Origin: Owenia fusiformis
Taxonomy: Eukaryota; Annelida; Polychaeta; Sabellida; Oweniidae
Assembly: GCA_903813345.2 (NCBI GenBank)
Contig: CAIIXF020000006.1
Location: forward strand, 27,287,936 to 27,351,935
Direction of reading: 5' to 3'
DNA length: 64,000 bases
Positions 1 to 64,000 of the stretch are shown here, one piece after another (positions within the stretch are counted from its first letter, which is position 1; each line of letters opens with the position of its first letter). The position numbers and the translations under genes are program-made. The notes under the pieces are model-generated. The model saw nothing but the letters and a program-made list of their open reading frames with translations. It was not told the DNA's origin and did no database searches.

Positions 1-1674
1 AAATATACCTGACCATGAAGCTAAAACAATGAACAAAACAACCAAATTAAATCTCAACATTGAACTGACCATACCCCAATACAATTAACCAATACGCATT
101 ACACCCATTCGATAAAAACCAAATACAAGAAAATCGAAATATTTTAAATACGGACCACTAAACGGTACATTGAAGTTAATATCTCAACAACAAGATATAC
201 TACCAACATAATATATATACCAACGGAAAGCTGAAACATTAAACAAATCACCTGAACCACCAAAAAGCAATTTACCCACCTTAGACCTACCATAGACACC
301 GCCAAACGCACACCAACTCAACAAATTGAAAATACCGCAAAATGCCACAAAATACTACGGTACACGAACAAGCCAACAACCCTTTAAATACACACAATAT
401 CAACACATAACACACATGACCATATGGCTTAACCAAAAACCAAACCAAACTTTAACAATAAACTGACCACGCCCTTATGCAATAACCCAATACGCCTAAA
501 CACCCCCCCCCCCCCGCCAAAAACGAATAGGGAAATAGGGAAATTACAACTGAATGATAGATCTAAAACAGCATCCATTATTCACAATCAAATCACAAAT
601 AACATTCTTTCGGCCGCTGAGGAAGAACACTCATGGGATACCCCCATGAATTCGAAACATCTTGGGCCCTTATAATGACCAACATATAAGGGAGAAGATC
701 CGCTATGGATCAAGATGTCCGGCCTCTCTCTACAATGAAGACAGGGAATAACACACCAATGTCATTACCCTAGGATCTACCAAATATACACTACCTGTGA
801 CATGAGTACTGACGGTGGTTAGGAGAAGCTTAGCTACCAGACTTTGTCTCCCAGCCCCCCCCCCCCCCCCCAGAACGGGACCTCTCACCATTAATACAGA
901 TAGCATGACATATATGCGTATTTACTACAGGTGATGTCTCAGGACATTGTCTAAGTCACCACTCCCAAAAACTAGGCTATAATTCACAAATGGGCCGGGT
1001 TATAATAACTAAGATTGGTAAAAAGTGCTTTCATTCTACAATATGCCCATGATCAATGGATACGACTCGGCAGTCCTAATTTTCATCAGTTGAGAGGATA
1101 AGATTCACATTTTGGACGACGAAAAGCTAAACCTGAACGCAGAAGAAGTGAGTAGCTCCCATGATGGCATCTCATTTCTTCTCAGCCCTGAGATATTTCA
1201 AGTGAAACAGAAAGATGCTATGAGTATCAGAATGGGATTCCCCTTAGCCATCCTATATGGCCATACAAGCCTTATATGGATCTATCACTTGATATTCAAA
1301 ATAGCGGACAACGGTCAGTTTGATTCCTAGTATATGGTCATGTAAGCCGAATCGAATACGAAGGCTGAACTTCGGGAGATCTCCCCCCTGACCTGAACGT
1401 AAAGTGCGATGCGCGCGCAACAAATTATGTAAACTCTTTAAGTTCGACTCAGGGGGGGGGGAGATTTCCCAAAGAATGCCTATCATATTAGCACGTTCGA
1501 AAACAAATTTTATAAACAGGCCTCAATTTGACATTGAAATGGATCTCTAAATGTTTAATGTTGTTTTATGACTATTCTCTACAAGTATGGATCGAGTAAC
1601 TTCAATAGTATTACCGAAGGTTTGAAATGATGATGTTGAACTGATGTAAACGCCATTCCCACGATTTCAAATTT
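1..1674. other. Gene-free AT-rich stretch
   Basis: No exon, RNA gene or complete transposon was recognised. Two poly-C runs stand out, at 503-515 and 855-871, and a poly-G run near 1453. The short open frames here show no protein-family signal. It could be intron or downstream flank of the tetraspanin gene, whose last exon was not found. Confidence 0.5.
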
Positions 1675-1679
1675 AAATT

Positions 1680-1750
1680 TGCGCATGCGCAGCACTGAGA
1701 GAGCACGTGCTCATGATTGTCCACGTGATCGAATCCTGCAATTTGATTGG
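1680..1750. promoter_or_regulatory. Candidate promoter-type site cluster (NRF1, E-boxes, CCAAT)
   Basis: A perfect NRF1-type palindrome TGCGCATGCGCA lies at 1680-1691, followed by two CACGTG E-boxes at 1704-1709 and 1722-1727 and an ATTGG (reverse CCAAT box) at 1746-1750. NRF1 sites and CCAAT boxes are typical of TATA-less metazoan promoters. No first exon is recognised on either side, so this is a candidate only. Confidence 0.3.
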
Positions 1751-1759
1751 AGATGATGC

Positions 1760-2606
1760 AAGAGATGATGTAATGGGGAATCCCTGAATACGATAGAATA
1801 TGAAAGAATTATGCGGGCTACTCACTCCTCCTGAGTTCGACTCGTTTTATAATCCCATCGACGTGTAGATTCAATGTAATTTCAATTGGGTTAGTTGGGT
1901 TTTAGTCTTGCGATGAACCTGTAACACGAGGGATTGTGAGTAAGGTTGAGATAACATATAACTTTCTAGTACTTATTTCACGGTCTCAATCATTTTATAC
2001 GGCCATTGAGATGCGAAACTCTAGCTAGCAAAAGTATGTTTATATATGTTCTTAATTTGAAAGTAGCATATCTGTCGAATAGTTGAGTATGCATCTAAAT
2101 TGCTCAAAATAAATCGTTTGTGGGTAAACTAGCCCCAGGAAAATGGCATATATTTCCTGAGATGATTACCATAGCCATTTTCAAATATATGCTAGCACCC
2201 CTAGTTTACATATATTGAGCTAATCCAATTATGTGATGTTACTAAACAGAACAAATCAGAAGGTCTACCGCAGCAAACGATATGATATGTTATAGATGAG
2301 CTTGTTAAATACGTTATTGCTCTTGATGTGAGATGTTGAGGACGGTGTTAATGCAATACCTGTACGTCATGATCTATAAATTAAATTCGTAAACTTAATA
2401 TCAAAACTGCTTATATACGCCATGTTTTGAAAATGTTCGAAACTTTACTACGATATGATAGAAGCGCGTGATTAATATTGTATTGCCCTTGTGATATGTT
2501 GAGGTCGGTGTTAATGCAATTCGTTCATGGTATATCAATCAGAATAAGAATGGAGAGCTTTAAAGGTTAATGTCATCGAGCGTCCGGAATGGAGCTTCCT
2601 GAATAC
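1760..2606. other. Gene-free region with a small internal duplication
   Basis: No gene seen. Two related segments, around 2310-2356 and 2470-2520, share the words GAGATGTTGAGGACGGTG / GATATGTTGAGGTCGGTG followed by TTAATGCAAT, suggesting an old local duplication of about 170 bp. From about 2575 the sequence grades into the GCGTCC-type repeat. Confidence 0.4.
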
Positions 2607-3466
2607 AAGCGTCGGGTTAAATAGCGTCCAGAATAGAGCGTCCTGATTGCAGAAAGCGACCGGTTAAATAGCGTCCAGAATAGAGCGTCCAGAATGGAGC
2701 GTCTGGAATAGAGCGTCTGGAATCGATAGCGTCCGGTTTAATAGTGAGCGTCCAGAATGGAGCGTCCGGAATAGAGCGTCTGGAATCGATAGCGTCCGGT
2801 TTAATAGTGGGCGTCTAGAATGGAGCGTCCTGAATAGATAGCGTTCGGTTTCAGAGCGTCCAGAATAGATAGCGTCGGGAATAGGTAAATAGCGTCTGGA
2901 ATAGAACATTAGCGTCAGGAATGGAGAGCGTTCGCTTTTAGAGCGTCTGGAATAAAGAGCACACGAAATCGTACATTTTCGTGCACCTAAATAGCGAAAT
3001 TATGTCTGTAAACTTTTGACACAGAATTTACACCATAAGCGTCGGGTTAAATAGCGTCCAGAATAGAGCGTCCTGATTGCAGAAAGCGACCGGTTAAATA
3101 GCGTCCAGAATAGAGCGTCCAGAATGGAGCGTCTGGAATAGAGCGTCTGGAATCGATAGCGTCCGGTTTAATAGTGAGCGTCCAGAATGGAGCGTCCGGA
3201 ATAGAGCGTCTGGAATCGATAGCGTCCGGTTTAATAGTGGGCGTCTAGAATGGAGCGTCCTGAATAGATAGCGTTCGGTTTCAGAGCGTCCAGAATAGAT
3301 AGCGTCGGGAATAGGTAAATAGCGTCTGGAATAGAACATTAGCGTCAGGAATGGAGAGCGTTCGCTTTTAGAGCGTCTGGAATAAAGAGCACACGAAATC
3401 GTACATTTTCGTGCACCTAAATAGCGAAATTATGTCTGTAAACTTTTGACACAGAATTTACACCAT
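2607..3466. repeat. Two 430-bp direct tandem units made of GCGTC(C/T)(A/G)GAAT motifs
   Basis: Unit 1 is 2607-3036 and unit 2 is 3037-3466. They look identical throughout and join head to tail with no spacer. Each unit is itself built from a degenerate 13-15-bp motif of the form AGCGTCCAGAATAG, which keeps frames open and yields spurious 81-codon open frames. This is a satellite-like array with a very recent duplication, or an assembly duplication. Confidence 0.9.
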
Positions 3467-3807
3467 ACAAAGATAGAGTGTTCGAGAATGACCTCAGTCA
3501 TTCTGGTGGATTTGAAGCAACTAAAACCGTGTGAATCAAGATGGATACTTGCCGAGGAATAAAGTCAGGTCAGTGACAACTTGTGCAGGTTTGCCTACAG
3601 CGCAATGATGACCATACTTGACGCATACTGTTCAATGTGCTGTAACATTGTAATTATCAGTCTGTTGGTTATGAAATATGACAGACTTGTAGGAAATTGA
3701 ATGATGTATATATGTGTCAAATATGCAGGGTTTCCGTGTTTGACCACCCTGCATAATGAATATAAGTCAACTAAAGTAAAAATTTATGTGACATGATACA
3801 AACTTAC
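3467..3807. other. Spacer downstream of the last visible tetraspanin exon
   Basis: This should be intron following the exon that ends at 3808 on the minus strand. An inverted repeat GCAGGGT...ACCCTGC occurs at about 3725-3752. No convincing exon for a fourth membrane segment is present. A 14-codon stretch on the minus strand (3595-3639) was considered and rejected. Confidence 0.4.
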
Positions 3808-4185
3808 ATCAGTATAGAGGTAATCCTTATTTGGTGCACCTCCAGCGAAAGCAGTAGCAGCAGCTGCCTCGCAAAGAGTAGGGTTCTTGGCGACAGTAGT
3901 CTGTGGGTTGCCCGCTTTGCTAACTGGAACGCAACATGTGACTGGGACATTGATTCCCTGGGTGGCGTTTCCTGAACTCTGCCGCCATTTACTGTTCTCA
4001 AAGTCCTTTGGTCCAGCTGATCCACAGCATTTGAACTAGAACAGAACATGCTCACCTAAAGATCATTCAAGTTTACTTAAATAGTTGGTGTTATGATAAA
4101 AGTGATTTATTCTTCTTTGCATTCGTCTACATGCTAACCATTGATATATTTATATGTAGCACTACGAATCTCACATTAATATGAA

Positions 4186-4216
<31 letters not shown>

Positions 4217-7200
4217 TTCCTTTTTTATTCATAGAAAACATTTGAAAGCAGTTACATTAACATATACAATATTCATAATATCATAGAAATCACACAATTT
4301 TCCATCATATTCTTTTTTAAGGCATCTAACCACACTAGTCTAATCTAATCTAGTACCCATAATTTCCCACCTTTTTTCTCTGCCCATTTGCTTATCAATA
4401 TTACAATAAGATATTACATTTGCTTTAAATCCTTTAAAGGTAGGTCTTAACATTGAGTATTTGCATAGGTACACATATCTTTTAAATATACTCCACATAT
4501 TTGTCAGGATAATTGTTCTATCATTTATACATACTGGTCCTATTAAAATATTCTGTTTTGTACAAAGTCCTGTCAATTCCTCTGGTAACCAGTTTTTAAT
4601 GACTACTATGAGTTCCATTATCACTTTACACTCATAGAGGAGATGACAAATTGACTCTTGTTCTACTTTACAAAAAGTACACAGATCTGATTCTGCTAAT
4701 CCACACATTTTCAAGTATGTGTTGGTGGCCAAAAATCTATGAAGAATTTTAAAATTGAAAGAAGCTAATTTTGGTTCAAAATTGCTGACTTTATTGATTC
4801 TATTGATCATTTTCCAATCTTCTTTGTTAAGTAACAGATTCAGATCTTTATTCCAACCAGTGATGTACTTTATGTTTGTCTCTTCACTTTTTATAAGTTC
4901 CCAATATATAATTTTACTTATCTTACTTTGGCCCATGAACTTTTTTATGTGTTGTTTTTGTCTTTCAAAGTTATTTAAACTATCGCCGTTTTTCTTAATA
5001 TCGCTCAACCACTGATTAGGAATTGTATTTCTGAGACTCAAATAATCAAGTGAAACTCGATGAAAAATTAAAATCGAGTTAATCAGCAATTATTGCTTTA
5101 TTGAAAACACGCCTCCGTGTTTACATAATACACAACATTTTTACATATTTATCCAAGAGGGCAAACATCAGATTAGGTTATACCTCAGTTTGTAAAAAGT
5201 TCCAAGCGTATCCTATTCCATTGTCGAATTCATAGTCATTGGTGACCTGTCCCTTCAGAGCTCCACCAAGTTCTTTCTCGAGCTGAAATGGCATTGATAT
5301 CATTAGCGAAATACAGTTCAACATTCAACCAAAAATCATGAATAACGGCAATTTAAAAGCAATCAAAACTAGAACTTGCAGTTCAAGCTAGAGAGAGTTG
5401 GGTCTGAAAAAACGTCAATGTTGTTCCAATAGATAGTCACTATGATTATATTCAATAAACCAACCAGATTGCTTATTTGATGTTCATAATAAGACAATTA
5501 ACGTGAGTTTAAAAAGTCAATTAATGAATAAGTGTCTGAGAGTACATTTGTCGGACTAGAGTTGAGCGACCTAAATATTATTTAATGTATCTTTTTCACC
5601 AGTTGAATATGACACCCATAACTATACGACATAAAGTTATCAATTCTCATTCGAATCATATAATTTATCATATATAAAATAAAACAGTTCAAACATACCG
5701 TGTTCCTATGTACATATGCGAATACTCCAACTGCTATCTCTGCTATAATAATGATCACCATCAGGGTGATATACTGGAAGTAAATATGCACAGTGATGTT
5801 TTCAATTATTGACTACTTAACAGAAGACTTGATTATTTTTACGGGGACTGCTTTTTTATTCTTAATATCAATATAAAGATTGATATGAAATGATTTGGTT
5901 CAAAAATAATCTTAATGATTAATACTTTCTTCATTTTGACATTATTGTCTCAAAATTCATGAACTCGCTTTCCTCCCTTATGCTGTTGATACCCACTCGT
6001 CCGATTGTTACACAACACCACCTTGCATCAAGTCGTCTTATCTTTGAAACCACCAGAAGAGATGAGATATATAGATAGGGATTAGCAAAGGACACGGTGT
6101 AAGATTAAAGGTGGACATTTTGATAAGAAAGTGATGACATAGGCAGAGCTTGTTTTTGGATGACTGTTAATTATTAAACAATATCTACATATCTCAGACT
6201 GGTGTAAAACTATATAGGAAATGTTTGAAGTGGAAATTATTAACACAAATATTAAAAAATTATATCTTACAATGGCGAGCAAGCATATGCTTTCTTGGCA
6301 GGCACCACAACAGCCAGAGAATCCGATAAGGAAGATGAGAGCGCCAAGCACAATCATGACGATGGCGATAATATCTAAATAAGGACCTGGCAGGAGTTTG
6401 TTGATGTTCTCTACAAGGTTTTTGTCAACCTTAAGCCAGATTCCTACCCCTAGAATAGCTGCTCCTATAAGCTGAAAGCAAATAAGATTTGAAGTTAGAA
6501 ATTCATTGATCTTGCACGAGAATATTTTCATTGAATTTCAAATGGCGTGAAAGGGATCCCATTGATGGTAAAAGATAATGGGAACAGCATGAAAAAGCAG
6601 CCAATACTGTGTTTTGTTTAATCATTTAATTTGCCTATTGCCGAATTTCTGCCAGGTTCGTAAAATTAAATGTCGGGAATATTATATTCATAATGTTATC
6701 ATATGGAAAGTTACTTTTCATTGGGAAGTTAAAATTAGAATGATAAACCACCAAAATTCTCTTCAATTTGAGATTGACACTGACTTGCACTGCATCGTCA
6801 AAAAACACAAAGCTATGTTAATATCAACCACACAGAAGACAAACATGACACTACGACAGTACGAACACATACATGTAGATATAATTTTGGAAGTCACGAT
6901 TATTAATTCAATTTGGATCGGAGAAGTATCATAAACAGATAATAAATTTAATATATGAATTAGAGAAGTACCTAAAATAGATTACTTGGTACGCTTGGAT
7001 ATACATGTATTGGATATCAAATGCTTTTGCATTTACTTTCCGGGTTCCATACATTTAGTTTGTGACCTATTTGGGCGTATTGCTTAAATACAGTTTTTGG
7101 GGCAGGAAGGTATGACTATTAACTGGAACAATATCTTTTAAAATTTCTGTTTCGGTTCTGTTGGTTTGGGAATTCTTGACGTTTGTCACACATTGACCAA

Positions 7201-8619
7201 AAACCAACACCCTACATTATCACACATTTGCGTAAATATACAATGATAGTGAATTAACAGTCGGTATCATAATGTAAACAAAGACTTGTCATCCGTTGTA
7301 GCTACATGTAGTTTATATTAGATAAGTCCTTCGTGAAACAAATACAGGCAGGTCCAAAGAGCGCAATATTTAATTCTCACACAAATGTGACTCATAAACC
7401 ACCAATATTCTGGCAACCAATTTTGATTAAATTATTTAATTTTCAAAAAATTCGTATGTAACCATGAATTGCTAAAATGGAGAAGATCAAGGACCATTAT
7501 AAATCACAGTTAGGGAAAAGAATATCTAAACGCACGACCATTCATAAGTGAAACAAACCCCAACGATCCCAAGCTATGATCTAAGGCATAAAATCAATAT
7601 GTCTACCCCCTCACTCTTTTATTATCCAAGTAGTATTACCACAAAACACAACCATAAAAACTATTAGATATCGTTGACATTGAAAACATTTGTATATAAA
7701 TTAAGGAAATCATCATTTAACAAAAGAATTGCATCAAAGGAACTTCATGGATAGTTCTACTTCTGCAATTACATGTTTACCCAATAGTCTCTCAGAGGAT
7801 GTTGACTAATGACTTGAATTACCCTAATTGGATTTGTGCTATTGTGGGAGGTCGAACACCAATGCTGTTTCATGTCATTGGTATTTTTTATTTGCCAAAA
7901 TAATTAACTGTTGTAGGGGCAACAGCGCTGGTTCGGTAGTTAATCCAGAGTCATTTGCACTTTCGCGCTGAGCGGGATTTGATAGTTACAAAACCCTAAT
8001 TCTATCAAATGAAAATTCAAAGGACTCATCAAATGAGACATCACGAAGTGGATGATAAATTGTAAGGCCAATAATATGAATGAAGAGAAAGACCAGGGTA
8101 TACAAAATAAATATTTGATGCACAACTGGTAGGGCAAAAGTAAATAAATAAAATGTAAACGAACACAATAAATAACCTACAAAATCCATCTACTTAAATC
8201 ATATCTTAAGTACCAAAACAAAGTAAATGTTTAAAATAATGCAGTTTATAGGCGCAGAAGTAAATACAGAACAAGCATGCGTGTGAGCTAGGTTAAACCT
8301 CACGTTTTAAACAGATCCCATGGCTCACTTTTCCCATCTATTTTTTTACGAGGACATAATTACAACCATTTCCCTTACTCAATCAGGTATATTGAAACTA
8401 CAAGGAAAGGATCTAATCTCCAGACGACCATAATTTTAAACGTTCACGTACAGGTGTAACTTAACTGCCTTATCGATATAATGTCAATGCAGAATGTAAA
8501 CAATTGAAACATACCCAAAATACGACATTGAAGATAAAGAGTAAAAGTTTGATGATTCCTCCACAACATCCCACTCCTCCTTCGCCTTTACCCTCTCCTT
8601 TACCTGATCCCTTGCCCAT
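3808..8619 (-). CDS. Tetraspanin family membrane protein, 3' end not in window
   Basis: Tetraspanins are four-pass plasma-membrane organisers of adhesion and signalling complexes. Coding exons on the minus strand, all phase 0, are 8619-8515 (35 codons), 6471-6271 (67), 5773-5699 (25), 5282-5184 (99 bases) and 4035-3808 (76 codons), 236 residues in total. The protein starts MGKGSGKGEGKG, then a CCGG turn and TM1 (KLLLFIFNVVFWLIGAAILG). TM2 follows with the family GCCGACQES motif, and TM3 occupies the typical 75-base exon. The large extracellular loop carries the hallmark FKCCGS (residues 161-166), VTCCVP (193-198) and a further Cys at 215. The ATG is 7 bases into its exon, so an upstream noncoding exon is likely. 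The final exon (GC motif plus TM4) was not found. A truncated LINE lies in the last visible intron. The family call is firm; the subtype is not. Confidence 0.92.
4189..5094 (-). pseudogene. 5'-truncated LINE, ORF2 C-terminal part, with poly(A) tail
   Basis: Minus-strand open frame 5089-4340 (249 residues) resembles the region after the reverse transcriptase of non-LTR retrotransposons: FKILHRFLATNTYLKMCG followed by a Cys/His cluster CTFCKVEQESICHLLYEC, the zinc-knuckle-like tail of LINE ORF2. A run of 27 T on the plus strand at 4189-4215 is its poly(A) tail. The reverse transcriptase and 5' half are missing. It lies in the same orientation as the host tetraspanin gene, in the intron between the exons at 5184 and 4035. 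The long intact frame suggests a fairly young insertion. I could not identify a target-site duplication. Confidence 0.85.
6472..8514 (-). other. Tetraspanin intron 1
   Basis: Intron between the TM1 and TM2 exons, donor GTATG at 8510-8514 and acceptor TTTCAG at 6472. No internal gene or clear mobile element was recognised, and the open frames within it have no family signal. Confidence 0.75.
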
Positions 8620-8626
8620 CTTTGAT

Positions 8627-11500
8627 CTGAAAAGAAAATAATATCAACTATAATATTAGATAATTGGAGGCTCACAAAGGAGAGTAGGTCAAATCCCCAG
8701 CAACCAAAAACATCGATCTTATATGTTCAAATGAAATTGACATCTAAAGGATGTCGTTGTCTATGCAACTTATCAAACAGTATACAGTACATACAGGAGC
8801 CGTACATCATACAAAGAATAGAAGGCCTGAGTGCCAGTAGAACAACCTCTTAAGTGCTTATAAATTCATAATAATACGTGTTTATTATACTCAACTTATT
8901 ATAAATTATGTAATTTTTAAATGTTTTTTGATGATAGGGAAAAAGAAAGAACGGGAGTTGCTAACCTAAGAACGGATGGACTAATATCTGCTTCATTTTT
9001 TCGTTATTGTTTTGGGCGCTACGCATATAGCAACGTTTTCGAATGAATAGGCCAAATATAGAACATCCTTCTGCTCAATTAAACCCATGTTTAAACATTA
9101 TTTTAAAACCTTAGTTTAGTATTGATGCTTAATGATATATTAAAATTGGGATGGTTTAAAAAGTAGTTTTTTCGATTATTTATATCGGTGTATCAAAAAT
9201 GAGACTATTTATGTAACTGAATGTTTGTTTTTGGTTGATATATTCCTGATGATGAAAGGCCAAAAGAGGATAAAGGGCCAAAATATTATTGAAATTCTAA
9301 TGTTAACAAGTATTCAACTAAACATTATATAAATATTCAAATAAAATAAAAATAACTTACCTTATTTAGAAAAATATATGAGAATTGCTGCTATGTCCTA
9401 TTTCCTATTGTTAAAGTTTTGTCACTGGGGTTTGGTCTCGCCCTATTTCAGATAGGAATATGATAATGGATAACTAGTCACCTTTAATAAGTAGCTATAA
9501 ATATGATTATGAATCAAAATCCATTGTTATCATTGTCATGTATTTGCATATTGTGGGTTTGAAGGATTAAGATTGCGTTTCCATGGGCCTCCTAAAAGCC
9601 AAATAAATATGTCTTATCGTGGGTGAAGGACCGTCTTTACTTCACATATGTATACGTACATGTACAAACTTAGTTGTCATTCTATTATATAAATAAACTT
9701 TTGATTTCTAGAAAGTAAAGGACAAATATGTCGTTTCCTCATTGAATACTCATCGTTATGCTTTCTGATTGACTTCATAATTAATGCTTGTGGGTCACAT
9801 TCTCCAGAAGGGACCAGTCGTGTTTGATTGGGTCAAATTTGAACATAAATTTCACATAAAACCTTACCGATGCCATCATTCCGCAATTAATTTTTAGCTT
9901 TCTGTGATTTCGACAATTGCATGAATGGAAATGAATGGAAAATCGAACCTAAATCTCCTTAGAATTTATTCAAGTGTTTTACATTAGGATTTTGGTTTTG
10001 TTGACTTGTTCTATTGATCACACTACTAAAGACGTGCTTTCGGTTGCAAAAAATGCCGAACTCACGTATGTTTAAATAAGTCTGTGTTCAATATAATCAC
10101 AACTGTTCCTGAAAATGATTTAATCGATTCGCATACATTATCAATCGCATATCCTAGCATACGCAAAGCTTAACATGGAGAATTGTTATCGTTTTCTGGT
10201 CCAAGTTACATAACAGTACAGCACCTTTTATATCAACGATAAGTATAACAATCAGCGTTTCTACAGTAACAATATCTCAGTTGCTAAGATACAGTTTGAC
10301 TCAAACAGTATTTAAAGTATGCTAATAAGATTCAGTAGATGTGTAACTGTGAATCATTGCATTGCAGCCTACATAGATATAAGGATATATTGGTCAAAAT
10401 GATTATCAACATTAATTTAAGATATGGAATCTTTAGGGAGAATATTTATTTGGTGTTAGGGATACATGTATTCTTGGTATAAAAGGATTTAAAGTCATCC
10501 CCTCATTTATTATACCAAATAGATACTCACGGGTGTTTCTGGGTGATTCCTTCTTGTGCTCCTTCTTGTGCTCCTCGCCTATTTAGGTTTCCCAGGTATA
10601 GATAATATCATGATTTTAGTTGCACAGCCTGGTTTTCAGACCCCACAGTAGATTAACCATTTCGGGATTTTAGGGGGAGTACTTGTCTACTTTTTGTACG
10701 GGGGTGCCTCTGGGGTTTAGAATATGCACCTAGGTTTTTTATCCTTTAAAAATGGACCCACGGCTAGGTTTTTTCAAACAAAGATCGAATTCTAGGATTT
10801 AGTTTAGATTTTCCGTGAATTCGGGGATTTTCCCGGCAAAAATCGACACTGGGGTGTCAAAAATTGTCTAGTGAGATCATAAAATTGTCACTCACATCTA
10901 GGGATTCTAGGAATCGTCCCACATCCTAGGGGTTTTATTCCAAAAAGAGACCCACATGCCCGTAATATTTGATTTTGATTTTGTAAACGTTCTCCAACTA
11001 TCCAACGACTTATCCATAATTATAACATTCAGATTATTTGCAATCGTCTTAGAATTTTCACGTCGTGCCATTAAGTGATGCAGGTATATTCATTAAGCTC
11101 TTAAATATTTGCGCCTTTGGTGACATGATTCAAGTTCAACCAACAAAAAATCGTAATGTTATATACTAATGTTAGTATCTATTATGTCATTGTAATATAA
11201 TATGATAATGCATAATTTGTTTATGAAATCCGACCTCATAGGGAATAAAAGATACATACATGTACAAACATACATATCGGATTTTGGTGGAATACAAAGA
11301 TAAATTATCTTTCAACTGCAAGGTGCAATTGTTGATCTTTTAGCATAATTTCAAACTTTCTATGATTCATTTACCAAAAGCAGCCAAATTCTTTGCTCAC
11401 CACATGTTCCTCAATAAGGTACATGTAAACGACTCCATTCTAGCCTCATTCATAAATCTCTTGTGTATAACTGATTATTTTATTGTTTCAATTATTTACA
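8627..11500. other. Upstream flank of tetraspanin and downstream flank of hydrolase copy 1
   Basis: No exon recognised. Any noncoding 5' exon and promoter of the tetraspanin gene should lie here. The stretch from about 11,075 to 11,480 has a diverged match at 39,275-39,560, which marks the downstream limit of the duplicated hydrolase block. Around 10,520-10,960 there is a region of repeated CTAGG-containing words, of unknown nature. Confidence 0.5.
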
Positions 11501-11836
11501 ATTGCATCCAATAATTTAACATAATTTCAATATTTTTACTGATTATATATTACATAAAGCAATAAGGAACCACAAAGATGTTTAGAAAATAGGCTCACAA
11601 AAGTACCTTGGCAGTAAATTAATTTTTTTGACTGCTGCTGCCATCTTTCCCTCGACAAATGCCTTTGATTAATCTGGTGATGAGTTTTAGTCCACAGCCG
11701 AAGATGGCTTAAGATCACCGAAGATCACCGAAGATCACCGAACATATTGTAACCTTTACCATAAACCCTAGCCTTAAGAAAAATCGGAATTTCACTTGGC
11801 CACATCTGGTTGCGGAGCATCGGTGCTCTTCCATAA

Positions 11837-14800
11837 TTAATCGCATTCTCTCTCAGAGCTTATCTTGGAGATTCGAAAAAGAGCGCCATCTATACTCAGA
11901 CTTGAAAACCCATCAATCGATGATGAATCGGATGAGGATGATGATGATGATTCGGATAAGGTTGTGAATACAACACTTTTAGCACAACCAAAACATTCCC
12001 CTATAGATTCGGCAACAAAGGAGTTTGCCACACCGCTCGGATAGAGGTTGTACTTCTCACAACCCTTCGTCATCACTAAGTAAGGGGTAACAGGATCAAC
12101 TTCAATTTCGACCTCTTCGTCTCCTTTACCATAAGTTCCAATGTAGCTTTCAATGGGAGAGCTTGAGTTTTTTGTTTTGTCGATGCTATAATCGGGATAT
12201 ATGTTGAAAGGCCCGCAGAATGCACCGTATTTATCAGGGAGAGAGTATGTACAAGCATATTCGATATCATAGAGAGGAGAATTGCCTCGAAGGATGTCTG
12301 CGATATAAAATTGAATCAATGTCATCGCAGCGTGTGCCTCGAGTCTAACTGGTCCATTTATCGTTGTATAGATGCCAATGTTCCAGTATTCGAACATCGT
12401 CAGAAGGGTATTTTGGTCCGAGTAACCACCGTGTTGTATAAGATCAGTGTCTGAAATGAAAAAACAGGAATGGTAGGAATACAGGAATACTGCCTCCTCT
12501 AAAAGGATCTAATCACAACTATTTTTGTTATAGCTTTATACTTAATCGGGTAAGTAAACATGGAAGGTATGACCTAACCACGTGTGAAAAGGGATATTAG
12601 AACTTTTTGCTAGTTTACTCACCTCTATAATTGCCATTCCAAAATCCCATGCCATAGTCATATATTCTCCACGTTTCTGGGAAATCCTCGAGACCGTCAA
12701 TCTCAAGGAACGATGTGAAAAAGCCGATGGCTTGGTTTGATTTGTACATTTCCCTTAATATTTCTGGGTCTACAACTGGATTGGTGGATCCATCGTTTCT
12801 ATACGCCCCGAGATGGAACTTCATATATTCCGCCATATCTTCAGCCGTTGTCATAGCTCCGAATGCTGGCGCTTTTAACTCACTGCAAATAAGTTAGGTT
12901 ATAAATATCCGAGGCCGGTAATATATTAAATCTCTTGTCTTGTCGATCATATGGAGGTCCACAAAAAGTGGCAGCAGTGTTTATGAGAAAATATAGACCG
13001 AGGACCTTAACTGTAACCCTTCTGCTGACTTAGTAACCAATGCCCATGAGACTAATAATGAAACATTTGATTTGTATACAGGGTTGGCCAAAAATTATGC
13101 ACAAAAAAATGAAACGTTTATTTCTCATTTTACAGTAATATATGATACATCATTGTGGAAATAATTTAAATTCTCATAATTTGCTGTTAATAATAATGCA
13201 GGATGAAACCGTTTGACTAAGTGCAGTAATGTTAAACAAAAATATGCTTACAATAAGTCATTATCGCCTACAGGTTCTATACGGCGAGTGACCTCCCCAT
13301 CTTTTAAATAATAAGAATAGGCCCATTTGCCAAGGGAGTCATCTTGCATGCCAGCGTAGGATGGAAATGACGAGTTCATCTTCAATGGGCCATAGATGCG
13401 TTCATTCACTAATTGTGTATAAGGTTTACCCGTTAGATATTCAAGTATCACACCAGCAAGGAAATAATTTTCGTCAACATAGCAGAAACTTTCACGCAAC
13501 GTCATCACTGGTTCACTGCATTGGACCACCCTAAAATTCAACGCACGGGTTATAGCAAATCGGCGGAGTTGACGGAATAGCATATCTTTTGAAGACTGCT
13601 GAGAGATCAATTGATTTAAACGTGGTTATAGAAAAGCATAATATAAAATCGACTAATGTGTATCAAATTAATTGATCCTTTGCCTTTTTAACTCATAATA
13701 TAAACGCATTAATGAGTCTTGTTAAAATTACACCAACCCCATGGATTGTGTAACCAGAAGTCCCTATCTGGATCACATTACCGAGATCACGTGTAACAAA
13801 GCCAAGGAGTGAATTGAAGCCTGTTTATTTTTGACTATTTAAATAAATCAAAGTCACACGATAGTAATAATTTGCAGAACTATCGTAGTGAAGATAACAA
13901 GATAAATCAAACTTACTCGATAAACTCTTCCTTTGTACTGGAAGGCCCGTTTAATATCTCGGGAAAGCCAGTCACATGACCAAGCAAATCTCGCAACTTT
14001 AACGCCTTGTTCCTCACCTCATCTCGGAATCGAAAGGTCGGCAACAGATCTGTGATCAACGAGTCCCATGATATTCTACGAATAAAATAGCACAATTTTA
14101 ATATTCAAGGCTCTTATTGTTAATCCTTTCAATATCAACTATACAGGGTTATCCTAAAATACAAGCCGTGAATAAATGTCTTTAGTTTCATATTATCGCA
14201 TAAATCGTTCTTTTTCAAACAGGAAAATGAAGAATTATTATATGAATATAGCAATAAAATGCCAACTACTGTAGGAAAACTCTGAACACATAAACATTTT
14301 TTGAATTATCTCTATTTAAACTTTTGGTATATTCTAGATATACCAAAGAATATCTCTGCCCCCTCCCCCAAGCCATACCAAACTAGGAATTCAGAACACC
14401 CAACTGTTATTCCATAAAAATTTGCTTGGGTCGTCTGATTAAGGAGTGATCAGGCACTATTTTACATTTGGACGAATTTTAAAAGTTTGTTTAACAACTT
14501 TGAATAATTATAAAATGAAATATTTGCATTATACTGCTATACATTATTTTCATTATCGCAAATTGTTAATTTCATTTTGAAAATATGGTCTTCTGAATAT
14601 GCATAGGTCATGTATTGTTTAATCAAAAAATAGCACCATATTTTTCATGCGTTTTCATGCGTTTCCTTCGTAAATATCAAAATAAATCAAATTCTATATA
14701 ATGTGATACGTGACGTCACAATAGCTAGAACAATTGCTTTAGTGGTGTATATTGGAGCATGTATGACAGAACAATTGCTCTAGTGGTGTATATTGGAGCA

Positions 14801-17800
14801 TGTATGACCGCTAAAATTTTTAAATGCAAATAGTTTGTTTCTTGTCTGTTTATTATATTAGAATGGTATCAAAGACCTCGATATCATGATTTTTGTCAAA
14901 TATATTACCTCAAATGTTATTCTGGCCATTGCCAATATCCCAGATGCGAGTAGAAATAATCTTGATCTACGTCATTAAAAATTTATAATTCAGTCAAACT
15001 GATGTCATTTTTGGAATCTACATGTAAAATTACATTTAGAAATGTGGTTTTGAAAAGAGTTTATCAACTTTGAAAAATTAAATTTTCTTAGAAAATGTGA
15101 CTTGTAGGTCGGGGAGATTCCCCATAGACCCCATGTTGTAAAACCACAAAATAAAGTGAAATATCTTTTCTTGTGTAGGGCAGATAATTATTTTCTTTTA
15201 CTGGACATTTTTTAATTTGTATAACTATCAGATACATAATATGTAATATGAAAAGTGAACCACTAAAACTGATGCATATTCAAGTTTAAGGGAATTTTGT
15301 AATACCCTGCAATGTTAATTCCCCGAATCAGCCACCTGGTGGCGAAACTGGTAACTACCTACTCGCATCTGAGTAATTGCTACGCGATTTCGGTCTTTAT
15401 TCCTTGAATAAATTGTAATTAAACTCAAAAATTACAGAATGTAATGAGTGTCAGCAATGTTTGTGTTATCATTACATTCACTGTTGGAATTAAGCAAACA
15501 TTGTTCCTCATTTATTTTTACATGCAATTTTATCCCTGTAGCACAGGGCCTACACCGAGTCATGGAAATATCTCAACTTTGTAACGTATTATGCATTTTA
15601 GAGATTTTTTTTAATTCAATTCAATTTTATTTATTTCATAATTCTTATATAATATACACTATAAAAACAAGCCGCTAGACACCCTAGTGGGTATATGTTG
15701 CGGTTTAACAGAAATTATTAAAATGACATCTAGACTACATATAAAAGAAAACACTTATATTATGTTACATGTATGAATATAAAAATGGTATTAACAATTT
15801 ATCTAAGGATGTACAATGTAAAAATGTTACAAAAAATCAGGTACCAGTAAAATTAACAATACAGTATGATATTGGTATTATACATTATCGATAGATGAGT
15901 AGTTTTTTATATGAAGATTTGAAAATATTTAGAGTGGAGCATTTTTTAATATCATGTGGTAGAGCATTCCAAAGATTAGGACCTAGATAGCGAAGGAAAA
16001 GTTTAGAGCATTTAGGGATATGAAAATAATGCAATTGTCTTGTGCAATGATGATGAATATTAATGTTGATATCAAAGCAAACAAGTCTTGAAATAGATTT
16101 TTTGGAAGACTGGGGTGCTTATTAAAGATTTTGTACATGAACTGACCAGTAAAATATCTGTTGACATCAAAAATATTTAATATTTTAAGATCTTTAAATA
16201 GGGGAGTGGAGTGAGAAAGTCTATCCTTATTTAAAGCTAGCCTTAAGAATTGTTTCTGCAGTTTATGTTGACAATCATAAAATGATTTAAATGTGTTACC
16301 CCAGATTATGTTGCAATAATTTAATTGAGAGTGTATCAATGAGTAGTAAATTGTTTTGAAACTGTCTATTTGAAGTAGATGTTTAATGTGATAAAGAGAA
16401 CCAATGACGCGAGAAATCTTTGTTTCAACAGATTTTATGTGCTCTTTAAATTTCAGGTTTTTATCAATAATAATTCCAAGAAAATCAATTTTTTCCTGGA
16501 AATTTATGTTCTCATTGCGTATTTTAAGATTCAGATTTGTTTGATTTTTTTGGGGTCCAGCAAATAGAATAGCATTGGTTTTGCCAATATTAAGTGAAAG
16601 TTTGTTTGCTTTTATCCAGTCATCTATTGAATTCAAGTTTGCATAAGTTCTAGTCATAAGTTCATTTAAATCATAATCACTATCAAGAAAACAGCAAACA
16701 TAATAAATTTTAGATTAGGGGCAACAAAAGGCAGATCCTTTATGTAAAGAATAAATAATAGTGGTCCAAGTACCGAGCCCTGCGGAACACCACAATTTAG
16801 AGATGATTGTTTAGATTCATAATTGTTAATGATGACATATTGTTTGCGGTCTTTTAAATAACTTTCAAACCAGGACTTAGCTATTCCTCTGATGCCATAA
16901 TATTCAAGTTTTTGTATCAAAATGTCATGATTAATTGTGTCAAAGGATAAATGCGTAAAGTTGATTTGTAAAGACAGCTGTCCAGGGATTATTCTTATTG
17001 TTCATATGTTGTTCTGCATGTTCTGCTGATTCCATTGAATAACTGACAACTTTTTTATGAACTTCCTCTCGAGAAAAGTGAGTTTAAGTTATATGGCTTC
17101 ATTGTGCAATGAAATGATTTCTTGAAATTTCGTTATAAAAAAGCGGGAGTACAATCAATTTAAAACGTTTGTAGAAAATATAATCCCTACGATCTAAAAT
17201 CACAAATTAAATGGTGTATTTAAGTGTTTTATCAGCTCGATCTAGTAAGGTAAACGATTTACGATAAGATATAATCTTGCATTGAGTCACTTAATTGAGC
17301 AGGGGAGCGTATCAACGATTTTAACCATTTTAAGATCTAATTTCTATTTAATTAAACATAAAATTATATCACTAAGTCTATTCATATTAATCATGATCAC
17401 AAAGAAGACACTTGATCCAATTTAGGATCTCTAAAAATCTCTTTTTTAAATAAGTTTAATGTTTGGAAAAAATGATTCTCAATGTTAGAAAAATGGATCA
17501 AAGAAAGGTGTAAAACAGGTTCCATGAGTATTTTTGCAAACATTTCTTCTTACCCTTTCTCTTCTATCACAGTGGCAAATAGCGTCACAGCTATCGACTT
17601 GCTGATGGATTGAATCTGATGTATCGTATCGCCATCATTAGGAACCTGATTTTCCAAGTCTGCGTAGCCGTAGCCTGTCGTGTACTGAGTTTCGCCGTCT
17701 TTAACAATTGCCAGATTCATCCCGATAAATCCCTTGCATTCAAGGAGTTCATTTACAAATGTATCGATTTTTTCTTTCATCTGTGGCCAGTCAATCTGCG

Positions 17801-17846
17801 CTTGGGAGATACCTAACATCAAAACGATCATCACTAAAGTCTGCAT
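11837..17846 (-). CDS. Secreted class C beta-lactamase-like (LACTB-type) serine hydrolase, copy 1
   Basis: Predicted secreted serine hydrolase of the beta-lactamase/penicillin-binding superfamily; animal relatives are mostly peptidases or esterases of unknown substrate. Exons: 17846-17554, 14075-13917, 13530-13252, 12882-12623 and 12450-11837, with phases 2,2,2,1, giving 534 residues in one uninterrupted frame. MQTLVMIVLMLGISQAQ is a signal peptide, probably cut after residue 16. Catalytic SISK is at 80-83. RDLLGHVTGFPE matches the family's LLxHtSGlP block. The YxN position reads YVD (168-170), and HGG (337-339) replaces KTG as in LACTB and esterase members. The C-terminal part (from about 400, around SYIGTYGKGDEE) looks like the DUF3471-type barrel. 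A serine run (about 489-503) encoded by a trinucleotide repeat is unique to this copy. Intron 1 (about 3.5 kb) is enlarged by a LINE and a MITE. The fold assignment is strong; the activity is inferred. Confidence 0.93.
14942..15370. mobile_element. MITE with AGATGCGAGTAG terminal inverted repeats
   Basis: The left end AGATGCGAGTAG (14942-14953) is the reverse complement of CTACTCGCATCT at 15359-15370. A homologous element lies at 30,074-30,484, and a head fragment at 23,105-23,156. No coding capacity. It sits in intron 1 of hydrolase copy 1. Confidence 0.8.
15608..17010 (-). pseudogene. CR1/L2/Jockey-type LINE fragment with broken reverse transcriptase
   Basis: Minus-strand frames show reverse transcriptase blocks: DTINHDILIQKLEYYGIRG, then GVPQGSVLGPLLFILYI, then the post-catalytic region through LSLNIGKTNAILF and the tail GPNLWNALPHDIKK. 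Two or more frameshifts split it. The catalytic FADD region is disrupted by a small deletion near 16,690, so the enzyme is dead. The 3' end (15,608-15,640) reads AATAAATAAAATTGAATTG on the minus strand, a tail seen in CR1/L2-like elements. The 5' limit near 17,010 is set by comparison with hydrolase copy 3, whose intron 1 shares the sequence from about 17,017 onward but lacks the insertion. Confidence 0.88.
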
Positions 17847-17905
17847 TGTCGATCACCAGTGAGCTGTCCATCAACAGAGAATGCGAGATTGGGCGTAAAT
17901 CTTCA

Positions 17906-17913
17906 CTTTTATA
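17906..17913 (-). promoter_or_regulatory. TATA box of hydrolase copy 1
   Basis: TATAAAAG on the minus strand, about 60 bases upstream of the ATG at 17846. The surrounding segment (GATGTATAAAAGTGAAGA) is conserved in copy 2 and, with small changes, in copy 3. A transcription start about 30 bases downstream would leave a 5' UTR of roughly 30-35 bases. Confidence 0.75.
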
Positions 17914-17999
17914 CATCATCACAAGCTTACGAAACAGGTAACTGTGTCAAACTGACATACTTTATAATATGATCGATGTCAGGTATAGTGCACATCCGG

Positions 18000-19098
18000 C
18001 AAAAAAACAAATAGTTTGAAAAGTACCTAGTTTTAAAATCGTTTAACATGCTCAATATTCCATCTTGTATTAATCAATATGCCACTCTTAAATATCGAGG
18101 CCGGGGTTGTAGCAAAAAACTCAAAAATACTGTGACCGGACAACCGGGGAAGGCCCCTCTACCCCTCTAGCCCCCTTTAGAGGTCCTACCGGAAGGAGGA
18201 AAATACATCATTGAAACTGATAGTAAATATACTTATAAGCCGCCCGTTGTTGTTACTTTTAATCAAAACTAACTTGCATATTTATCTATCTGTTGTCATG
18301 GTTAAGCTGTCCAAGTGGGCCAAGTCAAGGGAACTGCACACATCAAATTAAAATGTATCAAACGTTGGCCTAAATTGGTCTTACTTTTGATCAGACTGAG
18401 ACAATATGTCTCTGTTTTGATATACAAGCTACTTGCAGATGAGAACCTTTCGCGCTTATGAGCTGACCAAGTACTAGACGCCGTAAATTAACCTCAATGG
18501 GTTACGACCTCGAAGAGCATGACTAAGAGTAAGAGGGGGAGAAACCCCAGGGTTCAAAGATGACATATATACGCTTTGTAAATCTGTATTGAGATGTCAT
18601 CGTCGCTGATTGGTTTAGCGAGTCGATCGTTGATTGGTTTAAAACTAAGTCAATTTGAAAACTTTGAAAACCAAGATGGAGGGTAAGTACTTCCGGGAAA
18701 GGAGGTGCGCGAAGTAGGAAATCGTATGTCATCAATTGAATCATGAGGTATTCCCTCCTTTTAGCATGACTCTAGCCGTGCACGTCCACGGGATGGGATC
18801 ACTACGAAAATCTCACTCACTATTTATTTTTAAACTCAGATCGACGGTTCTTATATTCAGGAAAATAGCCTTCTTCGTGCAATGGGTACATCGTTAACGG
18901 AACTAACAGTTTTATTTGAAGTGCAATAATCACGGTGATAATGCTTGGAATCAAAGCTATTGCAAACTGTTCCTTTACAACTTTCAATATGACAATATAG
19001 TGACTTGATGTACATGTCATGTTCATATGTTGCCATCATAACTTTGGAAGGTTGAGTTAAACATAGAGTATGGTGTCCGTTTCTTTTTCAAGGGTTTC
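18000..19098. other. Upstream flank of hydrolase copy 1
   Basis: No gene. The segment 18,070-18,195 (pyrimidine-rich, CCCCTCTAGCCCC) recurs upstream of copy 2 at about 34,650-34,755 and is part of the duplicated block. The segment around 18,240-18,520 has relatives at 20,460-20,830 and 48,060-48,360, a dispersed repeat of unknown class. Confidence 0.6.
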
Positions 19099-19808
19099 AA
19101 AGGAGGAGGGAAGTTAGCGCAACAGATTTTGGGCAGTCATATGTTTGATTTTGGCCATTTCCTGGGGATTTAAACAGGTGCATATGTTAGGCGAATGCAT
19201 TACCTCCAGGAAAATCACTTCTAGAGATGATAAGATAATTTCGACTTTGAGACAGGGTAGATGCAAACAACCCACCCACATGTTTTTTCTGAAATGTTTT
19301 CCTGATTTTCAACCCCTTCCATCCTTGCTTTTTTAATTTTTCTTGCATCAATATGTTGCATTTTGACACACAGTTAATCCTTTAAAATGAATTAATGATT
19401 CCTTTTAGATAAAGTGGAAAACAATATTTCCCATGTTATTTTCCCATAGGAAAAATCATTGCTTTCAGCTAAGTTTGGTCACCCATAATGGGTATCTTTA
19501 AAACCCCTGAAGGAATCACTTATTCCTGGTTAACTATATGTCAAAATGCAACATATTGATGCAAGAAAAATTAAAAAAGCAGGGATGGAAGGGGTCGGAA
19601 ATTAGGAAAACATTTCAGAAAAAACATGTGGGTGGGTTGTTTGCATCCACCCTGTCTCAAAGTCGAAATTATTTTATCATCTCTAAAAGTGATTTTCCTG
19701 GAGGTAATGCATTCGCCTCACATATGCAATGGTTTAAATCCTCAGAAAACGTCCGAAATCCAACATATGACTGTCCAAAATCTGTTGCGCTAATTTCCCT
19801 CCTCCTTT
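19099..19808. mobile_element. Foldback element with 271-bp inverted arms
   Basis: Left arm 19,099-19,369 and right arm 19,538-19,808 are equal-length inverted repeats with modest divergence, separated by a 168-bp spacer. The termini read AAAGGAGGAGGGAA and TTCCCTCCTCCTTT. Because the arms are inverted copies, each gives the same open frame on opposite strands. This is not evidence of a gene. A transcript across it would form a long hairpin. Confidence 0.88.
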
Positions 19809-20838
19809 AACTCATATAGCATACTACTTAGTATACTGGACTTCTAATAAAAGAGATGCTTATCCACCAATGATACACGCATTGTATAGAAGAATTAGTT
19901 TTATTAAATGATTTAATAATGTCTGCGACCTTTTCCATATCACTAAATCGAAAAAGGTCAACACAGGTTAAATCGAGGTCAACGTCATTCAGGAGGTGTA
20001 AGTGATCGTTTGGTGCCACAAAAGCTCTATATCATAAAAGAAAAACATATAAACTTTCAAATGAAACTGGAATTATAGGTTGAATAAGTTTGAATGTACT
20101 TTTATTGTCTCCTCTAGATCCAATAGTCAAATATCTATATATTGGCCTCCTGGCCGTGACCATGGCATTCTAGGTCGACTTGTTTAAATAAAGGTTTCAT
20201 CGAGTATTTGTTTACGGATTTACGAAAACATGTGGCAAAATATCTATTCAAAGTTATGGGCACCCAAATGCAAACGTTAATAACAGAGTGAGTGCGCATC
20301 ATGCCTCAAGCGCGGCATTTGAAAGAAACCAAATATATAAGTTATTGAAAATGCAAACATGTCACCCTTTCAAATCATTTTACCAGATATTATAAAATGT
20401 TGAAAAAATGTCAGGATTTTAAGGAACTAGAGCGAAAATATTGTATAATTGTGATATGGGCAGCCCGTCTCTATCCCATCTTGCCTCTTTAAAAGGCCCT
20501 ATCTGTTGTGAGAGGAAAAGTTGACCAACTGATTCAAAATGTACTTTTAATTTAAGTCGTATATACAAGTTACGTGCAGGTTCAAAAATTGGTCAAGTAG
20601 AGGAGGTTGGACTCGGCAAACTAAGAAGATGTTGTAAATTAACCTAAATAGGTATTACTTTTAATTTATAAGCGTTTTGTACTTGCAGATTGAATAATAT
20701 TGTTTTTGAGGTACGAAGACGTCGTAAATTTGCGAATTGGGTCATGGCTGGAGATGCATGTGATCTTGTCGTGCTCGTCAACAGGATGGGATCGCCAGGT
20801 TTTCGCTCTCGGAGATCCCGGGAGGAGATCACATTATT
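19809..20838. other. Duplicated upstream flank, no gene seen
   Basis: The segment 20,670-20,830 is nearly identical to 35,650-35,820, extending the duplicated block shared by copies 1 and 2. The piece at about 20,100-20,215 resembles 53,220-53,340, a dispersed repeat. No coding signal. Confidence 0.55.
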
Positions 20839-21385
20839 ATGTCACCACCGAAAAGTGGTGACATATTGATATGGACTCCGTTTTTTGACGGCTGTCGGCG
20901 GTTGGTGGTTGGCGATCGGCGTCTGTAACAAATTCTTACAACTTCCAATAACTTAAATACTGTAACGACTGACATCAAGTTTGTTTTTAAATCATCTACA
21001 TGTTTTCAGAAGTTTAAATCTGACTTTTATTTAAGATTTGCTTCAAATTGACTTTTTTATTTCAAAATCATCTCTAAGTTCTCAACAGATCAAATCTGAC
21101 TAAAGATTATTTGACCTACAATGACCTTTTAAGGTCAAAAAGGTATTTTTCATCTTGCTTCAAATTGACCACTTTTTCCAAAATCATCTACAAGTTCTCA
21201 GAAGTTCAAATCTACCTTTAGAATTCAGATTTCACCTTCAATGACCTTCTCAAGGTAAAAAAAAGTATTTTTCAACTTGCTTCAAATTGACCAATTTGAA
21301 AAATCTTCTACAAGTTCTCAGGAATTCAAATCTGACTTAAGATCGAACTCATATAATTGTGAGCAATTACAGTAGGTGGTGACAT
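20839..21385. mobile_element. GTGGTGACAT-terminal repeat, copy A
   Basis: Ends in the inverted pair ATGTCACCACC (20,839-20,849) and GGTGGTGACAT (21,375-21,385). The left end is itself a small hairpin. The interior consists of repeated words such as TTCAAATCTGACTT and ACCTTCAATGACCTTC. Related copies are at 35,822-37,417, interrupted by another element, and 47,593-47,964. Each lies upstream of a hydrolase copy, so the insertion may predate the triplication. Confidence 0.75.
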
Positions 21386-21949
21386 ATTGTCATGGTAATG
21401 CCTTGTTTTTGTAATTATTAAGAATTTTCTCAGATGGCCCGTTGTATGAGGGGAAATATTCAAAAATTCAATACAATTTGAATATTGTGTGTGGATAAGC
21501 TTTAAAAGAGTTCACACTGTTGAAACGTTTTCCTTTTTCCCTTTTTATGGAACATAATGGTGACCAGTCCTTACCTAACAATGGGGCTATGGGGTCCCTT
21601 TCCGGGCATTCTTTACAAAAAATGATGTCAAGACTTTTACACTGGACCTAGTATGTGAGTTAAATATACATGACATACTGTATACATGTCTAAACTAAAA
21701 TCAGTGATCCAAGTTAGTGAACAGCTCTGTATCTATATGATATCTTGCCTACTATATTCAATTTCTAAAGAAATGAGTCAATTAGTAGACACCCCAAGTG
21801 GAAATTTAGTGCTGCCTCCTATAAACCAGTGTTGAACTATCTTATGCCCATCGGTTAAATGCTAGACTGTTTTAGTCTAATGGCGGCTTGCCTGCTGATT
21901 GTTCAAAGAAATATATTCAACTGTATTATAAAAAATGGGGTACGTCAAC

Positions 21950-22774
21950 TTTAAAGTCCCCGTCTAAAGTTTGAAATATTTTTTTATCATTCATTTACTA
22001 TTTGTCAGGACTTAAAAAGTGATTTTAGAGATTTTTGAACAAAAATTTTTTTTTTGAAAAAAAAGTTGTGAGCATTTCATTTCTCAAATATTCAAATTTC
22101 TGGGGTAGAAAAAAGTAGAAATTTCTTAATCATCAAATATTTCTTAATGCATTTCAAAAAAGATTATATTTTTAACACCAATGCAAAGATTGAACAAAAG
22201 ACACGCTATTTCAATAATAAAATGTCATATTTAATGGGCCACTTCAATGTTTTAGCTTATCAAAAATATTTTGAAACATTATTGATGTCACTAAGGTAAC
22301 AAAAACTTTTTGAAAAAATTGAATTTTTTCGATGTCAATCTTTTCTAAATATGCTAGACTTTCATAAAAAGCCAATGTTGATTGTCTAACCAGGTTAAAA
22401 GGAAGAATAAATTATGTTTTAGATATCATTGTACCATTGGTTTCTATGAGAACTAAAATTTTGAAATGCATTTTTCTCAGAACCATTTTCATGCACTGAT
22501 AAGTTCATTTCTCGCTTGTTTATCAACCGATTTTTTATTTTTTCGGCAAAAAACATGGGAGGATGTATGCTATGCATTGGTATGAATTGTGATATGAGAT
22601 ATGAGTGACCTCTAAAAGTTGGTTTTAAATAAATTCACAAATTTTGGAACAAAAAGTCTATCAAAAACCACTTTTTGAAATTAAAAAAAAAAGTTTCACA
22701 TATCACACTTTGATAACATTGGGTAAGACTACAATATAAGCCAAAGTGGTTTAAACTTTACATGGGGCCTTTAA
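21950..22774. mobile_element. DNA element with TTTAAAG.CCCC inverted ends
   Basis: The left end TTTAAAGTCCCCG and right end GGGGCCTTTAA are imperfect inverted repeats extending about 30 bp. The matching position in the copy 2 flank (about 37,750) reads straight through from GTCAAC to GTAAGTAAAATTTT without this segment, an empty site. TTAA-like ends hint at a piggyBac-type target, but this is not proven. No transposase seen. Confidence 0.65.
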
Positions 22775-22849
22775 GTAAAATTTTAGCAAAGATTCGAGAA
22801 ACTAGGTAAGTTTCAAAAACAGGCCTAAAACATATATACACAAACATTA

Positions 22850-23104
22850 TGAAGATCTCATTGCAGAGCTCCGGTATGGATTTTCGACATGCTGATTTGA
22901 ATTTCTTAATACTTGCATTACATATACATGATATTTATATGTTTTTACAGCTTGCTAATGATATTCTTTGGGTGATTTGTACACATTTTCATTGAATTTA
23001 ATTTATCAATTGCTGAGGAAATACTTACTTAAAGTCACTAAAACCACTTGCCACTAAAAGTGGCTCACTTTTTTGGAACACCCGATATGTTATTTCAATA
23101 GACT
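22850..23104. mobile_element. Fragment of the TCGGGTGT mariner family (right end)
   Basis: Sequence from about 22,920 to 23,090 closely matches the right end of the large element at 43,470-43,597, ending in GGAACACCCGATA. The rest of the element is lost. It is followed by GTTATTTCAATAGACTAGATGC, the same join seen at 30,055-30,085. Confidence 0.7.
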
Positions 23105-23156
23105 AGATGCGAGTAGAAATAATCTTGATTTACGTCATTAAATATTCAAAATTCAG

Positions 23157-23238
23157 TGTTCTTCCATGATTAAGCGCATTCTCTCTCAGAACTTATCTTG
23201 GAGTTTCGAAAAATAACGCCATCTATACTCAGACTTAG
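23157..23238 (-). pseudogene. 3'-terminal fragment of hydrolase exon 5 (fourth, broken copy)
   Basis: About 80 bases match the last codons and stop region of exon 5 in copies 2 and 3, including the frame reading ...ISSEREC then a changed residue and a stop. Directly before it on the plus strand is the head of the AGATGCGAGTAG MITE (23,105-23,156), in the order found downstream of copy 2 but with everything between deleted. It is a remnant of another duplicated unit, noncoding today. Confidence 0.85.
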
Positions 23239-23326
23239 TTCTCCCAAATCATGGTAGTCGCAGACGTTGACATCGCATTATCCAACTATGTTGTTTTTAG
23301 ACCATCCTGATATGAGCTCTTTCTCG

Positions 23327-25129
23327 CATACCTGCCAACCTAAGACCAAAATTTTGCGGTAGATTTTTTTTAAATTGCTGTATTTTTGCGGTAGATTTTT
23401 TCAAAATACGGTAGTTTTTGCGGTATTTTTCAACAAAATTACGGTAGTTTTTGCGGTAGATTTTAGAAAAAAACGGTAGTTTTTGCGGTAGATTTTTTAA
23501 AAAACGGTAGTTTTTGCGGAAGATTTAAAAAATACGGTAGTTTTTGCGGTAGATTTTTAAAAAATACTGTAGTTTCAGAGGTTTGGGGTAGACTTTTGAA
23601 AAAAGTGTAATTTTGCGGTAGAAATTTGAAAAAAGCGGTAGTTTTGCGGAAGATTTAGAAAAATGCGGAAGTTTTACGGTAGATTTTTAAAAATGCGGTA
23701 GTTTTTACGGTAGTTTTTTGAAAAACCGGTAGTTTTGCGAAAGATTCTGAAAAAATGCGGTAGTTTTACGGTAGATTTTGAAAAAATGCGATAGTTTTTA
23801 CGGTAGTTTTTTGAAAAACCGGTACTTTTGCGGAAAATTTTGAAAAAATGCGGTAGTTTTACGGTAGATTTTTAAAATTGCGGTAGTTTTTACGGTAATT
23901 TTTTGAAAAAACCGGTACTTTTGCGGAAGATTTTGAAAAAATGCGGTAGTTTTACGGTAGATTTTGAAAATTGCAGTAGTTTTCACGGTAATTTTTTGAA
24001 AAACTGGTACTTTTGCGGAAGATTTGCAAAAATGCGGTATTTTTCGGTAAATTTTGAAAATGCGGTAGTTAAACCTTTATACAATGCGGTTTTCTATATT
24101 AATACAATGTTTACGTGGTCATATCGTTGTTGTTATTGAAATGACAGACATAATGTTCATATAACATTGGAATCATATGGTATTAAATATTCATTTGTTC
24201 ACTCGCAATTAAGTCTCTAATGATATCAATGTGTTTGTCTGGCACAAATAGAAAATAAGTACAGATCAATTGTCTTTCAAAAATAATCTGTTATGAGCAT
24301 TTGCTGAAACCTTTCCCCTGAGACATCGTTCAGATTCGGATATCACAATACTTTTATAATAAACCAACACTTAATGCTTTATTTTTTAATTATGTATTTG
24401 TTACTGAGATAATGTACAACATTTTATCGTACTGTAAACAAATCGATTAAACTATGTATAATGTATATGTGGCGTTCATTACTGATCATAACAAATCAAA
24501 CTACGCATATTTCATACGCAAAAACAAGTAGTTTTTGTCATTTCCACTCATTTATTTAGATGAAGCGTAACTAAAATTATATTTTTGTAGCATTCGGAAT
24601 CTGTGTACAAAAGGGTTTGGTTAAGACAAAAATCATTGCAGAAAGAATTCTTTCTAGCTAGTGGTAGTTGGTGTTTGGACTGATTACACGCAAGCTTACT
24701 TAGATAAATGCGCAATAACCTGATAACCACAGACCTGCCGATACCTATTTATATTCGGGTTGGTGAAGGAATATTACAGGGACAGTACAGGAAGACTTCA
24801 ATTTTTCAGCATTTCCCAACAATAACGGGAAATTTTACGGTAGTTTGAACAAAAATATTGTTGATTTTAGCAGAAATAAGGTAGATTTTCGAAAATTTAC
24901 GGTAGATTTTCAAAAATTTACGGTAGATTTTACGGCCGTTCTCCTGGAATAAACGAGTTTTTTAAAAAGAAAATTTACGGTAGATTACGAAAAAAATACG
25001 GTAGATTTTTTTACGGGCGTTTTTACGGGAATAAAATGGTATTTTTTTACGGTAGTTTGTCATTTTTTTACGGAAAAACGAAATATTTACGGTAGATTCC
25101 CGTAAAAATACGGTAGGTTGGCAGGTATG
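23327..25129. mobile_element. 1.8-kb DNA element, CATACCTGCCAACCTA termini, 6-bp target duplication
   Basis: A perfect 16-bp inverted repeat: CATACCTGCCAACCTA at 23,327-23,342 and TAGGTTGGCAGGTATG at 25,114-25,129. It is flanked by TTCTCG at 23,321-23,326 and 25,130-25,135, a 6-bp target-site duplication. The interior has long arrays of CGGTAG-based repeats near both ends and an AT-rich middle (24,080-24,800) with no recognised transposase, so it is non-autonomous. A 6-bp duplication fits few eukaryotic superfamilies (IS3EU- or Dada-like); the class is unresolved. Confidence 0.9.
23345..24075. repeat. (G/A)CGGTAGTTTTT tandem array, left arm
   Basis: Dozens of copies of GCGGTAG(A/T)TTTT with period drifting between about 20 and 35 bp. 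Open frames in both strands here are repeat-generated. A related ACGGTAGATTTT array in the same orientation occupies about 24,830-25,115 at the other end of the element. Confidence 0.9.
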
Positions 25130-25490
25130 TTCTCGAATCATTACACTTTCCAACAAGACGGGGCTCCAAGCAATGGATCTCACAAGAGTGTCAAATGTTT
25201 AAAGGAAAATATGCCTAGATCCATCCCGCCTAATCACTGCCTCCCCCAGATCACCCGATCACCCAACGTCTGCGACTACCACGTATGGGAGAGCTAACAG
25301 AATTGGTGTACCATGAATCCTTTACATCTATCCGGTCACTTAATTGAATTAATTGAATTGAATTATTAAGAAGTAAAATTCATTGTCTCAACAGCATATC
25401 AATGATGCTATTGCCCAGTTGAGGCCAAAATTGAGGGCTACAATCGATCAAAATGGTGGACACATTGAACGTCTGTATATGTAAATAAAG

Positions 25491-28400
25491 TTGACAATAA
25501 AACTTGTTTTTTGGAAAACCCGTTTTGAAACTAAAATGACGTCATTTATATTATGGACGCTGGTTGACAGACATTATAACAAATTTGAACTTATGATATA
25601 CCAAATTAAAGATGAGATGAGTAAATTCCCTATCCACTGGTATATTATATGACATGTTTTCATCAAGAAAAGCAATATTTATTTTTGAAATATGAGTGCC
25701 CCATTTTTTGGACCATAGCATCCATTACCATTATGACATATCATAGGCTACCAATTGCCCTTTAGTCATTTTTAATAACATAGGTAAATTCATTATACAC
25801 TTCGTATCTATGCAGCACTAGTATAGTCAACATCCAGAATGGCTACCCTAATCATGTGCTATATTTTTTGTTCAACTTCACTTTTACAGTATTTCCGCAG
25901 GCCTCAGCCACACTAATTTCGTCACTAAACTGTGCCCTCTGTAATAAAGTTCATATTGAGGCATAAATTAGAGTGGCGTAGGCCTGCGGAAGCAATAAAC
26001 AATTCAAATATATAAGCCACCTTGATACAAGTGTTACGCTTCACGGGGTTCTCGTTGGTATGTGGTCCTTTCTCTTGTCTAGGGGTATGATAATGTAACT
26101 AAAATAGCTTGATGTAAATTCCTTTATTATTCTACACTAAGAAGCATCTAATTCAAAGGCTTGAATCTCCTAACTGCAACCCAAGATTAGTAGATGTTAG
26201 CTAGAGATGTTGCCTCTTGAGTTACAGCTAGTAGACTGAAGAAACTGTTTAAAAACACATAAGCAATAGGCATAACATTACCCTCCGTCCATTTTAAAAA
26301 CTTTGTGTTCGCACAAAGGAAATGTTAAAGTACACATGTATATAAAACATAATGAAAAGATATTCTAATGATACGATAATAATAACTATGAAATAAATAG
26401 GCAAATAGTACAGTGTCCAATTAAAAGTCATAATTAGTGTTTCCATTGGTTTATTCAAATTGATATCCAGGCATAATTGTTGTTAAAAACCAAATTCAAA
26501 ATGTTCGCAACAAATATAACTCCCTTATTCCAAAAACATAAACAAAAATGTTTCATATATAGATGTCAGTGTTATAACCAAAGTTCATATCCTTTCTATA
26601 TCCTAACATGTTCCATCAATCAACATTCACCTAAAGTCAAACTACTAATTCATCTCCTCATTTTCCATAAGGTTAACAATGTTGGAAAATTATCTTTACA
26701 TGGATACAGAACATATGGTTCATTTTTAAACAACTATAACTTATTCTTATTTTTGACCTGGACTCAAGTCTAAAAGCCTAGTCAAGGCCTTACAAGACTC
26801 TCTCATAACTGAAATTGAAAGATTTTTGGAATTCCTGTCTAGCTATTTATTCGATAATATATGACTTTTTGGCAAAACATTTTAGAGGAATCATTTTAAT
26901 TGGAGCACCTAGCTGACGAGTTAGCGTGTCCACATTACAGAATTTTTCTAAAATGATATATTTGGGTCTAGAGCTTTATAATATTTATGGGTGTGTGAAA
27001 TATTTGTTGAGGAATGAACTTGAATGCTTGATGATGGTGGGGGAGAGAGTAAACAGATAAGGGAGAACGAAACAATTTTAATTATATAGCCAGGTAAAGT
27101 CCGGAATGGTAGGGGCTGGCTGACCCTTGGGGCCATGATGATCTGGCCGAAAGTAAGTCCACGACGTCATGTGCTACCCTTTACCTGGGCTAGTATGTAA
27201 GACCATGGCAATGAATGAAATATGATATTAGTGCGTATATGATATAAGGTGCGTAGTGCACTCATTTGTGGGGCTCTAGACTTGACTATATAAAATTCAA
27301 TGACTTTCTTGACTAAACTGATCACTTGGTCAAGGGATCATTTGACCAAATTTGAAGTAAAAATGTTATGTTTATCTTAGAGTAGAAACAATATTTTCTT
27401 TAAAATTTTTCTTTATTTTGGCTACAAGTATTGTTTTACAACACTTTGGCTAGAAGGCGGCCATTTTGAAAAGTGAGTGACCATTTTTGAATGGTATAAT
27501 GGTGAACTTTGAATTTTGATTTTGTAAAAATTGCGGTTATGTTAGTTCGATAGGATTTGCTACACTTTTGGCGTTGCTATTGTCTAGTTCATTAAAATAA
27601 TTGAGATACAAACACATCTGATATTAAAATTTAATCGAGACTGAAAGAAGTAATGTAATATAAGTGATTGTAAGTAAGCAGAAAATAATAGAAATGAAGT
27701 TGTTGAAATTAAGTAATTGTGAAGAAAATGCTTCTTTGCACTAAGCAGGAATTAGGTTTATTGGTATTTTGGTAAGTTATGATGAACTAAAGTTACATTA
27801 TTTTGGTAATTGATTTATGATGAACTAGCGTTTCATTTTGGAACCTTGAACTGTTGTAGGTTTTGAAGCTTGTGTCGGTGTAAGATTTATTTTTAGTGGA
27901 AGGAAGGGGTTATTCCATTTGAGTAAGTCAATGGTTTCGATTTAATTATCCTTCTAAATAACACCAAGATTTAAGACAAATTTGAGATGACTCTTTGTTT
28001 TAAATAAAATGTCTTGGTGCAATCTTTTCGTTAATATTTTTGAAGTTTTTTTTGAAAATATTACTAGTATGGCTGTTTATGTGTGGTATTAATGTGACAT
28101 GCCACTATTATGACTCATGTGTTATAAAAATATAAAATTATGATTAAAACAGTATGCCCAGATAAATAAGATCATATTATCTACCATAGGTGGCACTATA
28201 TGTGTTAAAATATCGATTACCTATCTTTTCGGCGAAAGCCATTGTTTTTTTTAATTTTCATGGATAAATGTTCTATGTATTGTTATATGTGGGATTTTGT
28301 TTGTCTTTGAGGGGGGTGAGTGTAGCACGTTCTTGCTAGTGTATTTCCATGTATTACATGCTGTCTGCTTACGTCATTGCTTTAGTGGCTAAAAGTGTGT

Positions 28401-28700
28401 CTAAATATATTCTACTTTAGTTCTCTGCTATGTGTCTGAGGTTCAACACCTCAGACGCATAGTATAGATTTCAAAAATATATATAACCATTAAATATAAA
28501 TCTGGGATTCAGAATCAATAATTACCATGATTGACAATTAATAATAGAACTACAATAAACTACATTTGACAACACTGGAACACCCTTCTGGGATAGAACC
28601 TTGGATTTACTGTTTATCATACAGTTTGCTGTACTAACGATAATTACAAGCTGGAATCGTCTGCTTCACTTTTCATATACAGGATATTTGTATTCTTTAA
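25491..28700. other. AT-rich intergenic stretch
   Basis: No gene recognised. It includes a 30-bp perfect direct repeat at 26,248-26,277 whose partner lies at 29,627-29,656, and a short hairpin at 28,428-28,462. Open frames such as 26,477-26,773 have no family signal. Confidence 0.5.
28428..28462. other. Short hairpin
   Basis: CTATGTGTCTGAGGT pairs with ACCTCAGACGCATAG (one G-T pair) around a very short loop. It is too short for a microRNA precursor. No U-run or gene end adjoins it. Function unknown. Confidence 0.5.
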
Positions 28701-28709
28701 TCTACAATT

Positions 28710-29205
28710 ATGGCTGTATCATGCTGATCAATTATGGGACAAGCTGAACGCTGCCAAGGACTACACGTCTCTTTTAAAGAGCTACATCTCCCCAGCGGTG
28801 TGGGACAAATACAAGAATTCGGAGACAAAATCGAACGGAACACTTGCTGATTGTATAAGATCAGGAGTGGAGAACCTTGATTCTAGGACTGGTATTCACG
28901 CCGGTGACCCTCGAGACCTACGATGTATTCCGATACGCCTTTGACCCCATCATCGCTGGCTACCACAAGAAAGAAGTGACGCACCATACTGAGAGACATT
29001 TGCATTATGACATCACCCCTTAAGACATTTGTTGATATGGCGGAACTGGTATTCACGCGTGTGACCCTGAGGCGCCTATGATTTATTCCAATACGCCTTC
29101 GATCCCTACATCGCTGACTACCACAAGAGTGAATTGAAGCACCATCCTGAGAGACATTTGCATTAAGACATCAACCCTTAAGACATTTGCTCATATGGCG
29201 GGTAA
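28710..29205 (+). pseudogene. Arginine-kinase-like (phosphagen kinase) N-terminal retropseudogene
   Basis: Arginine kinases transfer phosphate between ATP and arginine. From the ATG at 28,710 the plus strand reads MAVS, then after a one-base shift DQLWDKLNAAKDYTSLLKSY, then TLADCIRSGVENLDSRTGIH and, after a second shift, YDVFRYAFDPIIAGYHK. These are the N-terminal helical-domain blocks of arginine kinase. The absence of introns over this length and the starting Met suggest a processed copy. The part from about 28,885 to 29,035 is repeated in tandem at 29,040-29,200 with divergence (AFDPYIADYHKSELKHH). Both repeats contain stops. The catalytic C-terminal domain is missing. Some other phosphagen kinase (for example taurocyamine kinase) is possible. 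Confidence 0.8.
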
Positions 29206-30073
29206 TATGGTTTTTATTCTATCTGGGCATACATCAATTTTGGTTTTGAAATTTGCATAATGTTTTTTTTCAATCAATCATTCAATTTATGGTTTTATGC
29301 ATATATGTAAGTATTTAAAGCACAAAGAGATGGCGTCACAATGATATAATGCATTAATTTTTCTATGGGTCTGGTTGCCATATTTGTTGTGTGGGGGGAG
29401 GATACACTTTTACGCAGTTGCAGTTATTTTCAAAGACAATCAGTTCTTTGGTTTTTCAATAATGCCCAGAGCAGGTTCAGATTGCAGATGTCATATTAAT
29501 TGTTTTGTTGGTTACTCTGTTGATTACATATTTGGATATGTTAGGTCAGCACTTTTTTGATACAATGGTAATATATATGTAAAGGTCAATGAAATTCAGT
29601 CATTTGAAGTTAATAAGAGTTTTAGATTTAAAAACACATAAGCAATAGGCATAACACAAGGAAGTGAAAAACACATACAGCATGGTATAAAAAGCAGGTC
29701 ACATTTGATTGCATCCAATGAATATAAGGTTAGAGTGCGTCTAAACTATAAGGCATGAATTAATCTTGATATTGGTAGAATATTGAATGTGAATATATCT
29801 TAAACCTCAAAGATGATTATAAAAAGAAAAACACGCAATTTTGGCAGAGACATGGGTTGCTCTTGTAATTGCTTGACAACATGGTCTTCTGTCTTATATT
29901 TACTTTCAAAATTAATATGGAGTCAGCGAGATAACACCATAACCTTATTATTTAAGAATTTAACACATAATCATACATTGAATTTATACCTAATTTATAG
30001 TGACACTTGGGGTGACAGATCCTTTAAGTCACTTACTAATCCAGTTCCAAGCAAAATGTTATTTCAATAGACT
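29206..30073. other. Spacer before hydrolase copy 2
   Basis: No gene seen. It contains the second copy of the 30-bp direct repeat (29,627-29,656). The end of the stretch (30,055-30,073) matches 23,086-23,104, part of the common downstream flank of the hydrolase units. Confidence 0.5.
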
Positions 30074-30484
30074 ACATGCGAGTAGAAATAATCTTGATTT
30101 ACGTCATTAAATATTCCAAATTCAGTCAAAGTGATGTCATATTTGAAATCTACATGTAAAAGTACAACTAGAAATATGGTTTCGAAAATTGTTTATCAAC
30201 TTTGAAAATTTAATATTTTTTGAAAATGTTACTTTTAGTTCGAGTTAATTCCCATTAGACCCCATGTTACAAAAATATATTTTCTTGTATTGGACAGAGA
30301 ACATTTTCCTTTACTGGACATAACTTTACATAACAATTAGATACATAAGGGTTATATGAAAATTGAACCACTAAAACTGATGTAATTTAAGTTAAAGGGA
30401 ACATTCTACTATACCCGCCATGCTATCTGACCCGAACGAGCCACTCCACCTGGTGGTGAAACTGGTAACTACTTACTCGCATCT
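30074..30484. mobile_element. AGATGCGAGTAG MITE, second copy
   Basis: Homologous over its whole length to 14,942-15,370. The left end reads ACATGCGAGTAG and the right end TTACTCGCATCT. It lies just beyond the 3' noncoding region of hydrolase copy 2. Confidence 0.8.
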
Positions 30485-30864
30485 GCGTTGTTCAATTACA
30501 ATTGCGTCCAATCATTTTACATATGATCATTTTCGACGATTCTTAGATATATACTTATAGCTCTTACAGATGATTACATACAGTTTTACTAAAAGCAATA
30601 AGGAAGCACAAAGATATATCGAAAATGGGCTCACGAAAGTGCCTTGGCAGTCTATCTATTAATTCCTTTTTACTACACTGCCATTTTTCCCTCAACAAAT
30701 GCCTTTGATTAATCTGGTAACAAGTTTTAGTCCGCAACCGAAGATGACCGGAGATGCCCGAACATATTCCAACCATTATCGTGAACCCTAACCCTAAAGA
30801 AATCGGAATTCCACCTGGTCATCTCTGGTTGGGGGGGGGCATCGCCATGAGTGTTTTTCTATTA

Positions 30865-33800
30865 TTAATCGCATTCTCTCTCAGAACTTATCTTGGAGTT
30901 TCGAAAAATAACGCCATCTATACTCAGACTTGAGAAACCCTCAAGCGATGATAAGCTTGAAAATACAACACTTTTAGCACAACCAAAACATTCCCCTTTT
31001 GATTCGGCAACAAAGGAGTTAGCCACACCGCTCGGATAGAGGTTGTACTTTTCACAACCCTTCGTCATCACTAAGTAAGGGGTAACAGGATCAACTTCAA
31101 TTTCGACTTCTTCGTCTCCTTTACCATATGTTCCAATGTAGGTTTCAATGGGAGAGCTTGAGTTTTTTGCTTTGTCGATGCTATAATCGGGATATATGTT
31201 GAAAGGCCCGCAATATGCACCGTATTTATCAGGGAGAGAGTATGCACAAGCGTATTCGATATCATAGGGAGGAGAATTGCCTCGAAGGATGTCTGCAATA
31301 TAAAAATGAATCAATGTCATCGCAGCATGAGCCTCGAGTCTAACTGGTCCATTTATCGTTGTATAGATGCCAATGTTCCAGTATTCGAACATCGTCAGAA
31401 CGGTATTTTGGCTCGAGTAACCACCGTGTTGTATTAGATCAGTGTCTGAAATGAAACAACAGGAATGGTTAACTACACGTTTTCAGGAAACGTTTACGTG
31501 AACTGTTATTATAATGAGGTTACTGCCTCCTCTAAAAGGATCTAATCACAACTATTTTTCTTATAGCATTACATGTTTATACTTAAACAGTAAACATGGA
31601 AGGTATGACCTAACCACGTATGAAAAGGAATATTAAAACTTCCTACTTACTCACCTCTATAATTGCCAATCCAAAATCCCATGCCATAGTCATATATTCT
31701 CCACGTTTCTGGGAAATCCTCGAGACCGTCAATCTCAAGGAACGATGTGAAAAAGTTAATGGCTTGATTTGATTTGTACATTTCCCTCAATATTTCTGGG
31801 TCTACAACTGGATTGGTGGATCCATCGTTTCTATACGCCCCGAGATGGAACTTCATATATTCCGCCATATCCTCAGCCGTTGCCATAGCTCCGGATGCTG
31901 GCGCTCTTAACTCACTGTAAATGAGGCCGGTAATATATATTAAAACTCTTGTCTTGTCGACCATATGGAGGTCCACAAAAAGTGGCAGCAGTTCTAAAGA
32001 GAAAATATACACCGAGGACCTTAACTAACCCTTTTGCTAACTTAGTGCCCAATGCCCATGATACTAATAACTAAACATTTGATTTATATACAGGTTGGGC
32101 CAAAACCTATACACAAATAAAAATGAAATGTTTATTTCTCATTTTACAGTAATATATGATACACCATTGTGGAAATAATTTAAATTTTCATAATTTGCTG
32201 TTAATAATAATGCAGGATGAAACCGTTTGTTTAAGTGCAGTAATGTTAAACAAAAATATGCTTACATTTCGTCATTATCGCGTACAGGTTCTATACTGCG
32301 AGTGACCTCCCCATCTTTTAAATAATAAGAATAGGCCCATTTGCCAAGGGAGTCATCATACATGCCAGCGTAGGTTGGAAATGACGAGTTCATCTTCAAT
32401 GGGCCATAGATGCGTTCATTCACTAACTGTGAATAGGGTTTACCCGTTAGATATTCAAGTATCACACCAGCAAGGAAATAATTTTTGTCTACATAGCAGA
32501 AACTTTCACGCAACGTCATCACTGGTTCACTGCATTGGATCACCCTACAGATCAACGCACAGGACGTTATAACAAATCGATGGAGTTGACGTAATAGCTT
32601 ATCTTTTGAAAACTGTTGAAAGATCAATTGATTTAAACGTGGTTATTTTTTAAAGTATTAGGATAAAGTATATAAAATCTACTAATGTGTATCAAATTAA
32701 TTGATCCTTTACCTTTTAAACTCATAATATAAACTCATTAATGAATCGTGTATGTCTATGAAGATTAAAATTACACCACCTCCATGGATTTTGCAACGGG
32801 GGTCCCTATCTGGATCACATTACCGGGATCACGTGTCACAAAGCCCACGAGTGAAGCCTGTGAATTTTTGACTATTTAAATAAATCAAAGTCACACGATA
32901 GTAACAATTTGCAGAACTATCGTAATGAAGATAACAAGATCAAACTTACTCGATAAACTCTTCCTTTGTACCGGACGGCCCGTTTAACCTCTCGGGAAAT
33001 CCAGTTACGTGACCGAGCAAATCTCGCAACTTTAACGCCTTGTTTCTCACCTCATCTTGGAATCGAAAGGTCGGCAACAGATCTGTGATCAATGATTCCC
33101 ACGATATTCTAAGAATAAAATAGCACAATTTTAATATTCAAGGCTCTTATTGTTTATCATTTCGATATCAAATATACAGGGTTATCCTAAAACGCAAGCC
33201 GTGAATAAATGACTTTAATTTCATATCGTATCATTCTTTTTCAAACAGGAAAATGAAGAATTATTTATATGAATATAGCAATAAAATGCCACCTAGGAAA
33301 ACTCTGAACACATCAATGTTTTTTTTAATTATCTCTATTTAAACTTTTGGTATATTCAAGATGTACCACAGAATACCGCTGCCCCCTCCCCCGAGCCATA
33401 CCAAACTAGTAATTCAGAACACCCAATCGTTATTCCATAAACATTTGCTTTGGTCGTCTGATTAAGAAGTGATCAGGCACTATTTTACATTTGGACGAAT
33501 TTCAAAAGTTTGTTTTAACAACTTTAAATAATTATAAAATGAAATACTTGCATTATACTTCTGTACAATGATGTTTTCATTACCGCAAATTGTTAATTTA
33601 ATTTGAATATGCATAGGTCATGTATTGTTTAATCAAAAAATGACATCATATTTTTCATTTGTTTTCATGCGTTTCCATGCGTAAATGTCAAAATAAATCA
33701 AATTTTAATATGATACGTGACGTCACAATAATTGCTTTAGTGGTGTATATTGGAGCATGTATGACCGCTAAAATGCTTAAATGCAAATAGTTTGTTTCTT

Positions 33801-34424
33801 GCCTGTTTATTATATTAGAATGGTACCAACGAACTCGATTTCATGATTTATGTCAAATATATTACCTCAAATTTTATTCTGGCCATTGCCAATTGCTACG
33901 CGATTTCGGTCTTTATTCCTTGAATAAATTGTAATTAAACTCAAAAATTACAGAATGTAATGAGTGTCAGCAATGTTTGTGTTATCATTACATCCACTGT
34001 TGGAATTAAGTAAACATGCATTGTTCCTCATATATTTTTTCCTGCACTTTTATCCCTAGAGCGCCTGCCCCGAGATTCAAAAAAGGTGTAAAACAGGTTC
34101 CATGAGTATTTTTGCAAAGCTTTCTTCTTACCCTGTCTCTTCTATCACCGTGGCAAATAGCGTCACAGCTATCGACTTGCTGATGGATTGAATCTGATGT
34201 ATCGTCTCGCCATCATTAGGAACCTGATTTTCCAAGTCTGCGTAGCCGTAGCCTGTCGTGTACTGAGTTTCGCCGTCTTTGACAATTGCCAGATTCATCC
34301 CGATCAATCCCTTGCATTCAAGGAGTTCATTTACTAATGTATCGATTTTTTCTTTTATCTGTGGCCAGTCAGTCTGCGCTTGGGAGATCCTTAACATCAA
34401 AACGATCATCACTAAAGTCTGCAT
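30865..34424 (-). CDS. Secreted class C beta-lactamase-like (LACTB-type) serine hydrolase, copy 2
   Basis: Same architecture as copy 1. Exons are 34424-34132, 33108-32950, 32544-32266, 31914-31655 and 31445-30865, with identical lengths and phases except exon 5, which is 33 bases shorter. The frame is intact for 523 residues: signal peptide MQTLVMIVLMLRISQAQ, SISK nucleophile motif at 80-83, YVD at 168-170, HGG at 337-339, and a C-terminal YIGTYGKGDEE barrel region. The C-terminus has SSLEGFSSLSIDG where copy 1 has the serine run. Intron 1 is only about 1.0 kb. The 3' flank and exon 5 are closest to copy 3, so copies 2 and 3 look like sisters. Substrate unknown. Confidence 0.93.
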
Positions 34425-34480
34425 TGTCGATCACCGGTGAGCTGTCCAACAGAGAATGCGAGAATGGGCGTAAATCTTCA

Positions 34481-34488
34481 CTTTTATA
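34481..34488 (-). promoter_or_regulatory. TATA box of hydrolase copy 2
   Basis: TATAAAAG on the minus strand, about 57 bases upstream of the ATG at 34424, in the same context as in copy 1. Segment conservation across duplicates supports a shared core promoter. Confidence 0.75.
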
Positions 34489-34911
34489 CATCATGACAAG
34501 ATTACGAAACAGGTTACTGTGTCAAACTGACATATTTTATAATATGATCGGTGTCAAGTATAGTATACATCCGGCAAAAAAACAAATAGTTTGAAGTACC
34601 TAGTTTTGTAATCGTTTAAGCTGCTCAATATTCCATCTTGTATCAATCAATATGTCACTCTTAAATATCAAGGGGTTGTAGCAAAAAACTCAAAAATACT
34701 GCGAACGGGCAACCAGGAATGGCCCTCCACCCCTCTAGCCCCTTTTAGAGGTTATGTCATTGAAGCTGATAGTAAATATATTTATAAGCCACCCTTAATG
34801 TTTACTTTGAAGGAATCTGAAAATAATTGCAAAATTCTACATAAGACCGACGATGGGCTGACTGGTGGACTGACTGACGGACGGAGGGCTTCACTATATC
34901 CCCACTGAACT

Positions 34912-35458
34912 TTTTTCCTCAGTTACAATAGGTCGAAAATTGATTATAGATTTGATGAATTTGTGAAAATCTACATTCCCATGTTAACCAATGGGAACTG
35001 GTATGTTTGCCGCAAGTCATATGAGAGAAGATCCAACCATCAGAGTCCATGCAAAAGATACAAGTTGGGTAGGCAATTGAATTTGCTAACTTTCTTTAAA
35101 AAAATTGATACGTTTCTTCAGGTTCAACAAAGCGATAGGTCTTTAAAGTCAAAAAAATGTTTTCCAAAAAACGTCTCCCATTGAAATAACACAGGAGGCG
35201 AAAAATGATTTTCAAAAATGACTTTGAAGCTCTGTAACTTTAGTATTCATCAAGTAAATTAAACACTTAGTGTACAAAAAGTAAGACAACTCAATTTTGT
35301 ATATAAATTCTTTTTTTGAATGTTTAATGAATAGATATCCTGATTTCTAATTTACCCCGAACCCACCATTTCTCTTGGTTTACATGGGAATGTCGATTTT
35401 TAAAAATGCATCAAACTTATCATCAATTTTCGACATATTGTAATTGAGGAAAACAATA
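34912..35458. mobile_element. Foldback element with about 75-85-bp inverted arms
   Basis: The left arm (about 34,912-34,998) and right arm (about 35,376-35,458) are inverted copies. Shared words include TCGAAAATTGAT and ACATTCCCATGT. The interior is AT-rich without coding signal. The exact termini are unclear. Confidence 0.6.
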
Positions 35459-35821
35459 GAGAAAATTTGGAGGTATTGGAAATAAAGTCAAATTACGTTT
35501 CCTTCAATAGTATAAGTATTTTTTCTGCAAGTTAAGTAAATAAAAATTCAAAGGTAAATAGGCTTTAAAACGTACTTCAATGGGGGAACAAAGGTTGCCA
35601 AAATTATGGAGGGGAGTGTATACATGTTACGTGCAGGTTCAAAAATTATTTATAAGCGTTTTGTACTTGCAGATTGAATAATATTGTTTTTGAGGTACGA
35701 AGACGTCGTAAATTAGCGAATTGGGTCATGGCTGGAGATGCATGTGCTCTTGTCGTGCTCGTCAACAGGATGGGATCGCCAGGTTTTCGTTTCGGAGATC
35801 CCGGGAGGAGATCACATTATT

Positions 35822-37417
35822 ATGTCACCACCGAAAAGTTGTTGGTATAGCGGTTGGTGGTTGGCGATCGGCGTCCGTAACAAATTCTTACAACTTCCAA
35901 TAACTTAACAAATACTGTATAGACTGACATCAATTTTTTTTTTAAATCATCAACATGTTTACAGAAGTTCAAATCTGACTTTATATTTAAGATTTGACCT
36001 CCAATGACCTTCATAAGGCCAGAAAAGGTCAAAACGGTATTTTTTCAACTTGCTTCGAATTGACCAATTTTTTCTTTCAAAATCATTTCCAAGATCTCAA
36101 CAGATCAAATCTGACTATACAGGGCGTATCAAAAAAACGCAACAAGTAGTTACTTCGTAAAATCACAAAACTAGTCATCAATTTCATTCAATGTACCATA
36201 AAGCCACGTTTCTCCTCTTTGCAATGATATGTCATTCATTCACATGTGGTAATGGTTGGGTGAGAAGTCCTTCCATTTAAACAGTGGGTCAAAATCGGCT
36301 CTGGACCAAGTTTTAGATATTGCAAAAATCAGTGCAAGGGCTAGGTGCCAATGGAAGTTCCCCTGACTTGAATTGTTGTGACTTTTTCTTTTGGAGCTAT
36401 CTCAGGAGCATCTGTGCTCACAATTCCTCCACCAGATATTGCAAAACATCGAGAAAGAATTGCCCATGGGCTGCTTTTCTCTGCTTTAACCACAGATGAC
36501 TCAGGGCTGAACCATGCATGACGTGGACAGATGAGCGCATCTTTATGTGTAAGGAAGTGGTGGCAATCTGGAGGGGTATAGGATGAATGCTTCCAAGAGT
36601 GTGAGTATGAACACTTTACTGTCTATGCCAAACCTGTCACACCTTCTTCCAATAGCCCCTATGCCCCTTGTACTGACTTTTGCAATGTTGAAAACTTGGG
36701 TCCGAGCTGAATTTTGTCCCACTTTGCTAAATTAATGATTATTCGACCAGTCATGACTCCCTGTGAATGATTGATATTCCATTGCAAAGAGGAGTAATTT
36801 GGCTTTTTGGTACATTGAATGAAAAGGATGCAGTCAGCATTGGTTTTATGTTTTCTTCCAATATTGCATCAGGCTCCGTACACTGTCTTTTGCGATGTTT
36901 ATAACTTGGTCCCAAGCTAATTTTGCAAATGAAGTGATTACTCGCCCAACCATGACCAAATATCAATGAATGATATATCATTGTAAAGAGGAGACACATG
37001 GTTTGATGGTGCATTGAATGAAATCAATGCTGTTATTACTGGTTTTGTGCGTTTCCGAGATAACAATCTGTTTCGTTTTTTTTGATACGCACTGTAGATT
37101 TGACCTTCAATGACATTCTAAAGGCCAAAAAATATTTGACCTTCAATGACCTTCTCAAGGTCAACAAAAGTATTTTTTATCTTGCCTCAAATTGACCACT
37201 TTTTCCAAAATCATCTACAAATTCTCAGAAGTTCAAATCTACCTTTAGATTTCAGATTCTACCTTCAATGACCTTCTCAGGGTCAACAAATATTTTTCAA
37301 CTTGACCAAATTGACCAATTTATATTTTCAGAATCATCTGCAAGTTCTCAGAAATTCAAATCTGACTTAAGATTGAACTCATATTATTGTATAAGCAATT
37401 GCAGTAGGTGGTGACAT
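35822..37417. mobile_element. GTGGTGACAT-terminal repeat, copy B, interrupted
   Basis: The left end ATGTCACCACC is at 35,822 and the right end GGTGGTGACAT at 37,407-37,417. Its interior matches copy A but is split by a 975-bp TA-flanked element (36,120-37,094). Confidence 0.75.
36120..37094. mobile_element. Mariner-type element inserted at TA
   Basis: The termini CAGGGCGTATCAAAAAAACG and CGTTTTTTTTGATACGCACTG are inverted repeats flanked by TA (36,118-36,119 and 37,095-37,096), the mariner target duplication. The corresponding site in the copy 1 flank (about 21,096, CTGACTAAAGATT) lacks it. The interior has internal repeats but no intact transposase. Confidence 0.8.
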
Positions 37418-37859
37418 ATTGTCATGTTAATGCCTTGTTTTTGTAATTACTAAGACTTTTCTCAGATGGTCCGTTGTATTAAGGAAAATATTTAGATATT
37501 CAATACAATTGGAATATTGTGTGTGGATAACCTTAACAACAGTTCACACTGTTGAAAACGTTTTCCTTTTACCCTTTTTATGGAACATAATGGTGACCAG
37601 ACCTTACCTAACAATGAGACTATGGAGTTCCTTTCCGGGCATAATTCACAAAGAAATGATGTTAAGACTTTTAGTCTAATGGTGAATTGTCTGCTGATTG
37701 TTCAAAGTCAAAGAAATATATTCAACTGTATTATAAAAACGGGGGAAGTCAACGGTAAGTAAAATTTTGGCAAAGATTCGAAAAACTAGGTAAGTTTTAA
37801 AAAGAGGCCTATATAATATATAGTTAGTGGAAGACCGAAAACAGCAAGGATAAAAGTGA

Positions 37860-38127
37860 TTATCCTACACTTAGTGTACTAAATGTATAATAACATTGAA
37901 AAATAAATTTGATATTTATTAGCAAAATGAATAACCGGAGGATATTGTGATGATATACTCCGGGCGGAGGATATCGTGACGATATACTCCGGAAAACCCA
38001 ATATGTGGAGAATATTGTGACGATATACTCCGCTTGTTGATTTCCCGCCAAATTGACTCTATTTGGCATGAAATTCATTTTGCAATGATATTATACATTT
38101 AGTACACTCCTTGTAAGTGTAGGATAA
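37860..38127. mobile_element. MITE carrying three CGGAGGATAT..ATACTCCG hairpins
   Basis: Inverted ends TTATCCTACACTTA...TAAGTGTAGGATAA, about 40 bp including GTACTAAATGTATAAT. Inside are three near-palindromes of about 28 bp at 37,935-37,963, 37,965-37,992 and 38,006-38,032, each of the form GGAGGATATCGTGACGATAT plus ACTCC. No coding capacity. Confidence 0.8.
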
Positions 38128-38134
38128 TAAGAAC

Positions 38135-38270
38135 ATCCTATGATTTTTTTTCAGAATATCATTTTAATCTACTCGGTGATATTGATATATGCACTCACTC
38201 GCTTTGCTCTCTCGTGCAGATATCAATATCACCTCGTAGATAAAAATGATATTCCTCAAAAACATAGGAT
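38135..38270. mobile_element. Hairpin element ATCCTATG...CATAGGAT
   Basis: A 136-bp inverted repeat: GATATTGATAT pairs with ATATCAATATC and the outer ATCCTATG with CATAGGAT. A related hairpin lies at 57,246-57,399. It directly follows the previous MITE. Confidence 0.7.
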
Positions 38271-39274
38271 ATCCTATAAATATACACAAGGTGGGACAAC
38301 CTATATCTATTTATAAGATGATGAATGATGATACTTTTACGAGCAAAATTCCCTTTGAGTTCGAGAAAGTAACTAGAATCAAAAGGAATATCCGTTTCGT
38401 TCGTGAAGGCTAAACTTCAAATTAAAGAAAATGTGTCCAATTCCACCTTCAGCATCCAGTCAGTAAAACAAAGTATAGAACAGTATAAACAACATGTTAT
38501 GTAATATGTATCTAATGTTACGGCAATGTCGTAATTTTTGTAAAAGGAATATCAATTAACCATAAACCTACGAATATTTCAATAGTCAGCATACAGACTA
38601 GTAGGAAATCCAGTTTTAGTATTTGTATAACGGAGATTTTCCAACGCACCCCTTTTCAAATTCAGTGACGTGCCAGCCCCGATTACGTAATGCAAAGTTT
38701 ATTTGTTATATCAAGTTGCAAATTACCGCATCGATATCATTAACGTTAGGGAACATCTCAAAAATTCAATGTAAAGGTAGGATTACTAACTTTGAACTGT
38801 TAATCTATGACCCCATCCCTCTCCCCTTATAACTGTGTTTGAAAAATGGTTGAAATGTGTCATTGTGTTCGGTCTGACTAGTCACACGAGATCTCAAATA
38901 ATATGTAATACAGTCAATTTCACATAAGTATTCCAAGAAACCTAAGTTTATATCCGACAAAATTTGAGTCAAATAGAATTCCCGGGACCGATGTCGGAAA
39001 ATTAACTTGTAAGGCTAATGACCCCCTCCCCCATATATGTTCCAATATAGTAACTTTCAACATCGATCTTTTGAAATGCTCCCTTAGTGGTAATCAATCT
39101 ATATATATACTCTTAATTTTATACAGGGTGACAGAGGAAAAGGAGACCATTGATCTAGGCAAGATCTCCTGAACTAGATAGGTGATACCGATGTAATTAT
39201 GCATCAGCAATTGTCTGAGGCATCATCATATGGACGTTTGGGACAGCCCTATAATTGTGCCATATACACTTGCA
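38271..39274. other. Spacer between duplicated blocks B and C
   Basis: No gene, RNA or complete transposon recognised. Open frames here are short and without family signal. Confidence 0.5.
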
Positions 39275-39662
39275 CCTTTTGTGAAATGATTCAAGTTCAA
39301 CCAACAAAACACCGTAATGTTATACTAGTACTATTATATAATTGTTACATTGTAATGTAATAATGTATCGTTTGTTTACATACAAATATATCGGATTTTG
39401 GTTGTATGCAAAGATAATGATCTTTTATCTGCAAGATGTACTGTAACTGTTGATATTTTAAACATTAATTTTCTGCAATCTATGATTCATTTTCAAAAAT
39501 CAGCCAACACCTTTGCTCACAACATGTTCCTTAATTAAGAAATATAGACCGACTAGTAGGTATTATATCGACCAATAAATACCGCAGGCCTGGGCACAAA
39601 CATTTTCTGTACCCTGAACGACCGAAGGAGTACACGAATACAGTCATGTTCGAATTAGATAA

Positions 39663-40279
39663 CAGGGTGGGCCATAAAAACGCCACTTTTTTCAAAATGC
39701 TATATCTTTTTTAATTTTTGATACAAAATCATAATTTGCATAGCAAATGAAACTTGAGGTTGTTATCTAGCCATGGATCATGAATTATACACTTTTACTT
39801 GAATAAAATATGTCACGAACGTCTCACTTAAACATGTGGTGCGCCATGAGAAATAAGCATAATTTGCAAAATGTACTGAACTGATACGGCCTGATGACCG
39901 CCAAGCTTATAGCCCTTATGCAAACCCCAGTGAGTATAGGGTATGGGAAGGTCTCCAGGAGATGGTATGAAGGCACCCAATCTAAAAAATTGCTCAACTA
40001 AAGCTGGCAATTTAGAAATGTTGAAAAAAATTTAGCTAACATTTCATTGATACTGCTATATCAGCAAGGCGACTAAAACTAAAATCTATCATCAAATAGG
40101 GTGGCGGACCAATTGAACTCCTCTTTTAGATCAAATATAATCCCAGTTGAAGGACTCGTTACATTAAATTATTACTAAGAACCCTTGGCATTATACAACT
40201 GCAAAATTTGGGGTATGTAGGTTGGAAAATAAAAAAGTTATAGTGTCTTGAAAAAAGTGGCGTTTTTTGGCCCACCCTG
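39663..40279. mobile_element. Mariner-type MITE CAGGGTGGGCC
   Basis: CAGGGTGGGCCATAAAAACG at the left and CGTTTTTTGGCCCACCCTG at the right are inverted repeats that continue with CCACTTTTTTCA. The right flank is TA; the left flank has decayed to AA. 617 bp, noncoding. It lies in the downstream flank of hydrolase copy 3 and is absent from the equivalent flank of copy 1. Confidence 0.8.
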
Positions 40280-40954
40280 TACATCTCCCTTTAGACTCCT
40301 TCATAAACCTCTATAATGTATAGTATATCGGGTGTCCGTCCAAAAGTGAGCCACTTTTTGGCAATTGTTGTTTCAGCAATTGATCGATCAAATTCATTGA
40401 AAATGTGTACAAAGTAGCCAAGGAGTACTCTAAGAAAGTTATGCAAATATGGAAAAGATCAAGTAAATATTTTGTGAGTATTAAGAAATGTAAGCTAACA
40501 TGTCAGAAATCCCTAATACCGGAGCAACGCAATGATAACTTCGTAGCGTCTGTATCATACAATGGAAGCAATTTGATAAGTAATTCCTCAGCGATATACA
40601 GGGAGTGCCAAAAAATGTTGCAACTTTTTAAAAGACTAGGAAAGTATCATAACATTGAGGTATTGACATAAAAGGATCGGAGTGGTCATACTCGTTTCGC
40701 AGTTTGATTTTCAGTCAAAAAACATCATACTTGGAAATCCAAGATGAGAAGTGGTATCGATATGGTGAACTTTTTGAACACGCGTTTCTCTTAAACCAGT
40801 CATAAACACATTCTGAAAATTTTACACATCGTCAATTTAATGATCATCTTTTGGATGGTAACATTATAATTTGAAATATATTTATATATTTTTCTCTATA
40901 TTGTTTTAGAAAACACATAAGACACTTCTTTTGTTCTTGGTATCATATGTTCGG

Positions 40955-41262
40955 AATAAAATGACACATCTATCCGAACCTCGTTGGAACAAAACGACAT
41001 AAACACAACGTGTTTAGGTCTCTCAATATTGTAATTGTACAAAGGAAAGTTTGGTTGATCTTAATCTTGTTAATGAAATAAAAGGTTTATCTCAATGAAA
41101 TAAAAGGGTTATCTAAATTTTCATCTATTTCGGGGGGTTTTGTTTTAAGTTTTTGCATACTTTATATAAAATCAACCAAAATTTCCTTTGTATAACTATA
41201 ATATTGAGAGGTCTAAGAAAATGTTGTTTATGCTATTTTGTTCCAACAAGGTTCGGAAAGAC
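40955..41262. mobile_element. Foldback MITE inside element II
   Basis: The left arm (about 40,955-41,060) and right arm (41,167-41,262) are inverted copies sharing CCGAACC.TGTTGGAACAAAA, ACCTCTCAATATT and TACAAAGGAAA. Noncoding. Confidence 0.75.
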
Positions 41263-41737
41263 ATTTTGTTTCTTTCTCAAGAATTGGTAGAAAGGAACAA
41301 AAAACAATTGCACTAAAAACGAAAAATGTTAACAAAAACAGTTATATAAAATATATATAAATAATTTTTTTGCATTAAATTGTTGCCAATCGGTCAACAT
41401 TACATAAAGGACCGTTACAGAATGTTTTCAATAATTGGTTTAAGAGAAAAACATTTTATTGAATTCAGTTTACCATATCGATACTTATCCTTTATTTACA
41501 GAAACTTGAGGAGAGGCATAATTTACCATTGAAATATTTAAGCTCATACTGACTTCAATTTTTTCTCAGATATTTGAATGTCAATGGTGAATTGTTCATA
41601 TGTCCGATATTTACTGTTTTTCCTAGAATGTTATGTGATCAACAATAACACATTCATAATGTTTGCTAATTCTGCCACAATCGTTGATAACTGTGTAACA
41701 AATGTCTAGAACAGGTTTATATCTAATCACTATCGTA

Positions 41738-42667
41738 TAAGGGTGACCCAAAAAATCCAACCCTCCATTTCCTCAATATTTTTCTTAAGTGAATGTTGAT
41801 TGCTTTGAAATTTGGCAGACTTCATTCAATGTTGGATCCTCTGGCAAAGTTTTAATAATCATAGCCTTATATTGATAGAGTTATGGTCATTCCAAAATAT
41901 GCTCCAAATGTCGTCCATTTCCAATGTTAGGTTTTCGGATGAATCACATTTCCTTCTTTCTTAACATGTAAACTCAAGAAACAATGTGTTCTGGGATCAC
42001 AAATTCCAGATGAAGTGCTTCAAAGGCCCCTTCATTCTGTTAAATGCACAGCTTGGGCTGCAATTTCCAAACATGAAATCATCAGACCCTTTTGGTTTGA
42101 GGGTGATAATGGGGTTCCCGGGAAGTTCTGGTCAGTTCTAGAGAGTCATAGAGGCTTCAATAGACAGGAATAGTGGCTCTAGAAGGATGGAGCTACTCCT
42201 CACACTTCTAATGATAGCATAGCCTGGCTCACTAGTCATTTCTATGAGAAGATTATCTCTCCTAGAACGGAGAACCAATGGTCATCCCACAGTCCTGATC
42301 TCAATACCCCTGACTTCTATTTATAGGTTTATTTAAAGGATAATGTGTATGAAAATAACCCTACCACAATTGCAGAATTCCAACAAGCAATGGCTGCAAA
42401 AATGTGAGTCATACCCATGGGGAAGAATGCATCCGTGTTATGAACAGTTTTGCTTGAACATTGCAAGTTTGTTTTCAGCGAAATTGACGACATCTGAAGA
42501 ATATTTTGAAACAACCACAACTCTATCAATATAAGACTATCATTATTTAAACTTTGCCAGAGGATTCAACATCGAATGAAGTCTTTGTGTGCCAAATGTC
42601 AGAGCAATTAACCTCCATTTAAGAAAAATATTAAAGAAATGGAGGGTTGCATTTTGGGGTCACCCTG
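41738..42667 (+). mobile_element. Element III: mariner nested in element II
   Basis: The left end AGGGTGACCCAAAAAATCC and right end TTTTGGGGTCACCCTG are inverted repeats, with arms extending about 100 bp (AACCCTCCATTTC / GAAATGGAGGGTT) and TA on both sides. Its plus strand carries a transposase remnant (42,030-42,440). Confidence 0.85.
42030..42440 (+). pseudogene. Mariner transposase remnant (element III)
   Basis: The plus strand reads KCTAWAAISKHEIIRPFWFE, then KDGATPHTSNDSIAWL and SPDLNTPDFYL, then LKDNVYENNPTTIAEFQQAM. These are the middle and C-terminal catalytic blocks of mariner-family DDE transposases, including the GATPHT and HSPDLNP-like acidic-residue blocks. Several in-frame stops make it dead. 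The N-terminal DNA-binding part is not recognisable. Confidence 0.85.
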
Positions 42668-42930
42668 TATTTATCATTTATTATCATTTATCCAACGAAT
42701 CCTGCAGAACTTCTTTTAGGCGATCAATAGTTTGTGGTGGATTACCATTAACTGCAATAAGCTGCTCCAGATCCCCCATGCATGATCATCAAAGGGGTTG
42801 GTATCTGGTGTATTGGGTGGCCATTAATCAGGTCTAATGAATCGAGGGGCATTCTCCTCCAGATATTCCAAAGTGAATTTTGCCTGATGGCTTGGAGCGA
42901 AGGTAAAATGCGAATGCATAGAACATCTGT
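42665..42930 (-). pseudogene. Second mariner transposase remnant (element II)
   Basis: The minus strand reads APSHQAKFTLEYLEENAPRF, then WPPNTPDTNPFDDHAWG, and after a frameshift LEQLIAVNGNPPQTIDRL followed by KEVLQDSLDK and a stop. This is the C-terminal third of a mariner/Tc1-type transposase from a family different from the plus-strand one in element III. It has a stop before WPPN and one frameshift. Confidence 0.82.
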
Positions 42931-43955
42931 TTAATAAATAATTAATAAACAATATAACATGACACCATAGTGACTAGGTACTGGTATAGACCTGTATTAG
43001 ACATTGATAATACAGTTATCAAAAAATGTAGCAGATATAGAAAGCATAATGAATGTGTTATTGTTGATAACATAAAATCATAGAAGGTTACAATTTCTGG
43101 GAAAACTGTAAATCTCGGACACAAGAACAATTCACCATTGATATTCAAAGATCTGGCAAAAATTGAAGTCAGTATGAGCTTAATATTTGAATGGTAAATA
43201 TAAAATATGCATCTCGAGTTTCTGTATATACTTTTTTTTATGTCAATACCTCATTGAGTTTTTCCTAGCCTTTAACAAAGTTGCAAAATTTTTTGACACA
43301 CTATGTATTTGTCAAATTATTTTAAAACTTTACTTAAGACTTCACAGGGTATCCTGAGCAAATATAATGAATATGTAAGACATTGGTTACATATCATGTA
43401 AGAATGGTGGAATTAAAAACAGCATATCAAATTAACCAATATATCAACGTAATTTAAGTCACTTATAATTATTAATTATTTTTACAGCTTGCTAATGATA
43501 TTCTTAGGGTGATTTGTACACATTTTCATTGAATTCAGTTTATCAATTGCTGAGAAAATATTTGTCAAAAAGTGGAGTCACTTTTTGGAACACCCGATAT
43601 ATTGTTTCAATTGATCAATTACAATTGCGTCCAATCATTTTACATATGATCATTTTCGACGATTCCTACAGATGATTACATATTACTTAAAGCAATAAGG
43701 AAGCACAAAGATATAGAAAATGGGCTCACGAAAGTGCCTTGGCAGTCTATCTATTAATTCCTTTTTACTACACTGCCATTTTTCCCTCAACAAATGCCTT
43801 TGATTAATCTGGTAACAAGTTTTAGTCCGCAACCGAAGATGACCGGACAGGCCCGAACATATTCCAACCATTATCGTGAACCCTAACCCTAAAGAAATCG
43901 GAATTCCACCTGGTCATCTCTGGTTGGGGGGGGGGGCATGAGTGTTCTTCCATGA

Positions 43956-46900
43956 TTAATCGCATTCTCTCTCAGAACTTATCTTTGAGTTTCGAAAAAT
44001 AACGCCATCTATACTCAGACTTGAGAAACCCTCAAGCGATGATAAGCTTGAAAATACAATACTTTTAGCACAACCAAAACATTCCCCTTTTGATTCGGCA
44101 ACAAAGGAGTTAGCCACACCGCCCGGATAGAGGTTGTACTTTTCACAACCCTTCGTCATCACTAAGTAAGGGGTAACAGGATCAACTTCAATTTCGACTT
44201 CTTCGTCTCCTTTACCATATGTTCCAATGTAGGTTTCAATGGGAGAGCTTGAGTTTTTTGATTTGTCGATGGTATAATCGGGATATGTGTTGAAAGGCCC
44301 GCAGAATGCACCGTATTTATCAGGAAGAGTGTATGTACAAGCGTATTTGATATCATAGAGGGGAGAATTGCCCCGAAGGATGTCTGCAATATAAAAATGA
44401 ATCAATGTCATCGCAGCATGTGCCTTGAGTCTTATTGGTCCATTTATCGTTGTATAGATGCCAATGTTCCAGTATTCGAACATCGTCAGAAGGGTATTTT
44501 GGTTCGAGTAACCACCGTGTTGTATTAGATCAGTGTCTGAAATGAAACAATAGGAATGTTCAACTACACATTTTCAGGATCTAACAACTATTTTTCTTAT
44601 TGCTTTATACTTAATCTGGTAATGCCTTGGTCACATTTAATTGCTCCAATTTTCTCTACGGCGCCCGGCCGATTGAGTATTTTGTTCAAAATTGAATACA
44701 ATATTGAACAAAACACTCAACCCAACCACGTGTGAAAAAGGAATATTAAAACTTCCTACTTTACTCACCTCTATAATTGCCAATCCAAAATCCCATGCCA
44801 TAGTCATATATTCTCCACGTTTCTTGGAAATCCTCGAGACCGTCAATCTCAAGGAACGATGTGAAAAAGTTGATGGCTTGGTTTGATTTGTACATTTCCC
44901 TCAATATTTCTGGATCTACAACTGGATTGGTGGATCCATCGTTTCTATACGCCCCGAGATGAAACTTCATATATTCCGCCATATCCTCAGCCGTTGCCAT
45001 AGCTCCATATGCTGGCGCTGTTAACTCACTGCAAATAAGTTAGGTTATAAATAGATGAGGCCGGTAATATATTAAATCTCTTGTCCTGTCAACCATATGG
45101 AGGTCCACAACAAGTGGCAGCAGTGGTAAAGAGAAAATATAGACCGAGGACCTTAACTAACCCTTTTGCTAACTTAGTGTCCAATGCCCATGATACTAAT
45201 AACTAAACATTTGATTTATATACAGGTTGGGCCAAAACCTATACACAAATAAAAATGAAATGTTTATTTCTCATTTTACAGTAATATATGATACATCATT
45301 GTGGAAATAATTTAAATTTTGATAATTTGCTGTTAATAATAATGCAGGATGAAACCGTTTGCCTTAGTGCAGTAATGTTAAACAAAAATATGCTTACAAT
45401 AAGTCATTATCGCCGCCTTCAGATTCTATAATGCGAGTAACCTCCCCATCTTTTAAATAATAAGAATAGGCCCATTTGCCAAGGGAGTCATCATTCATGC
45501 CAGCGTAGGTTGGAAATGACGAGTTCATCTTCAATGGGCCATAGATGCGTTCATTCACTAACTGTGAATAAGGTTTACCCGTTAGATATTCAAGTATCAC
45601 ACCAGCAAGGAAATAATTTTTGTCTACATAGCAGAAACTTTCACGCAGCGTCATCACTGGTTCACTGCATTGGACCACCCTAAAAATCAACGCAGAGGTT
45701 ATAACAAATCGACGGAGTTGACGTAATAGCTTATCTTTTGAAAACTGTTGAAAGATCAATTGATTTAAACGTGGTTATTGTTTAAAGTATTAGGATAAAG
45801 TATATAAAATCTACTAATGTGTATCAAATTAATTGATCCTTTACCTTTTAAACTCATAATATAAACTCATTAATGAATCGTGTATGTCTATGAATATTAA
45901 AATTACACCACCTCCATGGATTTTGCAACGGGGGTCCCTATCTGGATCACGAGTGAAGCCTGTTTATTTTTGACCATTTAAATAAATCAAAGTCATACGA
46001 TAGTAATAATTTGCAGAACTATCGTAATGACAGAATGAAGATAACAAGATAAATCAAACTTACTCGATAAACTCTTCCTTTGTACCGGAAGGCCCGTTCA
46101 AAATCTCGGGAAAGCCAGTCACATGACCAAGCAAATCTCGCAACTTTATTGCCTTGTTCCTCACCTCATCTCGGAATCGAAAGGTCGGCAACAGATCTGT
46201 GATCAACGAGTCCCACGATATTCTACGAATAAAATAGCACTAGTTTAATACCTTATTGTTAATGCTTTTGATATCTAATATACGGGGTAATCTTAAAATG
46301 CAAACCGTGAATAAATGTATTTAATTTCATATCGTGGTTTTTAACATGAAAATAAAGAACTGACTAGGGTAACTCTTAACCCATCGATAATTTAGCTTGG
46401 ATTATTTTTGCTTCAACTTCAGAAACATTTATTTTATATATACCAAAAAACTTAGGCCTAAGTGTTTACATCAAAAAATGACGTCATGTTTATCATCTGC
46501 TGAGGCACCGTGTTCATGCGTGAATGTCTCATGAAATCAAAACAAATTGTAATTAAACTCAGAAATTACAGAATGTATTGAGTAATGTAATGAATATTTT
46601 TCATAGGTTCCATTTGTTGTTCTGCTGATTCCATTGAATAAATGACATCTTATGAACTTTCTTTTGAGATTTTCTTTAGAAAACTGAGTTTAAATTATAT
46701 TGCTTCATTGCAATGATACGAAATCATCTCTCGAAGTTTAGAAATAAAAAAACGTGAGTACATATATCAATTTAATAAGTTTGTAGAAAATAATCACTTC
46801 AAGCTAAAATCATAAATTTAATTATTCCAACACACTTTGATTCAAGGTAGTTGCATCACTTAATGTAAAGCTAGGGAATGTTCCGACGATTGAAACCATT

Positions 46901-47374
46901 GCTATCTAACATCATTAAATCCATAATAGAGAGAGTCAACATTTAAGATTTTTGATAACTTTTTAATCCAATTTGGGCCTCTTAACGATCTCTTTTGGAA
47001 ATTCCCTCAATGTTAGAAAATGGATCCAGTAAAGAAGTAAAAAAAGTCTCCATGAGTATTTTTGAAAAGATTTGTTCTTACCCCGTCTCTTCTACCAACG
47101 TGGCAAATAGCGTCACAGCGATTGACTTGCTGATGGATTGAACCAGATGTATCGTCTCGCCATCATTAGGAACCTGATTTTCCAAGTCTGCGAAGCCGTA
47201 GCCTGTCGTGTACTGAGTTTCGCCGTCTTTGACAATTGCCAGATTCATCCCGATCAATCCATTGCATTCAAGGAGTTCATTTACAAATGTATCTATTTTT
47301 TCTTTTATCTGTGGCCAGTCAGTCTGCGCTTGGGAGATCCCTAACATGAAAACGATCATCACTAAAGTCTGCAT
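43956..47374 (-). CDS. Secreted class C beta-lactamase-like (LACTB-type) serine hydrolase, copy 3
   Basis: Exons are 47374-47082, 46222-46064, 45679-45398, 45028-44769 and 44536-43956, giving 524 residues without interruption. Exon 3 is one codon longer than in the other copies (ESEGGDND versus EPVGDND). Signal peptide MQTLVMIVFMLGISQAQ, SISK at 80-83, YVD at 168-170, HGG at 338-340. Exon 5 matches copy 2 in length and lacks the serine run. Intron 1 is the shortest of the three (about 0.86 kb), without the LINE and MITE of copy 1. Intron 4 contains a partial foldback MITE (44,621-44,720). All splice sites are GT-AG. Substrate and tissue unknown. Confidence 0.93.
44621..44720. mobile_element. 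Partial TAATGCC foldback MITE in intron 4 of copy 3
   Basis: The sequence AATGCCTTGGTCACATTT..GGCGCCCGGCCGATTGAGT matches one arm of the complete element at 62,133-62,278. The opposite arm is missing. Absent from the same intron in copies 1 and 2. Confidence 0.75.
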
Positions 47375-47420
47375 GGTCGATCACCAGTGGGCAGTTCGGA
47401 ATGCGAGAATGGGCGTGAAT

Positions 47421-47429
47421 CTTTTTATA
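47421..47429 (-). promoter_or_regulatory. TATA box of hydrolase copy 3
   Basis: TATAAAAAG on the minus strand, about 48 bases upstream of the ATG at 47374; the spacing is shortened by small deletions relative to copies 1 and 2. Confidence 0.7.
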
Positions 47430-47592
47430 CATCATCAAGAAATAGGTAACTGTGTCAAACTGACTTACTCTAGTCATTTTTATGATCGGAATGTCAAACT
47501 GACCGTATAAGCTACTTTAGTTATATAAATGATCGACGTCAGTTCACACCCAGCAAAAAATAAGTGTCAATCGTTTGAAGTACATAGTTTTT

Positions 47593-47964
47593 ATGTCACA
47601 ACCAAAAAGTGGTGACATATTCATATGGTCTCCGTTTTTGTGACGGCGGTTGGCGTCCGGCGGGTGCCGGCGCGGTTGGTTGTTGGCGGTTGGCGACTGT
47701 AACAAACTCCTTACAACTTTCAATAACTTAATAATACTGTTTAGACTGACTTCAATTTTTCCCTAAATCATCTACAAGTTCTTAGAAGTTCAAATCTGAC
47801 ATTAGATTTGATATTTGACATTCAATGACCTTTTCAAGGTCATAAAATGCCAAATAGGTATTTTTATAACATGCTTCCAATTGACAAAATATATTATAGC
47901 TAAAATTTCTCAGAAGTTCAAATCTGACATTTAATTCAAGATTTGAGCAACGAAGTGGTGACAT
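47593..47964. mobile_element. GTGGTGACAT-terminal repeat, copy C
   Basis: Ends ATGTCACAACC (47,593) and AGTGGTGACAT (47,964), with the same interior words as copies A and B. It sits upstream of hydrolase copy 3, as the others sit upstream of theirs. Confidence 0.7.
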
Positions 47965-48423
47965 TTTGTCATGTTAATGCCTTGTTACGGATTATATATC
48001 GTTTTACTTGCTCAACACCACCGTGTATCAATAAATATGTCAATTCTAAATATTGAAGGTTCCTATATGTACTTTTAGGCGACCCAAATGTTATGATTTC
48101 TAATTAAAACTTACTTGCAGATTCAACAATCGTTATCGAGGTTAAGCTAACCAGGTAGGTCGAAGATGTTGTATATTCGTCTGAATTGGTCTTACTTTTA
48201 ATATACAAGCTACTTGCTGATTCAATATCACTTTCGAGGGCTGACGAAGTAAGACGCTGTAAATTAGCTTTAATTGGGTGACGGACTTGAGAAGCATGGC
48301 CCTAGTCGTGCAGGTCCACGAGATGGGGTCGCCAGATTTGTCCTCTATGGGGGGCATGGATTTGAACTCATATTTGGTAAAATTAAACCTTATTCAATGT
48401 TCTTTCATTCTACTAAATTCTAT
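47965..48423. other. Upstream flank of copy 3, no gene
   Basis: The segment 48,060-48,360 resembles 18,240-18,520 and 20,460-20,830, the dispersed repeat near the other copies. This is about the right-hand limit of the duplicated block. Confidence 0.5.
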
Positions 48424-48438
48424 CAGTCTACTGTCTAT

Positions 48439-49052
48439 TTTTTATCATCTTTTATATTTGTTGTAAGCACAAGTCATTTAGATACAATTACAAGGGGCAA
48501 AGCGCTGTAAGCATTAAATGTCCCCTTATATAAATAAACAATAAAGTACAATATTCATCTTAACCTGGATGTCACCTGTAAATGGTAGAATGCCTTGCAA
48601 TGAAACAAAAGATAGGAGGGCTGCTGATATCCTGGGGGGTAGTATGTTGAAAATGGAAACCGGTCATAGGCAGGAAAATATTTAGATTCTGGTTGTGTTT
48701 TCAATGAGATAATTCGCAACCAGTGAAAATAGATTATCCATTTCTAATTGGGTTAATGATGGATCCCCAAAAAGAAAAAAATGAATTTTGTCTGGCTGAG
48801 TTACGAAATGAGTTAATAAGTCCCCATATATCCCTAAAGTATCTGTTATTAATTTATTTCTTTGTTGTTCTTTCAGAGGGCATTTGAAAAAGAAGTGGGG
48901 AAAAGTTTCAGGGGAACCACATAAACAATTTGATGACTCAACTGAGCTCCAATTGTGGGCTTTGAGCTGAGCTTTTAAAATTAAATCTACCCTGGCTCTA
49001 TTCAGATAAAGTTCTTTTTGACGAGTTAATTTTAAACAAATAGTTGAAACAA
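48439..49052 (-). pseudogene. 5'-truncated LINE with 15-bp target-site duplication
   Basis: The minus-strand frame (about 49,054-48,683) reads LTRQKELYLNRARVDLILKA, then NCLCGSPETFPHFFFKCPL, then FVTQPDKIHFFLFGDPSL, ending in a stop. This is the Cys/His-containing C-terminus of LINE ORF2. The insertion is bracketed by CAGTCTACTGTCTAT at 48,424-48,438 and 49,053-49,067, a perfect 15-bp target-site duplication. The minus-strand 3' end is A-rich (AAAAAA) next to the left duplicate. The frame is clean, so the insertion is young. Reverse transcriptase and endonuclease are absent. Confidence 0.9.
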
Positions 49053-49067
49053 CAGTCTACTGTCTAT

Positions 49068-50143
49068 GGTCACGATTTTATGGCCATTATAAAATAACAT
49101 GCTCCAAATGTGGAAAAATCACCCCAATCTCCAGAATTTTATCTTTGGAGTGATCAATTCAAAGATATTGTTCACATTTACATCTCTAGATGCATGGGCA
49201 ATGGGCATAGTGAGAGGTGGTTTATGGGTTTCATGCGAACTCCCATTTGTCATGAATCCCCTTTCTTTATGAAACAAACACCCGGCCGGCAACAACCCAT
49301 TTTCTGAAAGATCAACAAACCAATGGCCAGGAAGAACCTTACTCTTAGAAAGATGACTATTTTCGCACGAACAATGAATCGTATATCTGTTTCTGTCTTG
49401 CGAACCCCTATCGGACATAAGTATGATGTTACTTTATTAACTTGAAGTACACATCATACTTATGTCCGATCATAAGTTCGAATAATAGTTGTGTTTCAAA
49501 TATTCATTGATTGTATGACATGCGAGACAAATGGTAATGCTACCACTCAGGGAGAATTGGACCTACAGGCGGGCCTCACTTTTTATACATTTTTCTTTAT
49601 TTTTTCTATATGAGATTATAATACGATGTCTTAGTTTTACAAAGAAATCTACAAATATTCCGTTGCGGTTTTATCTTTATATCGTTATTTCAATAACCGC
49701 CATTATTTATCAAACGAGTTACCTTGAAATGTCAGAACGTAATGCTATCCTCATACTTGTAGAACTTAATGTGACTGTCATTCACCATTTATTAAGCAGT
49801 AAAGATATTGCTACATTGGTGACAAAATGTTTCTAGTTTCCTGTTGAATGTCGGGTCTTCCATCATACGAATGTAATTTTAGGCGATCTGTCTGCATGGG
49901 GTGATACGGATGCGGTAGATATTTGACTCGATGCCTACTTCCTGTCGGCCATTTTGAAGTCAAATGCTAAAATCTTTGTCGGCAAACTTTTAGAAAAACG
50001 GCTTCACAGTTACGTTGAAACTTTAACATTTTCTTTAACTCACTTCTCATTCTACATCTTATTAGGTTTTGGACGGCTCAGTCATGGCAGCCATTTTGAA
50101 TGTCTTTAGAATAGTCAGCGGGCTTTGTATTCGGCATCAATAT
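49068..50143. other. Gene-free stretch
   Basis: No exon or family signal on either strand, including the open frames 49,531-49,836 (plus) and 49,119-49,418 (minus). Contains the hairpin at 49,410-49,470. Confidence 0.5.
49410..49470. ncRNA. Candidate 61-nt hairpin (pre-miRNA-sized)
   Basis: ATCGGACATAAGTATGATGT (49,410-49,429) is the exact reverse complement of 49,451-49,470. The stem continues five pairs (TACTT/AAGTA) past a single bulged C to a loop of about ten bases. Size and shape resemble a microRNA precursor, but perfect pairing also fits a small inverted-repeat transposon remnant. No expression evidence. Confidence 0.3.
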
Positions 50144-52515
50144 CACGGGTAGTATCCAAAGCCTCGCTATGATTTCAAAGTCGCGAGCAAGTTCCCGCTG
50201 AAATCGCGAGCATAGTCCTGTTTATTTGTATCACTTTGGAAAATGGACCAAAAGGATGAAAATACTTATAACCATTCTTTGATACTCAAGCAATACTTTA
50301 AAAACAGATATATTTGACAAACAATGACATGAAATTGATTCTTTTTCACTGGCATGGCAGAAAAGGGCGTCAACATGCACTTTTGTATAATTGACTGTTC
50401 ATATATTACGTTTATCGTTAAAATAAACGCAATGAATACGATTTGCATACTCTATAATACATATCGGATCAATATGATCTGTATTGATAAGTAACTGTAC
50501 AATTACGTCTGCTATGGGGGTCGAAATACATCATAAAAGGCGTTTCAGTGGCCCCGCTGAAAAAATGAGGAGGCCCCGCTGAAAACATGAGGAGGTCCCG
50601 CTTCAATCACGAGGAAAGCTTCATTATTATTCCATGAAGATATTGAGTTTCTTTATATGAACGTAAAAGAACGTGCCAAAAACAAATTAATAACAATCAC
50701 ATAACATCATTCTATGGCAACATCGCAAATATATCTTCTGCAACTTTGATCAATTGAGCAGTTTGATCAATCTGTCAGCGTCGTCATAAAATTCTTAAAT
50801 GTGTAAAAATAGACTTTGTACATTCGTACAGTTTAATGTAAATTCTTCATCATTCAATGGAGTATACTTCCGAGAACACATATATTTCATTGGCTTGTTT
50901 GTTTTTCCGACCGTTCATTCGTGTGCGCGTTCGCCCGACCGTTCGTTCGTTCGTGAATGCATTCGTCCGATCGTCCGTTCGTGCGTGCGTTCGTCCGACC
51001 TTCCGTTCGTTCGTGGGTGCGTTCGTCTGAAATTCGTTCAGTCATGCGTGCGTTCGCCTGACTGTTTGTTCGTTCGTGCGTGCATTCGTCAGATCTTCCG
51101 TTCGTGCGATCGTCAAACCATCCGTTCGTGCGATCGTCAAACCGTCCGTGCGAGGCAGTGTCCATCCGACCGTCCATTCGTTCATTCGTGCGTTTGTTCG
51201 TCCGACCGTCCGTTCGTTCGTGCGTGCTTGCGTTCGTTCGACCGTTCGTTCGTACGTGCTTGCTTTCGTCCGTCCGTTCGTGTGGTCGATTTTGCGCGCA
51301 TTTGTCTAGCCGTCGGTTTATGCATTCTTCCGACCGTTCGTGCATGGGTACGTTCGTCCGACCGTTCATTCGTGGATTAATTCGTGTGTGCGTTCGTTCG
51401 TGCGTGCGTCCGTTCGTTCATGCGTGCGTCGGTGCGAGGGTTCGTTCGTTTTTTGTTCGTAAATTCTTTTTGCGTTCGTTCATTCGTTTATTTCTGATAA
51501 GGGATGAGTTCGTGAGTTAGTGAGTATGCAAGCTGGCAACAGGAGATTGAGACAAAAATAGTATTACTGAACATTTTTCTGACTTAATCGTTTTAGCTTA
51601 CGCGTGCGCGTGAATCTTACTGAATATCGACTTGTACTCATATATGATGGAATTTCACTTACTTTTCAAACAGTTGGGTTGATTAGATTTGATGCGTAAA
51701 ATCAACAACATTTATTTATACATCTTATTATGAAAATGAGGTTAAACTTTTAACATTTCATCGATCTAACACTCATCACATTTCTTAGATGACCTATTTT
51801 ATTCCGGAAATGGCAACGAAGATCATACTGCAGTTTTTCCATTACGACCTATCATAATATGTACTATATCAATACAGTATTTGCTGTTTTTGAGAATTGT
51901 ATCAACAAATGATGTATTCATGAAACTGGGTACAATAGTGGATCAAGCTGGGTACGATAGTGGGAGATTTTCACGGTATAATCAGGATTCACTCCATTTT
52001 GAAGAGACACTTGCTCCTGTTTTCAGCGGGACCTCCTCATGTTTTCAGCGGGGCGTCCTCATGTTTTCAGCGGGGTCTTTGCTGCATTGCTCCTGTTAGA
52101 AGCTGGGCCTTGAGGGATATGATAAAATTGAAATATAAAGTGTTCTGTAAAGCTTTAGGATGTGAAACTCGGTACATTTTTATTTAAGATCACTATCATT
52201 ATTTCAACCACAGGACAACGTCGTTCTTCACCTAAAACGTATAGAAATATATAGATAAAGATTCAAGATGATACTTTCTCTCCTCAATTGTCAAATAAAG
52301 AACCACAGAACGACCGCTCGTGATACATTTTTCCAACAGTTGCTTTTTTAGTCTCAATACCATGTAATCATTAGGGAAAATTGAAAGAAAACGTTTTGTA
52401 CATCATACAATTCAAGTTAACAAAAGACAACCCATCACTTTTTTACTGCTCGCGATTTCAGCGGGAACTTGCTCGCGACTTTGAAATCTTAGCGGGGCTT
52501 TGGATACTACCGGTG
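50144..52515. mobile_element. 2.4-kb inverted-repeat DNA element, 5-bp target duplication
   Basis: CACGGGTAGTATCCAAAGC at the left and GCTTTGGATACTACCGGTG at the right are inverted repeats with one mismatch, continuing through GTCGCGAGCAAGTTCCCGCTG. AATAT flanks both ends (50,139-50,143 and 52,516-52,520). Subterminal motifs CCCCGCTGAAAACATGAGGA occur repeatedly and inverted at 50,550-50,615 and 52,013-52,080. The interior holds a TTCG-type satellite. No transposase was recognised, so it is likely non-autonomous; superfamily unknown. Confidence 0.88.
50900..51490. repeat. Degenerate (TTCG)n / CGTTCGTNCG satellite
   Basis: About 600 bp of tetranucleotide-derived repeats (TTCG, TGCG, TCCG) with higher-order drift. 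The motif contains almost no stop codons in any frame, which creates overlapping long open frames on both strands (193, 160 and 146 codons) rich in Arg, Ser and Val or Arg, Thr and Asn. These are compositional artefacts. Confidence 0.92.
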
Positions 52516-52520
52516 AATAT

Positions 52521-54540
52521 GGTGTTTTGAAAAATTGAACTACTTAGTAGGTTTATTAATAGTTTCAGGCGTCCTGTATTGTAAAAGCCCATGCCACTGT
52601 TAGCAATAGTTGTATTCGATAGCAAAGGTTATGACATACGAAAATCTTAATGTAAAAGAACAATTAATTTCTAATATAACTTTTTAAACACTTTATGTAA
52701 TGTGTACCTTATTTCCTTCCGATACAAATCATATGACTATAGTAGTTTCGTGAGTAAGATAGGAAGATGTGTGTGGTCGAGTACTGTAATTGATTAATCT
52801 TCTGGTTCTAAAACCCATGTAATAGAGGGTGGGCAGTTTTGCCCTACACTTGGGCCGTTTTGCCCCACTCTCAACATTATTTTTGACCACTGAAAAATCC
52901 CAGAAGATAGTCTTAGACAAGTATAAAACACTGAAAGTAAAACATCAAAGTGCGCGATGATTGACAGAAAAGAAAATGCCCCTACGGAACAACTTAAATT
53001 TTAATTTTGAGGGCCGCTTTGCCTAATGTTCCCCTTAATTGATCGATTTCATTCTGGGTAAATGCTGAGACTAACATTTTATGATGGTCTTAGGTAAATG
53101 TGGAGGAGGCCATTTTGGATTTTTGCTCATGAAATCTTGCCTCTGATTTAGCATTCAGGATGAAAAATCTATATTTATAGGGACATGTTCTACACATCTA
53201 TGTCCTTGTTTTCTCCGGGATTCAATACATGTACAGTGACATATCTAGATATTGGCCTCCCGGTCCTGACCATGGTTAGAATGACTTTTTATTGAGATTT
53301 CGTCAAGTATTTTGTTTATATTCTTGGCTACAAACCGAGGCTTCGAGCCTTATAATCGGTCCTAAATCGTCAAGAAGGACAATTCAGACAGAATACAATA
53401 AATCTATTCTTAGTAAGACTTCAATCAAGCAAAGGACACACTATGATTTCATTAAATAATGTTATATCTAATGCACGGCGGTGTATAACCGAAACGCGCA
53501 CGACGGAGCGTTTCATTACTGGCGGGCGGAAGCATTCGATGGTTATATGCATGTTTCACTTGGCTGGCTGATGACGTTTGAAGCAATTTGAAAGAGCTGC
53601 ACGAAGCAACTTATAGTTATCACAATTCATAAACGTATTTGTCATTCTACCGGTCAAAACCCCTTTTGCTGAGACATGTGATTACTGTAGTTGAGCCAAA
53701 TTTAGAGCATCGAAGTATATTTTGGTCAAATTTCCAAGCTTTAACGCAACATACATTATCGTAGTCGTGATTTTATGACCGAAAATCCAGTCTTAAAAAT
53801 GATTACATTCTCATATTCAAGAAACGCAGCGATCGGGTTTACATAGTGAAACGGAAATGCTGTGGTAGTCTAAGATGGTACAGCCTCTAGAGTTTTAGAG
53901 ACTTTAACTTCTAATGTTTAATGGGTACATCCACCAATGTTTCAGTGGGTACAGCATCCATAATCTAAGATTGATACAGCCTACATAGTCTAAGGTGATA
54001 CATCTTCTAGAGTCTAAGATGTCAAGAATCACCATTTTGTCACATAAAACATCAATCTGTGATTAATAAATGGATCTAGGATGGTACAGCCTCTAGAGTT
54101 TTAGCTCCAGGGTTTAGCCTGTAAGATGTCAAGAATCACCAAACGCATATCAATATTATCCAAACTTGTATTTGTTAAAAAAAATCATACACAAAAACTG
54201 TTCTTAAAGATGAATGTAATAAACAAATTTGTTTAGGAATAAGGATTGCCTGAAATGATGATTTACATGAAAGTCCTGACTATTTAATAAAGGAAAAAAC
54301 CATTTGTTCCTTTAATTTCAGTCCAAAAATAGAAAAATACCATAGTAAAATGTAATTTTAAAAATGATTTGCTTTATTTCAGATAAACAATTTGTAAATT
54401 GAACAATAACATTTACTTTATATTTGTACACTAAGTTATTGCTGTCGATATACTGTTTGCTAAAAATCAATTTAAAAGCACAGATTTCAATCCAGAAGAA
54501 ATGACCCCATGAATAATAATAACTATAGCGAACAATAACT
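52521..54540. other. Gene-free stretch with small local duplications
   Basis: No gene recognised. The piece 53,220-53,340 resembles 20,100-20,215. The phrases GATGGTACAGCCTCTAGAG and GATGTCAAGAATCACCA each occur twice between 53,870 and 54,140, a decayed local duplication. Confidence 0.5.
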
Positions 54541-55190
54541 GTTCGTATAGAAATTTCTATACGAAACAAGCTACCCACTCATAAAGTATCTCCTATTAGC
54601 TAGAGAAATGGCTGCATGCAGATACATTTCTATAGTGCCTCCGAATTCGATAACTGTGCATGTTCGTATAGAAATTTCTATACGAGGCGATTGCAAGCTG
54701 ACAATGCATATAGAAATATCTTTACAAGGATAATGGCTGCCTGTATAGAAATTTCTATAGCATCACTGATACCTGTCCGTATAGAAATTTCTATACGAGG
54801 TAAGCTGACAATGTAATAGTAATAAATTTACAAGGGGAATTTTTATGGTATACCCGAAAATTGTCCATATAGAAATTTCTATACGCAAGGTAACATTTTC
54901 TATGGAGATTTCTATACTAAAGGAATGGTTGCCTGTATAGGCTACCCAATAATTGTCTATATGGGAATTTCCAAACGAGGCAAGCTAACAATTTCTATAC
55001 TAAAGGAATGGTTGCCTGTATAGAAATTTCTATAGCATATCCGATATCTATCCGTATAGAAATTTCTATAGGAGGTAAGCTAACAAGTTTCTGTAAAAAA
55101 AATTATACTAGAGAAATGGCTGCCTGTATAGAAATTTCTATAGCATACCCGACACCTGTCCCTAGAATTTCATCTAGGAAGATCTATACA
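54540..55190. repeat. Array of eight identical 16-bp palindromes TATAGAAATTTCTATA
   Basis: Exact copies begin at 54,546, 54,667, 54,744, 54,780, 54,868, 55,019, 55,055 and 55,127, with more degenerate ones between. They belong to a larger unit that includes AATGGCTGCCTGTATAGAAA and GAGGTAAGCTGACAAT, but the spacer sequences and spacings vary more than the palindromes do. Each palindrome contains GAAATTTC, i.e. GAA-nn-TTC, the two-box core of heat-shock elements. Function unknown. It lies 0.5 kb beyond the 3' end of the ParB-like gene. Confidence 0.9.
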
Positions 55191-55545
55191 GGTAATGTGT
55201 GTAACTAAAACATGCATTCTCAAAGGAGCTTATTTTACATAGTTCATAGAACATTCCAAGTATATGATGAACCTGTCAATGAACAGTTTCTGCACATCAA
55301 AATCCTACGTTTGAACATGCTCAACATGATACACACTTTTGCTTTGTTCTCAATTGTTTTGTTGGTGATTTTCTGTCAAACCTCAGAAAAATAGATAGAT
55401 TTTACCTGTATAGTTCCAGTTTTCTCTGATTAATAGTCACTGAAATATCTGAATTCATGATAAGCTGAATTCATGGCATTTTGGAATCCCCCCGCTTTCA
55501 CTTAGAAAGAGCATAACTCCAGTGAAAGACAAACTTTTAAACTGC

Positions 55546-55558
55546 CTTTTATTTTATT
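55546..55558 (-). terminator. Possible polyadenylation signal of the ParB-like gene
   Basis: TTTTATTTTATTT on the plus strand gives AATAAAATAAAA on the minus strand, about 170 bases after the stop at 55,728. Weak evidence because the region is A/T-rich. Confidence 0.35.
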
Positions 55559-55727
55559 TGTAAGATAATGAGATTGTTGCTTCTGCAAATATATCACTTT
55601 AACACCAAAATCCCTTCTTCTGGAAAATTAAAAATCATGATTCATTGCACATTTAATGTATGAACAATTCTTACTTTCAAATTGTTCACTTTTAACAAAA
55701 TATGTCCAATGAAAAGTAACTATGCTA

Positions 55728-58700
55728 CTAAAGTTGACAAACCAAAGAAGATAAATAAGATAAAAACTGAGGGAAAGTGAAATGAGGGAAAGTGAATACA
55801 ATTGTCTTAGTAACAGCCTTAACGTATTTATTGTCTATGATTCGATACATATTAGGCGACACATCGCACACGTCTGCCTTGTCAAATTCATTGACCTTCA
55901 GCATTGGTGGCGTCAATTTTCCAACGTTGTTAATGTCTGCTTTTGCTGCAATTCTGCGAGCGCAATATGTGATCTTGTCTCCTTTTAACACAGCAAAGTA
56001 GATATCTCTTTCATATCTAATGCATATGACCTGGAACGAGAAGGACGATCATATAACATGGACGCTCTCGAGTCGTCAAAACTAACATAAAGGTTATACA
56101 TAAATTACATACATAAAACGTAAAATAAACTTATAATCTTGTGTTAAATGTGGAATTGGTTATAGCACCTTATTGAGAATTTAACTTGTATGTGGTTACA
56201 CCTGATTTACCTTTGGTTGTATCTCTCCAGAAGATGTGATGGTCGCTCGCTTCTCTAAAATACATTGTATACAGATATAACATATGTTCATGTAACGATT
56301 TCTCATGATATAATGTGTATATTCGATCAATATTTTTCTCTTTAACACGACTACTACCGTGTTCATTTATTTTCATTTATATGTCTATTTTGGAGAATAT
56401 AATCACAATATACTTTTGCTTCACTGTTAAGCTTAGATAATATAATCTTTCCAAACGACATACATAAACTGTATTGTTCTCATTCTGCTTTAAATTATAC
56501 CCTGCTATATGTTGATATAAAAAAGGTGGCAATTTTGATCTCGTTTAACCAGTTGCATATGATCCGTCCTAAGGCATCAGTATAATTAATACGAACCACA
56601 TTTTCCAACTGGTGTGTGCTTCCTCAGAAAATTACCTTTTTTGAAGCCATACTTTTGAGAAATAGAGGACTACTTACTTGAACTGCAAACTTTAGATATT
56701 TCTTGTACTGACTTCCTTTTGGAATCTGCAAATAAATTGTTGACAATTTTAGTACACATAAAGAACATAAAGAAAAAATTGGGCAATATCCTGAAATTAT
56801 AAAAGCAAAGCATATTTAGAGAGACAACTCATCAAGAAATATACTTGTCATATTCCAAGCAAAGAATTTTTCAGATGGTTTTGTTGGAAAGGAAAATAAC
56901 CTAGGGGTCGCATAATTTTCTAGCATGCCATATCAGTTCATTATATTCATGGAAGATAAGGACAATACAAATTGAATGTATATTTGAAGTTTTATTTCTT
57001 TTTTTGTCAAGACACGACTTTCCAAGTTTGGACCATCACATTCACTTTATTTGCATACTAAGACATTGCTCAGGCTAGAAAATGGTAGAATATAAAGAAA
57101 AGTAGGAAAATAAGCGGTCTTCTATTTTCTTCAACTCATTGTTAAACTTGAATATTCATCAGTTTTAGTGGTTTTCTATCATATTATATATCCATATGTA
57201 TATGATAGTTATACAAATTAAAATAAGTCTAATAATATAGGAATATCCTACGGTTTTGAAAAAATATCATTTATATCCATGAGTGGATATATCGATGAGT
57301 GGATACTGATATCTTCATGAGTGAGCGCAGCGAATATAATGAGTGAAGATATCGATATCTCTGAGTGGATATAATTGATATTTTTGAAAAACCATAGGAC
57401 TGTCCGTTTATTCCATGGGAAGTCTTAACCCAGCGAAAAAATTCTAAACCATCGAATATCACTTTTGAATCGATCGAATATTACTTTTTAAACCATCGAA
57501 TATCAATTTTCGAGAAGTGATATTCGATGTTTTTTTGGATTTTTTGCTAAAATATGATATCTTGATCCACATATCAAATATATCTTCACCTGATATTCGA
57601 TCTTTATCCTTGTAACCACGGGATAAAATAAAATATTATCTGGCCAATATAAGAAAATATATTTCACTTTTTATGATTTTATAACACGTGGTCTATGAAG
57701 GTTGTGTAACAGTGTAGTTTTGTATTGGAGCAGATCTTAACAGTTAAAATGTAGGAGGTTGGACTTCACTTTATTTAGATACTTACCCCGTTTATTTAAT
57801 GGTGGTATATCTTCATCCTCTTGGCCCAAGTTAGCTGAAATGTAATCGATCTTTATTATTATATAATATATACGAGGGTCGTTCAATAAATACCAAAACA
57901 AATGCTCTAATGTATTGACACTGTTTTATATTATTACTTGCTTTCTGATGATTCCGAAGTTACAGTGCATTTAAAAAATGTGTACAGGTGTACCTGAAGC
58001 AGTATTTTAAATTTCAAATGTCGCTTAAACTAGGTAGAGATTAAAATATTGGATTCTTGTAAAAGATGGATTGGATCAGACTAGTTTGACAAAAAAACGT
58101 TGCACAGTTTGAGAAACTATAGTAAGATTGTTACCTAAAGGTATTTCCACAGATAGCGTGTCATCATCCTCTAGAGTGGAAGTGAAAGTAAACGTATCTG
58201 CATTTGGAGTGATAGTCTTTTCTCTCATCTGGAAGTTATAAAAATGATCCATGTATATTATAGGTGCGGAAAATGTATGCAGTAAACATACAATCCCCTT
58301 CAACAATTTGAAAACCCTCCCAATCTGACTATTTGTAAAGCCTCCTAATAATTGAATCAGTGTTTACATTCCCTGCAATAGAAAGGATTTTATTATCAAT
58401 AGCCACTGGCGGATCCAGAAGCTAACAAAGGAAGGGAAGAGCAAATGCAAAATGAGATAATAAATCCGCGCTTCTTGGTTCATTTAAGTAGGGGGCTAGA
58501 TCCATCAGTTATAGCTGACCACTTTTCGATCAAAATGAAAGCCAATGGTGATCCAAAGATTACCTGTCGCAGCTCGTGTTCTAATGAGGCCACCCTTTGT
58601 GAATAACTCGTTGCTTTCTTCTCAATACACTCACGTGCGTCCTTCAACTTTCTACGCAATTCTACTTCCACTGCAATATGCTGACTTTTGATTTCATCAA

Positions 58701-61700
58701 CGTTCTGCAAATAATGATACGATCATTTTCATTTACATAAACAAAGGACAAAACAGGATACGTTGATAACTTATGTGGAATAGCATATACTTATATGGCA
58801 TTGAAATCATATTCATCGTACACTTTTAAACTCATTCAGCTTGATATCATACTAATTGTTACAATCACATTATCCGTGAATTGGATGACAAGATATTTCA
58901 GTAATATTAATGTTTCATTGTTCCTATAGATAGAACATACCCTTTCGTGTTTTCCTTTGACTTTGGTCAACTTCAATTCGAGATCACTGGCTATATTTTC
59001 CGCAGTACACGCCCTCTCCAATGCTTCATCTAACTGCCTCTCTAACTGAAAATCGGAAAAATGATATGCTGTTAAAAATAGTGTCGTTAAAGGTAAACTG
59101 TCAAGAAAAATTAAGTTGAACCATGTTTTCTCACCGTTTCTGTGCTACTAATAGTAGACATGGAATTAAGGTTAGTAAAATGATAAAGTTATACATTTTC
59201 GAGACTTTAAATGTTGACAATAACTACTTGAAGGATGTTGATGTATTTTTGTCAGAAAATGTACATGTTATACGTTTTTCTTTTATTTATCTTCAAAAAT
59301 ATGTAAAGCTTACCTTTTTGACGGTAGATATTTTTTTCTTTAGTTCAGACTGGAGGGCATGAACCAATGTATCTTTCGAATTTGTTTTCGTTCCAGTTGA
59401 TTGTTGCGCGTTGTCACTCTAAAATAAATACATTTTAAGTCCTAATGTTGCAAAGCTTATAATGAGCAATGCAAATCTACCCATTTAAAAGAAAATGCTG
59501 TGAACTGGTCCACAAGTACCATTCCATATTCGGGTGTTTGTTTACATGTATAATTTAACTGCATGTTATATGTAGACCAAAAGGAGAGTGGGAAATATGA
59601 CAGCGGTATATGACAGCGGTAATTGCAAATGTTTACCGTATGGTTCACGCTATCAATGCATCCGTCACTATCCTCCACATCTGCCTTCTTTGTATTCTGT
59701 GCTCTTGAAGAATTAGATCTGAAATAAATGAATATATACAGTGCAAAACAACTGAAAACAATGCAATAGAATATCGATTGTATAAAAATTGGGGATATGA
59801 GGCATAAAACAATAAATGAACGAATGACATGACATGACCTGACTCAACATCTAGGCTTACATTGTGGTGAAAAAATGGTATTTTATGTTGGAAATATCCT
59901 GCATCATAGAACACATGATCAGATTACAATGTAAGACTACAATGAAAGACTTTTCATAAAAAAATGTTTACACCAACCTTTTTTTCTGGCCAGGTTTCTT
60001 GATAGCGAGAAACTCTTTGTATGTTATCTCTCCATTGCTTGCCTTTTCAAGGTGTTGCCAGCAGTCCCTTGTAACATTTATCATTGCCGTTTGCTTTAAA
60101 GGTGCAGATGGTTGTCCCTTAATGTCCCCATTCTCCCATTTACTCAGGAAGGTGTTTACCACGTCCCATACATGATTCGGAAGCTCTGCTATCCGTGTGT
60201 AGTTCTGGAAACTACTAGAGAGTTTCTGCTTGTCCTTAAAATATAACATGAACGTGTAGAAAGATACAATAGGGAGTTCAAGCTTGCAATGTTTCTCACA
60301 ACCTAAACCTGAACGTAAAATATTAAAGCGATGCATTTCTATGGGCGATTGGTCATACGTATAGGTTGGCATTTAGATTTTACATGCAAGCTTAAACTTC
60401 TTGATAACTTACTGAAAACGTGAGATTGCATCATTTGGTAACATAATGCACTTTGAATGTTGATTATGAAACATATAAAAGAAGTATCACTGCTGCATCC
60501 ACGATACTTTCCCTTTCAAAATATATTCCAACAATGTAATTGTTAAATTGCACTTTTTTTGTCATTCTAGTATATGGTCTAGATTTATCAAGTTCGGTTT
60601 CACTTTATTCTTTTCAATTCGCGTTCTCTCAAAATCAGAGTTTATGAGCGAATTGAACTATTTTTTAAGACAACATTATATTAAACACTTTTATTGGGTT
60701 TTGTTCCTTATCGAATGCTATTTGATCATATTCATAATCATAGTTTACCTCTATCCTTAATATAGAGCATAGCGTATTCCTCCACAACGCGTTCACTGGT
60801 TTTGGCAATACATCTGGCACAACGTCCGTATCCAGAATCTTCATAAGTTGCCTTCTAAAAAGTTTGACCATGTCCACGTAGGTCTTCTTGAGATGCATTC
60901 CCATCACCTCATTGTGGTCCATGCCAAGTTTTAAGATTTGCGTGTTAGACAGGCCCCAATACACCTGAGGATTACATTATACTCTCAAACGTCAGTATTG
61001 TAGATTTTTAAAAAATGTAAGATATTTGAATAAAAATCACATTAATGTTTGGTCGATTCTATCAAGAAAAACATTCACTTTGCTTTCTCGTATTGTGCGA
61101 TGATGATAATAATTGATGGGGTTTGTAATATGTGCTCGCTGGGTATAAAAAGTAAATGATTATATTATATACTATTATATGCTTTGATTTTATATTATGA
61201 AAATACTTTAAACCATTACATTGTGACTTGAGAAAGGCATTATTCTTTACATTTTAGTATACCTTAATACACCATTTGCTGTATTTAGACTCATCACTGC
61301 AACCGTCTTTTTCGTGCAGCTTCTTGAGCGCTGCTAGGGTATGATGTCCTCCAATAACTTCAATTTTGTGAAGGCCTCCCTCCACAGCAGTTTTGTTGAT
61401 GGGCTTGGGAGACACGATGTTCCCCAACATTACAGTAAAGCTTGCATCTGGCCTTGCCTCGATGGACTTCATAATCTTATCAACTTGCCATTGGTGTAGA
61501 TCTCTCACTTTGTTGACTTCTGATGGCGATATCAAACTTTCTATCGGGACGGTGATGAAGTCACCTAAATAGTGAAGGTTCAGGGTAATGGACATGGGAC
61601 TTTGGTGATGAATTTGATGTAAGACCAAGAATGCTATGCATGAGTCGATATTTCGGCATAAGACAGATGAAACTTCATTCCCCGTAATAATTTTAGATCA

Positions 61701-62029
61701 AAAGAAAAAAGTAAGAAAATTATCAAAATGTATATAGTTTCCGTTTGCCCTATTATTATTAAACAATATGAAAAACAAAAGTCAGTAGAAAGCAGTAGAG
61801 CAGTAGAAAGCACATTGAAAAAGTGTAGAATTATTTTCATTTGTATTAAGTACAATATACACTGTTCCTTCGAAAATAAACATTTCAAAATCCAAACAAA
61901 ATGACCAGGGAACATACCAATAAGATGTGATTTAACCGCAAGATCAGTTTCTCCATTGACTTCTTTGCCTGTTTGTAAGTCTGAATTCATCGATGATTCA
62001 CCGTGTCCATCTTTTGGGACCGTTTGGAT
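55728..62029 (-). CDS. ParB/sulfiredoxin-fold and coiled-coil protein, 13 exons, 5' end incomplete
   Basis: Unnamed gene rebuilt from splice sites. Exons: 62029-61918, 61564-61263, 60964-60749, 60234-59978, 59718-59637, 59418-59314, 59045-58941, 58704-58564, 58228-58135, 57834-57787, 56725-56678, 56254-56211 and 56030-55728. All junction phases agree, giving 618 codons plus a stop. Residues about 38-190 look like a ParB/Srx domain: DFITVPIESLI, then EVIGGHHTLAALKKL (GGHH at 109-112, the GxHR-like box), then VYWGLSNTQILKLGMDHNEV as in ParB-type C-lobes. Residues 211-295 are of unknown type, about 296-440 a charged coiled coil, 441-518 acidic and basic linkers, and 519-618 an unrecognised module. 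The only start-like Met is internal to the first exon, so the true start is probably upstream. Enzymatic or DNA-binding function is not shown. Confidence 0.82.
57246..57399. mobile_element. Hairpin element TCCTACGG...CCATAGGA in an intron
   Basis: A 154-bp inverted repeat. TTTTGAAAAAATATCA pairs with TGATATTTTTGAAAA, and the inner part repeats GAGTGGATAT and GATATCGATATC. Related to 38,135-38,270. It lies between exons 10 and 11 of the ParB-like gene. Confidence 0.7.
57872..58025. mobile_element. Truncated mariner-like end
   Basis: ACGAGGGTCGTTCAATAAATA at about 57,872 resembles the outer end of mariner elements, followed by uninformative AT-rich sequence. No partner end was found. Located in the intron between exons 9 and 10 of the ParB-like gene. 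Confidence 0.35.
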
Positions 62030-62132
62030 CTGAAATTATAGTTTTGAAAAATGCAACGAGACCATCATGAAACGAATAAAACACATATGTTTAATGTTTA
62101 TATCTGACCAGAGTAAAACTTGGTTAATCTGG

Positions 62133-62278
62133 TAATGCCCGGGTCACATTTGCTCCGATCCATCGGCCGGGGCCCGGCCGATTGAGTGTTTAGCTCAATA
62201 TTGTATTCAATTTTGAACAAAATAGTCAATCGGCCGGGCGCCGTAGTGAAAATCGGAGCAAATGTGACCAAGGCATTA
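62133..62278. mobile_element. Complete TAATGCC foldback MITE
   Basis: TAATGCCCGGGTCACATTTG at the left pairs with CAAATGTGACCAAGGCATTA at the right, and CGGCCGGGCGCC-type GC-rich stems follow inside. 146 bp, noncoding. Upstream of the first confirmed exon of the ParB-like gene. A partial copy lies in intron 4 of hydrolase copy 3. Confidence 0.85.
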
Positions 62279-63617
62279 GGTCGGTTCAAGATTGTAAACG
62301 CACCCACATGCCACCTGTTTAGATTATGCATGAAGTTAGTTTAAGAAACGTTCTGGTTGGTTATCTGATCTGATGCACTTGAAATGTGTACAAATTAGAA
62401 TAATCGAGTTTTAGATTAATAATAATAGATTCAAACTAGAAATGCTCAATCGAGGTAGCAGTTGTCGTAAAATCTCACGAGAAGTTCGATTACACAGGCC
62501 CGTAGCCGGAATTAGCCAATGGGGGGCCGATTTCTTAAAAATATCAGGGGGTTTACTTTTGACAATTTTGTTTGAATATGCCGAAAATCACTTCAAAATT
62601 GATGAAAATGATTTAGACGATTTTTTCCAGGGGATGTTCGCACGACCCCCCCCCCAACCCCTTAAGCCCCCCCCCCCCCCCCCCGACCAAGGGCCTGATT
62701 GCATATAGAAGCAAGAGCCGAAAACCACGCCACTACGACCACATAATCACGCCTTCTTAGCTTTATATCTGTGCTGCACCTCCCCCACCCACACTCCCTC
62801 TTAGATTTTCTTTTAGACAAAACCCAATCTTGATATGGTTGAGCGGGGATTGATCACTTCACATAACCTTGTTCTTAATATTCGTAATATAATGCTTTAA
62901 CATATGTACGGGTATAAACATCAGAGATGATGTCACCTGTTAAACCTTTATATGTGTATTTTATGAAATTATAAAGGAATTAATTGAATTGAATGTATCT
63001 AATTAAAATTGTGTGCTAGGTGCTTCATGGGGTATCCAATGTAGCATGCCTGCTGTGCTGTTTCATTAAAGAGATACTTAGAGATTCCTTTTCAGATAGG
63101 TGTCAAGTAGCTGTTGTAGATTGAAGTCGTTAAATTATTTCTTGATCAGTCACAGTGATTATACTATTTTCAAGGTATTTATGTCAAGTGTCATTATCTC
63201 ACACTGCACACTTATCACTCCATAAAGTTTTGGCCTTTTGTTAGGGTAATCAACCTGTAATCTGTTGTAATGGTTTAGCGTTGTATTTCACAACACCAAC
63301 CTGTGCCTCTATGGCCACATGAACTAATCAGGTCAACTTTATTTATAAACAAACATTATTAAGGATGGACACGTAAATAAGCGCTGTTCAATGCAATGGT
63401 ATATTTTTCTGACAGACAATATTACAAAACCCAAGTGACAGTCGTCTCCTTCCAAGATCAGTATTCAAACCCAAACAATTAGCGCAAGCTCTTAATATGA
63501 TATGCTTGCTGTAAAAATCCATGTCTGTTTTAAGTAATTTTCTAAAGTATGGTTCTTTACGGTCTTCGATAGTGACAGCGATAATATATCACACATTGGC
63601 TCACTAAAGAATCTTAC
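62279..63617. other. Putative 5' intron or upstream region of the ParB-like gene
   Basis: No convincing exon found. Poly-C runs at about 62,646-62,685 create a proline-rich plus-strand open frame that is compositional. If the exon at 63,618-63,739 belongs to the ParB-like gene, a further small exon must lie in this stretch to reconcile reading phase. Confidence 0.4.
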
Positions 63618-63739
63618 CCATTAAATAAGATGTGTAGTATTGTTATAGAGCGATGTTTCCTCTTCACATCTGGTTTGGTAAGTTGAGACACCACGTGGCG
63701 ATGTGCCTCAGATGTCAAGCGCAAGCCACGAGGAGGCAT
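63618..63739 (-). CDS. Candidate 5' exon, 40 codons, of unknown gene
   Basis: An ATG at 63,739 opens a frame MPPRGLRLTSEAHRHVVSQL continuing through TKPDVKRKHRSITILHILFN, and ends at a GGGTAAGA donor (last exon base 63,618, phase 2). It is basic and has no family match I recognise. Orientation and position suit a first exon of the ParB-like gene, but phase 2 does not join directly to the phase-0 acceptor at 62,029. It may be a chance open frame. Confidence 0.3.
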
Positions 63740-64000
63740 TTTAGTTTAGATTCGAAATTCAACATAGAATGTTATTAGTTCTCCAGATAACTGCAAAGTT
63801 CTGATCAAATCTGATCAGCTCTGGAAAACTCAGAGTTTAAGTTGACAGATTATTTAGATAAGATGTAAGTTATGGGTTTGTCTTCTTGGTTTTAGTCTAG
63901 AGTGAACTCACTGTCCTCCTCTCATAGACAGATTGCAGTCTGTTTCCATGTATTTTTAAAGGCAAATATCTAGTGTTCTTTGAAGTATTCAAGACTAAAT

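Follow-up and report, generated by a model that had tools for sequence, protein, structure and literature searches.

To our knowledge, how very large DNA transposons pair their ends across tens of kilobases is an open practical question. Sola-1 elements generate 4-bp target-site duplications (TSDs), and ParB-methyltransferase proteins of algal transposons were reportedly described by Iyer in 2011 and Petroll in 2025. According to the available text of one study, Sola1-1_Ec32 of the brown alga Ectocarpus is a giant DNA transposon of 21.5 kb encoding a 1104-aa accessory protein with a ParB-like domain and an N4-cytosine/N6-adenine methyltransferase domain, and ParB-methyltransferase proteins of green and red algal transposons are cited there as well (PMC12477816). 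In our literature search on ParB and transposons, this study was the only relevant one among the matches listed, judged mostly by title. In En/Spm, as far as the accessible part of a second report describes it, the subterminal repeats are bound by TNPA, the system needs TNPD as well as TNPA, non-autonomous copies are mobilised in trans, and both the repeats and their binders diversify (PMC2613891). Here we describe a ParB-like gene within a 33,641 bp DNA transposon (G000:C6:27342206-27375846) of the annelid Owenia fusiformis. The stretch analysed, hereafter the window, comprises 64,000 nucleotides of contig CAIIXF020000006.1 (positions 27,287,936 to 27,351,935).

Results

The ParB-like gene resides in a giant DNA transposon

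The part of the transposon inside the window spans 54271..64000. Copies A, B and C match the window to 54270/54271 and then stop, and the element extends ~23.9 kb past the window end to a right end at extended coordinate 87911, placed by match of the terminal inverted repeat (TIR). The three copies are 98-99.8% identical to the DNA of the window with unrelated flanks, and near-identical copies of the transposon lie on three chromosomes. The left TIR (54271..54428, plus strand, 158 bp) carries the terminus AAGTCCTGACTATTT and is 89% identical to the right TIR at extended 87754-87911, and the element has the 4-bp TSD ATGA (54267-54270). A TIR search gave 25 matches, which made up 11 examined pairs and 3 unpaired ends; a perfect 4-bp TSD was found in 9 of these 11 own- or D-type pairs and was absent at C9:1336391 and at a 72-kb C12 pair. 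By eye, 4-bp TSDs were also found in family 3 (1/1, with the terminus placed one base inward of where the BLAST match ended), family 4 (2/2), Element-2 (2/2) and a nested element (1/1). These results show that the element is a giant DNA transposon of the TIR kind, with inverted repeats, a 4-bp TSD and dispersed near-identical copies.

A Maverick/Polinton-type integrated virus would share the ~30 kb size and the long inverted repeats. Polintons/Mavericks generate 6-bp TSDs, however, and not the 4-bp TSD observed here; the element also carries a DUF7869 gene, both of its genes have introns, and the subset of ORFs scanned gave no hit over the cut-off to polymerase, integrase or capsid families, so that such a virus is a very improbable explanation. 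Two phage-named families appeared in this ORF scan at E 0.2-0.3, far under the cut-off.

The positions of the gene copies bear on the roles suggested in the original prediction, namely an immune, genome-defence or captured mobile-element gene. Each of the 4 own-type and 5 D-type copies of the ParB-like gene is flanked by paired transposon ends that also enclose a DUF7869 gene, and their insertion sites differ. A single-copy host gene is ruled out by the dispersed copies, and a host immunity or genome-defence gene, for which nothing was found in support, is largely refuted and keeps only a negligible likelihood. The mobile-element part of the suggestion stood but the capture did not: the ParB-like gene is a passenger or helper gene still inside the transposon, not one captured by the host.

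A spliced gene with conserved exons

The predicted chain of 13 exons on the minus strand was rebuilt from 62029 to 55728 and forms a single open frame of 618 codons plus stop, with AG at 13/13 acceptors and GT at 12/12 donors. Exon 1 of the model (61918..62029) is followed by exon 2 (61263..61564), which encodes the ParB-like core with the GGHH box; exon 3 (60749..60964), with a DHN block that aligns to box III of ParB, and with a helical region; exon 4 (59978..60234), probably a helical domain; and exon 5 (59637..59718), a linker. A charged helical, coiled-coil-like region starts in exon 6 (59314..59418) and continues in exons 7 (58941..59045) and 8 (58564..58704). The remaining exons are exon 9 (58135..58228), exon 10 (57787..57834), the basic exon 11 (56678..56725), exon 12 (56211..56254) and exon 13 (55728..56030), which encodes a C-terminal module with the stop and shares 31% identity with the matching exon of copy D. 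Because the chain begins with an AG acceptor at 62029 and no in-frame ATG occurs in the copy D counterpart of exon 1, exon 1 is really internal, its start codon was not found, and the 5′ end of the model is incomplete, with at least one upstream exon missing. Candidate frames for upstream exons at extended 71-72 kb were unconvincing (best dN/dS 0.44).

In copies A and C, 13/13 exons aligned ungapped at the nucleotide level, which says nothing on stops by substitution, and exon 11 lies at the join of two sequence pieces in both; in copy B, exon 8 is split by a ~0.38 kb insertion. In the divergent copy D (C9:1336391-1364808), 9 of the 13 exons were found (E1-4, E6-9 and E13) and compared, E5 and E10-12 not being located, and the splice sites were conserved by eye. 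dN/dS between the own copy and copy D, listed for runs of at least 20 codons with a ratio below 0.45, was 0.03 for exon 3, 0.12 for exon 4, and 0.41, 0.38 and 0.34 for exons 7, 8 and 9, respectively; exon 2 gave dN 0.144 with saturated dS, and no value was obtained for exons 5, 6 and 10-13. Ratios below 0.45 also occurred in some antisense frames and short non-coding ones (e.g. 0.18 antisense to exon 2 and 0.28 antisense to exon 4), and therefore only the exon 2-4 values are telling. By these substitution patterns, exons 2-4 are under strong purifying selection. The exons of the DUF7869 gene also had low dN/dS, and the ratios show purifying selection on both genes. The original prediction that such a chain is very unlikely by chance was thus upheld by the conserved splice sites in copy D, the low dN/dS of exons 2-4 and the ungapped exons in copies A and C. 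That the host is an animal, as had been proposed, was borne out by Wnt (PF00110), a family not known outside animals, which gave 42 matches over the cut-off in this genome and was found in 0/14 control genomes.

The N-terminal domain resembles ParB at the profile level

The N-terminal third had been predicted to resemble the ParB/sulfiredoxin fold. At the profile level the resemblance held: HHalign against ParB gave P 2.7e-4 with 8 sequences and 1.1e-4 with 5 sequences, boxes I, II (GG[HN]H vs GERR) and III (DHN vs EN) aligned collinearly, 0/200 column shuffles were as good, and reversed controls were negative. It did not extend to the Pfam ParB model, which matched 0/5 members; the curated ParB model PF02195 gave 0 matches in the host genome at E up to 10, and the most distant member, the family 4 sequence, gave no ParB signal by itself in HHalign. 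PHROG 723, 'ParB-like partition protein', matched 4/5 members weakly (best E 0.017). In the PDB, the single sequence gave one chance match (E 1.3) and the profile none; phages and plasmids gave only chance-level matches (1 at E 7 and 2 at E 2, respectively). Pattern matches to possible viral or prokaryotic relatives were seen in viral and genome contigs, none of which was confirmed. An AlphaFold (AF2) model of exon 2 alone reached pLDDT 41, short of a confident structure. CTP-dependent ParB clamps are marked by a GERR box and an ENxxR box, which are replaced by GG[HN]H and DHN/LHN in 6/6 full-length domain sequences; with the GERR motif for CTP missing, it is doubtful that the protein forms a true ParB sliding clamp.

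The long coiled coil of the original prediction stood in part. Residues 324-445 are 39% DEKR and residues 359-443 contain a single P/G, so a charged, nearly P/G-free region is present, but a heptad test gave p<0.05 in just 8/29 test segments, which speaks weakly for a coiled coil proper. The AF2 single-sequence model of exon 4 had pLDDT 60, and none of its 6 fold matches reached E 0.001. The ParB-like protein showed no identifiable DNA-binding domain, and the 618-aa model, outside which the 5′ exons lie, gave no methyltransferase match. A separate partner from the methyltransferase family of the brown-algal protein (PF01555) was rejected, with 0 matches genome-wide at E 0.01.

The ParB-like gene is linked to a DUF7869 gene

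Head-to-head with the ParB-like gene lies a second gene containing DUF7869 (PF25273; 88 + 53 bits, two exons), a domain officially of unknown function, for which a literature search gave no match. DUF7869 was found within 35 kb at 15/16 loci with a long ParB-like match, head-to-head at 15/15. DUF7869 genes also occur at many places without a nearby ParB-like gene, and intronless DUF7869 elements gave 37 matches, some being parts of a single locus. One such gene, a 576-aa ORF, forms a nested element with a 29-bp TIR and a 4-bp TSD, and a sister copy shows the corresponding empty site; because this nested element has TIR, TSD and empty site, the reading of the DUF7869 protein as a transposase is supported. 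In this nested DUF7869-only element, the one checked, no array of perfect palindromes was found.

The linkage bears on the possibility that the element carries its ParB-like gene passively, as cargo without a part in transposition. Giant transposon families can carry genes unrelated to transposases, as the available text states (PMC12477816); in the 20.6-kb copy at C2:24861461-24882040, the two ends and a TSD are present with no ParB-like match; and copy B, whose gene is broken, also retains both ends and a TSD, having perhaps moved before the break or in trans. Against this, the head-to-head placement is kept between families only ~25% identical in the ParB-like domain, and exons 2-4 are under strong purifying selection, making this explanation distinctly improbable.

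Family-specific palindrome arrays lie at both ends

In the left subterminal array (54546..55142), exact matches to the 16-bp palindrome TATAGAAATTTCTATA number 8, starting at 54546, 54667, 54744, 54780, 54868, 55019, 55055 and 55127, and the count rises to 10 at up to 2 mismatches. The right end holds 11 exact copies, the first at extended 87024, and copies from 86846 with up to 2 mismatches; between the two end arrays there was no copy at up to 2 mismatches. Genome-wide, TATAGAAATTTCTATA occurred at 281 exact places vs 3 for the reversed pattern. In a survey that set aside the C12/C144 family, whose ends are interrupted in one copy by an assembly gap, arrays of 16-bp palindromes were present at both ends in the own family, copy D, family 3 (C7:28.72-28.75 Mb) and family 4 (C3:4.16-4.19 Mb and C7:31.73-31.76 Mb), the latter two families also carrying ParB-like and DUF7869 genes. 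The palindrome is family-specific (TATAGAAATTTCTATA; CATAGAAATTTCTATG; GGTGTCCATAGACACC and variants), as expected for a co-inherited protein reading it, and across 47 sites of the own copy and D its core is nearly invariant with variable flanks. The two genes point away from the centre of the element towards its ends, so that the arrays lie behind both 3′ ends, an arrangement more in keeping with a function at the ends than with control of the element's own promoters.

A non-autonomous element, Element-2 (C1:25432349-25440767), has arrays and related TIRs with no ORF >116 aa in the 6.9 kb scanned, which says only that something in trans reads arrays. Its copy at C2 was considered as an array-bearing DUF7869 element without a ParB-like gene, a case that would speak against the favoured view of the palindromes, and was rejected, because the DUF7869 ORF there belongs to a nested 5.4-kb insertion that is absent from the C1 copy.

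The protein reading the palindromes could instead be the DUF7869 transposase, with the ParB-like protein serving the element in another way, such as DNA cleavage or modification, protection from silencing or target choice, and a DUF7869 gene is present in each array-bearing, gene-holding family opened at both ends. Such an activity would be in keeping with the nucleases and nucleotide-binding enzymes among ParB/Srx-fold proteins and with the fusion of a ParB-like domain to a DNA methyltransferase. The latter is reported for the brown alga in the text available (PMC12477816). The lack of a palindrome array in the nested DUF7869-only element and the frequent absence of a neighbouring ParB-like gene argue against DUF7869 as the palindrome binder, and we consider this arrangement rather unlikely.

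Discussion

Collectively, the explanation that we tentatively favour, at slightly less than even chances, is that the gene is an accessory gene of a giant TIR transposon, whose ParB-like protein reads the palindromes and helps to pair the ends for the transposase. The accessory protein would consist of a ParB-like N-terminal domain and a helical dimerisation region; it may bind the subterminal 16-bp palindrome arrays at the two ends and, through dimerisation or bridging, could draw together ends ~30 kb apart and mark them for the transposase. Against this explanation count the failure to identify a DNA-binding domain, the missing GERR motif, the weak coiled-coil signal, the low confidence of the structure models and the possibility that the transposase reads the arrays itself, the comparison covering one DUF7869-only element and perfect palindromes. 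A broader view, possible but on the unlikely side, is that animals harbour giant transposons with a ParB-parS-like logic, in which a ParB-derived dimer would read 16-bp palindrome arrays at both ends, protein and site would diversify together by family, and the end complexes would allow an element of 30 kb to locate and pair its ends or to protect itself from silencing.

On the favoured reading, a dedicated ParB-like protein and family-specific palindrome arrays offer a candidate answer to end pairing. With this element, the known range of giant transposons carrying ParB widens from algae to an animal host, with no methyltransferase detected; the element also links Pfam DUF7869 to transposition with a 4-bp duplication, backed by an empty site.

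The bacterial ParB site parS is likewise a 16-bp palindrome, and the element resembles ParB-parS in the order of boxes I-III, the helical part after the N domain and the arrangement of the palindromes in arrays; it differs in having GG[HN]H for GERR and in residing neither on a plasmid nor at a chromosome origin, and no ParA-like partner came to notice. From what the available text describes, the closest precedent in print is Sola1-1_Ec32, the likeness lying in the gene layout and the ParB-like domain: both are giant DNA transposons with a ParB-like accessory gene on the strand opposite the transposase (PMC12477816). The Owenia protein differs in its charged helical region, another C-terminal module and no methyltransferase match, and a palindrome array is present in the Owenia element but not mentioned for Sola1-1_Ec32 in that text (PMC12477816). 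The algal ParB-methyltransferase proteins it cites share a ParB-like domain in a transposon accessory protein, but are fused to a methyltransferase and have algal hosts. Unlike CACTA elements, the Owenia element has AAGTCC termini and a 4-bp TSD, compared with the CACTA termini of that group and the 3-bp duplication of a soybean element, which produces transposase and presumed binder from one spliced gene rather than two genes; no relation of TNPA to ParB is mentioned in the accessible part of that report (PMC2613891). The organisation is nevertheless like that described there for En/Spm (CACTA), with two proteins, subterminal repeat arrays, a family-specific motif and non-autonomous copies keeping their ends (PMC2613891), and by analogy the ParB-like protein might stand to the DUF7869 protein as TNPA stands to TNPD.

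The ParB-like gene is carried by a multicopy DNA transposon

The ParB-like gene proved to be multicopy, as a probe from its exons 2–3 returned 29 matches in the 498-Mb Owenia genome (G000; its sequences are C1, C2 and so on). Four were near-identical copies including the window's, with 91–92% identity to the probe (the window's own copy falls below 100% because matches run into the intron), five showed 74–77%, and four, in which exons 2 and 3 are fused, 46–50%; the remainder consisted of weaker pieces and of hits to exon 3 in these same copies. Around the four near-identical copies, long stretches of DNA were 98–99.8% identical, and this identity ended abruptly at the window 54270/54271 boundary, past which the flanks are unrelated. 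The inverted partner of this terminus was located at extended 87911 (window numbering continued past its end), giving a 158-bp terminal repeat, 89% identical, of which a genome search found 25 ends. Perfect 4-bp target-site duplications (TSDs) flanked 9 of the 11 end pairs examined: ATGA at the window's element, TTAT, AAGA and ACAC at its near-identical copies A, B and C, CTAG on C66, AAAA on C4, ATTA on C3, and CTAA and CATT on C2. The element is a DNA transposon of ~28–36 kb in fuller copies, and copy identity suggests recent mobility. Its host is an animal, as judged by its Wnt genes.

The two pairs lacking a perfect duplication were the divergent copy D (C9:1336391-1364808), which has both ends with flanks AATT and TTAA and no common 4-bp duplication, and a C12 pair (C12:35299751-35372280), whose matching ends, separated by 72 kb, share no TSD; the latter span contains DUF7869 exons, gave no match to the exon 2–3 probe, and is perhaps a broken or compound copy. 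A 20.6-kb copy at C2:24861461-24882040, with both ends, TSD CTAA and no match to that probe, looks like an internal deletion. A GC-rich imperfect inverted repeat at window 62133-62279 (~78% self-complementary), recurring at extended 71862-72009 and 79579-79735 as well as close to copy D's left end (sequence piece L036:908-1054), looks like a small foldback element. At extended 65268-65924 (L011:1268-1924) lies a 218-aa ORF with no family match, whose cysteine-rich end looks like that of a LINE reverse transcriptase; this stretch is missing from copy C and is therefore probably a nested insertion.

Both genes of the transposon show signs of selection

The original prediction of a 13-exon, 618-codon gene was borne out when the chain was rebuilt on the minus strand from 62029 to 55728, giving one open frame with a stop and AG/GT consensus splice sites throughout. 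The first modelled exon begins at an acceptor, not a start codon, and its counterpart in the divergent copy has no in-frame ATG; therefore, the gene extends further N-terminally than earlier described. Strong selection was found in the core (dN/dS 0.03 in exon 3 and 0.12 in exon 4; dN 0.14 with saturated dS in exon 2), and exons 7–9 gave weaker values of 0.34–0.41, which prove little because some antisense and short non-coding frames also fell below 0.45, the ceiling of the ratios tabulated. Between exons 10 and 11, the intronic sequence at window 57253-57610 has AT-rich stretches in which short motifs (GATATC, for example) recur alongside palindromic pieces.

Past the window end, on the plus strand (extended ~73.4–83.1 kb), a second gene stands head-to-head with the ParB-like gene, and two of its exons matched the Pfam family DUF7869 at 88 and 53 bits. 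Between the window's element and copy D, its dN/dS was 0.01–0.10 in four blocks and 0.18–0.24 in three others. Long ParB-like matches were counted at 16 loci (13 from the exon 2–3 probe and three more distant); at 15 of them a DUF7869 match lies within 35 kb, always head-to-head, the exception being C12:30328545. Outside this count are seven shorter or decayed rows at C4:28.97 Mb and C3:8.57–8.65 Mb, none with DUF7869 within 35 kb. The converse fails, since many DUF7869 loci have no nearby ParB-like gene.

The reading of DUF7869, a name not found in the literature searched, as the mark of a transposase is supported by an independent case. One copy of Element-2, a related element at C1 and C2, holds a nested element of 5,437 bp (C2:2110126-2115562; L065:7226 to L066:5162) with a 29-bp perfect inverted repeat, AGTT flanks as TSD and a matching empty site in the sister copy. 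Its 576-aa ORF carries DUF7869 (32.7 bits), alongside two further ORFs, one of 245 aa with an F-box and one of 165 aa, and a probe from the 576-aa ORF gave 37 genome matches, many in long intronless open frames. Synonymous divergence in the seven transposase blocks (0.13–1.0) tends to be lower than in the ParB half, where it runs from 1.2 to saturation in exons 2–4 and is 0.5–0.7 in exons 1 and 7–9; element lineages may thus have swapped halves.

Palindrome arrays lie at both ends of three ParB-bearing families

Within 600 bp just inside the left inverted repeat of the window's element, the 16-bp palindrome TATAGAAATTTCTATA occurs 8 times without mismatch, and it occurs 11 times inside the right one, with none between the arrays even at two mismatches. 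Copy D carries arrays of 10 and 7. Many copies are paired, 36 bp apart, and across 47 sites of both elements the core is nearly invariant and the flanks variable. Genome-wide, exact matches to TATAGAAATTTCTATA numbered 281, compared with 3 for the reversed sequence used as control; among the matches listed (C1 and part of C2), all 50 fell within elements with these or related ends. Family 3 (C7:28.72–28.75 Mb) has a palindrome with a different outermost pair, CATAGAAATTTCTATG, present 10 and 7 times with at most 2 mismatches. Its arrays sit in long terminal repeats, 92% identical across 543 bp, and its TSD is TAGA if the terminus is placed one base inward of the BLAST boundary. Family 4, whose ParB-like domain is ~25% identical, has GGTGTCCATAGACACC and variants, in 9 copies when up to 3 mismatches are allowed and in 8 when up to 4 are; the TSDs were ATTT and TTCG at the two sites opened out of three, the third being C12:2.97 Mb. 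In the C12/C144 family, one copy runs into an assembly gap. An Element-2 copy without the insert (C1:25432349-25440767; L069, L070, L078; 8.4 kb, TSD CTGC) shares the palindrome of the window's element, in arrays, and has related termini. It contains no ORF longer than 116 aa across the 6.9 kb scanned, and resembles a non-autonomous relative mobilised in trans.

What is established comprises the ends and TSDs of the transposon, signs of selection on its two genes and, in three ParB-bearing families, an array at each end; the ParB-like protein is a putative reader of these arrays. The comparison with DUF7869-only elements covers one case, the nested element, which showed one perfect palindrome and lacked an array. 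Alternatively, the DUF7869 transposase itself could read the arrays. Against a reader role of the ParB-like protein speak the failure to identify a DNA-binding module in it, a complete copy without the gene, and complete copy B (C9:30691210 region), in which a ~0.38-kb insertion with an apparent 11-bp duplication breaks exon 8, the remaining 12 exons aligning without gaps.

The N-terminal domain is ParB-like

The resemblance to ParB proposed originally probably holds in profile–profile comparison, but not in other searches. The full protein matched no Pfam family over cut-off, five domain members matched no Pfam ParB model, PF02195 was absent from the genome, no match above chance was found in PDB, phages or plasmids, and no relative was confirmed in viral and prokaryotic contigs. 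A ParB PHROG was weakly matched by 4 of the 5 members (best E 0.017), and an AlphaFold prediction from a single exon was uninformative. HHalign of eight Owenia sequences, including two fragments, against nine of ParB, eight from phage loci and the ninth Spo0J, gave P 2.7e-4 and a probability of 41%, and five sequences gave P 1.1e-4 and 57%; one distant member alone gave no signal. The eight-sequence alignment was collinear (box I, GG[HN]H against GERR, DHN against EN), none of 200 column shuffles attained its score, and reversed controls were negative. The domain is therefore named ParB-like rather than ParB, to which it is probably related; the residues of the ParB CTP box, GERR, are not retained.

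Comparison with known systems

The parS site of bacterial ParB is a 16-bp palindrome, which the 16-bp palindromes here echo. The two genes and end arrays match the design of En/Spm as described in PMC2613891, in which subterminal repeats are bound by TNPA, TNPD is the transposase and both are required; within one species, the repeats and the proteins presumed to bind them diversify (PMC2613891). According to PMC12477816, a 21.5-kb Sola-1 transposon of Ectocarpus encodes a ParB-like and DNA methyltransferase protein opposite its transposase; its authors propose that proteins of this kind bind their own transposon and modify it, and cite green and red algal cases. The Owenia element is an animal counterpart without a detected methyltransferase, none being found by a PF01555 search of the genome, and it has palindrome arrays, of which the account of the Ectocarpus element in PMC12477816 makes no mention in the parts consulted. 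Giant ParB-carrying transposons are, on that account, already known in algae, and the Owenia element is an animal variant.
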